A stretch of DNA of 43,136 bases from a virus: positions 1-43,136 of IMG/VR virus record IMGVR_UViG_3300004807_000003; one strand, 5' to 3'. Below the pieces are notes generated by a model. The model made no database searches and was not told the origin of the DNA. It saw only the letters and a program-made list of their open reading frames with translations. Both the position numbers and the translations under genes were made by a program. Below are positions 1 through 43,136 of this stretch, piece after piece; position 1 is the stretch's first letter, and every line of letters begins with the position of its first letter.

Positions 1-87
1 AGCGCGAGTTCAGCCACGGGCGACAGAAGCGCGAGTTTAGCCACGGGCGACAGCAGCGCGAGTTCAGCCACGGGCGACAGCAGCGCG
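1..87. repeat. Direct terminal repeat, copy 1 (identical to 43050-43136)
   Basis: The first 87 bases are identical, base for base, to the last 87 bases of the window. The segment lies within the 27-bp coding repeats. Overlaps of this kind are usual when a circular or terminally redundant genome is assembled from k-mers. Because the join falls in tandem repeats, the true number of repeat units may differ from the 13 read here. Confidence 0.9.
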
Positions 88-333
88 AGTTCAGCCACGG
101 GCGACAGCAGCGCGGCGGTAGTCACTGGGATATATGGCAAGGCCCAGGCCGGAAAGTTCGGCTGCATCGCTCTGGCGTGGTGGAACGTCAAAGACCAGCG
201 CTCCGAGATGCGCTGCGCCGAGATTGGCATCGGCGACGGAAGCGACGGCAAACTCAAGGCGGGCACGTGGTACACGCTAGACGCCTTCGGCGCATTTGTA
301 GCTGAGGCGTTTACAGGGCAGAATGCACTATGA
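1..333 (+). CDS. C-terminal part of tandem-repeat protein (continues from 42405)
   Basis: Frame 1 is open from the first base to TGA at 331-333. It begins with four 9-residue repeats of the type S/L-A-T-G-D-S/R-S-A-S and then passes into a non-repetitive tail of about 70 residues (VTGIYGKAQAG... ending EAFTGQNAL). The same repeats fill the 3' end of the gene that starts at 42405. After removing the 87-bp terminal overlap, the two pieces join in frame into one protein of about 325 residues with 13 repeat units. The short Ser/Ala/Thr/Gly repeat suggests a beta-solenoid rod, as in repeat arms of other phage proteins (inference). The stop overlaps the next start (ATGA). Confidence 0.85.
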   Translation, partial: SASSATGDRSASLATGDSSASSATGDSSASSATGDSSAAVVTGIYGKAQAGKFGCIALAWWNVKDQRSEMRCAEIGIGDGSDGKLKAGTWYTLDAFGAFVAEAFTGQNAL

Positions 334-683
334 GCGAACACGACGACCAGAAGGCAGTCTTCGATTGGGCCAAGTACAGCGCCAATCCTGTGCTTGAGTG
401 TCTTTTTGCAATACCCAACGCCAGTAAGCGCACGTTCGCTATGACGAACTGGCTCAAGGCTGAGGGGATGAAGTCGGGAGTCCCCGACATGTGCTTGCCA
501 GTGGCGCGGGGACGCTTCCACGGCCTGTTTATCGAGCAGAAGGTGAAGCCGAATAGGCAGGAGCCGGAACAGAAGCAATGGGAGGCGCGGCTAACGCAGC
601 AAGGTTACGCCTACTGGCTTAGTTGGAGCGCGAAGGAAACTATTGAAGTGATTGAGTCGTATCTGGCGGGGCGGATGGAGTAA
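330..683 (+). CDS. VRR-NUC domain nuclease
   Basis: This 117-residue protein matches the VRR-NUC fold, a PD-(D/E)XK nuclease family common in phages and proposed to process branched or replication DNA. Visible motifs are an N-terminal EHDDQKAVFDW helix, SGVPD around residues 49-53 (catalytic Asp53), and a beta strand FIEQK with Glu69 and Lys71. These complete the D-ExK site. The length is normal for single-domain phage members. The start overlaps the previous stop (ATGA), so it is translationally coupled. It may supply the nuclease partner for the Bet-type annealase encoded at 40901 (inference). Confidence 0.85.
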   Translation: MSEHDDQKAVFDWAKYSANPVLECLFAIPNASKRTFAMTNWLKAEGMKSGVPDMCLPVARGRFHGLFIEQKVKPNRQEPEQKQWEARLTQQGYAYWLSWSAKETIEVIESYLAGRME

Positions 684-689
684 GTCTTG

Positions 690-779
690 AATTGGTGGCC
701 TCAAATTCACACACGAAAGAGAAGATAGTTCCTTACTTTGAACCGGGGGGTTCAAATTTCAACCAAGGGGCCACCAATT
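690..779 (+). promoter_or_regulatory. Nested inverted repeats in an intergenic gap
   Basis: The gap between two early genes holds an outer 11-bp inverted repeat, AATTGGTGGCC (690-700) and GGCCACCAATT (769-779). It encloses a perfect 8-bp hairpin, TTTGAACC (737-744), loop GGGG, GGTTCAAA (749-756). There is no long T run, so it is not a standard terminator. It could be an operator, an mRNA structure before the gene at 788, or a recombination/replication site. Confidence 0.5.
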
Positions 780-787
780 GAGGGCTT

Positions 788-1033
788 ATGGAGCCAGAGG
801 AGCGGTTAGCAAAGAAAGAAGTCTGTTGCCCGATGTGCCAGCAGATGATAGACGCGCTAGTTTATGCGCGGTTGATGAAGCAGAGGCGTGGCGGCCGAGG
901 GAGAAAGCCGTCTTGCCTTTGCGGGAAGTGCCGCAATTGCCGACACCGAAAGAGTGTAGCCAAAGCGCGGCAAGCGGTATTTGAGCGGCTTGAAGCAGAG
1001 CACGTTTGGAGCAAGCTGAAAGACGTTCGATGA
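788..1033 (+). CDS. Small Cys-rich, basic protein (probable zinc-binding)
   Basis: This 81-residue protein was not assigned to a family. It has two cysteine clusters, CCPMC near residues 13-17 and CLCGKCRNC near 43-51, separated by a basic stretch (KQRRGGRGRK). That suggests a zinc ribbon that could bind nucleic acid. It follows the hairpin-rich gap, so it may be the first gene of a translationally coupled run. Its stop overlaps the next start (ATGA at 1030). Function unknown. Confidence 0.6.
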   Translation: MEPEERLAKKEVCCPMCQQMIDALVYARLMKQRRGGRGRKPSCLCGKCRNCRHRKSVAKARQAVFERLEAEHVWSKLKDVR

Positions 1034-1392
1034 AAGGAGAGCATGACTATTTTGCATCGGGTGGGTGCGAGATGTTGAGCCCGCAATTGGATGAAAGCTG
1101 GGTGCAGTTGGTAGCGGCGGCAGACCTGATAGGAATGCCAAGGAACACGCACAGAGCGGAGGAGTACGCGCTTTGGCGCTTCGTCTGGTGCCCGTTGGAC
1201 GGAGATCAGCGGCGGGCGGCCATAGAGCGTTTGACGCTGGAGAATTACCCCGATGGGCGATTCGTGCCGCAGTTGGAGAACTACCTGAGAAAGAGCATGT
1301 GGATGGTGACGCTTCGCAGAAAGAGCGACCCCGGCAAGGTTGAGGACGAAGCGACGAGACGAGCAAGGCAGAGATATGAGGCGAGTGTATGA
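1030..1392 (+). CDS. Hypothetical protein
   Basis: A 120-residue protein if translation starts at the ATG that overlaps the previous stop (1030). A start at 1072 is also possible. It is mainly helical by composition, with a Trp-containing central part (FVWCPLDGDQRR, YPDGRFVPQLENYL) and a basic C-terminus. No recognised motif. Its place between a zinc-finger-like gene and another Cys-containing gene in an early operon suggests a DNA metabolism or host-takeover role, but nothing direct shows this. It ends in an ATGA overlap with the next gene. Confidence 0.6.
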   Translation: MKGEHDYFASGGCEMLSPQLDESWVQLVAAADLIGMPRNTHRAEEYALWRFVWCPLDGDQRRAAIERLTLENYPDGRFVPQLENYLRKSMWMVTLRRKSDPGKVEDEATRRARQRYEASV

Positions 1393-1778
1393 GTGTGACC
1401 AGCGCGGCCAATGCCGCGATACTGAGATTCAACAAATTGAACATGGTGCCAAGGCCGACAGAGGCTTTGGAGATCGAGCTAATCAACACGCTCAAGGCCA
1501 ACGCGGACACAGAGGCGCAAGTCTCGGAAGCAGCGCAACGATTGATCGAATGCTGCCAGTTCTATCCGAAAGTGCCGGACGTGATCGCCATATTCGAGGA
1601 GATCCGGCGCGAGACGGTGAACCGGAAGGACTTTGCAGGGCTGGCGGCGGCGACAGTAGGCGAGGGCGCACCGTGTATTTGCGGCGGCAATAGATTTGTT
1701 TCCACCGAAGACGAAGAGGGGCGACGATTCGCGCAACGCTGCCCAAAATGCAACGCGGGGACTACAGCCAATGCCTAA
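1389..1778 (+). CDS. Hypothetical protein with C-terminal zinc ribbon
   Basis: This 129-residue protein has a helical N-terminal region of about 85 residues and a C-terminal four-cysteine ribbon, CICGG near residue 96 and CPKC near 118. The helical part (AQRLIECCQFYPKVPDVIAIF) has the look of small phage replication or helicase-loader proteins, but this is only a resemblance of pattern. The gene is coupled to its upstream neighbour by an ATGA overlap and overlaps the next gene by 8 bases. Confidence 0.6.
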   Translation: MSVTSAANAAILRFNKLNMVPRPTEALEIELINTLKANADTEAQVSEAAQRLIECCQFYPKVPDVIAIFEEIRRETVNRKDFAGLAAATVGEGAPCICGGNRFVSTEDEEGRRFAQRCPKCNAGTTANA

Positions 1779-1989
1779 ACTAACCCTAGACCTGGCGCGG
1801 CACACGTACCGCGTGTATCGTTTCGATTCGACAGAGCCATTGGCGCAGTACAGCAGCTTGAAGTGTGCGGCACATTCGGTGGTGATGAATCGCGGGCAGT
1901 ATGTGCAGGGGCCGCAGAACCAATTGTTTGATGTGGACGATTGCTTTCGGATTGCGGGCGATTGCCGGAAAGTGATGGCAGCGGCATGA
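1771..1989 (+). CDS. Small hypothetical protein
   Basis: This 72-residue protein starts at the ATG at 1771, inside the end of the previous gene. Starts further upstream would overlap that gene deeply and are less likely. The sequence is unremarkable (MPKLTLDLARHTYRVYRF...), with two cysteines near the C-terminus. Its stop overlaps the start of the methyltransferase by ATGA, so both are probably expressed together. Confidence 0.55.
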   Translation: MPKLTLDLARHTYRVYRFDSTEPLAQYSSLKCAAHSVVMNRGQYVQGPQNQLFDVDDCFRIAGDCRKVMAAA

Positions 1990-2840
1990 AGCCCCTAGCG
2001 TTGGATCTCTTCTGCGGTTTAGGCGGCTGGGCCGAAGGGCTGCTGGATTGCGGATACGAGGTGATCGGCTACGACATCGAGCGGCATGTCTACGGCACTC
2101 AGTTCTATCCCGGCGTGTTGATCCAGCAGAGCGTCTTGGATCTGCATGGCGCCATGTTCCGGCATTTTGATCTGATAGTAGCGTCTCCACCGTGCCAAGA
2201 GTTCAGCTATATGGCGATGCCCTGGAAGCGTGGGAAACAAGCCGCCAGAGCGTTCCGCGGCGAAGATGATTTCCCGGCAAGCTGGAGCGGTTCGCGCACC
2301 ATTGCAGACCTAACGCGGCTATTCGACGCCTGTTTCCGCATCCAAAGAGAGGCGTGTGAAGCGGCAGGGCGCCATATCCCGATGGTGGTTGAGAATGTAC
2401 GAGGCGCACAGCCTTGGGTGGGGCGGGCGAGTTGGAATTACGGCAGCTTTTACTTGTGGGGCGACGTGCCGGCCATTATGCCGTTTGCAAGGCGGCGGAA
2501 AAGCCAGCATTCGCCATTAGTGAAGACTCCACCGGGAACGGGCAACACGTCTTGGTTTTTCGGAAACTCGAAGCATGAGGGGCGGCATGGCGCGGATGAG
2601 GTCGGCAACAAAAGCGGCGGTTCGTGGTTTGGCGATTACCAAGCCCAAAAAGAAAAGCGGCAGGAAGGAATCAAAAACGGCGGCGACTGGTTTTCCACGG
2701 GACTTGGTTGCGGACGGCATTTTTCCAGCCGATCCCAAGCCCGCAAGGCCGCATCAGCACAGATTGCCAAGATACCCTACGCCTTGGCGCGGTGGGTTGG
2801 GTCGGTTTATTTGCCAGCGAGGCAGGAGCGGGCGGCGTGA
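1986..2840 (+). CDS. C5 cytosine DNA methyltransferase
   Basis: A 284-residue protein with the ordered motifs of the Dcm/HhaI family, which transfers a methyl group from S-adenosylmethionine to C5 of cytosine. Motif I is LDLFCGLGGW (residues 6-15), motif IV is ASPPCQEF with catalytic Cys70, and motif VI is VVENVRG with Glu136. The family's target-recognition domain is usually larger. Here the region after residue 160 is Gly/Trp/Lys rich (SGGSWFGDY, NGGDWFSTG) and probably reads the site. No restriction enzyme is adjacent, which fits a solitary phage methyltransferase that protects the genome from host restriction. The start was chosen at the ATGA overlap. An upstream ATG at 1941 in the same frame adds residues before motif I without need. 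Confidence 0.92.
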   Translation: MKPLALDLFCGLGGWAEGLLDCGYEVIGYDIERHVYGTQFYPGVLIQQSVLDLHGAMFRHFDLIVASPPCQEFSYMAMPWKRGKQAARAFRGEDDFPASWSGSRTIADLTRLFDACFRIQREACEAAGRHIPMVVENVRGAQPWVGRASWNYGSFYLWGDVPAIMPFARRRKSQHSPLVKTPPGTGNTSWFFGNSKHEGRHGADEVGNKSGGSWFGDYQAQKEKRQEGIKNGGDWFSTGLGCGRHFSSRSQARKAASAQIAKIPYALARWVGSVYLPARQERAA

Positions 2841-3055
2841 AACTTTTGCGTATCGAAGACGCGGCCGAGCGGCTGAACATCTCAAAGCACACACTTTACA
2901 GGTGGAATGCGGAAGGCAAAGGGCCGGCGCCTACGAAGCTGGGCGGGGTACTACGATATCGGGAGGAAGTAATTAGGGCTTATGTCGAAGCGCATGGCGT
3001 TGAATGGGTGCGATATTGCGACCCTGGCGAAGCTGTTGAATATGGAGATTACTGA
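2837..3055 (+). CDS. Excisionase/AlpA-like helix-turn-helix protein
   Basis: A 72-residue protein from a GTG start that overlaps the methyltransferase stop (GTGA). It has the winged-helix pattern of MerR/AlpA/excisionase DNA-binding proteins: IEDAAERLNISKHTLYRW, then a turn and RYREEVIRAYV. Such proteins act as recombination directionality factors or regulators. It ends about 20 bp from a tRNA-Cys 3' fragment that looks like an attP core, which favours an Xis-type role (inference). Longer upstream starts in this frame run deep into the methyltransferase and are rejected. Confidence 0.7.
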   Translation: MKLLRIEDAAERLNISKHTLYRWNAEGKGPAPTKLGGVLRYREEVIRAYVEAHGVEWVRYCDPGEAVEYGDY

Positions 3056-3425
3056 CGTATTATCAATGAGTTGGGTGGAGGCGCGGGGCGGAATCGAACC
3101 GCCGAATAAAGGTTTTGCAGACCTATATCGCGGAATAGAAAATACCCCAAAAACAGGCGTCGAGCTAGAATCCGGCGAGATTCGGTCCAAAAACGGTCCA
3201 CCTGAGAGCCTGTTCGCGGTATTGGGGCCGGAAGGGCTAACCACTTGCACCGATGAGACCGACTTCACGATTTACTTGGATCGGGAAGATGCCGAGATTG
3301 CACTGGGCGATGAAGCAGCCAACACTGGGCTGGCAGACGATGAGTTCCGGATTGTCGAATATCGGGCGGTCGACCCCAAGGCTGATTTCATGCAGAAGCT
3401 GGTGGACTTTTTTACGAATACATGA
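2982..3425 (+). CDS. Hypothetical ORF reading through the tRNA-Cys fragment
   Basis: An open frame of 147 codons. Its middle (WVEARGGIEPPNKGFADL) is only the antisense translation of a tRNA-Cys 3' half, so the N-terminal part is probably not a real protein. The C-terminal 70 residues (TDETDFTIYLDREDAEIA...DFFTNT) are acidic and protein-like. They could be a separate small gene from an alternative start such as the TTG near 3222. The 5' end overlaps the HTH gene. No family recognised. Confidence 0.35.
   Translation: MSKRMALNGCDIATLAKLLNMEITDVLSMSWVEARGGIEPPNKGFADLYRGIENTPKTGVELESGEIRSKNGPPESLFAVLGPEGLTTCTDETDFTIYLDREDAEIALGDEAANTGLADDEFRIVEYRAVDPKADFMQKLVDFFTNT
3076..3124 (-). other. tRNA-Cys(GCA) 3' half, candidate attP core
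   Basis: Read on the minus strand, the segment gives the 3' half of a bacterial tRNA-Cys. It runs from the anticodon stem with loop CTGCAAA (anticodon GCA), through the 3' stem, variable loop and a perfect T arm (GGCGG-TTCGATT-CCGCC), to the acceptor strand GCGCCTCCA with encoded CCA. The match stops at the start of the anticodon stem, and no 5' half follows. A tRNA 3' half in a phage genome is the classic attP core of elements that integrate into that tRNA gene, because integration restores the gene. The adjacent Xis-like gene supports this. Confidence 0.75.
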
Positions 3426-3605
3426 AGGCGGTAGGTGAGGCTTGGCGCTGAAGAATTGGGATGATTCGGTGCCTTGGTGCGCACTGGTAAGTGGTTGATT
3501 TTGTTGAGGATTTGAAGTGCTTCGAAGGATTTTGAAGGCTTTTGTGCGCGCTGCTTTCGATTGGCACTTTCGCCTTTTCTTTAAAATTCTTCGGATACTG
3601 CAAAA
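3426..3605. other. Gene-free stretch with short direct repeats
   Basis: I see no convincing gene here. It carries two close direct repeats, AGGATTTGAAG (3507-3517) and AGGATTTTGAAG (3526-3537), separated by TGCTTCGA. They lie about 400 bp from the attP-like core and just upstream of a promoter. They might be binding sites for an integrase, excisionase or repressor. Confidence 0.35.
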
Positions 3606-3651
3606 ATCATGTTGACATGATTCTGGAGTTGCTACATAATCAAGATGTAGC
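3606..3651 (+). promoter_or_regulatory. Sigma70-type promoter with two palindromic operators
   Basis: The -35 box TTGACA (3612-3617) and -10 box CATAAT (3635-3640) are 17 bp apart, close to the bacterial consensus. The -35 sits inside a palindrome, ATCATG-TTGA-CATGAT (3606-3621). The -10 sits inside a second one, GCTACAT-N7-ATGTAGC (3631-3651). AAGGAG at 3652-3657 is well placed before the ATG at 3666. Two palindromes exactly over the promoter boxes indicate repressor control. Confidence 0.8.
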
Positions 3652-3665
3652 AAGGAGCTAACGAA

Positions 3666-3941
3666 ATGACATACACAATCAGCATGACCAACGGCACGAC
3701 CCGCAAGGCAAGCAACAAGAAAGAAGCATTGGCAATCGTGCGGCATACGCTCGGCGCTATCAATCGCGGAGCAACGTACACCACAGATGGCCTGATCGAC
3801 GACAAAGACGGCCAACCCATCTACGGAACGGCTACCGATTTCTGGGACACCCGCTCTAAAGCCCGCAACGAGATGGGCACCCCGGCAAATGTGGTCGTGT
3901 TTGTCCCCAAGAAGCTGCATCCGAGCAAGGCGGTCTGCTAA
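3666..3941 (+). CDS. Hypothetical protein, first gene after the 3.6-kb promoter
   Basis: This 91-residue protein was not recognised. The start is fixed by AAGGAG 8 bases upstream. The sequence (MTYTISMTNGTTRKASNKKEALAIVRHTL...) suggests a small alpha/beta protein with no cysteine cluster apart from the penultimate position. Being first behind a strong, operator-covered promoter, it is likely made early after infection or on induction. It shares one base with the next start (TAATG). Confidence 0.7.
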   Translation: MTYTISMTNGTTRKASNKKEALAIVRHTLGAINRGATYTTDGLIDDKDGQPIYGTATDFWDTRSKARNEMGTPANVVVFVPKKLHPSKAVC

Positions 3942-4165
3942 TGGCGGCAACAATTTACATAAGACCTCCCACCCCCGCTCAGATCGCCAAAGCCCGCGCG
4001 GTGATCGAAGCGGCCAAACTCGCCTGGGGCGGTAAACGCCCTGGTGCGGGGCGAAAGCCGGCTGAGCCACGTTGTCAGTGTGGGCGGCACTCCGCGAAGC
4101 GCGCGGCACATTTGCGGCTGAAATGCCGCTTGATTGAGACTGAGAAAAAGGAAATGTATGACTAA
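3941..4165 (+). CDS. Small basic protein with GGKRPGAGRKP motif
   Basis: A 74-residue protein. A helical N-terminus (TPAQIAKARAVIEAAKLA) is followed by WGGKRPGAGRKPA, a basic Gly/Arg segment often found in phage DNA-binding proteins, and then a Cys pair CQC with a further Cys near the end. A DNA-binding or regulatory role is plausible but unproven. It overlaps the upstream stop by one base (TAATG) and the downstream small ORF by 8 bases. Confidence 0.6.
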   Translation: MAATIYIRPPTPAQIAKARAVIEAAKLAWGGKRPGAGRKPAEPRCQCGRHSAKRAAHLRLKCRLIETEKKEMYD

Positions 4166-4262
4166 TAGAGCGAAAAGAAAGAGAATTGGGCGGCGAATTG
4201 TGCAGGTGCATGAGATACCGCACTACTTGCAGTCTGTCCCAGGTTCGGAGGAGGTGCCGTGA
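4158..4262 (+). CDS. Small ORF, 34 residues, highly basic
   Basis: The ATG at 4158 lies inside the end of the previous gene. The ORF runs to TGA at 4260-4262 and encodes a very basic peptide (MTNRAKRKRIGRRIVQVHEI...). The overlapping arrangement matches the rest of the operon. Near its end the DNA carries a strong Shine-Dalgarno-like GGAGGAGG (4247-4254) before GTG at 4259, which would open only a 20-codon frame. Confidence 0.45.
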   Translation: MTNRAKRKRIGRRIVQVHEIPHYLQSVPGSEEVP

Positions 4263-4392
4263 GTTCCTCGGCATCATCTACCTTGCAGACGGATCGGCTA
4301 CCGATCAACGATGCAAGCTGATCCCTGCGTTTGATGCAACAAACGGCAAATGGTTTGCCAAGAAGCCCGAGACCAGCGGCGAGAGGCCGTAA
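4210..4392 (+). CDS. Possible small protein, start uncertain
   Basis: A frame open to TAA at 4390-4392 encodes a protein-like C-terminus (FLGIIYLADGSATDQRC, LIPAFDATNGKWFAKK). Possible starts are the ATG at 4210 or a TTG at 4186. Both overlap the 34-residue ORF in another frame, so at most one of the two may be used here. Function unknown. Confidence 0.35.
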   Translation: MRYRTTCSLSQVRRRCREFLGIIYLADGSATDQRCKLIPAFDATNGKWFAKKPETSGERP

Positions 4393-4401
4393 TAGGAAGA
4401 G

Positions 4402-4491
4402 ATGCCAAATGACCGAAACGCCGCCGATGATCGCCGTGATGCGCTGTCGGGCATGGCTGAACAGAATCCAATGGTCCTAAAATTTATATGA
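4402..4491 (+). CDS. Small ORF, 29 residues
   Basis: Preceded by a purine-rich AGGAAGAG, this frame begins at ATG 4402 and ends in an ATGA overlap with the next gene at 4488. It encodes MPNDRNAADD... ending MVLKFI. The coupling at both ends makes translation plausible. No function can be given. Confidence 0.45.
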   Translation: MPNDRNAADDRRDALSGMAEQNPMVLKFI

Positions 4492-4718
4492 ATCTAGACC
4501 CTCATCCGAACTATGGAGCGGCTTTCCGAATCGCTACGATGCGTTACGGCTGGCTTCGTGACGCGGTGGGAATAGAAGATTTCCGGCAAGCGGTTTCACT
4601 GGCGGTCAGGGAGCCAGATTGGAAAGAGGGGCAAATGCGGCGGGCCGTAGATCGGGTAATGTACGCACTAGCCAGGGAAAATGATTTCGTGCGCCCATCG
4701 GCTGGTTTGCCGCGCTGA
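4488..4718 (+). CDS. 5' part of a gene split by the 56-bp inverted repeat
   Basis: This 76-residue product (MNLDPHPNYG...PSAGLPR) ends four bases after the 56-bp inverted repeat. The other copy of the repeat, near 37.2 kb, is followed in the same frame by 30 more codons (GKCGKWCKRIEEL... WLDWLTE). Joining them gives a continuous 106-residue protein, so the present product is probably truncated. Features are Trp/Arg-rich helices and, in the missing part, a CGKWC pair. Function unknown. The start is coupled to the preceding ORF by ATGA. Confidence 0.65.
   Translation: MNLDPHPNYGAAFRIATMRYGWLRDAVGIEDFRQAVSLAVREPDWKEGQMRRAVDRVMYALARENDFVRPSAGLPR
4659..4714. repeat. 56-bp perfect inverted repeat, left copy
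   Basis: From ATGTACGCACTAGCC to GGTTTGCCGCG, this segment is the exact reverse complement of 37234-37289. Homology stops sharply on both sides (left flank GGTA/CTGATA, right flank CCCC/TGGGAA on the repeat strand). It is coding in both places, within frame MYALARENDF... The two copies bound the 32.6 kb that holds the whole late operon. Confidence 0.95.
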
Positions 4719-5049
4719 TAACATCTGGACCGTCATAGACGGAAAGATCACGGCGTATGATTTCTTCGCCTACCACACAAGCGTTCCGGATACGTCGTTC
4801 AGGGGCGATGCAACGTGCCTCAACACGACTGCTGCGGTGCGGTTTCTGACCAATCCCACCCGCGTCTGTGGAACGAACTATAGCGGGGTGACGTCCGAAT
4901 TAGGCATCGCCACACCTACCGCTTATTCGTCGGTTGCCGGGAATATCTTTTTGGCGAAGTCGCCAGAGCCGTCTACATGGGCGCTGGCTGGATTGGGGTT
5001 GCTGGTGGCTGTTATGGCGAGGGGTGAGTTTAGGAAGGAAAAGGCTTGA
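4714..5049 (+). pseudogene. C-terminal part of PEP-CTERM protein, separated from its 5' end
   Basis: The frame from 4714 to TGA at 5047-5049 encodes about 111 residues (ADNIWTVIDGKITAYDFF...) ending in SPEPSTWALAGLGLLVAVMA and a basic tail. That is a textbook PEP-CTERM sorting signal: PEP motif, transmembrane helix, basic residues. Such proteins are exported and anchored by exosortase in Gram-negative bacteria. There is no signal peptide here. The frame opens out of register through the inverted repeat from an ATG at 4681. The matching secreted N-terminus lies at 37290-37493 on the other strand. Confidence 0.8.
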
Positions 5050-5291
5050 TGGGGATATTTCTGGTCTTGTTAGGCGGATTTTGCTCGGGCTGGTTTTTGT
5101 GCCTACTCTTCAATAAAAAAGAAGAGCGCGAACAGTCGTTAGACCAATTCGCACTCAATCAGTATCAGACGAATGCAGATCATGCCCGGAGGCTGGAAGA
5201 ACTGGAAAGGCTGAGTCCGGTATGGGTAGCCGATTTATCCGAAAGACTACATCGGCTTGAGGCCGAAAAGTTCAAGGAGGAGAGAGGATGA
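5049..5291 (+). CDS. Small single-pass membrane protein with coiled coil
   Basis: This 80-residue protein has an N-terminal transmembrane helix (IFLVLLGGFCSGWFLCLLF), a lysine/glutamate stop-transfer segment and a charged helical tail (ARRLEELERL, SERLHRLEAEKFKEE). The layout resembles Rz/spanin-like or holin-associated proteins, but there is no lysis context here. The start shares bases with the preceding stop (TGATG), and its stop overlaps the next start (ATGA). Confidence 0.55.
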   Translation: MGIFLVLLGGFCSGWFLCLLFNKKEEREQSLDQFALNQYQTNADHARRLEELERLSPVWVADLSERLHRLEAEKFKEERG

Positions 5292-5467
5292 GAGAGAAGC
5301 TATTAGAACTTGCGGTCAAGAGTGCCGCAAAGTGCCTTGATGAGTCGCGCATTATCACCCCACAGTGCATGGCGGCTTTGGCACAAGGACTTCCCGACGA
5401 AGTATTCGGTCGTGAGGTAGATCGTCGATTGGCCGAATGCGCTGCGGGGAAAGCGCCGAAGAAATGA
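5288..5467 (+). CDS. Small hypothetical protein, 59 residues
   Basis: The frame starts at the ATG overlapping the previous stop (ATGA, 5288) and stops at TGA 5465-5467, which overlaps the next ATG. It encodes MREKLLELAVKSAAKCLDES... ending GKAPKK. It is helical and charged with three cysteines, without a recognisable zinc pattern. Coupling at both ends supports it being real. Confidence 0.55.
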   Translation: MREKLLELAVKSAAKCLDESRIITPQCMAALAQGLPDEVFGREVDRRLAECAAGKAPKK

Positions 5468-5682
5468 GCGATACCCTAACAGGCGTGACGTGCCCCGCTC
5501 AATCAACCGTGTTAGTGTCCAAAGAAGGAAGAGCTTACACGTGCCAAGTCGGGCAGTGGGTTGAACTCAAGGGTACTGGCTCGGTGATGATGCCCAGCAA
5601 GCAAATTTGTCGCTGGGCCGTTTTTGGTGGTTTTTGTGATCGGTGCTTTGCTGGGTACCTACTTGACGGCAATTTACTTTAA
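5464..5682 (+). CDS. Small protein with CxGxW-type domain, apparent frameshift
   Basis: From ATG 5464 the first 45 residues form a small domain (CPAQSTVLV...GRAYTCQVGQWVEL). The 966-residue appendage protein carries a similar one (SGTIYTCQSGTWAAV). After CCC at 5593-5595 the annotated frame becomes unconvincing (ICRWAVFGGFCDRC). The +1 frame instead reads FVAGPFLVVFVIGALLGTY and on to a stop at 5702-5704, an obvious transmembrane helix. Either a one-base change or +1 frameshifting has occurred. The 3' end overlaps the convergent gene at 5679. Confidence 0.55.
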   Translation: MSDTLTGVTCPAQSTVLVSKEGRAYTCQVGQWVELKGTGSVMMPSKQICRWAVFGGFCDRCFAGYLLDGNLL

Positions 5683-5699
5683 GGTAATTGTACCGTCAA
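5663..5699. terminator. Hairpin between convergent genes
   Basis: TTGACGG (5663-5669) and CCGTCAA (5693-5699) form the base of a hairpin. Its upper stem pairs CAATTTAC with GGTAATTG around the loop. It sits exactly where the + cluster and the - late operon meet tail to tail. That suits a bidirectional terminator, although T runs are short. Confidence 0.5.
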
Positions 5700-8600
5700 G
5701 GTAGGCTGAACCGTGGCGCAATTCACGCGCACATACACAAGGCCGTGAGATGGCAAACCCGAAAGGGCGACAGTTTGCGGCCGCTTCCCTCCTGCATTGC
5801 TCACCCTCGTCCACGTGTTACTTCCATTGAACGCCGCGGTACTCCAGTCCACGGCACACCCAAAGCTATCCGGCGCGACGAAGGCGATATTGGTGCTCGT
5901 CGCCGTTGACGAGTAGCTGTGAACGTTTTGGACCGCACCTTGCTCACTGTTCAAGGCTTCAATATCCGCCCCAATGTTCAAGCCATCGGTAGCTAAGTGA
6001 TTACCGCTCACGTAGGGCGAGCTCCACTTCAAACGCGTATCGCTGGTAAACGGCGCGTAGAAGTTCCCCGGCGTCGTGGGGTTGTACCAAGCAACTGCCG
6101 CCGTCCTGCTGCTCAGTGGCGTCGTGGAGCCAGCAATCATGTTTACCGTGTTCCCCGGCCAGAGAGCTTGGTACGCGCCGATCTGCCCCGCTGCTGATCC
6201 CGGTTGAAGCTCAATGAGCGCCGTGGGATCGCCGCCGTTGGTCCCGTATGTGGGTAGCGCATAGTTGGACGTCACCGACCAATCGGCGTTGGCCGGACAC
6301 GTCACCACGTTGATTTCAGTAGTGCCGCCGCACTCAAGGCCGCCGCCGCCAGAGTTGATGAAATGGATCTGGCCCAAATAGGTCATGAGGTTATTCCGCG
6401 CAGTGATCGCGCCGGCGGGGATAGAGAAATTGAGCCATGAGCCAGTGTTCCCGGCCCTTGCAAGGTCGGTGTTGTGCTCAAAGAGCATGTTCTGATTTAC
6501 CGCCGAATTGTTGACGAAACTTCCTCCGCCGGGTTGTGAATACGTCGCCGATGCTTGCGGGCTGTACTCCGAATAAAACCAATTCGACACGATCAGATTG
6601 TCATGCACCCAGAATGTTTTGTTTACCGGGGAGTAGGTTTCCGCGCCATAGCTATTCAAACCGTAATTGCCACTAAAATAAAATCCTAAGTTGCCATTGA
6701 TACAGGTGTTGAACTTGTCCTCCACGTCGCGGTTCCAGCTTTGATTTGGATAGGCAGACGGCCACGTAACGTTAAGGTTCGTGTGCTCGATGCACATTCC
6801 AATGCTGAAATTGGACGGGATGACATCAAAAACATTCCCCGTCACCAAACACCGCCAACAGCCTTTGGTTTCGATAGGTCCGGTGTGAGAGATGCTGCCC
6901 CACCCCGTCCATGAGGCATCCTTGGCGTAATAGTGGCGGTCGAATTGAACGGTATTTCGCCGAATCGTGGCGTCTTTGACGCCGCCGCTCAAAGGCTGGC
7001 ATCCCGACCCGCATTTTGCCTGTCCGTCCACATCGGCGAATAAGCCGATATCGCGCCATTTGATAGAGTTGTTTTCAATCAAGATCGGGCCTTGATTGCC
7101 TGTGAAAAGTAGCGGGATACCGCCCGCCTCTCCCTGAAAATAGTCCGCGAACGAAACCACGCCGCCGCTCACCGAGCCGCTGCCAACAGGCAGGACGGTA
7201 TAGCGGCCATTCGCGGAGACTGGAAACGTAGGCGTTGCCGCCGTCGTTACCGTGAAGCCCGCGCCCGTTGCACTCATACCCGTTTGAAGCTGTGCCACCA
7301 AGTTGCACGAGTTGGCAGGGTCCAAGTAAACGATGAAATTACCCGATCCGGTGATGGTCAACGTTTTCGCCGTCGCCACGTAGCAGACAGCAGGGACGCC
7401 GCCCGTCCCAGGATACGAATACGCGCCCGCTTGTCCTGCTGCGCCGTTCAGCGTCAGGGTGTTGCTCGATGCGCTTGAGGCTGGCAGAAACCGCCCGATG
7501 TTGCTCACATACGAAGGATCGATGATCGAATTGATAAACGCGCCGTTGGGACCGCCATGCGAAACGGCGGTATCAATCGAGTTAGGCGACGGTGCGGAAG
7601 TCACCCGCACTCGGTCAAACACAATTCCATAATTGTATTGCTTGACGCGGAGCAAACCGCCCGTTATGCCGACATTGAAATAGTTCGGGACGGTTTCGCC
7701 CGCCACAGTGATATCGTTCGTGGTTGACTTGATCCCCAAAAAGTGAATGTTGCTGGACAAGACGCCCAACTCAATCACGGCGCAAGTGTCAGGGGGAGCG
7801 CTTCCGCAATTGTTGAGAGCTTGCCCCGGCGTGCCCTGCTTTTGGATGATGGCAAGCTGCGAATCATAGGACGAATCCAACCGCACACCGTCAGGCGGAA
7901 GAAGGCCATCTGTGGTCACAACGGTGATCGGGTTTCCGGTTGTGTCTGTCAAATCGTCGGGATACCGAGCAATCAACAATTGCCCTACGCCAACGTCCGA
8001 GACCGCCAAGGCATTCACGCCGTCTTCGGAAAGGTTGAACGTCCCCGGCCCGTTGCTGCCCACGTTGATGACTTTGTAGATATAGGAATTACTCAATCCT
8101 GTAGGCAGAGGGTAGTATGCGCCCACGGCGACATATGGTCCGCTTGCCCAATTCGACCATGACGTGCAACCCGCGCACGTGAAATAGTTTGGTGCCAGGT
8201 TCGCAGTGAACGGTTTAGCAAGCGGGTTGTCGGGAAACTGAAAACTGCCGCCCGTTCCGTACAAAACATTGTGCTGAATAATGATTTTGTCTCCCGGTTG
8301 CTGGGAGCCAATGCAAGCCTGTAACGCCGCCGCATTGTTCGCACCGGTGCAACCAGTAGAAACGCCCACGGTGCGAGTCCGAATGAACGTCAAGCCCGCG
8401 CTGCTGGTGTTGGTCACTGTGGCGGGAGGGACAGGGTAGACAATACCAGGAGCCGCCGCAGTCGTCGCCACAAGGTCAAGATTCGTACACCACGTGGAGC
8501 CGTCAAAGCTCTGCGGCTGAAAGTGGTAGCTGGTGGAAGCCGTGAGGCCAGAAAACGAAATTGCCTGAGGCCACGCCACGTTAGAGATTGTTTCCGAGCT

Positions 8601-8888
8601 ACCCGAAAACTGATGCGGATACACGCCGGGATTGCTTGCCCACTCTGCCGCCGTCGCGTATTTGACGCGCTGCTGACTCGAAAGCACGTCTGCCGACCAA
8701 ACCACGCGAACGCTGTAGGCATCGGGCAGGATGCCAGCCCCGCCCGTCGTGACGCCATCCAAGCCGTTGACGATGGCCGGAAAGAGTGGAGCGCCATGCG
8801 CGTCCGTCTGGGCCGCTTGATTCCAGGCCGCGCAGGTGTTGCCGAAAACGGCCCCGGTGGAGAGAAGTAGGAGAATTGCGAGTTTCAT
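5679..8888 (-). CDS. Large secreted beta-helix appendage/spike-like protein
   Basis: A 1069-residue protein. Residues 1-16 are a clear Sec signal peptide (MKLAILLLLSTGAVFG). A fibronectin-type region around 50-145 has the pattern AYSVRVVWSAD...SGLTASTSYHF. After residue about 180 comes a long Gly/Asn/Thr-rich part with many short beta strands, including FINSIIDPSYVSN, ILIENNSIKWRDI, ATIRRNTVQF and CLVTGNVFDVI. These repeat like a right-handed parallel beta helix of the pectate-lyase type. It is the last gene of the late operon, after the fibre-like gene, which fits a tailspike or surface-binding appendage. A signal peptide is unusual for a virion protein. Start TAATG overlaps the upstream stop. 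Confidence 0.7.
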   Translation of the reverse strand: MKLAILLLLSTGAVFGNTCAAWNQAAQTDAHGAPLFPAIVNGLDGVTTGGAGILPDAYSVRVVWSADVLSSQQRVKYATAAEWASNPGVYPHQFSGSSETISNVAWPQAISFSGLTASTSYHFQPQSFDGSTWCTNLDLVATTAAAPGIVYPVPPATVTNTSSAGLTFIRTRTVGVSTGCTGANNAAALQACIGSQQPGDKIIIQHNVLYGTGGSFQFPDNPLAKPFTANLAPNYFTCAGCTSWSNWASGPYVAVGAYYPLPTGLSNSYIYKVINVGSNGPGTFNLSEDGVNALAVSDVGVGQLLIARYPDDLTDTTGNPITVVTTDGLLPPDGVRLDSSYDSQLAIIQKQGTPGQALNNCGSAPPDTCAVIELGVLSSNIHFLGIKSTTNDITVAGETVPNYFNVGITGGLLRVKQYNYGIVFDRVRVTSAPSPNSIDTAVSHGGPNGAFINSIIDPSYVSNIGRFLPASSASSNTLTLNGAAGQAGAYSYPGTGGVPAVCYVATAKTLTITGSGNFIVYLDPANSCNLVAQLQTGMSATGAGFTVTTAATPTFPVSANGRYTVLPVGSGSVSGGVVSFADYFQGEAGGIPLLFTGNQGPILIENNSIKWRDIGLFADVDGQAKCGSGCQPLSGGVKDATIRRNTVQFDRHYYAKDASWTGWGSISHTGPIETKGCWRCLVTGNVFDVIPSNFSIGMCIEHTNLNVTWPSAYPNQSWNRDVEDKFNTCINGNLGFYFSGNYGLNSYGAETYSPVNKTFWVHDNLIVSNWFYSEYSPQASATYSQPGGGSFVNNSAVNQNMLFEHNTDLARAGNTGSWLNFSIPAGAITARNNLMTYLGQIHFINSGGGGLECGGTTEINVVTCPANADWSVTSNYALPTYGTNGGDPTALIELQPGSAAGQIGAYQALWPGNTVNMIAGSTTPLSSRTAAVAWYNPTTPGNFYAPFTSDTRLKWSSPYVSGNHLATDGLNIGADIEALNSEQGAVQNVHSYSSTATSTNIAFVAPDSFGCAVDWSTAAFNGSNTWTRVSNAGGKRPQTVALSGLPSHGLVYVRVNCATVQPTLTVQLP

Positions 8889-10195
8889 TATTTGCCCATC
8901 ACAGTGAGGTTTGTTCCGTCGCAGTAGCCTAAAACGTGATTTGTGCCGCCGCCCGCGATGGTCGCTCCCCAGGTGGCCGTATTGCTGTCGGTGATACCCA
9001 AGAGCATTCCTTCAGTCGTGCTACTGCAAGCGGCCGAAATTGTTGCGAAGGTGGTGGCCGATGCGCGCGCCTGAGAAAACTCCCACGCGCCAGTTATTTT
9101 GTTGGCTCCGGTGTAGTTGTTTGCCCGCAGAGTGACGACTGCGGGAACGATGTCACAATACGGCCCGACTGCCCCGGTACCGCAGGCCATGCCCCCGGTT
9201 GGGCCTGTTTGCACGTCGAGCGTGTAATTTCCCGGTCCACTGCTGCCAATGGCAACGCTCTGATTGGGGCTCGAAAGGGTAACCCCGCTGCCGCTGCCGC
9301 AGGCCGCCCCGGTGTCCGTTAGCTGGTAAAACGCCCCCCAAGCCACGCAATGCCCCGCTGTCGGGACGCTGAACGAGGAAGGGATATAGGGGAATCGGTC
9401 TGAATACGGAGAGCCGCCGCCGATGCCAAGCTCCAACGTGGTGAAAACCGAGTTGTACTGAAGGTGCCTCGCCGCGGTATCCGACACGCCGCCGTTTGAA
9501 GGGATCGCCAAAGCGCCGGCGCCGAAGTCATTCAAATTTGTAAACACGTTCGCGGTGGCAGTGAACGCCACACCGAGCCCGTTGACAATCGACGCTACCG
9601 GAGTAGCAATGTCCGAATTGCCGATGCTGCGAAAGTCTGAAGCCGCTGGCGAACCGCTGGTCGGCCCCGCCAGGAATTGATTGGCCGCCACCGTGCCGAG
9701 TTGCGCTTTGATCTGGCTTGCGCTTGCCGATGTCAACGTGGGGCTGGAAGTGGTCGCATAGGCCACGCCCGTAAAGGCTGGCGTCGTCACCCCGCCCGTC
9801 GAAGCCGATCCCACCGTGAAGTAGAACGGCCCCGCCGTCGTGCCCCGGCTGGTCACGGTATAGGTGTAGGTCGCCCCCGGTGCCACCCAAAAGCCGAAGT
9901 TCCCCAAAGCATCGGTAGTTCCGCCGCATGAGTTCGTTCCCTGCAAGACAACTTGCTGATTGCTCGGGCAAGCCGATCCCGCTGGGCCGCTGTAGGTCGT
10001 AGCGTAATTCGTACAGGGTACGCCGTTCGCCGGAAACGCGCAAACGCTGATTTGAGCGTAGGGGACGCCTAGCAAGGTTGGCAGAGCGGGAGGCGCGACG
10101 TTCCCCCGCGTTGTAAATACCGGAGTTGGGTCAACTCGCGTGTATTGGGCAAAAAGAGGCACGGTGAGTGCCAGAAACAGCAATAGTTTACGCAT
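8888..10195 (-). CDS. Tail-fibre-like protein with signal peptide
   Basis: A 435-residue protein. A signal peptide (MRKLLLFLALTVPLFA) precedes a Cys-containing beta-rich N-terminal domain (YTRVDPTPVFTTR, CAFPANGVPCTNYA, GNFGFWVAPGATYTYTV). Low-complexity Ser/Thr/Gly segments follow. The C-terminus (WGATIAGGGTNHVLGYCDG then TNLTVMGK) is typical of phage fibre proteins (YCDG.NWTVIGK-like ends). AAAGGAC precedes the start. It lies between the internal virion proteins and the beta-helix protein, so a receptor-binding or appendage role is likely. Confidence 0.65.
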   Translation of the reverse strand: MRKLLLFLALTVPLFAQYTRVDPTPVFTTRGNVAPPALPTLLGVPYAQISVCAFPANGVPCTNYATTYSGPAGSACPSNQQVVLQGTNSCGGTTDALGNFGFWVAPGATYTYTVTSRGTTAGPFYFTVGSASTGGVTTPAFTGVAYATTSSPTLTSASASQIKAQLGTVAANQFLAGPTSGSPAASDFRSIGNSDIATPVASIVNGLGVAFTATANVFTNLNDFGAGALAIPSNGGVSDTAARHLQYNSVFTTLELGIGGGSPYSDRFPYIPSSFSVPTAGHCVAWGAFYQLTDTGAACGSGSGVTLSSPNQSVAIGSSGPGNYTLDVQTGPTGGMACGTGAVGPYCDIVPAVVTLRANNYTGANKITGAWEFSQARASATTFATISAACSSTTEGMLLGITDSNTATWGATIAGGGTNHVLGYCDGTNLTVMGK

Positions 10196-10218
10196 GGCGT
10201 CCTTTGGTAATCTGAGAT

Positions 10219-10371
10219 GTGGAGTTTTTGGCTTTAGGAGCGGGGCTGGTCGGCGCGCTTATGGTCGTTTTCGCGGGGGTGGAAGCCTATCACGAAAGAC
10301 GGTTCCCATGGACGAGTGCCAAGTACTTACTGGCTTGTCTCGTCGTTATCGTTCTTTGCCTTTTTCACTAA
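10219..10371 (+). CDS. Possible antisense two-helix membrane peptide
   Basis: On the strand opposite the late operon, a GTG at 10219 opens 50 codons that fill the 131-bp gap and overlap the end of the neighbouring gene. The product has two hydrophobic helices (FLALGAGLVGALMVVFAGV and YLLACLVVIVLCLF) with a charged loop, HERRFPW. No strong ribosome-binding site is visible. Hydrophobic frames arise by chance in GC-rich DNA, so support is weak. Confidence 0.3.
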   Translation: MEFLALGAGLVGALMVVFAGVEAYHERRFPWTSAKYLLACLVVIVLCLFH

Positions 10372-12126
10372 CGAAGCTGCCGCGATGCCCTTGCCGGGAA
10401 TCTTTGAAATTCCGTGCATGGTCCGCGCTGCAATCATCTGTGCGGCTGGATCGGCCATCAACTCAGGCAACACCAAGCCAGCAACCGCCCCCGGCAATCC
10501 GCCGAAGTGAGCGCCACCGATCATAGAGGCCAATGCGCCCGTCCGAGCGCCAAAACGCTGCATCACGCGCTGTGGCATATCGGCCATTCTTGCGACGGCT
10601 TCCGCCCGCTGAACAGCCGGAATGAGGCTTGAAATTCGCTGATTGAGTGGGGCCGCTTCCGGTACCGTCCGGTCAAGCTCTTTATCGAGAGCGCCGTAGG
10701 CACGTTTGCCGGTGGAGTTTACCGCTTTGTGGATGTCGGGATTCCATTGCGCGTGCTCCTGCCCAAAACCGCGCTTGAGGTCGAGGAGTTGGGAGGGTGA
10801 AACCATTTGGGGGATCTGCGGAGGCGCGATTGAACTATGAGCCTTGGCGTTTACCCCGTTTACAAACGAAGCGCCCAAAGGTGTTTTGTTGGTAGTTTGA
10901 GCCGCCCCTAAAACGTCATGGCCTAAAGATTGAGCCTCTGAAAATAGATCGCTAGCGACTCCAGCCCTACGAAAAGAAGGATCAACGTAAACTTCAAGCG
11001 GCCGAGTTTGCAGAATTGTCCCGGTTTGCGGGTCGGCTGCATATTTGAGGTACCCTATCGGCGTTCCTCTTGCATCTCGCGCCACAAGATTTACCGTAGT
11101 TCCGTTTCTGGAATTAAAACGCGGGTTTAGATCGCGTGTAATGCCTTGCGCCCCGGTCCCAAAATTCTGTAGTGTTTGATCGGCTAAAGCCATATGCGTA
11201 GGGCTTAGGTTTGGCTTTACCGGAGTAGGGGCCGCTGGCGTAGGCGCGAACTGGTCCTTTGTTAAGTGATCCATCATCGGCTCAAGTTGCGAATGAATGC
11301 TAGTGGCGTTCTGTTTCGCCGCTTGCTGCATGTGCTGGTCAATAATCTTTCGCGCTGGTGTAAGATCCGCCATGCCCGGAGCATTTTGAACAATCCGCTC
11401 TAATTCCGGCGTTAACATGCCGATACGTTCGCGGCCACTCTCCGCGATGGTTTCCGGCTGAATGCCCCGCGTCTCGTTCAGGATCGCTTTGCCGCTGGTG
11501 CGCCCAAAGCCGCGCTGTTTTGCGCCGATGCCCATGGCCGTCTCTGCCAGCCCCGGCGCAAGTTTCCCCGCCGCCGCGCCCGCCATTTCCGGCAAAAACG
11601 TAGTAATCAGGCCGCCGATGCCTTCGCCCAATCCTTCATTGGGCCGAGTCGCCCCGGTTTCGCCAGCTTGCGCCATCATTGGGCCAGTGCCAGGCATGAG
11701 GCCCGCCAAACCATACCCGATAGCCCCCGCCGCCCGTTGGCCCATGGTTTTATTGGGAGCCGTCAAAGCACCCGCTGCTTTTTGAAACATTGGGACTTGT
11801 GATTGCGCTATTTGGATAGCTGGCATTGAAGCCGAGATAGCAGGCCCAACCGATTCCTTGAACCGATGCGCCAACTTATCCGGCAAAGACATGCCTTGTT
11901 CTTCGCGTTCGCTGGCGTCCGCTTTCGCCTGTGCGCCGTGGTACATGTCCACAAACGGTTTCAGCGTGTTGTTATAGATGCCCGTCAGGACGCCTTGATC
12001 TTCGGTCTTTGGCTTGTCATTCTGCTGCCAAACCTTCCAATCGTCGTTAGCGGGGGCCGCGGCCGTCGCACCGCCAGCCGGCTTAAACTGCTTCGCTGCT
12101 TCTTCCCAAGGATCTTTTTCGGGCAT
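10327..12126 (-). CDS. Internal virion (ejection) protein with embedded GNAT-like domain
   Basis: A 599-residue protein. N-terminal Pro/Ala/Lys region, then Gly/Ala-rich amphipathic segments (AGAIGYGLAGLMPGTGPM, GEGIGGLITTFLPEMAGAAAG), then helical stretches and a hydrophobic Gly-rich C-terminus. This is typical of large internal or ejection proteins of short-tailed phages. Residues about 345-425 look different: VARDARGTPIGYLKY, LEVYVDPSFRRAGVASDLF, AQSLGHDVLG. That is the beta4-alpha3 acetyl-CoA loop pattern of GNAT acetyltransferases. It is the third of three putative internal proteins (13602, 12126, 10327). Confidence 0.65.
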   Translation of the reverse strand: MPEKDPWEEAAKQFKPAGGATAAAPANDDWKVWQQNDKPKTEDQGVLTGIYNNTLKPFVDMYHGAQAKADASEREEQGMSLPDKLAHRFKESVGPAISASMPAIQIAQSQVPMFQKAAGALTAPNKTMGQRAAGAIGYGLAGLMPGTGPMMAQAGETGATRPNEGLGEGIGGLITTFLPEMAGAAAGKLAPGLAETAMGIGAKQRGFGRTSGKAILNETRGIQPETIAESGRERIGMLTPELERIVQNAPGMADLTPARKIIDQHMQQAAKQNATSIHSQLEPMMDHLTKDQFAPTPAAPTPVKPNLSPTHMALADQTLQNFGTGAQGITRDLNPRFNSRNGTTVNLVARDARGTPIGYLKYAADPQTGTILQTRPLEVYVDPSFRRAGVASDLFSEAQSLGHDVLGAAQTTNKTPLGASFVNGVNAKAHSSIAPPQIPQMVSPSQLLDLKRGFGQEHAQWNPDIHKAVNSTGKRAYGALDKELDRTVPEAAPLNQRISSLIPAVQRAEAVARMADMPQRVMQRFGARTGALASMIGGAHFGGLPGAVAGLVLPELMADPAAQMIAARTMHGISKIPGKGIAAASLVKKAKNDNDETSQ

Positions 12127-13598
12127 TATTTCACCGTCCAGCCGTCACGCGCCGCCAAATCTTTTGCTTTCGCCGCATCGCCACCGGCAAGGGCGATGTA
12201 ATGGTTAATCACGGATCGGTTAGGCGTTCGCTCCGGGCCGCCATCGTTCGCGCCGAGGTACTTTGCCTCATTGCCGGATTTGCTGATGTCTTCCGCGAAC
12301 CGTTCCCGGCCGAGATTGACCATTTGCCGCATCTGCTCCGGCGTCAGGGTGACGCCCGAAAGAATCCCGTCATCGCTGAATCGAGCTTTCAGCCCTTGGA
12401 GCCAGGGCCGGGAATGTTCGGCTTGCTGAATAATGTCTTTCGTCATGCGCGCGCCCTTTTGCAACCCCATCGTCATGCCAAGATGGTTTGCCAAAAGCGA
12501 AAGCATGGCTTGCTGATCGTGGTTTTTAATGGCGTCTTCGTAGTTTTTCGCCATCACGTTGAACCGCTCCGCACTGTCGAGCGCGGGCTGATAGACCTTG
12601 AACGCCGCGCCCCTAGTGGCCGTGTCCTGCTTCGTGCCAGAGTTTTCGATTCTGAAGGTGTTTTGGGCCGATGGAACGAGTAGCTTTCGCCGCTCGTAAG
12701 CCTGTTTCTGTGCCGTCTCTTCCGGCGTCAGTTTTTGGCCCTGAAGCTGTTTCGCCAAAATGCCCTCATACCGCGCGTCGGCTTGTTCGGGTTTCTCCGC
12801 TTGCCCCGCCGCCTTGACTTGGTGGAGAGCTTCTACCGGATCAATCCCTTTTTTCAGTAAGGCGTCATAGGCTTGCAATTCGGGATTGCCTTCTTTCGCC
12901 ACCTTGCCGCCGTTCTTCAGTTCAATGATTTTTCCGTAGGCGCTGGCGGGGTCCATGCCCTGTCCCGTAAAGTGCTTGAATGCTTGCGTCTCCGGGTCTT
13001 CCTCAACGGGCTGATTGAGTTGGGCCGTCTGCGCTTGCGTGTGCGCCGTGGCCGCCCGTTGTTGCTGTTGCGTCAAATCAGCCGTCGCCGCCGCTTGTTC
13101 GTCACCCACCGCCCGCCGCTGTCCACTGACCAAAAGCTGATGGTGCAACGTGGTGCCAGGCGTCAACATGCCTATGTTGGGAAAGAAGCTCGAAGCGATA
13201 TCTCCCGCCACCGCCAAGCCCTTCAATAGTGGGTTGTGGTTTCCGTGGAGCACTTGGCTAACGCCGCTGCCCGTTGATTGAAGCCGATGCAATTCGCTGG
13301 CTTGAGGCGTTTCGGGTTTGCCAGGAATACCCGCCATTGACGGCGACTGAACTTCGTTCCCGGTCGGCATTTGCATTTCGCCACCTTGGAGGTTTGGCGG
13401 CTGCATGGCCGGAATTGCGCTAGGGTGCGCCACCGGAGCCGCTCCGGTGGCGCCCGTCATGCCTACGCCTTCACTGTCGGGATGCGCCCCGACTTGCATC
13501 AAGGCTTGTTTCGCGGGACTGCTCAAACCAGCAAAGGCGTTTTGGTGCGCTTGGTCGATCTCGTCAAGAATCGGGTTCTGTTGAATTGGTGCGATCAT
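12126..13598 (-). CDS. Internal virion protein-like, Gln/Ala-rich
   Basis: A 490-residue protein, mainly Gln/Ala/Lys-rich helices: QQQQRAATAHTQAQTAQL, then a repeated short motif (QGMDPASAYGKI and KGIDPVEALHQV), then a coiled C-terminal half. It lies between two other putative ejection proteins and shares their composition. It is probably an internal capsid or ejection protein (inference from position and composition; no enzymatic motif seen). It overlaps the next gene by one base. Confidence 0.5.
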   Translation of the reverse strand: MIAPIQQNPILDEIDQAHQNAFAGLSSPAKQALMQVGAHPDSEGVGMTGATGAAPVAHPSAIPAMQPPNLQGGEMQMPTGNEVQSPSMAGIPGKPETPQASELHRLQSTGSGVSQVLHGNHNPLLKGLAVAGDIASSFFPNIGMLTPGTTLHHQLLVSGQRRAVGDEQAAATADLTQQQQRAATAHTQAQTAQLNQPVEEDPETQAFKHFTGQGMDPASAYGKIIELKNGGKVAKEGNPELQAYDALLKKGIDPVEALHQVKAAGQAEKPEQADARYEGILAKQLQGQKLTPEETAQKQAYERRKLLVPSAQNTFRIENSGTKQDTATRGAAFKVYQPALDSAERFNVMAKNYEDAIKNHDQQAMLSLLANHLGMTMGLQKGARMTKDIIQQAEHSRPWLQGLKARFSDDGILSGVTLTPEQMRQMVNLGRERFAEDISKSGNEAKYLGANDGGPERTPNRSVINHYIALAGGDAAKAKDLAARDGWTVK

Positions 13599-13601
13599 GA
13601 T

Positions 13602-14159
13602 TTACCCCGCCAAATAAGCCGCGCCCGCTTGCCCACCAGCCGCCATAGCCGGATCAAGCAAGTATTTCGCCCAATCCCACGATTGAGCCTTAGCGTTGGT
13701 GTTGGCGTTCACTGCGTTGGGCACGATGCCTAGCGCGTTCGTGGCGTTGCCCGTCGCCATGCCTAGCAAGCTGCCCAGGCCGCCGAGGGCGGAACGCCGA
13801 TTTTCTTGCTTCAGGTTCGCGTTGGCGAAGCGAGACGCCAATGCACCTTTGGCCGCGCCCGCCGCTGAGTCTCGCGCACTCTCCGCAATGGCCGCATCCG
13901 CCCCGCCGGCATTTTTCGTGCGTTCGTTGTGGAGTGCGCCTTCACCCACGGCGCCGGCCATCGAGCCGCCCGCGCCTTCCTGCGCCGCGGTGTCCATCGC
14001 CGCCATGTCGGTAGGACTGTAGCCCGTTGGGTTCGCCGCCTGTTGCTCCAGTTGCGGAGCCAGGAAGCCGTAAAGGTCATGCGCCTGCCCCGCCGATTGG
14101 TTGCTCAGGTTTTGGGCGCTGGTAGCTGCGCCCGTTGCTTGTGAACTGCCTCGCGCCAT
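13602..14159 (-). CDS. Small Ala/Gly-rich structural protein
   Basis: A 185-residue protein of low complexity, rich in Ala, Gly, Asn and Gln. It has an N-terminal SSQATGAATSAQN segment and a helical middle (AIAESARDSAAGAAKGALASRF). The gene order (tail gene, acetyltransferase-like gene, then this and two large helical proteins) is that of ejection-protein clusters in podoviruses. I assign it there by context only. Confidence 0.5.
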   Translation of the reverse strand: MARGSSQATGAATSAQNLSNQSAGQAHDLYGFLAPQLEQQAANPTGYSPTDMAAMDTAAQEGAGGSMAGAVGEGALHNERTKNAGGADAAIAESARDSAAGAAKGALASRFANANLKQENRRSALGGLGSLLGMATGNATNALGIVPNAVNANTNAKAQSWDWAKYLLDPAMAAGGQAGAAYLAG

Positions 14160-14163
14160 AGTG

Positions 14164-14550
14164 TTAGATCCTTACTGAAAAGCTGGGCCAATTTTCAACC
14201 CAACTGAATATTTGCTTCAATCGCCGCCCAAATCGCTTGCAAATCTGCGGAGGCAGAAAAGCATTCGCTTCCTGATACCCGCGCTGCCTCAGTGTTGGCC
14301 GCAAGCCATCATGCAGCATCCGCACCGCCGCCAGCTTTACCGCTGGGTTGCCCTCGCCGCCGAATAGGTAAAGCTGCAATATCCGCTCCGCCGCCGCCGC
14401 CATGATCGGCTTGTCTTGCTCGTCCACCACCACCGCGCAAGCCTCGAACATGCCGCCGTTGAGGTCTGGGAAGTCGTAGGCGTACCCACTCGCCGCGTGC
14501 ATTTCGCGGAGCACTGGAATATCGGAATCGCGGAGGGGTCGAAGGTGCAT
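14164..14550 (-). CDS. GNAT-like acetyltransferase domain protein
   Basis: A 128-residue protein beginning MHLRPLRDSDIPVLREMH. That is the beta1-alpha1 signature of GNAT proteins. A beta strand AVVVDEQDKPIMAAAA follows. The usual R/Q-x-x-G-x-G/A acetyl-CoA loop is not obvious (LRQRGYQEA may replace it). Proteins of this kind sit within structural clusters of many short-tailed phages, with unknown substrate. It is upstream of the ejection-protein genes in the late operon. Confidence 0.55.
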   Translation of the reverse strand: MHLRPLRDSDIPVLREMHAASGYAYDFPDLNGGMFEACAVVVDEQDKPIMAAAAERILQLYLFGGEGNPAVKLAAVRMLHDGLRPTLRQRGYQEANAFLPPQICKRFGRRLKQIFSWVENWPSFSVRI

Positions 14551-14562
14551 TAGACTTGAGGT

Positions 14563-14877
14563 ATGAGGCTGATTGATGATGTTTTAGCCGAGGCAATCAA
14601 GAAAAGAGACGATGCGGAAAAAGCCTTGAAAGCAATGGGGTTTGAGATTTTTCATATGCCGCCTCGCCCGATTGGTTTTTATGAGGTCAAGAGCGCGGAG
14701 GAGGCACCCCGTTATCGGAACGGAACGGCACAGGCCCAGGCCCATGAAGCCCCTGCCCCGGTGCGCCCGTCCCCGTCCCCTGAGCCGGAAGAAACGCTGG
14801 ACCGCCAATTGATCCGCCGCCGCTTACAGCCTGTGGCTGTGCTCCACCGTGATACGACGCCTGAGAAGCAGGACTAG
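14563..14877 (+). CDS. Possible antisense small protein
   Basis: A + strand frame of 104 codons fills the 136-bp gap between two - strand genes and then runs antisense into one of them. Only its first 45 residues (MRLIDDVLAEAIKKRDDAEKALKAMGF) look like a natural helical protein. The Pro/Arg-rich rest is the shadow of the opposite gene. It may be real only in part, or not at all. Confidence 0.2.
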   Translation: MRLIDDVLAEAIKKRDDAEKALKAMGFEIFHMPPRPIGFYEVKSAEEAPRYRNGTAQAQAHEAPAPVRPSPSPEPEETLDRQLIRRRLQPVAVLHRDTTPEKQD

Positions 14878-15271
14878 CCGCATACGCGCTGTATGCCCGC
14901 CAATAGTAAGTGCCGTTGCCGAGAAAGATTGAATGGTTTCGGCTATCGCCCATGTGGATAGCTTGCGGGTTCTGAAAATTCGGCGTGGTGGAATATTCTG
15001 CGTAATACTTGATCCCGCGATAGATGGGGTTCTGATCGGTGATCGCTATGTGAAAATGCCCGTTCTGTCCGGTCACTTTCAAGCCGTTGATGGGAGGCGG
15101 GGCCGCTGGTTGCCCTTGCGTGTTGCCGTTGCTCTGCATCGCCAGATTATCTTGCCCTCGGAGCATGTCCGAAAGAAGGCCATGCAAGCGCGTCCCAAAG
15201 TCAGGAGCGCCCTCAAGTTTGAGATTCTTCAGCCAGGCGATGTCACGAACCTGAGAGGATTGCTGACTCAT
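14687..15271 (-). CDS. Virion protein with beta-sandwich domain
   Basis: A 194-residue protein. A helical N-terminus (SSQVRDIAWLKNLKLEGA) leads to a beta-rich domain around 62-135 (FHIAITDQNPIYRGIKYYAEY, HSIFLGNGTYYWRAYSAY) with a fibronectin type III-like pattern. A Gly/Pro-rich tail follows. It overlaps the tail gene upstream by 4 bases, so the two are coupled, and it is likely a tail or head-completion component. Confidence 0.55.
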   Translation of the reverse strand: MSQQSSQVRDIAWLKNLKLEGAPDFGTRLHGLLSDMLRGQDNLAMQSNGNTQGQPAAPPPINGLKVTGQNGHFHIAITDQNPIYRGIKYYAEYSTTPNFQNPQAIHMGDSRNHSIFLGNGTYYWRAYSAYAASPASQASYHGGAQPQAVSGGGSIGGPAFLPAQGTGTGAPGQGLHGPGPVPFRSDNGVPPPRS

Positions 15272-18200
15272 AACGAACCCCTGACGGGCATCCGGGTAGC
15301 GGGCCGAAGGGCCACAACTACCTTAGAAAGCTGAAAACTGTTATTCGTCCCCGAGCTAGGAGACGAGGTAAACTTGAACGCGATGCGCCCGCCTTGCGCG
15401 TTGCCGCCGCCCCACTCCAAATCATGCGTGGGGTTCTGAATCGCCGCCCGGACGCATTGAAGCGGCCATTGGTTGCTCAATGCGTCGGGATAGGCCGATA
15501 TTGTCAGGTTGCCGATGCCAGCAACAAACGCCTGAAGATAGGTGACTACCTTGCGATGACTGCCAAGCTGTAAACCCTGCTCTTGCTCTCTGCTCACGAA
15601 AAAATAAGTGGTGTAGTAGGGCGAGATCAGGCCGTAATCATCGTCTGTGAGATAGGCTGGATTCAACACGTACAGATTGCCGAAAGCGTTGGCTGTTGAC
15701 GCGCCCGGAGTGACACCATTCCCGGCGAAAAACGTGCTCTGCAATGAAGCCGTCGAGCCTTGATACATCAAGGCCGCGCCGTTCATGGAGAGTTGCCAAG
15801 GTGACCATTTGCGCGTTTTGTCCGTAGTCAAGAGCTTGCCGCTCATGCCGATTTTGATAGGCCCGCTGTTGGCAATTTCGGAGCCCTGCAATTCCTGATA
15901 GTTCAGATAGTAAATGACATCGGGGGCCGTCGCCGTGCCAGTCGGCAAGCCAAAATACATGCACCGCGCGCGCGGATCATTGAGCGCCCAGATGGTCCGG
16001 TAAGCCGCTGGGTTGATCTGATTCCAGTTCGGCGTGATTTCTTGCGTGAGTAACCATGGCTGATCGCCCGCGAAGAACTGAGCGCCACTCCAAGACGCCC
16101 ATGCAAACCATTCCTCGCCGCCAGAGGCGCTGGAATCGTCGCTCTGTGATTGCGTGATGCCATTGGCCGAAACCGCCCCGCAATTGGAAGCAATCTCATT
16201 CACAGTCCAGCCGGAAGGCTCCGTAACACCGTTCGCGTTCGTCTCGTGCAATCGGCCGGCCGGATCTTGCGTCAACATGCAAAGCGAATCTCGGAGAATC
16301 GCCATGCCCATAATTTTCCGCTGATCGTTGACGGGGCCAAACTTGCCCGTTACGCCGTCAAATGCCTCGGGATTGCCCACATAGGATGCATAAGCGATTT
16401 GATCTAGTGTCGGTTGAGCCGCGTAAATCACACTCATCTCATCTACGTTCACCGTCAAAGGCGTTGCTATGCCAGGAATAGCGGCCAAGTAGACATCAAA
16501 GGTCAAATCGGCGGGAATCGTCGCCGGGGTTTTCGCGCTGAAAACCGCTTCCACCCATCCGCCGTTCGTCGTAATGGCCGAGCCCGGAATACCAGCGAAA
16601 GCCACAAAGCCAGCCGAGAAACTGCTGATCTTCGCCGTTAGTTGGTAGTGGGTATCCGTCGCGCTACATGAGACAAAGCAGCGGAACTTATAGAGGGTGT
16701 TCGCCGCGGCCAATGGTGCGCCGTAGGCATCCTGATAGAAACTCTGCGAAATCTCGCCAAAGCTGGTAGTGGTGCTCACCGTGCCTGAGGCCGTCATTGA
16801 CCATTGAGCCGCGCTTCGTGTGCTGCTCGAAAGCGCCCCGCCGCCTGACTTCAAATCCCAGCCAGTCGGGATCGTTGGAGATGTTGGCAGCGCGCCACCC
16901 TCAAAACCCATGTTGAGCAAGCCCTGAACGTTGTTCCGCTGCCCAAAGGCGATAAGACGCTGATTGTAGTACGAAAACGAGAGGGCGCCATCTAAAACGC
17001 GCTGGTTGGCCGTATTGTTGCCCGGAATGCTGGTCGAAATCGAGTTGAAAAGCGTATTGTCTGAGAAGTCGAGGATCGCCGCCGTCGAAGTGTTGTCATT
17101 GATCTGGGTAGCCGTCGAAACTTGCTGCCCATTCGACTGCGCCGGAACGGGAATGTAGTACCAAACCGACCCTTCCGCGCCCGTAAACTCCAGAATGCGC
17201 GCCACCACGTTCGGCGGACCAATCGCAACATTAGAAACGCTTATATATTGCCCGCCGTTTGCTTCAAATGTCACCGGAGGACTTGGTTTTGTCTGATAGC
17301 CCTGCCGAGTCAGAAACGAAAGCCGCAATTGATGTTTGCCGGGGGCCGCCAAACCGTAAGGCGTCACCGTGCCCACCGCCGCCGTAGTTGCGTCCGGCCC
17401 GTACTGCTGATAGGTGAACGTGTTCGCGTTCGGGACGCTGGCTACAAAGAAGCTGCCCGCCCATGCGAAAGAAACCGCGCCGCTCGTCCACGTGCCATCT
17501 GAGTAATTCAGAGCCACCGTGAACTTATTGGCCGTGGGTGCGCTTTGTACCTCGAAATAGCTAGGCGTGGCAGTGTCTAAAATCGGCCAGTCAAGCGTTA
17601 CCGTGCCGCCCGTCGCCGTGGCGTCTGAATCCGTCTGATAGTAGGTGAACTGATTGGGGCCCGGAATGGTCACTACGGCCGTCGAAGTATTGAAACTCGA
17701 AACGCTGGCGCCCGCGATGGTAACCGCCGAGCCGGGGGCCAAGCCATGCGCCGATACCGTCTGAGCCGTGACAATGCCACCCTGCCGCGATAACGTGCTG
17801 ATGCCACCGCCCACCGAAACGCCAGAGACGCCGTTGATGGTAACGAATGCACCAGGCACGAGGCCATGAACTGAAGCCGTGGTGATCGTCGCTACGCCGG
17901 GAGTAGCCTCATTATTCACCACGATTGACGTAATGCCGCCGCCAACCGCCGATGCTGGAACGTTGCTGATCTGCGCCTGATACCCCACTTGGAGGTTATG
18001 CGGGGCCGTGGTCTGCACCGTTACCGTGTTGGCCGCCCGCACCATCGTGGAGCCGCTGCCGAGGGTGCAAGTTCCACCGAGCCCAAAGACTGTGCCAATG
18101 GGAAGCGAGGCCGCGCCCACAATCAAGCCATTGCCGCCGCCTACGCCCGGGTAAACCTCCAAAATAGTGAATGAGCCGTTTATAGAGGAGTTGCCCGCGA

Positions 18201-18849
18201 TAATGGCTGTGCCACCCACCAACGCGCTACCAGTGGAGGAAACGAAAATGTTGACCGTCGTATAAGGACCGCCCGGAGGCCCGCCCGCTGGGTCTACTTC
18301 CACCACCGTAAGAACAGCCGGTGGAGCCGATACCGCCATGGTCGAAGCAGGAAGCGCCACGCTCCGCACGGTCGGAGGAGCGCCGGGGCCATCCTGCGTT
18401 ATTCGGTCCAAGAATGTGCCGTCGAACTGCAAGGGCACATCCGCGCCTAGATTGCCGTCGCTGATCGCAATGTAGGCCCGCCCGAATGCCGAGCAAGCCC
18501 GCATATAGAGGCCATGGCTTGCGGGAACTTGGTAAATCTGCGTTCGGACGCCGGGGGCCGCTGTCTGGTTTTCCGCGTACAGCTTGCCGCTGGAATCAAA
18601 GTACAGATTGTAGATTGTGCCATCCGGCGCGATGTAGCTCTTTGCCCCGGTGATCGTGACATTCCCGCCAAATGCAGACGAGAATACCTTTTGCAGTCCC
18701 GGACGGCTGGAGACGTTGCCGGGAGCAAAAACACAATCCGAGTTATCAGGAGAGCCGCCGTCTTGAAGGTCGATAGGGCTCATCTCTGTGATGAGTCCCC
18801 CGAAAACTTCTAAAGGTACTTCAACTGAATTAGTGGGGCCGAAAGCCAT
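15268..18849 (-). CDS. Large tail/hub-like structural protein with repeated beta modules
   Basis: A 1193-residue protein. Its N-terminus (GGLITEMSPIDLQDGGSPDNS, FAPGNVSSRPGLQKVF) matches the pattern of tail tubular/stabilisation proteins of short-tailed phages. From about residue 240 to 480 there are at least three modules of the type HGL-x-PG-x-x-VTI-x-G (HGLVPGAFVTINGVSG, HGLAPGSAVTIAGA, HNLQVGYQAQI). The 966-residue appendage protein has a similar module (HGMSTGASITVANSG). A carbohydrate-binding-like region follows around 650-760 (MGFEGGALPTSPTIPTGW). The C-terminus is beta-rich. It probably forms the tail tube, hub or an attached fibre. Confidence 0.6.
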   Translation of the reverse strand: MAFGPTNSVEVPLEVFGGLITEMSPIDLQDGGSPDNSDCVFAPGNVSSRPGLQKVFSSAFGGNVTITGAKSYIAPDGTIYNLYFDSSGKLYAENQTAAPGVRTQIYQVPASHGLYMRACSAFGRAYIAISDGNLGADVPLQFDGTFLDRITQDGPGAPPTVRSVALPASTMAVSAPPAVLTVVEVDPAGGPPGGPYTTVNIFVSSTGSALVGGTAIIAGNSSINGSFTILEVYPGVGGGNGLIVGAASLPIGTVFGLGGTCTLGSGSTMVRAANTVTVQTTAPHNLQVGYQAQISNVPASAVGGGITSIVVNNEATPGVATITTASVHGLVPGAFVTINGVSGVSVGGGISTLSRQGGIVTAQTVSAHGLAPGSAVTIAGASVSSFNTSTAVVTIPGPNQFTYYQTDSDATATGGTVTLDWPILDTATPSYFEVQSAPTANKFTVALNYSDGTWTSGAVSFAWAGSFFVASVPNANTFTYQQYGPDATTAAVGTVTPYGLAAPGKHQLRLSFLTRQGYQTKPSPPVTFEANGGQYISVSNVAIGPPNVVARILEFTGAEGSVWYYIPVPAQSNGQQVSTATQINDNTSTAAILDFSDNTLFNSISTSIPGNNTANQRVLDGALSFSYYNQRLIAFGQRNNVQGLLNMGFEGGALPTSPTIPTGWDLKSGGGALSSSTRSAAQWSMTASGTVSTTTSFGEISQSFYQDAYGAPLAAANTLYKFRCFVSCSATDTHYQLTAKISSFSAGFVAFAGIPGSAITTNGGWVEAVFSAKTPATIPADLTFDVYLAAIPGIATPLTVNVDEMSVIYAAQPTLDQIAYASYVGNPEAFDGVTGKFGPVNDQRKIMGMAILRDSLCMLTQDPAGRLHETNANGVTEPSGWTVNEIASNCGAVSANGITQSQSDDSSASGGEEWFAWASWSGAQFFAGDQPWLLTQEITPNWNQINPAAYRTIWALNDPRARCMYFGLPTGTATAPDVIYYLNYQELQGSEIANSGPIKIGMSGKLLTTDKTRKWSPWQLSMNGAALMYQGSTASLQSTFFAGNGVTPGASTANAFGNLYVLNPAYLTDDDYGLISPYYTTYFFVSREQEQGLQLGSHRKVVTYLQAFVAGIGNLTISAYPDALSNQWPLQCVRAAIQNPTHDLEWGGGNAQGGRIAFKFTSSPSSGTNNSFQLSKVVVALRPATRMPVRGSL

Positions 18850-18853
18850 CTAT

Positions 18854-19231
18854 TTAGAGGAAAGCGAGAAACTCAAACCGAGCGCGGATCACAGCGCCCG
18901 TAATGCCAGCCGGATAAGCGCCCGCCGCTAGCTGCGTTGTGCCGTTGAAAATCTGCACCGCGCAATTTGTCTGATTCGTGCCAGCGCAATAGAGGAACGT
19001 ATAGCCCGTCCCCGAGGTGCCGGCAACAGGCCGTTCAATGATGTCGGCAAAGTGCGGCAACAGAGACGACTTGATGGCGTCCGCACCGAGGCCCGGAGCG
19101 CCTACCGCGTTCTGAAAATTGAGCGTGTCGCCGCCCGTCACATAGTTCCCGGTGAAAGCCAGTGCGCCTTCAACGATAAAGCTGCTTTGATCCGTGCTCT
19201 GAAACGAGTCCACAGTAAACGTAATAGCCAT
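18854..19231 (-). CDS. Small structural protein
   Basis: A 125-residue protein of beta-strand composition (FTVDSFQSTDQSSFIVEGAL, GYTFLYCAGTNQTNCAVQIF) ending RARFEFLAFL. It lies between the connector-like gene and the large tail gene, so it is probably a head-tail joining or decoration protein. No family motif is recognised. Confidence 0.5.
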   Translation of the reverse strand: MAITFTVDSFQSTDQSSFIVEGALAFTGNYVTGGDTLNFQNAVGAPGLGADAIKSSLLPHFADIIERPVAGTSGTGYTFLYCAGTNQTNCAVQIFNGTTQLAAGAYPAGITGAVIRARFEFLAFL

Positions 19232-19243
19232 GGGTGAAACTCC

Positions 19244-20026
19244 TTAGTAGTTGTTTTGATAAATGTCTGAACTGAATGCACGTCTCCGGGTCGATACGCG
19301 CTGTTTTGCTTTCACGTCCCGGTTGAAAATCAACTGTACGCCGTCGCGCCCCTCTTGCAAGAGCGAATCCGCGTCCATGTCGCCGCGTGGTTTCGATATC
19401 TGATACGCGATGTAACAGGCGAAGACATCGGCGCAATCGACTATTGGGATGGGCTGGTTATACCAAAAGACGGGGCCAATAGTCTGAAACGAGGCAAGCC
19501 CTTGCAAATATTCAATTTGCAAATCTACGTTGCTCTGCGCCCCAGGCATTCGGATAGCGTCTTGCCGCCACTCCCAAACGCCGTTAAAGGATTGCTTGGG
19601 GTTCTGCGGTAGCCCGTCAATGCAGTTCTGAAGAGGCAAGCTAAACGGCGTGTTTGTGCCCGTCTGCCGTTCGCACACATAAAGCGGAGAGAAAAAATCA
19701 GGAGGCAGAATCAAATCCGGCCAGAGGTTCGCGGTATCGTTGTAGCCCGTCCAACTTAGCGAGACCTCCGAGGCCGGATCAAGCGATTGAACCGGAGGCA
19801 AGTTCTCAATGATGATTTTGCCCTTCGTGCGCGTGTAGCCCTTGTTGGTGAGATCCCGCTGAAACATGCGCCACGCCGCATTAGTCGCCGTCTGCGAGTA
19901 CACCTGGTTGTTCGTGAACATCTCGCCGCCCGGAATGACGTAATCATTTAGCTTCAGACGCGCGATGTCCAGCGCAACCGTTACCGGATCGTAGGGAGCA
20001 CCAGAGACGGGAGGGAGAATGGGCAT
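19244..20026 (-). CDS. Head-to-tail connector-like protein
   Basis: A 260-residue protein. Conserved-looking features are LDIARLKLNDYVIPGGE near the N-terminus, a middle YVCERQTGTNTPF and WEWRQDAIRMPG, and a C-terminal helix YIAYQISKPRGDMDADSLLQEG before a basic end. Position after the capsid genes and before the large tail gene, and length, fit gp11/tail-tubular-A-like adaptor proteins that cap the portal. Assignment is from synteny and general shape. Confidence 0.5.
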   Translation of the reverse strand: MPILPPVSGAPYDPVTVALDIARLKLNDYVIPGGEMFTNNQVYSQTATNAAWRMFQRDLTNKGYTRTKGKIIIENLPPVQSLDPASEVSLSWTGYNDTANLWPDLILPPDFFSPLYVCERQTGTNTPFSLPLQNCIDGLPQNPKQSFNGVWEWRQDAIRMPGAQSNVDLQIEYLQGLASFQTIGPVFWYNQPIPIVDCADVFACYIAYQISKPRGDMDADSLLQEGRDGVQLIFNRDVKAKQRVSTRRRAFSSDIYQNNY

Positions 20027-20755
20027 TTACTTACCAGCGAAACGAGGCGCGATAATTCCGGCTTTCACCTGTTCATCGAACTTAGTTCGATTGATGACGG
20101 CTTGACACGTGGCACACATGGAAGCCTCCGGGTCGCAGGGAGACGCGCAAGCGGGACACTTTTGCAAACCCTTCGGCTGATAGTTGCCGAGCCACGTTTC
20201 ATCATTTAGGTTCAGCCGAGACGCCGCCCATTTATGTTCCTCGCCAATGGTTTCCTGTGCCGCTTTCGCGCCTTGCGAGTGAGCTTGCCGCGCTTCTTTT
20301 ACCAGCGATTCACAATACTCCGTCAGTTTCTTGTTGGCTTCCGCCAATTCCTGCGCCGTGGGCTTCTCGCCCGCTGCAATGAAGATTCCAAAGCGAGTCA
20401 GGTTTTCGGCGGGGCTTCGCATCGGACCAACGCCGATGATCTGGTGAGCAAAATATCTGCCGTCTTCCTGATGAATGCCCATTTTCTTTTCGTTCTCTGG
20501 ATAGGGGCTGATGACAACGCCGGGAACGATGAGCGGGGCCGAGTGCTTTTGCCCCTCTTCACACTTAGGGATGAACCAGCGTCCATCTGAGGACATCGAA
20601 ACTTCTTTGCCCCACGGTCCCACGTTGTAGATGTAAACCTTGTTGCGTTCCGACACTTGCCGGATCAATTCAGGGATAGCGGGCATTTCGCGGCCGCCGT
20701 TCGTTTCTCTGACCATCTGCTGAACGCTGCGCGCTGCTTCTGTTGCGGTAATCAT
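20027..20755 (-). CDS. Structural-cluster protein with C-terminal zinc ribbon
   Basis: A 242-residue protein. The middle part is alpha/beta (VYIYNVGPWGKEVSMSSDGRW), then a long helical stretch, then a four-cysteine ribbon CPACASPCDPEASMCATC near residues 201-218. It is unusual to find such a ribbon among head-tail genes. The stop and the connector start are adjacent, so it belongs to the morphogenesis operon. Role unknown. Confidence 0.5.
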   Translation of the reverse strand: MITATEAARSVQQMVRETNGGREMPAIPELIRQVSERNKVYIYNVGPWGKEVSMSSDGRWFIPKCEEGQKHSAPLIVPGVVISPYPENEKKMGIHQEDGRYFAHQIIGVGPMRSPAENLTRFGIFIAAGEKPTAQELAEANKKLTEYCESLVKEARQAHSQGAKAAQETIGEEHKWAASRLNLNDETWLGNYQPKGLQKCPACASPCDPEASMCATCQAVINRTKFDEQVKAGIIAPRFAGK

Positions 20756-20767
20756 AAAATCCTTTGG

Positions 20768-21403
20768 TTAGGGTTGCAGGATAGCGGGGCCGCGTCGAGT
20801 GGGTAGCCCTGCCTGATGTGCTGTTAATTCGATTGGGTAACTCTTGGTCGAGCGCTTCGCATGAGCGCCCACCATAGGCCGCATGAAATACGCCGGGAGG
20901 CTTTCGCGGATCATGCCATCTAGCTTGGCGTCCCGCTGCTTCTCTTCGGCTTCGTTGTCGGCTTTCGCCCGCTGCGCCACTTGCTGAGGCGTTCGCAGTT
21001 TGGCGCGTTCCGCGCGCTGGATGAGTTCGCCTATGTTGGCATCGCCGGGGCTGGTCACCACGAAGGCATGGAGTAACTCATACTCGCCGCGTGACGGATA
21101 AAGGCCCATGCAGAGCATCCCGGTTACAGGGTCGCGTGTCTCCAAGTCCCAACGCTCTTGGCTCATGCCCGTAAAATCCCAGGCGGATAGCCACTTTTCG
21201 AGAATCCATTTATGCGCCGGGATAGCGTCGTAGGTTTGTAGCCATTCGTACCCGATCTTTCCCGAAGACCACAATCCGCCTACCATGCTGCGACGGGTGC
21301 CGTTGAACACAATCCGGTAGAGGTTTTCCCCGAACGGATTGACGCCAAACTGCGCCATGGAATACGGATAGTGCTGCAAGCTGGCTTTGGGATCGTAGCT
21401 CAT
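20768..21403 (-). CDS. Hypothetical protein of the head-tail cluster
   Basis: A 211-residue protein with an aromatic-rich N-terminal half (FNGTRRSMVGGLWSSGKIGY, KWILEKWLSAWDF) and a basic, helical C-terminal half containing an Asp/Glu/Lys coil (KADNEAEEKQRDAKLDG). No recognisable family. Its location just downstream of the capsid gene suggests a head completion or cement function. Confidence 0.45.
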   Translation of the reverse strand: MSYDPKASLQHYPYSMAQFGVNPFGENLYRIVFNGTRRSMVGGLWSSGKIGYEWLQTYDAIPAHKWILEKWLSAWDFTGMSQERWDLETRDPVTGMLCMGLYPSRGEYELLHAFVVTSPGDANIGELIQRAERAKLRTPQQVAQRAKADNEAEEKQRDAKLDGMIRESLPAYFMRPMVGAHAKRSTKSYPIELTAHQAGLPTRRGPAILQP

Positions 21404-21630
21404 TGCTGTTCTTTGCTGGCTGCTTCGAGAGCGGTTTTGAGGTTTTGCGCCGCCGCAATCAATGCGGTTTCTTCCGCCCCGAGCTTTTCAGCTAGCCCGG
21501 AGATGTGCGCCGAATTGATCTGCGGATTGTTGACCAGTTCTTTGCTGATCGCGGTACGGTACGCGCTGGAAGTCACCGTAATCGCTTCCGCCGCCGTTAG
21601 GATGTCCACTACTGGATTGAGTTCTGCCAT
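21400..21630 (-). CDS. Small helical protein after the capsid gene
   Basis: A 76-residue, almost entirely helical protein (MAELNPVVDILTAAEAITV... ALEAASKEQQ). It overlaps the downstream gene by 4 bases. Size and place are typical of head-tail accessory proteins, but there is no diagnostic motif. Confidence 0.45.
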   Translation of the reverse strand: MAELNPVVDILTAAEAITVTSSAYRTAISKELVNNPQINSAHISGLAEKLGAEETALIAAAQNLKTALEAASKEQQ

Positions 21631-21678
21631 ATCTCCCTTAACAGAGGGCCGCTGGTGACGGCCCTCCGGGTTGAGTCA

Positions 21679-22950
21679 CTACCGACCGAAGAAGCCAGTC
21701 GGGATAGTCACGTTGGTCATGTAGGCGCCCAAACGCGGTTGGCCGTTGCCAACCTGAACCATTTGGACAAGGTAGAACAACTCCGAGGAGGTAAGAGAGC
21801 CGCTTGTACCGTCGTACAACGGGAAAACGGTCTGCCCGCCCGCTTCGTAGTAGTCCAGCTTTTTGGTTTCAATTTTGAACCAATGTTTGAGAGCCAGCCA
21901 ATCGAGACGGCCAGGGATGGCCCGTTCGTTCACCAGCATCGGACGCCCGCCAATCGTCTTGGGGGCTTCCTTCGATAGCATGTCTTGCGAATTGCTACCG
22001 CCCTTGAAATCGTCAATGCGCTGGACTTGGAGAGCGTTGTTTTCCCACGCTGCCTCCATGTCTACTCCGCAATGAACCATCAAGTCCTGTTTCTGGTACT
22101 CTTCGATGCCCATCGCCAGCTTGATTTGGCCGGCCAACGCGCGAACACGCGCCGGGGTCAAAGCGCCCGATGTGGTAATGGAGGGAGTCGAGAAGCGGCC
22201 AGGGTAGCTGGACCGCGCGATGTTCATGTAAGTGCCGGTGTTGGCCGAGGTCTGGTAATACTGCAAACCAAACAACCCGGAGGCCGCGGTACCCGCCGAA
22301 CCGTTGATGAGAAGCAAGTCGCCCGCCGTGGTGCCAGCAGGGACGGCGCCCGTCAACCAAATGCAGTTGTTAGCCGAGTCAACAAAGTTGACCGTAACCG
22401 TACCGCGATTGGTGCCACCAAGGGCAGACCACACGTCCAAGTCCCAACCGTCACCAAAGAGGTTAGCGTTGTGAACGCCTAAGCAGTTGGAGCCTATCAC
22501 GTTCACGCTAACAATGCTGTCCAGCGTGTTCGAGCCGTCGCCCTGAAAAGCCGCGTCCATGAAGCCCGCGTGGGTTTTGGTCGCTTCCTTCTGGGTCAAG
22601 ACAACGTAATTTTCAATCGCCTTCTCGTCAGAGTTCGTAGACCACTCGGTAAGGGCCGAGTACTGCCACGCGCTCAAGAGCGAGACGCAAGAGAGAGCGC
22701 CGGGGACTTCCGTGACGCTGGAGCCTTGGCCCAAAACGCCGCCGTCGAAGTTACCAACGCGAGGTTTACCGCCACCCTGCACCAAGAACGGAATGCGGGC
22801 CGGACGGTTAGAAACGGCTGTTACATCAGTGCGGGTTTTGATTTCCGACCAAAGCCGAGAGGAAGCCAGAAACAATTTTTCGAGTTCCGGCCGAAGATAT
22901 TCACGCTGTGCCGCTACTGCCTGGGACACAACTGCGCCTGTATTTGCCAT
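21679..22950 (-). CDS. Major capsid protein (HK97-fold type)
   Basis: A 423-residue protein immediately after the scaffold gene, with a strong AGGAG ribosome-binding site 9 bases before its ATG, as expected for the most abundant virion protein. The helical N-terminal arm (AAQREYLRPELEKLFLASS) leads to a basic/Gly segment (RIPFLVQGGGKPRVG), a spine-helix region (EKAIENYVVLTQKEATKT) and beta-rich P- and A-domain-like parts, including KTIGGRPMLVNERAIPG. Length and gene order support the call. I cannot show the fold from sequence alone. Confidence 0.75.
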   Translation of the reverse strand: MANTGAVVSQAVAAQREYLRPELEKLFLASSRLWSEIKTRTDVTAVSNRPARIPFLVQGGGKPRVGNFDGGVLGQGSSVTEVPGALSCVSLLSAWQYSALTEWSTNSDEKAIENYVVLTQKEATKTHAGFMDAAFQGDGSNTLDSIVSVNVIGSNCLGVHNANLFGDGWDLDVWSALGGTNRGTVTVNFVDSANNCIWLTGAVPAGTTAGDLLLINGSAGTAASGLFGLQYYQTSANTGTYMNIARSSYPGRFSTPSITTSGALTPARVRALAGQIKLAMGIEEYQKQDLMVHCGVDMEAAWENNALQVQRIDDFKGGSNSQDMLSKEAPKTIGGRPMLVNERAIPGRLDWLALKHWFKIETKKLDYYEAGGQTVFPLYDGTSGSLTSSELFYLVQMVQVGNGQPRLGAYMTNVTIPTGFFGR

Positions 22951-22962
22951 AGAAAGACACTC

Positions 22963-23151
22963 CTAAAGTTGAATTTTTTGAGTGCCCCGCTGTGTGCTCA
23001 TTTGCCCGTAGGCCAGCTTGAGCGCTGCTGTGCTTTTACACTTGAGAGCCGAATGAACTAACTGTTTCGCTGAGAGGCTATCGGTTTGAGGCTTCCCGCT
23101 ACCTGTGCCACTCAACGAAACGAAACTACGCCCAAGTGACCTTGCGGCCAT
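22963..23151 (-). CDS. Possible small basic protein between scaffold and capsid
   Basis: A 62-codon frame fills the 175-bp gap between the scaffold and capsid genes and starts 26 bases inside the scaffold gene. The product is Ser/Lys/Gln-rich (LSGTGSGKPQTDSLSAKQLV, KCKSTAALKLAYGQ). There is no strong ribosome-binding site. Otherwise the gap would simply be the leader of the capsid gene. Confidence 0.3.
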   Translation of the reverse strand: MAARSLGRSFVSLSGTGSGKPQTDSLSAKQLVHSALKCKSTAALKLAYGQMSTQRGTQKIQL

Positions 23152-24391
23152 CTTTGAGCACCGCTTGACGTTTTGCGATCATGTCCGCATCCGTCACGCG
23201 GTAGTTGATTTCTCCAGAATCGGGGCTTTTGCCCACCCTCTGAAATCCTGCTGGGGCTGCGGGGGCCGCTGGTTTGGCCGGGGCCGCTGCTTGTGGCTGC
23301 GCTGCTGCTGCTGCGGGTTTCCCCGTCTTAGCCGAGCGCATAACCACGCCTACCGCTTGCCGTAAAGCGGCTGGCATCAATTCCTTAAATGTCGATGTGG
23401 TGTACTTCAGGTACCCTTCACGGTCACCCGCTGCCCGATAGCGGTCAACGGTCTGCTCATAGCCAGGCTTGCCGCTGAGAGCGCGTTTGTAATTCGCCTC
23501 AAACAGCGTACCGACTGCCGCCCGCTCGTCATTGCTCAACGGTTGCCCGTTGGTGAGCTTGGATATTTCGGCTTGAAACACTTGCGCCCGCTGCTGGACG
23601 CCCGCCGTAGTCCACTCCTTCACGGTTAGCTCTTGTTCGCGTCTCGCAAGTTCGGCTTCTTTGTCCGTGCCGCCTTGGGGCTGCTTCTCAACGGGAACGA
23701 TGTCTTTCTGTGCGAAGCCCTTCAAGCCCTGCACGTAGCCCACGATGTTATTAAAGGCTTCAACCACTTTCGGGTTGTCGGTCGGCATGAGAGCCGCCAG
23801 CAATTGCAAGTTAGTGTCGAATCCAGACGCCGCCATGTTGGAGGTGATGCACTTGGCAATGTAGGTAGTGAATCCCGCGTTATTCTGCCGCGCGAACTCA
23901 TCAAACATCGCCGGGGCCAATTTCTGAAAGGCTACCGGATCGCCCTGAACCAATTCTTTGACGAATGCGGGGTCACCAGCCGTGTAAAGCTCGTCGAACT
24001 TCGAGAACTGCCCCGCCGTTTCAATGGCTTGCTTGATCCCGACTGGACCGCCGAGGCTTTCGATCTCGCCTTTGAGGGCTTGATATTCCTTAACGCCGCC
24101 CGGAATAGCCTGTTTGAAGGCGTTGTTTTCGTAAATCGTGCGCTTGAGTGCCGCCGCTAAAGCCGGATCAGTCGCCTTGAGGCCATCCAAATGCGCCTTT
24201 AGCTGGGGGCTGAGTTTTTGCCCGTCCAGCAGGCTTACCGGGGCTTTCGCCGCCTGTACCGCCGCTTCGTCTTGGTCTACTTGCGGTTCGCCGCCCGTCG
24301 CCGCATCGGTCGGAGTTTCGACGGCTGATTCTGTGGGAGTTTCAACGGGTGCGGCTTCTACCGCCGCGTCCATCACTGCTACGTCTTCCAT
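23126..24391 (-). CDS. Scaffolding protein-like
   Basis: A 421-residue protein. Acidic, Thr/Glu/Ala-rich N-terminus (AAPVETPTESAVETPTDAA), a helical middle with a charged coil (EAELARREQELTVKEW), an Ala/Pro/Lys-rich linker near 365-390 and a basic C-terminus. Position between portal and major capsid genes and this composition fit a capsid scaffold, which shapes the prohead and is removed before packaging. No protease motif was seen. Confidence 0.6.
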   Translation of the reverse strand: MEDVAVMDAAVEAAPVETPTESAVETPTDAATGGEPQVDQDEAAVQAAKAPVSLLDGQKLSPQLKAHLDGLKATDPALAAALKRTIYENNAFKQAIPGGVKEYQALKGEIESLGGPVGIKQAIETAGQFSKFDELYTAGDPAFVKELVQGDPVAFQKLAPAMFDEFARQNNAGFTTYIAKCITSNMAASGFDTNLQLLAALMPTDNPKVVEAFNNIVGYVQGLKGFAQKDIVPVEKQPQGGTDKEAELARREQELTVKEWTTAGVQQRAQVFQAEISKLTNGQPLSNDERAAVGTLFEANYKRALSGKPGYEQTVDRYRAAGDREGYLKYTTSTFKELMPAALRQAVGVVMRSAKTGKPAAAAAQPQAAAPAKPAAPAAPAGFQRVGKSPDSGEINYRVTDADMIAKRQAVLKDGRKVTWA

Positions 24392-24399
24392 GTTTTCCT

Positions 24400-26733
24400 T
24401 TAAACGGTTGGCCCACCGCCGCCCGGAGGCGGTAAGCCAGCTTTAGCCGCTGGCGGGTGTGCGTGTGTTGCGGGTTTGGCTGCCGCGGGTGGAGGCATCG
24501 GCGGGGCCATGGGTGCCATGAGTTGAGCGAGAGCCTGAGCCGCTTGCAAGTGCTCTTTGATGTGAAGCTCGATATTCAAGAGCCCTTGCGCGTTTCCGGC
24601 TGTTTTCTGCTTATACGCCGCCGCGCTGCTCAAGTAATCGCGGCAAGACTCGATCTCAAACGGATGGAAGTCGAACAAGCCCACCGGAACGCTCGATTTG
24701 AGCATGGCCGAGGGGTCCGGTGGTGGAGGTGGTGGAGGCTCCGGCAATCCCTGCGCTTTGGCCGCCATCGCCGCCGCCGCGTGTTGGATCTGCGCTTGCT
24801 GCCCTGCCGCCGCCAGTTCTTCCGGGCCGGGAGGGATAGGGGCTTGCTGCAAGAGTAAATCTATTTCCCGTTCCTGCTTCTCGTAGGCTTCGATCTGCGG
24901 AAACTCCAACTCAGGAACGCCCATGTAGCTGTTAATCGTGGCCCAGTTTTTCGGACTTTGGAAGATTTGAGCACCTACGGGAGTTTGCACCGCCATCGTA
25001 ACCAGTTGCCCCACTTGAGAGCGTTTGGCCGAGGTCGATTCCGGGAAGCTGGAGTCATCGTCAACGTGCGCGTGGAAGCTGCCCTTGGCGATATCGGCCA
25101 CTGAGAGCTTGGTAACGCCGTCTTCCGATTCGACCGTTGGTTCGTCATCGAGATAGTCAGGATTCACCGCCGCGCACAAAGCCGCTTGCCGATCGGACTC
25201 CGCAAACAGGTCTACGATGTTGCCCCAGATGATTCCAAGTTGGCCGAGGGCCGTAGCCCGCGCCTGAGCGTAACCGCTGGCGGTTTTTCCGGCTTCGTCC
25301 ATGGACGCGCCCAGAATGGCCGGCACAATCGCCAGAATGAATTGCAGCAAGTCCCCCTGCATCCATTGGGTGTGCTGAAACAGTGTTGGGGGTATCTCTG
25401 GATCAGGCTCCTGATAGAAAAGCGACTCTACCGCCGTACTCTGCGGCACGCCCTTAGCCTCACGGTAAGCGTAAGGCTCCGCGCGCTGCGAAATAATGGC
25501 GTCTAAGTCTTCCGTTTCGGCCTTGAACCAGCGAGACGGCCATCCGTATTCTTTGACATCCCTGTACATCCGGTTGTCATTGTTGAAATCGTCCTGAATC
25601 GGTACCGCTGGTTTCATGAACGGCATTTTTGACATGCCGTCGCCAGGGTAGGGCCATTTCACCGCTATGTGATCGTCAAGACATTCTTCCCACGCGCCCG
25701 CGAACACATCGCCCACAAAGACCACGTGCGCGCCTTGCGGAAACAATTCTTTGAATTTGTCCCGGCACGTGCCGCCCTCAAACTGAGTATCAAGCGATTT
25801 ATCCGCCCATGCTTGCGGCCGCAACCATAAATGAGTGCGAGTGACCAAATGCGAGAGCGCTTCCCCGATTTTGGCTTCACTCCGGGAGCCTTGCAGCACT
25901 CCGAGACGCGCAAACCGCTCATAATTGTTCTCGCCAATGCCCGCCATGCCCGTTTGCAGCTTGTCGGCAATCTCCGGGTACTGCGCGCGCGCGTTATTGA
26001 TGTTTGGATCGTCGAAAATGAAGAAATACGGGCAGTCTTTCAGTTCTCGCGCGTAAATCGTGCATTTCGTCTCTAAAGTGCCGTGAATCGTGCGAATTTC
26101 GCGCTGATTCGGTTTCCCGGTGCGCTTGTTGATGCCGAATTTCTGTTCATCGGCTTCCGTTCGCGTCCATAGGACCGTTCGCCCCGAGACGCCCATCATG
26201 TTTACAGCTTCTTGCTGCTGCTGCTTCCAGGAATTGTGCCGTTTGAAGATAGCGCGGTACTTTTCGGCTTGATCGGCCGCATCAACGTCCTCGGGACGGT
26301 CTACGGAGTTGGGTACAAAGTCGCTGGAAGCTGGCGTTTGACTAAGAACGGCCGTGATAGCCCGGAGCGCCGGCTGAAAGATGTTGTAGACCTTCAACCG
26401 CGGCGGGCAAACATAGTTCGTGTTGTTTCCATAGTTGAAAGTCGAGCCGCTGGCGCCCACTTGGAAGTATCCCGTTCGAGGGTCCTCAAAAATGTATTGG
26501 TAGCCATCCCGGTAAAAGCGATGTTTGCGGTCCTGTAGAACTTCCTGCCGTCTGTCGAACTGCTCCTGCGCCTGAAACGTGACGGCCAAGCCCTTTAGCG
26601 CATTTACCAGCGTTTCGGGCATGTCGATATTACGAACGCCGTAGGGCTGAGACGCGCCGTTTTGTTCGGCTTCCGTCTGCGGAGCGTTCGCGCCGTCGAT
26701 TTCTGCGGGATTTGGAAGTGTGGCGGTTGCCAT
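24400..26733 (-). CDS. Portal protein
   Basis: A 777-residue protein, close to the size of P22-type portals. Features seen: a Gln/Arg-rich early helix (TFQAQEQFDRRQEVLQDRKH), a core with conserved-looking FFIFDDPNINNARAQYPEI and WGNIVDLFAESDRQAAL, a long C-terminal helical barrel (EAYEKQEREIDLLLQQ, IELHIKEHLQAAQALAQL), and a Pro/Ala/Gly-rich tail. It lies between the terminase and scaffold genes, the standard portal position. The portal ring is the DNA channel and the docking site for the terminase. Confidence 0.75.
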   Translation of the reverse strand: MATATLPNPAEIDGANAPQTEAEQNGASQPYGVRNIDMPETLVNALKGLAVTFQAQEQFDRRQEVLQDRKHRFYRDGYQYIFEDPRTGYFQVGASGSTFNYGNNTNYVCPPRLKVYNIFQPALRAITAVLSQTPASSDFVPNSVDRPEDVDAADQAEKYRAIFKRHNSWKQQQQEAVNMMGVSGRTVLWTRTEADEQKFGINKRTGKPNQREIRTIHGTLETKCTIYARELKDCPYFFIFDDPNINNARAQYPEIADKLQTGMAGIGENNYERFARLGVLQGSRSEAKIGEALSHLVTRTHLWLRPQAWADKSLDTQFEGGTCRDKFKELFPQGAHVVFVGDVFAGAWEECLDDHIAVKWPYPGDGMSKMPFMKPAVPIQDDFNNDNRMYRDVKEYGWPSRWFKAETEDLDAIISQRAEPYAYREAKGVPQSTAVESLFYQEPDPEIPPTLFQHTQWMQGDLLQFILAIVPAILGASMDEAGKTASGYAQARATALGQLGIIWGNIVDLFAESDRQAALCAAVNPDYLDDEPTVESEDGVTKLSVADIAKGSFHAHVDDDSSFPESTSAKRSQVGQLVTMAVQTPVGAQIFQSPKNWATINSYMGVPELEFPQIEAYEKQEREIDLLLQQAPIPPGPEELAAAGQQAQIQHAAAAMAAKAQGLPEPPPPPPPDPSAMLKSSVPVGLFDFHPFEIESCRDYLSSAAAYKQKTAGNAQGLLNIELHIKEHLQAAQALAQLMAPMAPPMPPPAAAKPATHAHPPAAKAGLPPPGGGGPTV

Positions 26734-26990
26734 TATTGAATCACTACTGGTCGTTTGTCGATTTGCTCTGCGATACGCTCGAACTGCTGTTTCTGCTGGC
26801 GGGTGGAGATGCGATCAAGGACTGCGTTCACTGCGTCGGCAAACGTGCCACAGCAAAGCGACTGTGAACCGAAGGCGTTATGAGCACCGCAGTAAGGGCA
26901 AAGCATATCGGTTGATCCCGCGCTAATCTGAGCCTCAACGAATGCCAATTTTTGCTCACCGCTCATGGGCGGGGCTTGTTCGGGGTTCAT
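26733..26990 (-). CDS. Small zinc-ribbon protein before the portal
   Basis: An 85-residue protein from the ATG at 26990, which overlaps the upstream stop (ATGA). Longer frames upstream are the shadow of the 56-residue gene. It has CPYCGAHNAFGSQSLCC near the middle, a zinc-ribbon pattern, then helices (VNAVLDRISTRQQKQQFERI). Role unknown; it is coupled to the portal gene by TAATG. Confidence 0.6.
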   Translation of the reverse strand: MNPEQAPPMSGEQKLAFVEAQISAGSTDMLCPYCGAHNAFGSQSLCCGTFADAVNAVLDRISTRQQKQQFERIAEQIDKRPVVIQ

Positions 26991-27157
26991 TTCGCTGCCT
27001 TGAATCGGTTGGAGAGCTTGCCCTTGTTTGGGACTTTGTACGGTAGCTTCTTCGGCGTCACTGAATCCCATTCGGCCACCTTCGCAGGACCGCCCAAAGC
27101 CTTCTCCCCTTCCTTGGTGTGGCCCCATTTCTGCTGCTGGCGACTCAGGAAGGGCAT
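26987..27157 (-). CDS. Small conserved-looking phage protein, 56 residues
   Basis: A frame from ATG 27157 to TGA 26987 encodes MPFLSRQQQKWGHTKEGEKA, LGGPAKVAEWDSVTPKK and a basic end. Short proteins starting MPF-x-S-x-x-Q-x-x-W/Y are frequent beside terminase and portal genes in phages. Their function is not known. It starts two bases after the previous stop and overlaps the next gene by ATGA. Confidence 0.65.
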   Translation of the reverse strand: MPFLSRQQQKWGHTKEGEKALGGPAKVAEWDSVTPKKLPYKVPNKGKLSNRFKAAK

Positions 27158-27159
27158 GG

Positions 27160-27492
27160 CTACATTCCTACGCGCATGGCCGCATGGTCGCTGTATTTGT
27201 CATTCGCCATGCCAGCGGGTTCGCCGGACTCGTGCGCCCGGATGTGGTCGGCAAGCTCTTTGTGACCCATCTTTTCGGCCATGTGAGCCATGCCTTCATG
27301 GATAGAGCCGTGCTCCTCGCCGTCTGATGTGCTACAGGTACCGTCGCCGTGATTGCACAGCGAAAGCTCATCCATATCCTGCGGAGTCTCGCTGTCTTTC
27401 ATGTCGGCGTGTTGCGTGGGTGCCGTCTCCGGTCCCTTGGTCTTCATTGGTGGAGCCGCTTTCTTGCGGCCAAAGTCTGCGATTGTGCTCAT
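27160..27492 (-). CDS. Hypothetical His/Asp/Met-rich protein
   Basis: A 110-residue protein. The N-terminal part is basic and Pro-rich (RKKAAPPMKTKGPETAP). The C-terminal part is acidic with many His and Met (LCNHGDGTCSTSDGEEHGS, IHEGMAHMAEKMGHKELADH), so metal binding is conceivable. It overlaps its upstream neighbour by 4 bases. No family recognised. Confidence 0.5.
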   Translation of the reverse strand: MSTIADFGRKKAAPPMKTKGPETAPTQHADMKDSETPQDMDELSLCNHGDGTCSTSDGEEHGSIHEGMAHMAEKMGHKELADHIRAHESGEPAGMANDKYSDHAAMRVGM

Positions 27493-27782
27493 GATGTCCT
27501 CAATTCTTGGGCTAACTGCGCCATTTGCTCTTCAAACTCGGAAAATGTTCTGGTGCGGACTACTCTTGGAGGCTCGTTTAGCTTCTGCTGGGTCTGCTGT
27601 TTGGTAAGTTTCTGCTCAAGGTCGAAGATGGACTTTTCGCACCGTTCGTATTCGGCCTTAAATAAGTCATCAATTTGGGCATAGAGTTTTTTGATTTCCA
27701 GCACGCGCTTTTCCAATTCCTTTTCGTATTCGGCCTTGGTAACGTACCTCTTGTCCAGCCATTTTAGGAATGCTTCTACCAT
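27489..27782 (-). CDS. Coiled-coil protein downstream of large terminase
   Basis: A 97-residue, almost wholly helical protein with heptad-like Leu/Ile and Lys/Glu spacing (AEYEKELEKRVLEIKKLYAQ, YERCEKSIFDLEQKLTKQQ). It overlaps the terminase end by 7 bases. A packaging accessory or structural spacer role is possible; this is inference from position. Confidence 0.5.
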   Translation of the reverse strand: MVEAFLKWLDKRYVTKAEYEKELEKRVLEIKKLYAQIDDLFKAEYERCEKSIFDLEQKLTKQQTQQKLNEPPRVVRTRTFSEFEEQMAQLAQELRTS

Positions 27783-29398
27783 GGAGACCTCACCCGCGTC
27801 GTTACTTTCTTTTCCCGCTCATTGAAGATCCTGAGGGCCATGACTTTAGCGTTCACATCGCCCGGAGTCACATCCCAGACTTCTTTTTGGCGAACCTCAA
27901 TAGGTGCTTTCCGGTGCGGATTCATCATGCTCTTGATGCCGTATCTCAGGCAGTCCGCCACGTCATCGGCTACGGTATCTTGCTTTTCAACGTCCTCTGT
28001 TTTCTTTGGATCGTGGACAAGCATGGGAATGGCCGAGATTGTTTCTACGCAATTTGCACTAATCAGGAGCAATGGAAAACCAGATAAAGCGGTTTCACGT
28101 GAAACAGATTTTCCGATGACTTGGCAAGTTTGACGGAAACAGTTATACATGAACCGCCATCCTCCAATTCTGTCGTCGTCTGCGGGCCATGCTTTCGGTA
28201 AGCCGTGCATTGTAAAGACTTCATCCATCTGTTCTGCAATGGTTCGGGCACTTCCCCGTTTAGCGAAGGCGTCAGGGCTAAGAAAGTGTGCCTTGATTTG
28301 CTTGATTTCGTCTTCTGGCGTTCGCGCCACGCATTCAAGGGCCAAATCGGGCTCACCAACGCCTTGCGCCACGTGTTCGCGCTTGACAATGACAACATCC
28401 AAGGGGTAATCCGAGATGGTCCCAAAGTATTCACGAAGCTGATCGGGGCCGAGCTTGCCGCTTGCGTACCAGTGCTGGCAAGCCCAATGCTTGAAACCCC
28501 AGTCCATCGAGGTCCAGTGCTTCCACCACGGCTGTACAATCCGTTGCGTGTCGGAGGCAGTGATAACACATTTTGACTCATCCCAAACGCCTGAGAAATA
28601 CTGACCGGCAAAGTTATCGAACCGTCCTAGAAGCTCTCCGAGCCTCAGATATTCCGGTAAGGCGTTCATTTTCCGGCCTTCCGAGGTTTCGCTTATGAAG
28701 AGATCGAAGCGTTTCTCTGAAGGCAGAGAGTAGAACGTCTTTACGTCTACGTTGCACTCGCCTCTGAACCATTCGTAGTTATCCCACCCGTAAGCCTGAA
28801 TGAAAGCGTACTCGTGGGGCTGCTCTTTGCCTTGGTATTGCTTGAGCCAGAAAACGCGCCGTAAGAACGCAGTGCCCGCGCCGCCAGGGTTAAAGCCGAG
28901 AATGGTTTTGACCGCGCCAGGAGCCGCCCCAGGCCATCGGTTAGGGGTGTGAAGCAAGATAAGCTGCTGCTCTGTAAACTGTTCGGCTTGGTCAATCGCC
29001 AGGTCAAAGGCTTCCGGGCCGCGCGCGACTTGTTCAATTTCCTTGAGAGTGTCGCCATACTTGAACGCAAGGCGTGAGCCATTCGGGAAACGAAACTCTT
29101 TCCGGCCATCGTGGTAAAACTGACTGATCTGCGGAAACTCCAGTTTGTACTTTTCGATGAAAGTCTCAACAATGTCGCCCCAGTTGCGACGAATGATAAA
29201 ACCCGTTGTGCCGGGGTTCTCGAATCGCCGCTGAAGCATGACGCGCCGGATACCGCCAGTCTTGGCGCCGCCGCGGGCTCCACCGAAACCAATCCAGGTA
29301 GCAACCTTCGGCCCAGTCGCACGCATAAGCCGTAGCAGTTGTTCCTGCTTAGGCTGTAAGGCGATGTCAAGCGCGAAGGCATCTGATACTTTTGCCAC
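27776..29398 (-). CDS. terL: Terminase large subunit
   Basis: A 540-residue packaging motor. The ATPase carries a Walker A-like GGARGGAKT (residues 39-47) and Walker B with catalytic Glu, LAIDQAEQ (Asp136, Glu139). The nuclease domain begins at SMDWGF (acidic Asp) after about residue 290, with further Asp in the C-terminal DDVADCLRYG. It cuts and pumps DNA into the prohead through the portal. Length is normal and no frameshift is seen. It is separated from the small subunit by one gene. Confidence 0.92.
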   Translation of the reverse strand: MAKVSDAFALDIALQPKQEQLLRLMRATGPKVATWIGFGGARGGAKTGGIRRVMLQRRFENPGTTGFIIRRNWGDIVETFIEKYKLEFPQISQFYHDGRKEFRFPNGSRLAFKYGDTLKEIEQVARGPEAFDLAIDQAEQFTEQQLILLHTPNRWPGAAPGAVKTILGFNPGGAGTAFLRRVFWLKQYQGKEQPHEYAFIQAYGWDNYEWFRGECNVDVKTFYSLPSEKRFDLFISETSEGRKMNALPEYLRLGELLGRFDNFAGQYFSGVWDESKCVITASDTQRIVQPWWKHWTSMDWGFKHWACQHWYASGKLGPDQLREYFGTISDYPLDVVIVKREHVAQGVGEPDLALECVARTPEDEIKQIKAHFLSPDAFAKRGSARTIAEQMDEVFTMHGLPKAWPADDDRIGGWRFMYNCFRQTCQVIGKSVSRETALSGFPLLLISANCVETISAIPMLVHDPKKTEDVEKQDTVADDVADCLRYGIKSMMNPHRKAPIEVRQKEVWDVTPGDVNAKVMALRIFNEREKKVTTRVRSPW

Positions 29399-29401
29399 AC
29401 A

Positions 29402-29761
29402 TTAGCCGCCAACGATGCCGGTGAACGTGCCGCCGGCGGAATACGAAGGGACGCCAAAGCGGTAGAACAGCGACGAACCCGCATCCGTGTAGGTATCGTT
29501 CTGAAGATTCGAGCCGCTGTAAACGGTGTTGGCCGCTGCCCATCCTGCGGTAGTGTCGCTCATCGCCGCCTGAATGATGACAGTAGCCGTGGGAGCCGCT
29601 GCGAAGTTGTAAGAGAAGGTGATGTTCTTTGTACCCGCGCCAGTGATGGCAGTTCGCGCCATGGCTTGGCTGAACCAGCCACTAGCCACCGTCTCCGCAC
29701 TTGCCAGTGTCGCCACATCGCCCGGATAAACCGCCGCTGCCGTTCCTACTGAATAAGGCAT
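29402..29761 (-). CDS. Small beta-rich structural protein between terminase genes
   Basis: A 119-residue, Ala/Thr/Ser/Gly-rich beta protein (TKNITFSYNFAAAPTATVII, SLFYRFGVPSYSAGGTFTG). Its composition resembles capsid decoration proteins. Placement between small and large terminase genes is unusual. It overlaps the small-terminase gene by 16 bases. Confidence 0.5.
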   Translation of the reverse strand: MPYSVGTAAAVYPGDVATLASAETVASGWFSQAMARTAITGAGTKNITFSYNFAAAPTATVIIQAAMSDTTAGWAAANTVYSGSNLQNDTYTDAGSSLFYRFGVPSYSAGGTFTGIVGG

Positions 29762-30138
29762 TCATCGTCTCCTTTTTCGTCAATCACTGATCGCACCGTT
29801 ACCTTGATGCCCTTCGAGGCCGATTCGTCCACCTGTGCCGGGGGCTTGTCGGAGTAGAGCGCGTTACGCTTGGCAACCTTCCACTTGATCCAGTTCACCC
29901 GCTCTCTCACCACGTGAATCGTGTAGGGTGTGGCCTTGGCAAGCATCTCTTCGGCCTTGTGTAAGTCGCTCTCTACGCCGATCTTGCAGGCGTCGTAATA
30001 GGCCGAGTGAAACTGACGATCCTTTTGCAGTCGCCGCCAGATGGCCTTTTTGTCAGTTCCGGCCGCTATCGTGGCTTCTACCGCCGATGCCCCATCAAGC
30101 AAGGCATCGAAAAAAATCTCTTCCTGCTCTGGCGTCAC
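29746..30138 (-). CDS. Terminase small subunit-like
   Basis: A 130-residue protein. The N-terminal helices contain an HTH-like segment, EATIAAGTDKKAIWRRLQKD, followed by a charged helical core (YYDACKIGVESDLHKAEEML, RVNWIKWKVAK) and a C-terminal tail rich in Lys/Asp. This arrangement and the position upstream of the large subunit match small terminases, which recognise packaging sites. Confidence 0.7.
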   Translation of the reverse strand: MTPEQEEIFFDALLDGASAVEATIAAGTDKKAIWRRLQKDRQFHSAYYDACKIGVESDLHKAEEMLAKATPYTIHVVRERVNWIKWKVAKRNALYSDKPPAQVDESASKGIKVTVRSVIDEKGDDECLIQ

Positions 30139-30260
30139 TGCCCGATAGCCTCACTCACAAACCAAACCATCGCTACCACCACCAAGGCCGCAATCGCCGT
30201 GATGATGACGCCCTCCCAGGCCACCAGCCGCTCATCAGCCTTCTTGTCTTGGTCGCTCAT
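30135..30260 (-). CDS. Small membrane protein downstream of lysozyme (holin/spanin candidate)
   Basis: A 41-residue protein from ATG 30260, overlapping the lysozyme stop (ATGA). It has a charged N-terminus (SDQDKKADERLVAWEG) and one hydrophobic helix (VIITAIAALVVVAMVWFV). Coupling to the lysozyme gene suggests a lysis function. Longer in-frame starts run antisense-like through the lysozyme gene and are rejected. Confidence 0.55.
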   Translation of the reverse strand: MSDQDKKADERLVAWEGVIITAIAALVVVAMVWFVSEAIGQ

Positions 30261-30658
30261 ACAGCCAGCAAAGCTACTTCCAAATTCCTGCGACTCAACA
30301 GGCCCGGCAACACATTGCCTCTGGCGTCTCGCGTGTGCCGTGGGTTGTCTATGCGATCCTGCCCCGCTAACACCTTGCCGAGAGCCCCAACGCCGCAATT
30401 AAAGCCAAATGAGGCGTAAGCTAGCACCTTGCCCGACGTCGTAACTCCCGCCTTGTCGAGTGCTGCGAAGATCGGCGCTAAATCCTGCTTCAAGAGGTCC
30501 ATCGCTTGCGCTATCGTCACGTGGCTACCTTCGATCACGTTTCCGGTGTGGCCTACGCCGATTGTCACCACGCCGCCAGTGTCCCTGTATCCTGTGAGGC
30601 GGACGCCCTCAATCTGCATGATGAGAGACGCCGCTGCGGTCTGGAGGGCGGGGGTCAT
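30257..30658 (-). CDS. GH24 lysozyme (endolysin)
   Basis: A 133-residue phage lysozyme of the T4/P22 type that cleaves the glycan of peptidoglycan. The catalytic pattern is EGVRLTGYRDTGGVVTIGVG with Glu17, Asp26 and Thr32 in the E-x8-D-x5-T spacing. A GH24-like C-terminal part contains ALGKVL and LPGLLSRRNLE (typical G-L-x-x-R-R-x-x-E). No signal peptide, so it needs a holin; a small membrane protein follows directly. Confidence 0.9.
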   Translation of the reverse strand: MTPALQTAAASLIMQIEGVRLTGYRDTGGVVTIGVGHTGNVIEGSHVTIAQAMDLLKQDLAPIFAALDKAGVTTSGKVLAYASFGFNCGVGALGKVLAGQDRIDNPRHTRDARGNVLPGLLSRRNLEVALLAV

Positions 30659-30663
30659 TTAAG

Positions 30664-33564
30664 TTATTGCTTGCATATCCAGTCAATATCAATCGTGGCA
30701 CCTGAAACCGTGACTGCGGATGTGATTGTAAATGAAGTGGTCGTCGGTGTACCGTGCCCAACTCCAAAGAACGTGCTGCCTCCGTCTACGGATACCGTGC
30801 AACTGGTTGGAGCTACCGTCAACGCTGGGTAATTGACCGTGGCAATAGTGCCAGTAGTGGCTGTCCCACCGACGATTTCCACGCTTCCGCCGAGCGCGTT
30901 GCACGACGAGCTAATACAAGTAGCCGAAGTCACGTTAGTGCCCGGGGTGAATGTCACGGATGCATTGCTGACCGGTGCTGTGCGGTTGATCGCAGCTTGT
31001 ACTTGCTGCACCATTTGCAGATACCCCTGCGCTGATGGATGTAGGTTAGTTGCACTTGAATTTTCCTGCCAACAGCTAACGCCTCCGCATTGACTGTTGC
31101 TTCTTGCCGCACCGTCCGTACAAAGAGAAGAAAAGGCGGTCCCACTATTTGCCGAAGCTAGGTAGTTATTGGCGCTGCATGTATCGGCAATTTGATCAGC
31201 CCAGGGCCACTGTTGCTGAGTCAGGAGGACATTAAAGGCGTCCTTGATCGTGTCGAACATCACGACGTTGGTAATCGTGGTTGCTGCCGCCGAATAAGTC
31301 CCGGCGCTCACGCCCGACGTCGTAAAGGTGAAACTTGTCGGACTCGTTACCGTCACGGTGTACGTGCCATTCAGGGAAGCGTTTCCGCTATTCGCTACGG
31401 TGATACTTGCGCCCGTGCTCATGCCGTGTTTTATGAATGTCGTCACCGAGGCTAGATTGGCGTTGACGACAATATTCCCGGGACCCGGATTGCCTGAAAT
31501 CATCGGAAGGGCTACCGTTTTAAAGCCAGCCGCCTTCCAAGCGCCAAACATTTTGGCATTGAGACCAAGTATGTAATTTGCACATGCCGCCGTAGTCGTG
31601 AACTGGCCGCATCCACTTGTACTGTTTACGTCGTTGACTCCGATCATGCCGACAAACACGTTTTGGGAGCTTCCCGGCTGATATACAGACGGCAAGCCAC
31701 CGGCCTGACCCCTGTTGCTAATAGTCGCAGCCACCCCACCGCTGATTGCCAAAATGCGCTGTGTAGTGAATGTATTAGCTGTTGGGTAGGTTCCGTTTAT
31801 GATGATCGCCGCGTAGGTGCTAGAGGGTATAAAATTTCCCTCCGTCTGGGAATCGCCGTCGAACACTAATTGATTACCTGTCAAGGTATTGAATGGCGAT
31901 TGACCCAAACTCACTCCCTTCGTTTGCGCCAACCATGTTTTTACATTGTTGTAAATCTGCGCGATCTCTTCAGCGGTTTTTTGGACGTTGTAAACCGCCG
32001 TGAAGTAAACGTTTACCGGGTAGACCGTGCTTGTCACCTGGGCCAGATAAATACCCATGCTGCTATCCGCTCCAATTTCTGGAGTTGCGGCTGATAGTCC
32101 CGCCCGACTCACGCCAGCCGATGAAGTTGGCGGAATATTGCCAGAGTTGTAGTATCCATACTCGGCGCCATTTACGTAAACTCGATCTTGCGTTCCCGCC
32201 CCCATCACGACGGAAACCATTTGTGCCCCCGTGGGCAGTTGCGGTTGAGAAATAGCCAAGCACGCCGTAGTGTCCGGTGTGCCGGAAGCGCCAAACCACC
32301 ATGCCGCCCTCACATTCGCTTTCGCGTTGTTGACTCCCGCGCCATTCGCACAATTGCTTGTGACGAGCATCTTTGGCCCAAGCGCCGCCGATGACCCAAA
32401 GAACGGTTTATCAATGTATGCGTTGGTGCTTTCCGGCGGCACGTCAGCTACCACGATTACGGTTTGCATCGTCCCGGTGAGCGCTGCGGGCATCGTGACG
32501 TATTGGGACTGACTTGCGTAAGGGACTAGCCGCAAGCCCACTGGCGAGGTGTTCGGCGTGGCTGTACTTTGCGTTCCTGTGATGGTTCCGTTATTCGCGT
32601 TCCCGCTGATGTCGGAAATTGTGAGCAAGTCGGTTGTTGAGGCATACGTGTTCACTGCACTCCCGCTGTTCACCTGTGCACCCCAAATCAGCACGCTATT
32701 CGTGCCATTCCCGGCGTAACTGATAGTCCCGTTGGCGCTAGCCATGTCGAAGATGATTTGCGCCGAAGTCGCCACCGTATAGGTGATAGCCACCCTACAC
32801 CAGCCATTTGCAGCCGTTGTCGCACTCCTGGCTACAACATAAGCAGTCCCGCCCGACCCGCCCGTTAGGTTACCTGTCACGCAAGCCTGGAAATCAAAAT
32901 ACGATATCGAAAACGCAGACCCGTCATCTACTTCTAGGGCGAACCAATTGCGCGTATTGGCCTTTCCGTATAGGGATAGCGTAAAAGTTTCGCCTGGAGA
33001 AAACGACGCGCCAGGAGCAGCTAAAGAAGTCGATCCCGGGGCAATATAGTGAGCACCTGTAAACGCCGCTTCCACCAATTCGCTGCCCGTGTTGGTGCCG
33101 TCCGGGGCAGTGCAGGAAACCGAACACGTGCCAGCAGCAGCAACAGAAGAATGAGTCACTGTCCAATAAGATGAGGTGCTGAAAGTCTGCGAGTATTTGA
33201 CGTAATTGGGCCAAGAATACACGTATTCGGCAGACAGTCCTGCTGTGGGGATATTGGGTCCTGTGGGGTTAAGGGTTACCAAACTGCTCGGTGCAATCCC
33301 GCTATCCGCCCCATTCCCCGCGCCGTTGCCTGAGATCAGGTTTGTAGTAGCCGGGATGGTCGCACCACCACCGCCGCCAGCTACCGCCGCCCATGTCCCC
33401 GACTGGCACGTGTAGATGGTGCCGCTTGGTCCCACCAACTTGCCTTGGTTGGCGCTGCAAACGCCGCTGGGGACGGTAGTAGTCGGGCATATTGCGCTAG
33501 TGCATGGCGACTGCCCTAATGCCAGAGACGCGCCGAGCGCCAGAGAGAGGAGAATGGCTTTCAT
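30664..33564 (-). CDS. Secreted/appendage protein with lectin-like and SGNH hydrolase domains
   Basis: A 966-residue protein. Signal peptide MKAILLSLALGASLALG; a short Cys domain (GTIYTCQSGTWAAV) near 49-62; beta-sandwich/carbohydrate-binding-like region around 120-310; a LamG-like region around 340-540 (ISGNANNGTITG, RVYVNGAEYGYY, AEEIAQIYNN). An SGNH/GDSL esterase domain spans about 560-860, with block I FDGDSQTEG (Ser572), block III GVND (Asn644) and block V NLHPSAQGY (His842). A 65-residue beta module is inserted at about 700-765, and a fibre-like beta end follows. It probably deacetylates a surface glycan. It lies just upstream of the lysozyme. Confidence 0.7.
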   Translation of the reverse strand: MKAILLSLALGASLALGQSPCTSAICPTTTVPSGVCSANQGKLVGPSGTIYTCQSGTWAAVAGGGGGATIPATTNLISGNGAGNGADSGIAPSSLVTLNPTGPNIPTAGLSAEYVYSWPNYVKYSQTFSTSSYWTVTHSSVAAAGTCSVSCTAPDGTNTGSELVEAAFTGAHYIAPGSTSLAAPGASFSPGETFTLSLYGKANTRNWFALEVDDGSAFSISYFDFQACVTGNLTGGSGGTAYVVARSATTAANGWCRVAITYTVATSAQIIFDMASANGTISYAGNGTNSVLIWGAQVNSGSAVNTYASTTDLLTISDISGNANNGTITGTQSTATPNTSPVGLRLVPYASQSQYVTMPAALTGTMQTVIVVADVPPESTNAYIDKPFFGSSAALGPKMLVTSNCANGAGVNNAKANVRAAWWFGASGTPDTTACLAISQPQLPTGAQMVSVVMGAGTQDRVYVNGAEYGYYNSGNIPPTSSAGVSRAGLSAATPEIGADSSMGIYLAQVTSTVYPVNVYFTAVYNVQKTAEEIAQIYNNVKTWLAQTKGVSLGQSPFNTLTGNQLVFDGDSQTEGNFIPSSTYAAIIINGTYPTANTFTTQRILAISGGVAATISNRGQAGGLPSVYQPGSSQNVFVGMIGVNDVNSTSGCGQFTTTAACANYILGLNAKMFGAWKAAGFKTVALPMISGNPGPGNIVVNANLASVTTFIKHGMSTGASITVANSGNASLNGTYTVTVTSPTSFTFTTSGVSAGTYSAAATTITNVVMFDTIKDAFNVLLTQQQWPWADQIADTCSANNYLASANSGTAFSSLCTDGAARSNSQCGGVSCWQENSSATNLHPSAQGYLQMVQQVQAAINRTAPVSNASVTFTPGTNVTSATCISSSCNALGGSVEIVGGTATTGTIATVNYPALTVAPTSCTVSVDGGSTFFGVGHGTPTTTSFTITSAVTVSGATIDIDWICKQ

Positions 33565-34097
33565 TTGGGTAGGGTTGCGGTTGCTGTTGAAGCGGTTACG
33601 GGTTCTTTCGCGTGAACAAGGCCGAGGCTTAAAATGGTTCCGAGCTTCTGCGCTGGCGTTTCGGCTGCGAAGGGGACTTTCTGGGTAGCTGCAGGATCTG
33701 CAGGAACTGAAGCTGCAGACTGAGAGGCGACGGCTGCAGTAGCCGGAACTGCAGTAACTGGGGTAGCTGCAGCTTTCGGCTTGTGGCTGAAGAATCCCGC
33801 ATCGTTGAAGCCCTTGACCAAGCTGCCGATGAGCGTCACCAATCCGCCGATCGCGCCCGCTACCGAGGCTGGATTCTGCGTTGCCGTCAGGACTTGCCCG
33901 CCGAGAAGGATCAGGCCGAGCGTTTTACCTAGCTTGGTCGCGCCGGGATCGTTGGGGCTGGTGGCTTCGGTGTGAATGATTGCGGCGGCGGCCTGCGCCG
34001 TTTGAATGGCGGTCGGTGCCCAAGTGGTGATTTGCTGTTCAATGCCGCTGATAGCCGTTGCGATGCTCGACGGCTGGGGTGTTGGGGTTGTGCTCAT
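33561..34097 (-). CDS. Hydrophobic protein with Ala/Pro-rich linker
   Basis: A 178-residue protein. A hydrophobic central region (TLGLILLGGQVLTATQ, VAGAIGGLVTLIGSLVKGF) could form one or two membrane segments, followed by an Ala/Pro/Val-rich linker (TPVTAVPATAAVASQ). It might be a holin or membrane structural protein. The DNA for the linker contains six CTGCAG sites within 84 bp. It overlaps the appendage gene by ATGA. Confidence 0.45.
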   Translation of the reverse strand: MSTTPTPQPSSIATAISGIEQQITTWAPTAIQTAQAAAAIIHTEATSPNDPGATKLGKTLGLILLGGQVLTATQNPASVAGAIGGLVTLIGSLVKGFNDAGFFSHKPKAAATPVTAVPATAAVASQSAASVPADPAATQKVPFAAETPAQKLGTILSLGLVHAKEPVTASTATATLPK

Positions 34098-34109
34098 AGT
34101 ATGTCCTCT

Positions 34110-34310
34110 CTAGAAAAGTCTTTGCGCCCGACGTCGCCACATGTCGCCCGGGTTGATGGCTACCTGTTGCCACATCTTCAATTCCCGGCGAAGGGCGGCT
34201 GAGGCCGATCGATCGGCGCGAAATAGCAAGGCGCGTAGCAGGCCATGGATGCAGAAGCCAAGCAAAGCGCCGAAGAATGCCGTTGTCGAAAGCTCCATTA
34301 CGGTGCTCAC
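34110..34310 (-). CDS. Small membrane protein
   Basis: A 66-residue protein from GTG 34310 (GTGA overlap with the previous stop), or 62 residues from ATG 34298. One hydrophobic helix (TTAFFGALLGFCIHGLLRALLF) precedes a basic cytoplasmic-type tail (RRELKMWQQ, MWRRRAQRLF). Candidate holin or accessory membrane protein in a cluster of small membrane proteins. Confidence 0.5.
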   Translation of the reverse strand: MSTVMELSTTAFFGALLGFCIHGLLRALLFRADRSASAALRRELKMWQQVAINPGDMWRRRAQRLF

Positions 34311-34645
34311 TGCTGCCTCGCATTGATGGAAGCCACCGCGCCGAACATGGCCGCCGTTGCGAAATTGGTGTAGATGCTGGCTTTGACCGCTTGCGCGTTG
34401 TGCCTGCTTCGCCATTGCAGAGCCACCATGCCGACTACGGCTGCCGCTTTGATGGTGATACCCTTTGCGCCGAACGTTCCCCGAGTCGCCAATAGCGGGT
34501 TACCCTCGATCTGGCCGTGACTGGTCATCGCGTCTGCGGTTGTGCCCGCTGCCATGACCGCGATTGAGGCTACCCAGAGCTTGAGCCGTGGGTGTTCCGC
34601 CGCTTGGGTGATGCTGGCGGCCAGGAATAAGGCTAAGAGCTTCAT
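34307..34645 (-). CDS. Membrane protein with DUF5658-like pattern
   Basis: A 112-residue protein from ATG 34645 (TAATG). It has a hydrophobic or signal start (MKLLALFLAASITQA), then several hydrophobic helices with TTADAMTSHGQIEGNPLL between. The motif D-x-x-T/S-x-x-x-G-x-x-E-x-NPLL recalls DUF5658-type small membrane proteins. Function unknown; a lysis role is possible from the context. Confidence 0.5.
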   Translation of the reverse strand: MKLLALFLAASITQAAEHPRLKLWVASIAVMAAGTTADAMTSHGQIEGNPLLATRGTFGAKGITIKAAAVVGMVALQWRSRHNAQAVKASIYTNFATAAMFGAVASINARQQ

Positions 34646-34869
34646 TAGTTGCCGTCGCTGGGGCTGTGGCCGGAATCTTGGGTAGCGGCCGCGTTGGGGA
34701 TTAGCTGCAATCGGCACTCTTTGCCAAGACTGGCGTCGAAGCCGTCAGGGTAGAATTGCGGGTCGAAGTCGTAGAGCGCGCCGAATTTCGGCAGCGGGTA
34801 CAACGGCTCGTCAACGGGCTGAATGTTGATACGGCCGTCGTCCAAACGGGTGACGATAATCTGTGTCAC
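34645..34869 (-). CDS. Small hypothetical protein, paralogue of the next gene
   Basis: A 74-residue protein from a GTG start directly after the previous stop. It begins M-T-Q-IIVTRLDDGRINIQPVDEP, closely like the upstream neighbour's KQLIVTRHPNGKYSCFSLAEP, so the two probably arose by tandem duplication. No function recognised. Confidence 0.5.
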   Translation of the reverse strand: MTQIIVTRLDDGRINIQPVDEPLYPLPKFGALYDFDPQFYPDGFDASLGKECRLQLIPNAAATQDSGHSPSDGN

Positions 34870-35052
34870 CTATTTCTCCGGTAATTCTGGCGCCATCTGA
34901 ATCTCACTCCACACCAAGCCGCCGATTTTCTGGCACTGATCGCCCTCGGAGCAGTCGAATTGCTTTTGTGAGCTCGGAATCTGCATCGGCTCAGCCAGTG
35001 AAAAGCAGGAATACTTGCCGTTCGGGTGGCGGGTGACGATTAGCTGTTTCAA
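34870..35052 (-). CDS. Small hypothetical protein, TTG start
   Basis: A 60-residue protein. The only start at the right place is TTG 35052, preceded by GGGGAG six bases upstream, which lies inside the preceding 21-residue ORF. The product (KQLIVTRHPNGKYSCFSL..., with two later cysteines) is a paralogue of the next gene. Function unknown. Confidence 0.5.
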   Translation of the reverse strand: MKQLIVTRHPNGKYSCFSLAEPMQIPSSQKQFDCSEGDQCQKIGGLVWSEIQMAPELPEK

Positions 35053-35053
35053 A

Positions 35054-35119
35054 CTAAACTCCCCAGAAATTGCTCCAGATGCTCTGGAAGGTGGTGACGA
35101 TAACGATAATGTCGATCAT
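35054..35119 (-). CDS. Micro-ORF, 21 residues, hydrophobic
   Basis: ATG at 35119 shares a base with the previous stop (TAATG). The frame ends TAG at 35054-35056. It encodes MIDIIVIVTTFQSIWSNFWGV, a hydrophobic peptide. It fills the gap between two genes and carries the ribosome-binding site of the next one, so it may act by translational coupling, as a small membrane peptide, or both. Confidence 0.4.
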   Translation of the reverse strand: MIDIIVIVTTFQSIWSNFWGV

Positions 35120-35436
35120 TATTGCCTCGGTGGATCGGTTGGCAGGCGCTTTGTGCCGCCCTCGAAATAAGCCATGATGCGGCTAAGAATCGTTGTCTGA
35201 TCCCTTTGCAGCTTCATGACGTCGCCCAGGTCGCGCTTGACATACTCCATGTCTTTGTCATGGAGTTCAATTTTGGTCGCTATTGCGGCCAATTTGTCGT
35301 CTCTCTCTTTCGTCGCGTGTTCGTTTGGCTCACGAGAGGCGCGATACGCCGCCCAGATCGAGACAATGAGCGCGGTCGGATTGAGCAATTTCCCGATAAA
35401 TTCCCAGCCTTGAGGGTCAACGGATGGTTCAGGCAT
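35119..35436 (-). CDS. Membrane-anchored coiled-coil protein
   Basis: A 105-residue protein with a hydrophobic segment (FIGKLLNPTALIVSIWAAYR) and then a charged coiled coil (RDDKLAAIATKIELHDKDME, KLQRDQTTILSRI). The shape is seen in small holin-associated or tail-assembly membrane proteins (for example haemolysin XhlA-like). It is in the small membrane gene cluster upstream of the lysozyme. Confidence 0.5.
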   Translation of the reverse strand: MPEPSVDPQGWEFIGKLLNPTALIVSIWAAYRASREPNEHATKERDDKLAAIATKIELHDKDMEYVKRDLGDVMKLQRDQTTILSRIMAYFEGGTKRLPTDPPRQ

Positions 35437-35497
35437 GGCATGGGCAAAGCATTCTCAATGTCTGGTACTGGCCGTACTTTAGATAGCACTGTTGGTA

Positions 35498-35725
35498 CTA
35501 CTGACGCTTGGTTGAATTGGTACACCAATCGCGGGTGCCTTTGGGACATCCGCCGTGAGGCCCGGATGGTACCGAGCCGTCAGAGCAGATGCACATGCCG
35601 GGAGGCGGGGCGATGTCTTTGATGCGGATGCGTTCAGATGGCCGCTCGACGGCAACCAAGAGGGCGAAGGGTAGGAAGAATAGTAGTTTTTTCATGGCGT
35701 GTATGAATTTGTCGGTTTGGTTCAT
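35498..35725 (-). CDS. Small secreted Cys-rich protein
   Basis: A 75-residue protein from ATG 35725, which overlaps the upstream stop (ATGA). An internal ATG at 35695 would give 65 residues beginning exactly at a signal peptide (MKKLLFFLPFALLVAV). The mature part has four cysteines (PPPGMCICSDGSVPSGPHGG, CPKGTRDWC), probably disulphide-bonded outside the cytoplasm. No lipobox. Function unknown. Confidence 0.55.
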   Translation of the reverse strand: MNQTDKFIHAMKKLLFFLPFALLVAVERPSERIRIKDIAPPPGMCICSDGSVPSGPHGGCPKGTRDWCTNSTKRQ

Positions 35726-35988
35726 GACCAGACCATCCCGGCTACATGGCAGCGGTGAAATAGGCTGGGTGCGGGCTGCTGGCTGTGCCAGGTCCGTCCG
35801 TTGGCGTTGGTCGAGTCGTAACCGCAGGCTTTCTGTGCCGCGCTGACTTCTTCGTCCGTCGCCAGGAGCATTCGGACGCCCTTAACGCCCCACATCTCGG
35901 CCTTGCCCTGTTTGACTAAGGACATGGCCGAACGCTGGCGACACTCACGTAACAGCTTGCCTGATCTGGAGAATACGCTGAATTTCAT
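35722..35988 (-). CDS. Hypothetical protein, first gene after the late-side promoter
   Basis: An 88-residue protein, basic and alpha/beta in look (MKFSVFSRSGKLLRECRQRS... EVSAAQKACGYDSTNAN). It is the first gene downstream of a TTGACA/TATAGT promoter on the minus strand, about 100 bp away, so it probably heads the late transcript. No family recognised. Confidence 0.55.
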   Translation of the reverse strand: MKFSVFSRSGKLLRECRQRSAMSLVKQGKAEMWGVKGVRMLLATDEEVSAAQKACGYDSTNANGRTWHSQQPAPSLFHRCHVAGMVWS

Positions 35989-36082
35989 GGTTTAGAGGAA
36001 GGGACTGAAAGGGACCTGGGAAGGTGGCAGCATTTAAGCGCCTAAGAGCGGTAGACGGGTCCATGGCTTGCGCGTGCTGCCC

Positions 36083-36155
36083 GTCTGAACAAACTATAGT
36101 CCTAGTGAGCGGGCTGTGTCAACAGGCATGACGAATTTTTCTGTTCAGACAGAAA
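36083..36155 (-). promoter_or_regulatory. Promoter of the minus-strand operon with flanking operators
   Basis: Read on the minus strand, TTGACA (36117-36122) and TATAGT (36093-36098) are 18 bp apart. Two 9-bp sites in opposite orientation flank them: GTCTGAACA (36083-36091) and TGTTCAGAC (36142-36150). The second site lies within a longer palindrome, TTTCTGT-TCAG-ACAGAAA (36138-36155). Paired operators around a promoter suggest repression by a dimeric protein and DNA looping. Confidence 0.7.
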
Positions 36156-36176
36156 TTACAGGCGGGAGTGGGTATG

Positions 36177-36204
36177 AAAAAGCCCCAGCGGTTAGGCTGA
36201 GGCT
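36177..36204 (-). terminator. Rho-independent terminator after the tRNA
   Basis: On the minus strand AGCCTCAGC, a six-base loop, and GCTGGGGCT form a 9-bp stem with one G-U pair, followed by TTTTT. It is 6 bp beyond the tRNA CCA end, so it ends the transcript carrying the tRNA before the late promoter begins. Confidence 0.85.
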
Positions 36205-36209
36205 TGTAT

Positions 36210-36284
36210 TGGTTGCCCTGGTCCGATTTGAACGGACGGCCTTTAGGTTATGAGCCTAACGAGATACCACTTCTCCACAGGGCG
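36210..36284 (-). tRNA. tRNA-Met(CAT), initiator-like
   Basis: A complete 75-nt cloverleaf with encoded CCA. Acceptor CGCCCTG/CAGGGCA has a C1-A72 mismatch; D stem GAGA/TCTC has A11-T24; anticodon stem TTAGG/CCTAA with loop CTCATAA; 5-nt variable loop; T arm GTCCG-TTCAAAT-CGGAC; discriminator A. C1xA72 and A11:U24 are hallmarks of bacterial initiator tRNA. Two of the three usual G-C pairs of the initiator anticodon stem are present; the third is A-T. The 5' end overlaps the end of a protein gene by 29 bp. Confidence 0.92.
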
Positions 36285-36606
36285 AGGCTACCCGATCCAG
36301 CAAAGAGTACGTCACCTGATACTCTTCCCCGTCAAATTCCACCATCGCGTCTGATGTCCCCACTTTGCCCTTAAACACGCCTTGGTGCTTCCTGGTGCGG
36401 TGATAGACCAAATCCCCGGATTTGATCTTGGCGGCTGCATTTCGGTTGCCCTTGGGGGCGCCGCCGCGTTCTGTCTTCTGCTTCAGCTTGGCGCGACGGC
36501 CGGCCTCGGCAAAAAGTAGCTCATCTGGGATCGTGGCGAGATCCCATGAGCCGTGAAACGGCGTCACGTACTGGTAGCCGTCTACTGCCGGAAGAGGGGT
36601 GCTCAT
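36256..36606 (-). CDS. Hypothetical protein with basic linker and small beta domain
   Basis: A 116-residue protein from ATG 36606 (ATGA overlap). A helical N-terminal half ends in a basic linker (KTERGGAPKGNRNAAAK). The C-terminal half is beta-rich (GDLVYHRTRKHQGVFKGKV, AMVEFDGEEYQVTYSLLD), like a small SH3/KOW barrel. The last ten codons lie within the 5' part of the tRNA gene. Function unknown; nucleic-acid binding is plausible. Confidence 0.55.
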   Translation of the reverse strand: MSTPLPAVDGYQYVTPFHGSWDLATIPDELLFAEAGRRAKLKQKTERGGAPKGNRNAAAKIKSGDLVYHRTRKHQGVFKGKVGTSDAMVEFDGEEYQVTYSLLDRVASPCGEVVSR

Positions 36607-36737
36607 ATCACCACCACCGTGTAGCGCGCTTTGCGCCCAGGACGATTCAGGACAACTGTGAAGATTTCGGTTAGGCCCAGGATCTTTACTGAATACTGGC
36701 TGATTCCGTTTGCGTTGGATAGTGGGGTTGCTTTCAT
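36603..36737 (-). CDS. Small protein, 44 residues, possible leaderless start
   Basis: ATG 36737 to TGA 36603 encodes MKATPLSNANGISQYSVKIL then LTEIFTVVLNRPGRKARYTVVVI, a beta-rich small protein. A promoter -10 box ends only six bases upstream, so the mRNA would begin at or near the A of the ATG. The stop overlaps the next start (ATGA). Confidence 0.55.
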   Translation of the reverse strand: MKATPLSNANGISQYSVKILGLTEIFTVVLNRPGRKARYTVVVI

Positions 36738-36743
36738 GTCTCA

Positions 36744-36772
36744 ATCATACAATCGGCCCGATTGAATAGCAA
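36744..36772 (-). promoter_or_regulatory. Promoter with operator in its spacer
   Basis: On the minus strand, TTGCTA (36767-36772), a 17-bp spacer and TATGAT (36744-36749). The spacer contains the palindrome CAATCG-GGC-CGATTG, a likely repressor site. Transcription would begin close to 36737, the first base of the following gene. It drives the two small genes and the tRNA up to the terminator at 36177-36204. Confidence 0.65.
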
Positions 36773-36853
36773 CAGAAAAACACCACGCCACGCAAAATAA
36801 ATGAAGGAAAGGCGAAGATTCTCTCTTGACAGAAAGAACGGGAGGGACTGACA

Positions 36854-36964
36854 ATGAAGCCAGCGGGCTTAACTGCCGCCGAGCGTCGTATTTGGCGTGA
36901 GATCGGTGGGCAGCGTATAGCGAAGAGGCTGGCTGATCGTGGCGAAGTGGCGAGAGTTTACTAA
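36854..36964 (+). CDS. Small basic ORF, 36 residues
   Basis: On the + strand, GGGAGGG lies 7 to 13 bases before ATG 36854, and the frame stops at TAA 36962-36964. The peptide is helical and basic (MKPAGLTAAERRIWREIGGQ, RIAKRLADRGEVARVY). It is divergent from the minus-strand promoter and directly precedes the structured tract. Moderately supported by the ribosome-binding site only. Confidence 0.45.
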   Translation: MKPAGLTAAERRIWREIGGQRIAKRLADRGEVARVY

Positions 36965-36966
36965 GC

Positions 36967-37137
36967 TGCATTCCGAGGATAGTTAGACTGGAATGCAAAT
37001 CAGGCCAGGGGGAATTGACCCGGACGCAAGCAGGCAAATCCTCGTCTCTGAAAAGAGAGGGGGTCGGGGGTGTGATTTGCTCTACACCCCGAAATGCTCA
37101 GGGGATTGGACGCGCGTGTAGCGGTGGCGAGCATTCC
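36967..37137 (+). ncRNA. Candidate structured RNA: series of hairpins with alternative pairing
   Basis: This gene-free stretch folds into successive stems: TGCATTCC/GGAATGCA (36967-36974/36990-36997); GACCC/GGGTC (37017-37021/37061-37065) enclosing TCTCT-GAAA-AGAGA, a GNRA tetraloop hairpin; GGGGTGT/ACACCCC (37067-37073/37084-37090); AATGCTC/GAGCATT (37093-37099/37129-37135). GCATTCC recurs at 37131-37137 and could pair with the 3' arm of the first stem instead, which gives two exclusive folds. No known RNA family is claimed. Confidence 0.45.
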
Positions 37138-37139
37138 GG

Positions 37140-37493
37140 TTATTCAGTCAGCCAGTCAAGCCATTGCGTCTCGACAAACCAGCCTCTCCTTTTAAGTTCT
37201 TCGATTCTTTTACACCACTTGCCGCACTTCCCACGCGGCAAACCAGCCGATGGGCGCACGAAATCATTTTCCCTGGCTAGTGCGTACATGGGGAACGCTG
37301 GGTCTAGTTGCGTGAATTGTACCGTTGTCGCCGCGCCTGTCTGGATGCCGGCTGACTGTGCCCATGGCAAATCCACACTGAGCGACACAAGCGACAGAAT
37401 GTTTGATTGATTGGGGTCGGGTGTGAACGATGTGGTGAACACCGTTGCCGACGCCGAAAAGGTTGCAAGTAAAGCTAGTACTAGTGTTTTCAT
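37140..37493 (-). CDS. Chimeric gene: PEP-CTERM protein N-terminus fused to the end of another gene
   Basis: A 117-residue frame. Residues 1-68 are a signal peptide (MKTLVLALLATFSASA) and a beta-rich start (VFTTSFTPDPNQSN, GAATTVQFTQLDPAFP). At ATG 37289 the 56-bp inverted repeat begins, and the rest (MYALARENDF...WLDWLTE) is the C-terminus missing from the gene at 4488. The PEP half continues naturally into ADNIWTVIDGK at 4714, with the PEP-CTERM signal at its end. The present product is probably a rearrangement artefact, biological or technical. Confidence 0.75.
   Translation of the reverse strand: MKTLVLALLATFSASATVFTTSFTPDPNQSNILSLVSLSVDLPWAQSAGIQTGAATTVQFTQLDPAFPMYALARENDFVRPSAGLPRGKCGKWCKRIEELKRRGWFVETQWLDWLTE
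37234..37289. repeat. 56-bp perfect inverted repeat, right copy
   Basis: Exact reverse complement of 4659-4714. It lies inside the chimeric gene and marks the right breakpoint of the 32.6-kb segment. Confidence 0.95.
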
Positions 37494-37555
37494 AACTGGA
37501 TTGTAAGACTTACCATCGGTTTAATCTACCCCCACTTTAGTAAGGTGGGTACGGT

Positions 37556-37957
37556 TTACTTCAGCGCCTCCCGCGCTTTCATGGCCGCATCGCGCAATGT
37601 GCGACCCGTCCACACCCCAGGATAAGGCGACTCTGGCGAGTCCAACTCCACCTTCATCACGTCCGGAATAAATGTGATTCGATCATTCGTGCTGGGGTGG
37701 AACGTGGCCTCGGTCCCTAATTGTTCTAGCCAGTCCAGCAGACCCTTGTCCTTCCGAAGCGCGTCCACTTCCTCGCGCAACCGATCCCGCTCAGGAATGA
37801 TGTCTGTCTGCGCCCGCCATGCCTCCGTCATTTCGTGAAGCTCCGCGTTCAAGCACCCGATGCGCTTTTTTAGCTCGGCATTCTCCCTCTCCAATTCCGC
37901 AATTTGGTCCAGCGCTTGCGTGTTCAGCGCAATAGTCATCGAATCGTCCATCGTCAT
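37556..37957 (-). CDS. Coiled-coil phage protein
   Basis: A 133-residue protein. The N-terminal half is a long coil (ALDQIAELERENAELKKRIG, RLREEVDALRKDKGLLDWLE), followed by a short beta part (RITFIPDVMKVELD) and a C-terminal TGRTLRDAAMKAREAL helix. The end pattern LRDA-x-x-x-A is common in small phage and prophage proteins of the Ead/Ea22 kind. Function unknown. A GTGGG/CCCAC hairpin just downstream (near 37530-37553) could stop transcription. Confidence 0.55.
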   Translation of the reverse strand: MTMDDSMTIALNTQALDQIAELERENAELKKRIGCLNAELHEMTEAWRAQTDIIPERDRLREEVDALRKDKGLLDWLEQLGTEATFHPSTNDRITFIPDVMKVELDSPESPYPGVWTGRTLRDAAMKAREALK

Positions 37958-37975
37958 CCTCTCTCCTCTCCTGCC

Positions 37976-38566
37976 CTAGCTGGCCTTCCGTCTGTGTAAT
38001 TGCATGTGGCAGGGCTTACACAGTATCTCTAAATCTTCGTCCAATTCAGCCCCAAGACGCTCATAGGTCTTATGGTGAACGTGAATATTGGCAGTGCTTC
38101 CGCACGTCGAGCAGATGGCTCCACGCGCGGCAAGAACGCGCCGTTTAACCTTTGCCCATGCGTTTGAAGACATGTAGGCGTTGTAGACCATCAACCGTTC
38201 CCGTCCTGGAGTGTTCGCAAACTGCAAAATCACTTCACGGTAAGTGGTGGCCGAAGTGTCCAGTTCCAGCTTTCTGCAAAGGCGCGTGACTTTGGCGCGC
38301 TTCGCTTTGCACTTAGGGCCGTAAACGCTTTCTACGCGCTCTTTCACGGCCTTTAGCTGGCTCCTAAAGGTATCAACTTGACTACCCTCTAAAGTCGAAA
38401 CCAAGGGCAAATCCAGCGACATCTTAGCCGCGAACGCCTCAATTTTACGGTTCACTTTACGTGTCATTTTTGCAACAGACTTTAGCTGTTTGTTGGTGAC
38501 TCTGCGATTGATCGAGGTAAGCATTGCTCTGATGTTTGCAGCTTCTAACGCGTATTCTCTTTCCAT
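37976..38566 (-). CDS. HNH endonuclease
   Basis: A 196-residue protein. A helical, basic N-terminal region of about 130 residues precedes an HNH nuclease domain: zinc-binding CSTCG near 150, HVHHKTYERLG with the catalytic His pair, DLEILCKPCHMQLH at the end. AAGGGG lies seven bases before the ATG. Free-standing HNH proteins in phages are often homing endonucleases, and others assist packaging. It is far from the terminase here, so homing is more likely. It sits directly downstream of a gene-free, hairpin-rich tract on the same strand. Confidence 0.85.
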   Translation of the reverse strand: MEREYALEAANIRAMLTSINRRVTNKQLKSVAKMTRKVNRKIEAFAAKMSLDLPLVSTLEGSQVDTFRSQLKAVKERVESVYGPKCKAKRAKVTRLCRKLELDTSATTYREVILQFANTPGRERLMVYNAYMSSNAWAKVKRRVLAARGAICSTCGSTANIHVHHKTYERLGAELDEDLEILCKPCHMQLHRRKAS

Positions 38567-38609
38567 ACAAACCCCTTAAAGACTCTTAAGAACTTAATGC
38601 TTGGAAGGC

Positions 38610-38962
38610 TTCGTTCGTACAGGGATCTAGTTAACCCTGGGAAAAATATTCCTAGAGCTTACTTGTCTCCCTGGTTCGTCATGCCCGTATAGGAACGAAC
38701 GCACGCGCCAATTGGACTCTTAGGGGACGCGACCCCGGTATCTCCGCCCCCTCCTGGTTTGACGCTTGGCTTTCGCTACAGCGATTGGTCCTATCGAGAC
38801 AGGGGAGCCCCCTCACCTGGGTTAGTTCCGTCCCGGCATTGGCTTTCGCCTATGCTACTGCCAAGCAACAAAGCGAACGCACGGATACCTGATGGGGTAT
38901 GGGTAGCGGTTTTAGAATATGCTCTGCCACTGGACAAGGCCAGTATAACCGAAGGTGGATAA
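38610..38962 (-). ncRNA. Candidate structured RNA upstream of the HNH gene
   Basis: About 350 bp without a gene but full of short stems: CAGGG/CCCTG (38620-38624/38635-38639), GTTCGT/ACGAAC (38674-38679/38695-38700), GGGG/CCCC around ACGCGA (38723-38736), CGAT/ATCG (38782-38785/38793-38796). The 11-bp direct repeat TTGGCTTTCGC occurs at 38766 and 38839. On the minus strand it gives GAAA-tetraloop hairpins, so the RNA is probably read leftward. CGAACGCACG occurs at 38696 and 38874. No known class could be assigned. Confidence 0.4.
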
Positions 38963-39147
38963 ATCTACAAGTGGGAACGGTGGATTTTTTCAGGACGGTG
39001 AAAATGGAACGGGCGGCGCAGTTTCCCGCAGCCGCCCTTGTTCATTGTCCAGATGAGCAAATTCCAATAACAGTCTATCACGGTCTAAATAGCTTGAGCA
39101 AAGCCTTTTTGTTGACTTGCTGGCTGCCTGCAAGCTGGACGAGTACT
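38963..39147. other. Gene-free stretch with one strong hairpin
   Basis: No convincing gene. GGGCGGC (39011-39017) and GCCGCCC (39031-39037) form a 7-bp GC stem around a 13-base loop, with outer GAAC/GTTC pairing. On the minus strand it is followed by ATTTTC. It may terminate the transcript of the minus-strand gene that ends at 39148. Confidence 0.45.
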
Positions 39148-39486
39148 CTAGTCTTCTCGCGCTCCAATCTTGTCCAAGCGCGCTGCAACTCGTTTGACAG
39201 CCTGACGAGTTCCTTCAACCGTTTCGCAGTTATCGGGCGTTTCTGCCGCATTTAAAGCCTCCGACACGATAGCCCCGATCTTCTGTAGGGCATCCGCATA
39301 AGATTTTATATCTCGTATCGCCCCCTCTTGTATATCCCCTACCCGTACTACTCCGGTACGGGTTACTTCGTAGGCGTTCAATGCTTCGACGATCAGTTTA
39401 TCCGCTGAAAAATCAAGCTCCGCACTCAAGAGCTTCATGCGCCGATGGGCGGCCGGGGAAATTTTTAAACTTTTTTGCGTAGCCAT
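39148..39486 (-). CDS. Possible ribbon-helix-helix-like regulator
   Basis: A 112-residue protein. The N-terminus (KSLKISPAAHRRMKLLSAEL, FSADKLIVEALNAYE) has a beta strand and two helices with the spacing of ribbon-helix-helix proteins. A longer helical C-terminal part follows. It is transcribed away from the + early operon, so it may regulate the shared 82-bp intergenic region. It is the best candidate repressor-type gene I can see, but evidence is limited. Confidence 0.5.
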   Translation of the reverse strand: MATQKSLKISPAAHRRMKLLSAELDFSADKLIVEALNAYEVTRTGVVRVGDIQEGAIRDIKSYADALQKIGAIVSEALNAAETPDNCETVEGTRQAVKRVAARLDKIGARED

Positions 39487-39568
39487 TTCAACAACTTAGG
39501 TGGAGAAAGTCACTTTTCTTAAAACTCCCTATTGACTAACTATCTACTTATCCACTAATCTAGAAAAC

Positions 39569-39799
39569 GTGAGCAGCAAAAACACAAAAGCACAGAAAAG
39601 TATACCAGAGAAATTAGTCACGATCATGGCTTTTGAGTCTGATCGAAACAAGATCAAGGCGTTTGCTCATCACGTGGCGAAAAAGACCATCTTCGCCGTG
39701 ATTTCCGATCTTGTATCAACCCTACCCGAAGTTGTCGTATCGGCCAAGTCCTCACGGTCCTTGAGCCAAACGGGACGAACGCGGGGCGAAATTCGTTAG
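39569..39799 (+). CDS. Small basic hypothetical protein, divergent from 39486
   Basis: A 76-residue protein from a GTG start. It is basic and Ser/Lys-rich with a short helical core (DRNKIKAFAHHVAKKTIFAV, ISDLVSTLPEVVVSAKS). The intergenic region before it is AT-rich and contains TTATCCACT (39548-39556), one base off a DnaA box, and a weak TTGACT promoter element. Regulatory role possible from the divergent arrangement. Confidence 0.5.
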   Translation: MSSKNTKAQKSIPEKLVTIMAFESDRNKIKAFAHHVAKKTIFAVISDLVSTLPEVVVSAKSSRSLSQTGRTRGEIR

Positions 39800-39825
39800 G
39801 ACTTTGGGGCTACGAGGAGAAACCA

Positions 39826-40059
39826 ATGATTAGCAACTTTCCAATGGGCGCGAGTACTGACAGCACAGCGCCGTTTAACGCAGTGGACGCGGTGACCTGG
39901 TGCGATCTCTGCGAACAGCCATGTGACCAGGCGACAAGCAAGCTGGTGACAGACGGGCCTGTTACGGATCGGATCTGTAGCGAGTGCGTGAAGCTCCTGG
40001 AGACGTGCCAACAGCAAGCCGTAGACGAGCTTCGTGGCGTTGTGGCGGTGTGCCGATGA
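39826..40059 (+). CDS. Small zinc-binding-like protein
   Basis: A 77-residue protein with GAGGAG well placed before its ATG. Two Cys pairs, CDLCEQPC near 26-33 and CSECVK near 51-56, form a plausible treble-clef or ribbon. First of a run of coupled Cys-rich early genes; stop overlaps the next start (ATGA). Confidence 0.6.
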   Translation: MISNFPMGASTDSTAPFNAVDAVTWCDLCEQPCDQATSKLVTDGPVTDRICSECVKLLETCQQQAVDELRGVVAVCR

Positions 40060-40433
40060 TGGTCCCATTTGCCTACATCTGTGACTCCTGCAAGGTTCGC
40101 GGCGAAGAGTTCGGGCACATGCCGCAGTGCCGTGAGACGGTCAGCGCAGAGTGTCACACCGATTGCTGTGTGAATTGCGCGACGGGTGGCAGCTACCGCG
40201 ATGATGAAGCCAACACCGTTGTTTGTAAGCCGTGCTGGGCGGCTAGGAATCGCGTTAAGGTGACGCGGGAGAAAATCTGGTACTCAGACTGCCCGCAGCC
40301 GATTGAAGGCTACCTAGCAATGCCGTATGTGTATTTCACGGCATTTTGGCGGAATTGGAACCCGGATTGGTATGTCGCGGTTATGCGCGTCGAGCTTGGC
40401 GCACCTGACGTAGTGCTGGCGGTGGCGGCATGA
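40056..40433 (+). CDS. Cys-rich hypothetical protein
   Basis: A 125-residue protein from the ATG overlapping the previous stop. Several Cys pairs (YICDSCKVRG, MPQCRETVSAECHTDCCVNC, VVCKPCW) suggest two zinc sites, then an aromatic C-terminal part (IWYSDCPQPIEGYLAMPYVY). No family recognised. It ends in an ATGA overlap. Confidence 0.55.
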   Translation: MMVPFAYICDSCKVRGEEFGHMPQCRETVSAECHTDCCVNCATGGSYRDDEANTVVCKPCWAARNRVKVTREKIWYSDCPQPIEGYLAMPYVYFTAFWRNWNPDWYVAVMRVELGAPDVVLAVAA

Positions 40434-40582
40434 GCTTTGACGATTTCCTAATGCTGCCCGTTCCGGTGCTGATTGCCGCGACGGTGGCGGCGGTGTTGGT
40501 GATTTGGCTGGCGGGCAATGCCGTTATCACGGCGACCGGGGGTGCGGTGGACATGGTGCGGTTTGCGAGGGGGAAGAGATGA
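40430..40582 (+). CDS. Small membrane protein, 50 residues
   Basis: A frame between two ATGA overlaps. It encodes one transmembrane helix (PVLIAATVAAVLVIWLAGNA) and a basic end (RFARGKR). Coupled to neighbours on both sides, so probably translated. Role unknown. Confidence 0.55.
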   Translation: MSFDDFLMLPVPVLIAATVAAVLVIWLAGNAVITATGGAVDMVRFARGKR

Positions 40583-40782
40583 GGGCGATCTGGTTTTGTT
40601 TGGTGCACCTGAACGCGCAAGTGTGCGGCTACCCCGAATGGTACGCGCGGGGAACTATGCCGGGGTGGCTGCAAGCGCACTTCGAGCGGCACTTCTTTGA
40701 GTGCGAACGATGCACCGATGACACAGAGGCAGCGCAGGATTGGCTTGAGGTTGCGGAGATTGTGAAACGGGGGAGCAAGTGA
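40579..40782 (+). CDS. Small Cys/His protein
   Basis: A 67-residue protein from the ATG overlapping the previous stop. It contains CLVHLNAQVCG, HFERHFFECERC and a helical end, a pattern that could bind zinc. Starts further upstream overlap the membrane protein in another frame and are rejected. Confidence 0.55.
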   Translation: MRAIWFCLVHLNAQVCGYPEWYARGTMPGWLQAHFERHFFECERCTDDTEAAQDWLEVAEIVKRGSK

Positions 40783-40904
40783 AACAGATTGAGCCATACG
40801 CAAAGATTCCGGACGGGTGGGAGTACGGTGTCAGGTCTCCGAACAATACCTACGATTGGATCAACTTTAAGTGGACCGAAACCCAAGAGGAGGTAGAGGC
40901 GTGA
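40779..40904 (+). CDS. Small hypothetical protein, 41 residues
   Basis: GTG 40779 overlaps the previous stop (GTGA), and the frame ends in a second GTGA overlap with the annealase gene. It encodes VKQIEPYAKIPDGWEYGVRS then an acidic, aromatic end. The coupling makes it a likely real gene; function unknown. Confidence 0.5.
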   Translation: MKQIEPYAKIPDGWEYGVRSPNNTYDWINFKWTETQEEVEA

Positions 40905-41902
40905 GCAGCGAACTAGCAGTAATGGAGCAACAGCAACAGGTTCAATCGTTTGAGTGGACTCCTGAAAAAACACAGCTTCTAAAAGACACGATTTGCAAGG
41001 GCGCCAGCGATGAAGAGTTACGGCTGTTTGCCGAGGTTTGCAAATCAAAGAAGCTCGACCCATTTTCAAAGCAGATTTATGCCATGAAACGGTATGACTC
41101 GACGCTTCGCCGGGAAACCATCACGTTTCAGACGGGCATAGACGGGTTCCGAACCCTGGCTCAAAGAACGGGCCATTACGCAGGGCAGGACGCGCCGGAA
41201 TGGTGCGGGGACGATGGGCAGTGGGTAGACGTGTGGCTGAAGGATCAAGCGCCAGCGGCCGCGCGTGTGTCGGTTTACCGTCACGGCTTCGTCAAGCCCA
41301 CATGCCGAGTCGCCCTTTACCGGGAGTATCTGCAAACCGACAGAGAAGGCAAGCCTAATTCCATGTGGCGCAAGATGCCAGCGAACCAGCTTGCCAAGTG
41401 CGCGGAAGCCTTGGCGCTTCGTGCGGCATTCCCGGAAGAGTTGAGCGGCTTGTATACCTCGGACGAGATGGGCCAAGCCGATAACTACACGCCAACGACA
41501 GAAGAAGCCAGAAAAGAAGTCATTGCGCGGCGGTTGAAGGAGACGGCGGCAACGCCAAGCTCCGAAGAGGAACCAACGCGGGAACAATTCGAGGCCATCG
41601 TGAAGGCCGCGAAGGTGCCGCAACTGAACTTCATCATGGTCAAGCTAAACGAGCGGTTCATCCAGCATTGCGGCGGGGAAGTGCCAGCATCCCTTCAACA
41701 GCTTGCACTCATCAACGACGCGAAGGCCGGCGCAAAGCATTGGCGCGATCTGGACGAAAACCAACGCAAGGCGGTTGCCCTGGCGATGTTTGACAAGTTG
41801 CAGGAGCCGATGCCGGCGGCAGAGATGCAGCAAGCGCGGAAGGCTATTGAGCAGCTTTGCCGTGAGGTCGAGACAGCCGAGAAACAACAGGTGGAGGTTT
41901 AG
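40901..41902 (+). CDS. Bet/RecT-family single-strand annealing protein
   Basis: A 333-residue protein from a GTG start coupled to the previous gene. The core matches phage Bet proteins: KKLDPFSKQIYAMKRYD, TFQTGIDGFRTLAQRTGHYA, then CRVALYREYLQT, WRKMPANQLAKCAEALALRA and AFPEELSGLYTSDEM. These proteins coat single strands and anneal complementary ones in phage recombination. A helical C-terminal region follows. It directly precedes SSB. No alkaline exonuclease is next to it; the VRR-NUC protein may serve instead. Confidence 0.9.
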   Translation: MSSELAVMEQQQQVQSFEWTPEKTQLLKDTICKGASDEELRLFAEVCKSKKLDPFSKQIYAMKRYDSTLRRETITFQTGIDGFRTLAQRTGHYAGQDAPEWCGDDGQWVDVWLKDQAPAAARVSVYRHGFVKPTCRVALYREYLQTDREGKPNSMWRKMPANQLAKCAEALALRAAFPEELSGLYTSDEMGQADNYTPTTEEARKEVIARRLKETAATPSSEEEPTREQFEAIVKAAKVPQLNFIMVKLNERFIQHCGGEVPASLQQLALINDAKAGAKHWRDLDENQRKAVALAMFDKLQEPMPAAEMQQARKAIEQLCREVETAEKQQVEV

Positions 41903-42316
41903 ATGCCATCAATGAATCAGGTTTTCATCGCGGGGCATTTGGGAAAAGATGCCTTGGTCTCCTTCACCCCAACGGGCAAGTCGGTCACCAAGTTCTCGGT
42001 AGCGACTACCCGCAAGTGGAAGGACGAGCGCAACGAGTGGAAGGAAGAAACCACGTGGCTCAACGTTGTCGTCTGGGGGAAGGATTGGCTTGGGCCGAAG
42101 CTCCTTCGAGGCGTGGGTGTGATGGTCAAGGGTCGTTTGTCTGTCAGCAATTACCAAAACAAAGACGGCCAGAAAGTCTGGAGAACGGAGATCGTGGCCG
42201 AGGACTGCATGATCGTGGAGGGCAAAGAGAAGGACGAGACAGCGCCACGGCAGAGCGCACCGCAGGAGCCAAGGCCGCACGAGGACGCGATTAGTGATGA
42301 CGATGTGCCGTTTTGA
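41903..42316 (+). CDS. ssb: Single-stranded DNA-binding protein
   Basis: A 137-residue SSB with an OB fold: MNQVFIAGHLGKD, a WLNVVVWGK strand, VMVKGRLSVSNYQNKDG, and the acidic C-terminal tip DDDVPF that recruits partner proteins. Starts directly after the annealase stop. It binds single strands during replication and recombination and likely works with the adjacent annealase. Confidence 0.93.
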   Translation: MPSMNQVFIAGHLGKDALVSFTPTGKSVTKFSVATTRKWKDERNEWKEETTWLNVVVWGKDWLGPKLLRGVGVMVKGRLSVSNYQNKDGQKVWRTEIVAEDCMIVEGKEKDETAPRQSAPQEPRPHEDAISDDDVPF

Positions 42317-42323
42317 GGCTTGA

Positions 42324-42404
42324 ATGATTAACTACTTTTGGAAATTCAAAAAAAGCGCGATGGGCAGACGCGGCTGGGCGATGGCTAAAGGAGCGGCAGC
42401 ATAA
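42324..42404 (+). CDS. Small basic ORF, 26 residues
   Basis: The frame between SSB and the repeat gene encodes MINYFWKFKKSAMGRRGWAM and ends directly before the next ATG. It fills the gap completely. Short and basic; could be a real peptide or just the leader for the next gene. Confidence 0.35.
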   Translation: MINYFWKFKKSAMGRRGWAMAKGAAA

Positions 42405-43136
42405 ATGGAGCAAACAGAAAACAAACAAGCGCTTGCTATGGCGCATCAATGGACGCACGACGGCAGAGAAGTGATGCTGGTGAAGTGCGTCGGCAAAGAC
42501 GGCACCAGCTATAACGGTTTTAGGTGGCCGCTTGAAATAGGCGCTACCGTGGAAGCGCCCGACTGGGACGCCAAGGCCGAATGCGGCCACGGCCTGCACG
42601 GCTGGCCGTGGGGTTTACACATCGGCGACGGGAAAGACCCGGATTGGTCTTCCACTTGGATCATATTTGGCGCACTGCCAGCAGAAGTAATCGACCTCGG
42701 CGGGAAGTGCAAGGCCAAGCAATGCGTGATCCGGCACGTCGGCACGTGGCAAAGTGCAACTGCTTTCGTACTCGCTGGTCAAATGGCGCTTGTCGCCTCT
42801 GCGTCTACCGGAACTTCAGCCACGGGCTACAGCAGCGCGAGTTCAGCCACGGGCTACAGCAGCGCGAGTTCAGCCACGGGCGACAGAAGCGCGAGTTTAG
42901 CCACGGGCGACAGAAGCGCGAGTTTAGCCACGGGCGACAGAAGCGCGAGTTTAGCCACGGGCTACAGCAGCGCGAGTTTAGCCACGGGCTACAGCAGCGC
43001 GAGTTCAGCCACGGGCGACAGAAGCGCGAGTTTAGCCACGGGCGACAGCAGCGCGAGTTCAGCCACGGGCGACAGAAGCGCGAGTTTAGCCACGGGCGAC
43101 AGCAGCGCGAGTTCAGCCACGGGCGACAGCAGCGCG
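42405..43136 (+). CDS. N-terminal domain and repeats of tandem-repeat protein (continues at 1)
   Basis: Open from ATG 42405 to the end. Residues 1-130 form a domain seen in many phage repeat proteins (DUF7666-like as I recall): YNGFRWPLEIG, VEAPDWDAKAECGHGLHGWP, IGDGKDPDWSS. Then come 9-residue repeats of S/L-A-T-G-Y/D-S/R-S-A-S, each encoded by a 27-bp unit. The frame continues into 1-333 after removal of the 87-bp overlap, giving about 325 residues. No signal peptide or membrane segment. Function unknown; the repeats suggest an elongated, possibly self-assembling rod. Confidence 0.85.
   Translation, partial: MEQTENKQALAMAHQWTHDGREVMLVKCVGKDGTSYNGFRWPLEIGATVEAPDWDAKAECGHGLHGWPWGLHIGDGKDPDWSSTWIIFGALPAEVIDLGGKCKAKQCVIRHVGTWQSATAFVLAGQMALVASASTGTSATGYSSASSATGYSSASSATGDRSASLATGDRSASLATGDRSASLATGYSSASLATGYSSASSATGDRSASLATGDSSASSATGDRSASLATGDSSASSATGDSSA
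42811..43136 (+). repeat. 27-bp tandem coding repeats
   Basis: Twelve near-identical 27-bp units (consensus TCAGCCACGGGCGACAGCAG plus CGCGAGT) with limited variation at three codons: TCA/TTA, GAC/TAC and AGC/AGA. The last 87 bases (43050-43136) duplicate the start of the window. Variation is confined to Ser/Leu, Asp/Tyr and Ser/Arg positions. Confidence 0.9.

Follow-up and report, generated by a model that had tools for sequence, protein, structure and literature searches.

The window (the whole stretch of DNA analysed, 43,136 nucleotides, IMG/VR record IMGVR_UViG_3300004807_000003) carries an unusual arrangement close to its left end. A C5-cytosine methyltransferase gene (1986-2840, plus strand) is the upstream neighbour of a gene for an AlpA/Xis-like HTH_17 protein of 72 residues, read from a GTG start (2837-3055, plus strand). 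After a gap of only 20 bp (3056-3075) follows the 3' half of a tRNA-Cys, which reads on the minus strand from the anticodon loop to the CCA end (3076-3124, hereafter the core). An open reading frame of 147 residues (2982-3425, plus strand) runs through the core and contains ARGGIEPPNKGFAD, the translated tRNA half. Further phage genes of the record encode a portal, a terminase, a tail protein, a lysozyme-family protein, a VRR-NUC nuclease (330-683), an SSB protein (41903-42316) and a RecT recombinase (40871-41902; the last three all on the plus strand), the nearest RecT relative from another phage being that of G039 (IMGVR_UViG_3300010048_000021). The record also bears a complete tRNA-Met gene (CAT anticodon, possibly of the Ile2 type) at 36210-36284 on the minus strand.

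On its minus strand the core matches 11 complete Acidobacteriota tRNA-Cys genes letter by letter, at 49 of 49 positions (L002, L003, L007, L008, L009, L012, L015, L017, L020, L021 and L022). Two further contigs (L011 and L018) hold tRNA-Cys 3' halves only, likewise identical over all 49 bases. On one side the identity is lost in the region of the anticodon stem (3125), on the other directly after the CCA (3075). Exact copies of the 37-nt inner pattern (3087-3123) were found in 21 stretches of genome_contigs (one genome per species), the majority of them titled Acidobacteriae or Acidobacteriota, Bryobacterales or Bryobacteraceae, or Terriglobia, and at the Acidobacteriota matches ARAGORN calls complete tRNA-Cys genes. 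Because 49 bases are identical, chance is ruled out as the source of the match. A sequence-only reading of this DNA had proposed a tRNA-Cys 3' half as attP core on the minus strand and had suggested naming the host through bacterial tRNA-Cys genes; the identity through the CCA confirms the former, and the latter leads to Acidobacteriota.

In the window itself neither ARAGORN nor Rfam at its gathering score reports a tRNA at the core, and RF00005, run permissively over the record, yields only a partial match (19.9 bits, 3085-3146). There is no tRNA-Cys 5' half anywhere in the window and no second copy of the T-arm, and the fold at the tRNA half does not go beyond chance (z = -1.1). A complete or split tRNA was rejected on the negative ARAGORN and Rfam results, the absent 5' half and the ordinary fold. 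The two outcomes that the sequence-only reading had named as refuting it, no bacterial tRNA-Cys with this sequence or a complete tRNA gene at this place, both failed to appear. The best reading of 3076-3124 is the attP core of a tyrosine-integrase module aimed at the Acidobacteriota tRNA-Cys: the identity runs through the tRNA 3' end and the tRNA gene is incomplete, as in tRNA-type attP sites generally, while the adjacent integrase gene of such sites is lacking.

The gene at 2837-3055 matches HTH_17 (3e-12) and the PHROG family 'excisionase and transcriptional regulator' (2.5e-9), so that an excisionase-like gene does end 20 bp from the core, as had been noticed from the letters. Its domain, its small size and its position beside an att site agree with the excisionase/AlpA-like class and support a Xis/AlpA-type product, a candidate directionality factor, even though the HTH_17 domain is found in other regulators too and some depositors label the similar Gordonia phage proteins merely as MerR-like HTH. 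A back-translated scan of viral contigs confirmed no relatives of this gene. The frame at 2982-3425 shows coding-like codon use, also after the core, and has no homologues outside the core; integration would swap out its N-terminal part. An N-terminal 'LAKLL' bears a faint, non-significant likeness to the C-terminal box of integrases. We do not claim an integrase remnant in this frame: the candidate (LAKLLNMEITDVL) scores 0.9 bits, which several per cent of shuffles equal, and the LAKLL score falls within the shuffle distribution.

The whole record, translated in six frames, gave no match at E<=10 to PF00589 (Phage_integrase) or PF00239 (Resolvase), profiles for which 14/14 and 13/14 control genomes, respectively, were positive. 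Unfiltered searches of all frames with integrase HMMs built from related elements gave nothing above chance. An integrase elsewhere in the record is thus rejected, and the earlier statement that the genome has no tyrosine or serine integrase stands after the profile search for recombinases it had called for. An integrase of its own, as a functional temperate phage has, is not recognisable in the record, and the ORFs scanned include no CI-type lysogeny repressor, though divergent repressors could escape such a scan.

Elements integrated at the same tRNA-Cys show what occupies this position in relatives. In L007 an HTH_17 gene is followed by a 387-aa tyrosine integrase and then tRNA-Cys; L018, a contig of the same genome, carries the tRNA-Cys 3' half alone and then a VirB4-like gene, and is read as the other end of the L007 conjugative element. 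In L009 the order is HTH_17 gene, 390-aa integrase and, a few bp past the stop codon, tRNA-Cys, with L011 providing the matching half. The halves on L011 and L018 belong to elements other than the window phage. In L012 an integrase ends about 90 bp from tRNA-Cys, and the record of phage G001 begins right at the CCA of tRNA-Cys, with a tyrosine recombinase gene near its opposite end. That recombinase (L165, 4522-5088) seems very short, 188 aa from the ATG with the catalytic domain only. The L007/L018 and L009/L011 modules share with the window the core sequence, the side and the orientation of the HTH_17 gene, but have a tyrosine integrase of 387-390 aa between xis and core where the window has 20 bp.

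A comparable case is phage G039. Its RecT is 68% identical to that of the window over the aligned part, its Xis (HTH_17) is 36% identical (E 1e-7), and it too has a tRNA 3' half as attP. The order is HTH_17 gene, overlapping integrase, 40-odd bp and the tRNA 3' half; the integrases of L007, L009 and G039 can be aligned along their length and fill the place of the 20-bp gap with about 1.1-1.2 kb. G039 differs from the window by this integrase (about 376 aa or more), by a different tRNA target and by arm-type repeats, GGTTGCC being repeated on both sides of its attP (L169). Around the window core (2837-3470) there is only one 11-bp, chance-like repeat; nor are arms clearly visible in L007 and L009, which do have an integrase, on the sides looked at.

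As an adjacency control, 76 related viral records, plus G001, were screened for tRNA and Phage_integrase. An integrase is present in 22/76, many of the screened records being fragmentary so that its absence there is no proof. Partial tRNA matches (sub-threshold, E<=0.05) occur in 8 records besides the window, and in seven of them (G001, with the distance measured across the record ends, G039, G048, G058, G062, G072 and G078) an integrase lies within about 0.85 kb. The eighth, G082, has a full-length tRNA (28.9 bits against a cut-off of 29) without integrase, which leaves the window as the sole clear tRNA half without integrase among the records screened.

The first 25 kb of the record match no named phage at the DNA level, and the terminases of named phages are at most 26% identical to that of the window. 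The majority of terminase relatives have no recognisable integrase. This includes a 44-kb contig in a Bryobacterales genome bin, which carries a terminase relative and a full structural block (the terminase scan in host genomes covered 257 genomes of one order). Together with the tRNA-Cys identity, this contig supports an Acidobacteriota host for the window phage. On L024, where the terminase relative is 55% identical, an int-alpA RNA (RF02996, 38.8 bits) is located at 9591-9658, about 1.85 kb beyond an integrase.

Taken together, we favour (with a probability of roughly two in three) the view that this is an orphan module of xis and attP, whose integrase has been deleted or did not come along when the module was acquired. 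The ancestral type would be xis, int and attP in this order, now without int, which may have been deleted or left out when recombination captured the xis-attP end. Loss or int-less capture fits best because in the relatives the space between xis and the tRNA core is the very place of int, and an integrase was presumably once present here too; capture is conceivable because RecT and SSB are encoded, and the scarcity of recognisable integrases among the terminase relatives allows either history. As no sister genome turned up for the xis-attP junction, be it with int or without, deletion and int-less acquisition are indistinguishable. The phage would be unable to integrate or excise by itself, and probably leads a lytic life now or, at best, depends on the integrase of another element in the same cell. 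Its xis and core would then be relics, with xis perhaps retained as a DNA-binding regulator. That every core base is intact suggests recent int loss or continuing use; that no arm-type repeats are visible around it makes present use somewhat less likely, even if the integrase were borrowed.

It had also been suggested that the integrase was lost through the rearrangement of this genome. Loss remains among the best-fitting accounts, but the rearrangement lies elsewhere. A perfect 56-bp inverted repeat (4659-4714 and 37234-37289) splits a PEP-CTERM protein gene into an N part (37493-37290, minus strand) and a C part (4714-5049, plus strand), which join directly in frame (QLDPAFP-ADNIWTVIDGK), and splits a second gene (4488-4714 with 37233-37140). 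This looks like a 32.5-kb inversion with 56 bp duplicated at the breakpoints, and its 37-kb junction is present in a second contig too (L023/L103). We rejected the inversion as the cause of int loss: its breakpoints are at least 1.5 kb from the core and leave the xis-attP junction untouched. The inverted segment contains no recognisable integrase. The gene so split (4681-5049 and 37140-37493), with its signal peptide and PEP-CTERM sorting motif, is an unusual cargo for a phage.

It is unlikely, though the best of the alternatives, that the phage still integrates by means of a tyrosine integrase from a different prophage or ICE, resident at this tRNA-Cys or aimed at it, while the phage's Xis-like protein sets the direction. 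The perfectly conserved core and intact xis would agree with this, and several integrase-bearing Acidobacteriota elements (L007/L018, L009/L011, L012 and phage G001) target the same tRNA-Cys. Nonetheless, a lambda-type integrase would need arm-type repeats, and none are visible around the core; beyond the core the window has no arm sequence in common with the integrase-bearing tRNA-Cys elements; and no provirus of the window phage was seen when genome_contigs was scanned for the 37-nt core. We consider it rather improbable that the phage is an obligate borrower, which retains an exact tRNA-Cys attP and a directionality factor of its own but can enter only those chromosomes in which an ICE or prophage residing at this tRNA-Cys provides the integrase, a logic comparable to that of phages using the host XerCD.

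Alternatively, an integrase could be real but missing from the record, either lost at a repeat array or dropped because the assembly was wrongly joined across the 49 bp that attP, attB, attL and attR have in common. Both record ends lie inside a 27-bp tandem array (42761-43136 and 9-195), in which one frame is open on both sides and encodes TGD[SR]SAS[SL]A repeats of a DUF7666/phrog_18079-like protein. The second contig (IMGVR_UViG_3300025598_001677), which matches about 14.7-43.0 kb at 99.9-100% identity, likewise breaks off inside the array and lacks 1-14.7 kb, so that the attP, outside its span, has a junction resting on one assembly. Against a gap, phrog_18079 matches the left and right parts of the record in order; since the ends share one array and one protein family spans both, the record very likely represents a whole circle that was opened within the array. 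An integrase would moreover be expected beside attP rather than in the array. A wrong join at 49 bp would require short k-mers, and the array gene and the split gene (4488-4714/37140-37233) tie both flanks of the core to the same phage. We therefore regard a missing integrase as improbable.

A divergent recombinase of unknown type, acting at the attP of the window, is very improbable. Several ORFs have no family match, some of them of 400-500 aa (for example 8888-10195 and 12126-13598), but the larger ones sit within the structural block, and a related phage contig has partners for them in the same order; the tyrosine and serine recombinase profiles are negative at E<=10 and there is no candidate near attP, which speaks against the very divergent integrase entertained by the sequence-only reading. 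Least credible is a transduced scrap of host DNA or a regulatory RNA decoy: it would account for the absent integrase, but the tRNA half ends exactly at the CCA and the anticodon region beside a Xis-like gene, as do other tRNA attP sites, and its fold is no better than chance.

The finding ties a phage that had no other host assignment to Acidobacteriota and shows how, in nature, an integration module can lack one gene while its site and putative directionality factor persist. It also gives a warning that a tRNA-half attP alone is insufficient to call a phage temperate. If the integrase were borrowed, this would amount to integrase parasitism between elements with one tRNA in common.

Temperate phages enter the chromosome at docking sites such as the ends of tRNA genes, and in the attP of lambda-type tyrosine integrases that use tRNA genes the core restores the tRNA 3' half upon integration. 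The core of the window would do likewise, but the window differs from these sites in having no integrase and no recognisable arms. A narrow search of the open-licence literature found no direct precedent for an attP without integrase (PMC6755750 and PMC13026187 were considered and neither is one). Both tRNA-half attP sites and the loss of mobility genes are already known (PMC6379469). In 'grounded' prophages with an inactivated integrase, such loss leaves att sites behind, much as an att site is left in the window; these prophages, however, are fixed in chromosomes, whereas the window holds an uninterrupted attP in a phage-sized record (PMC6379469).
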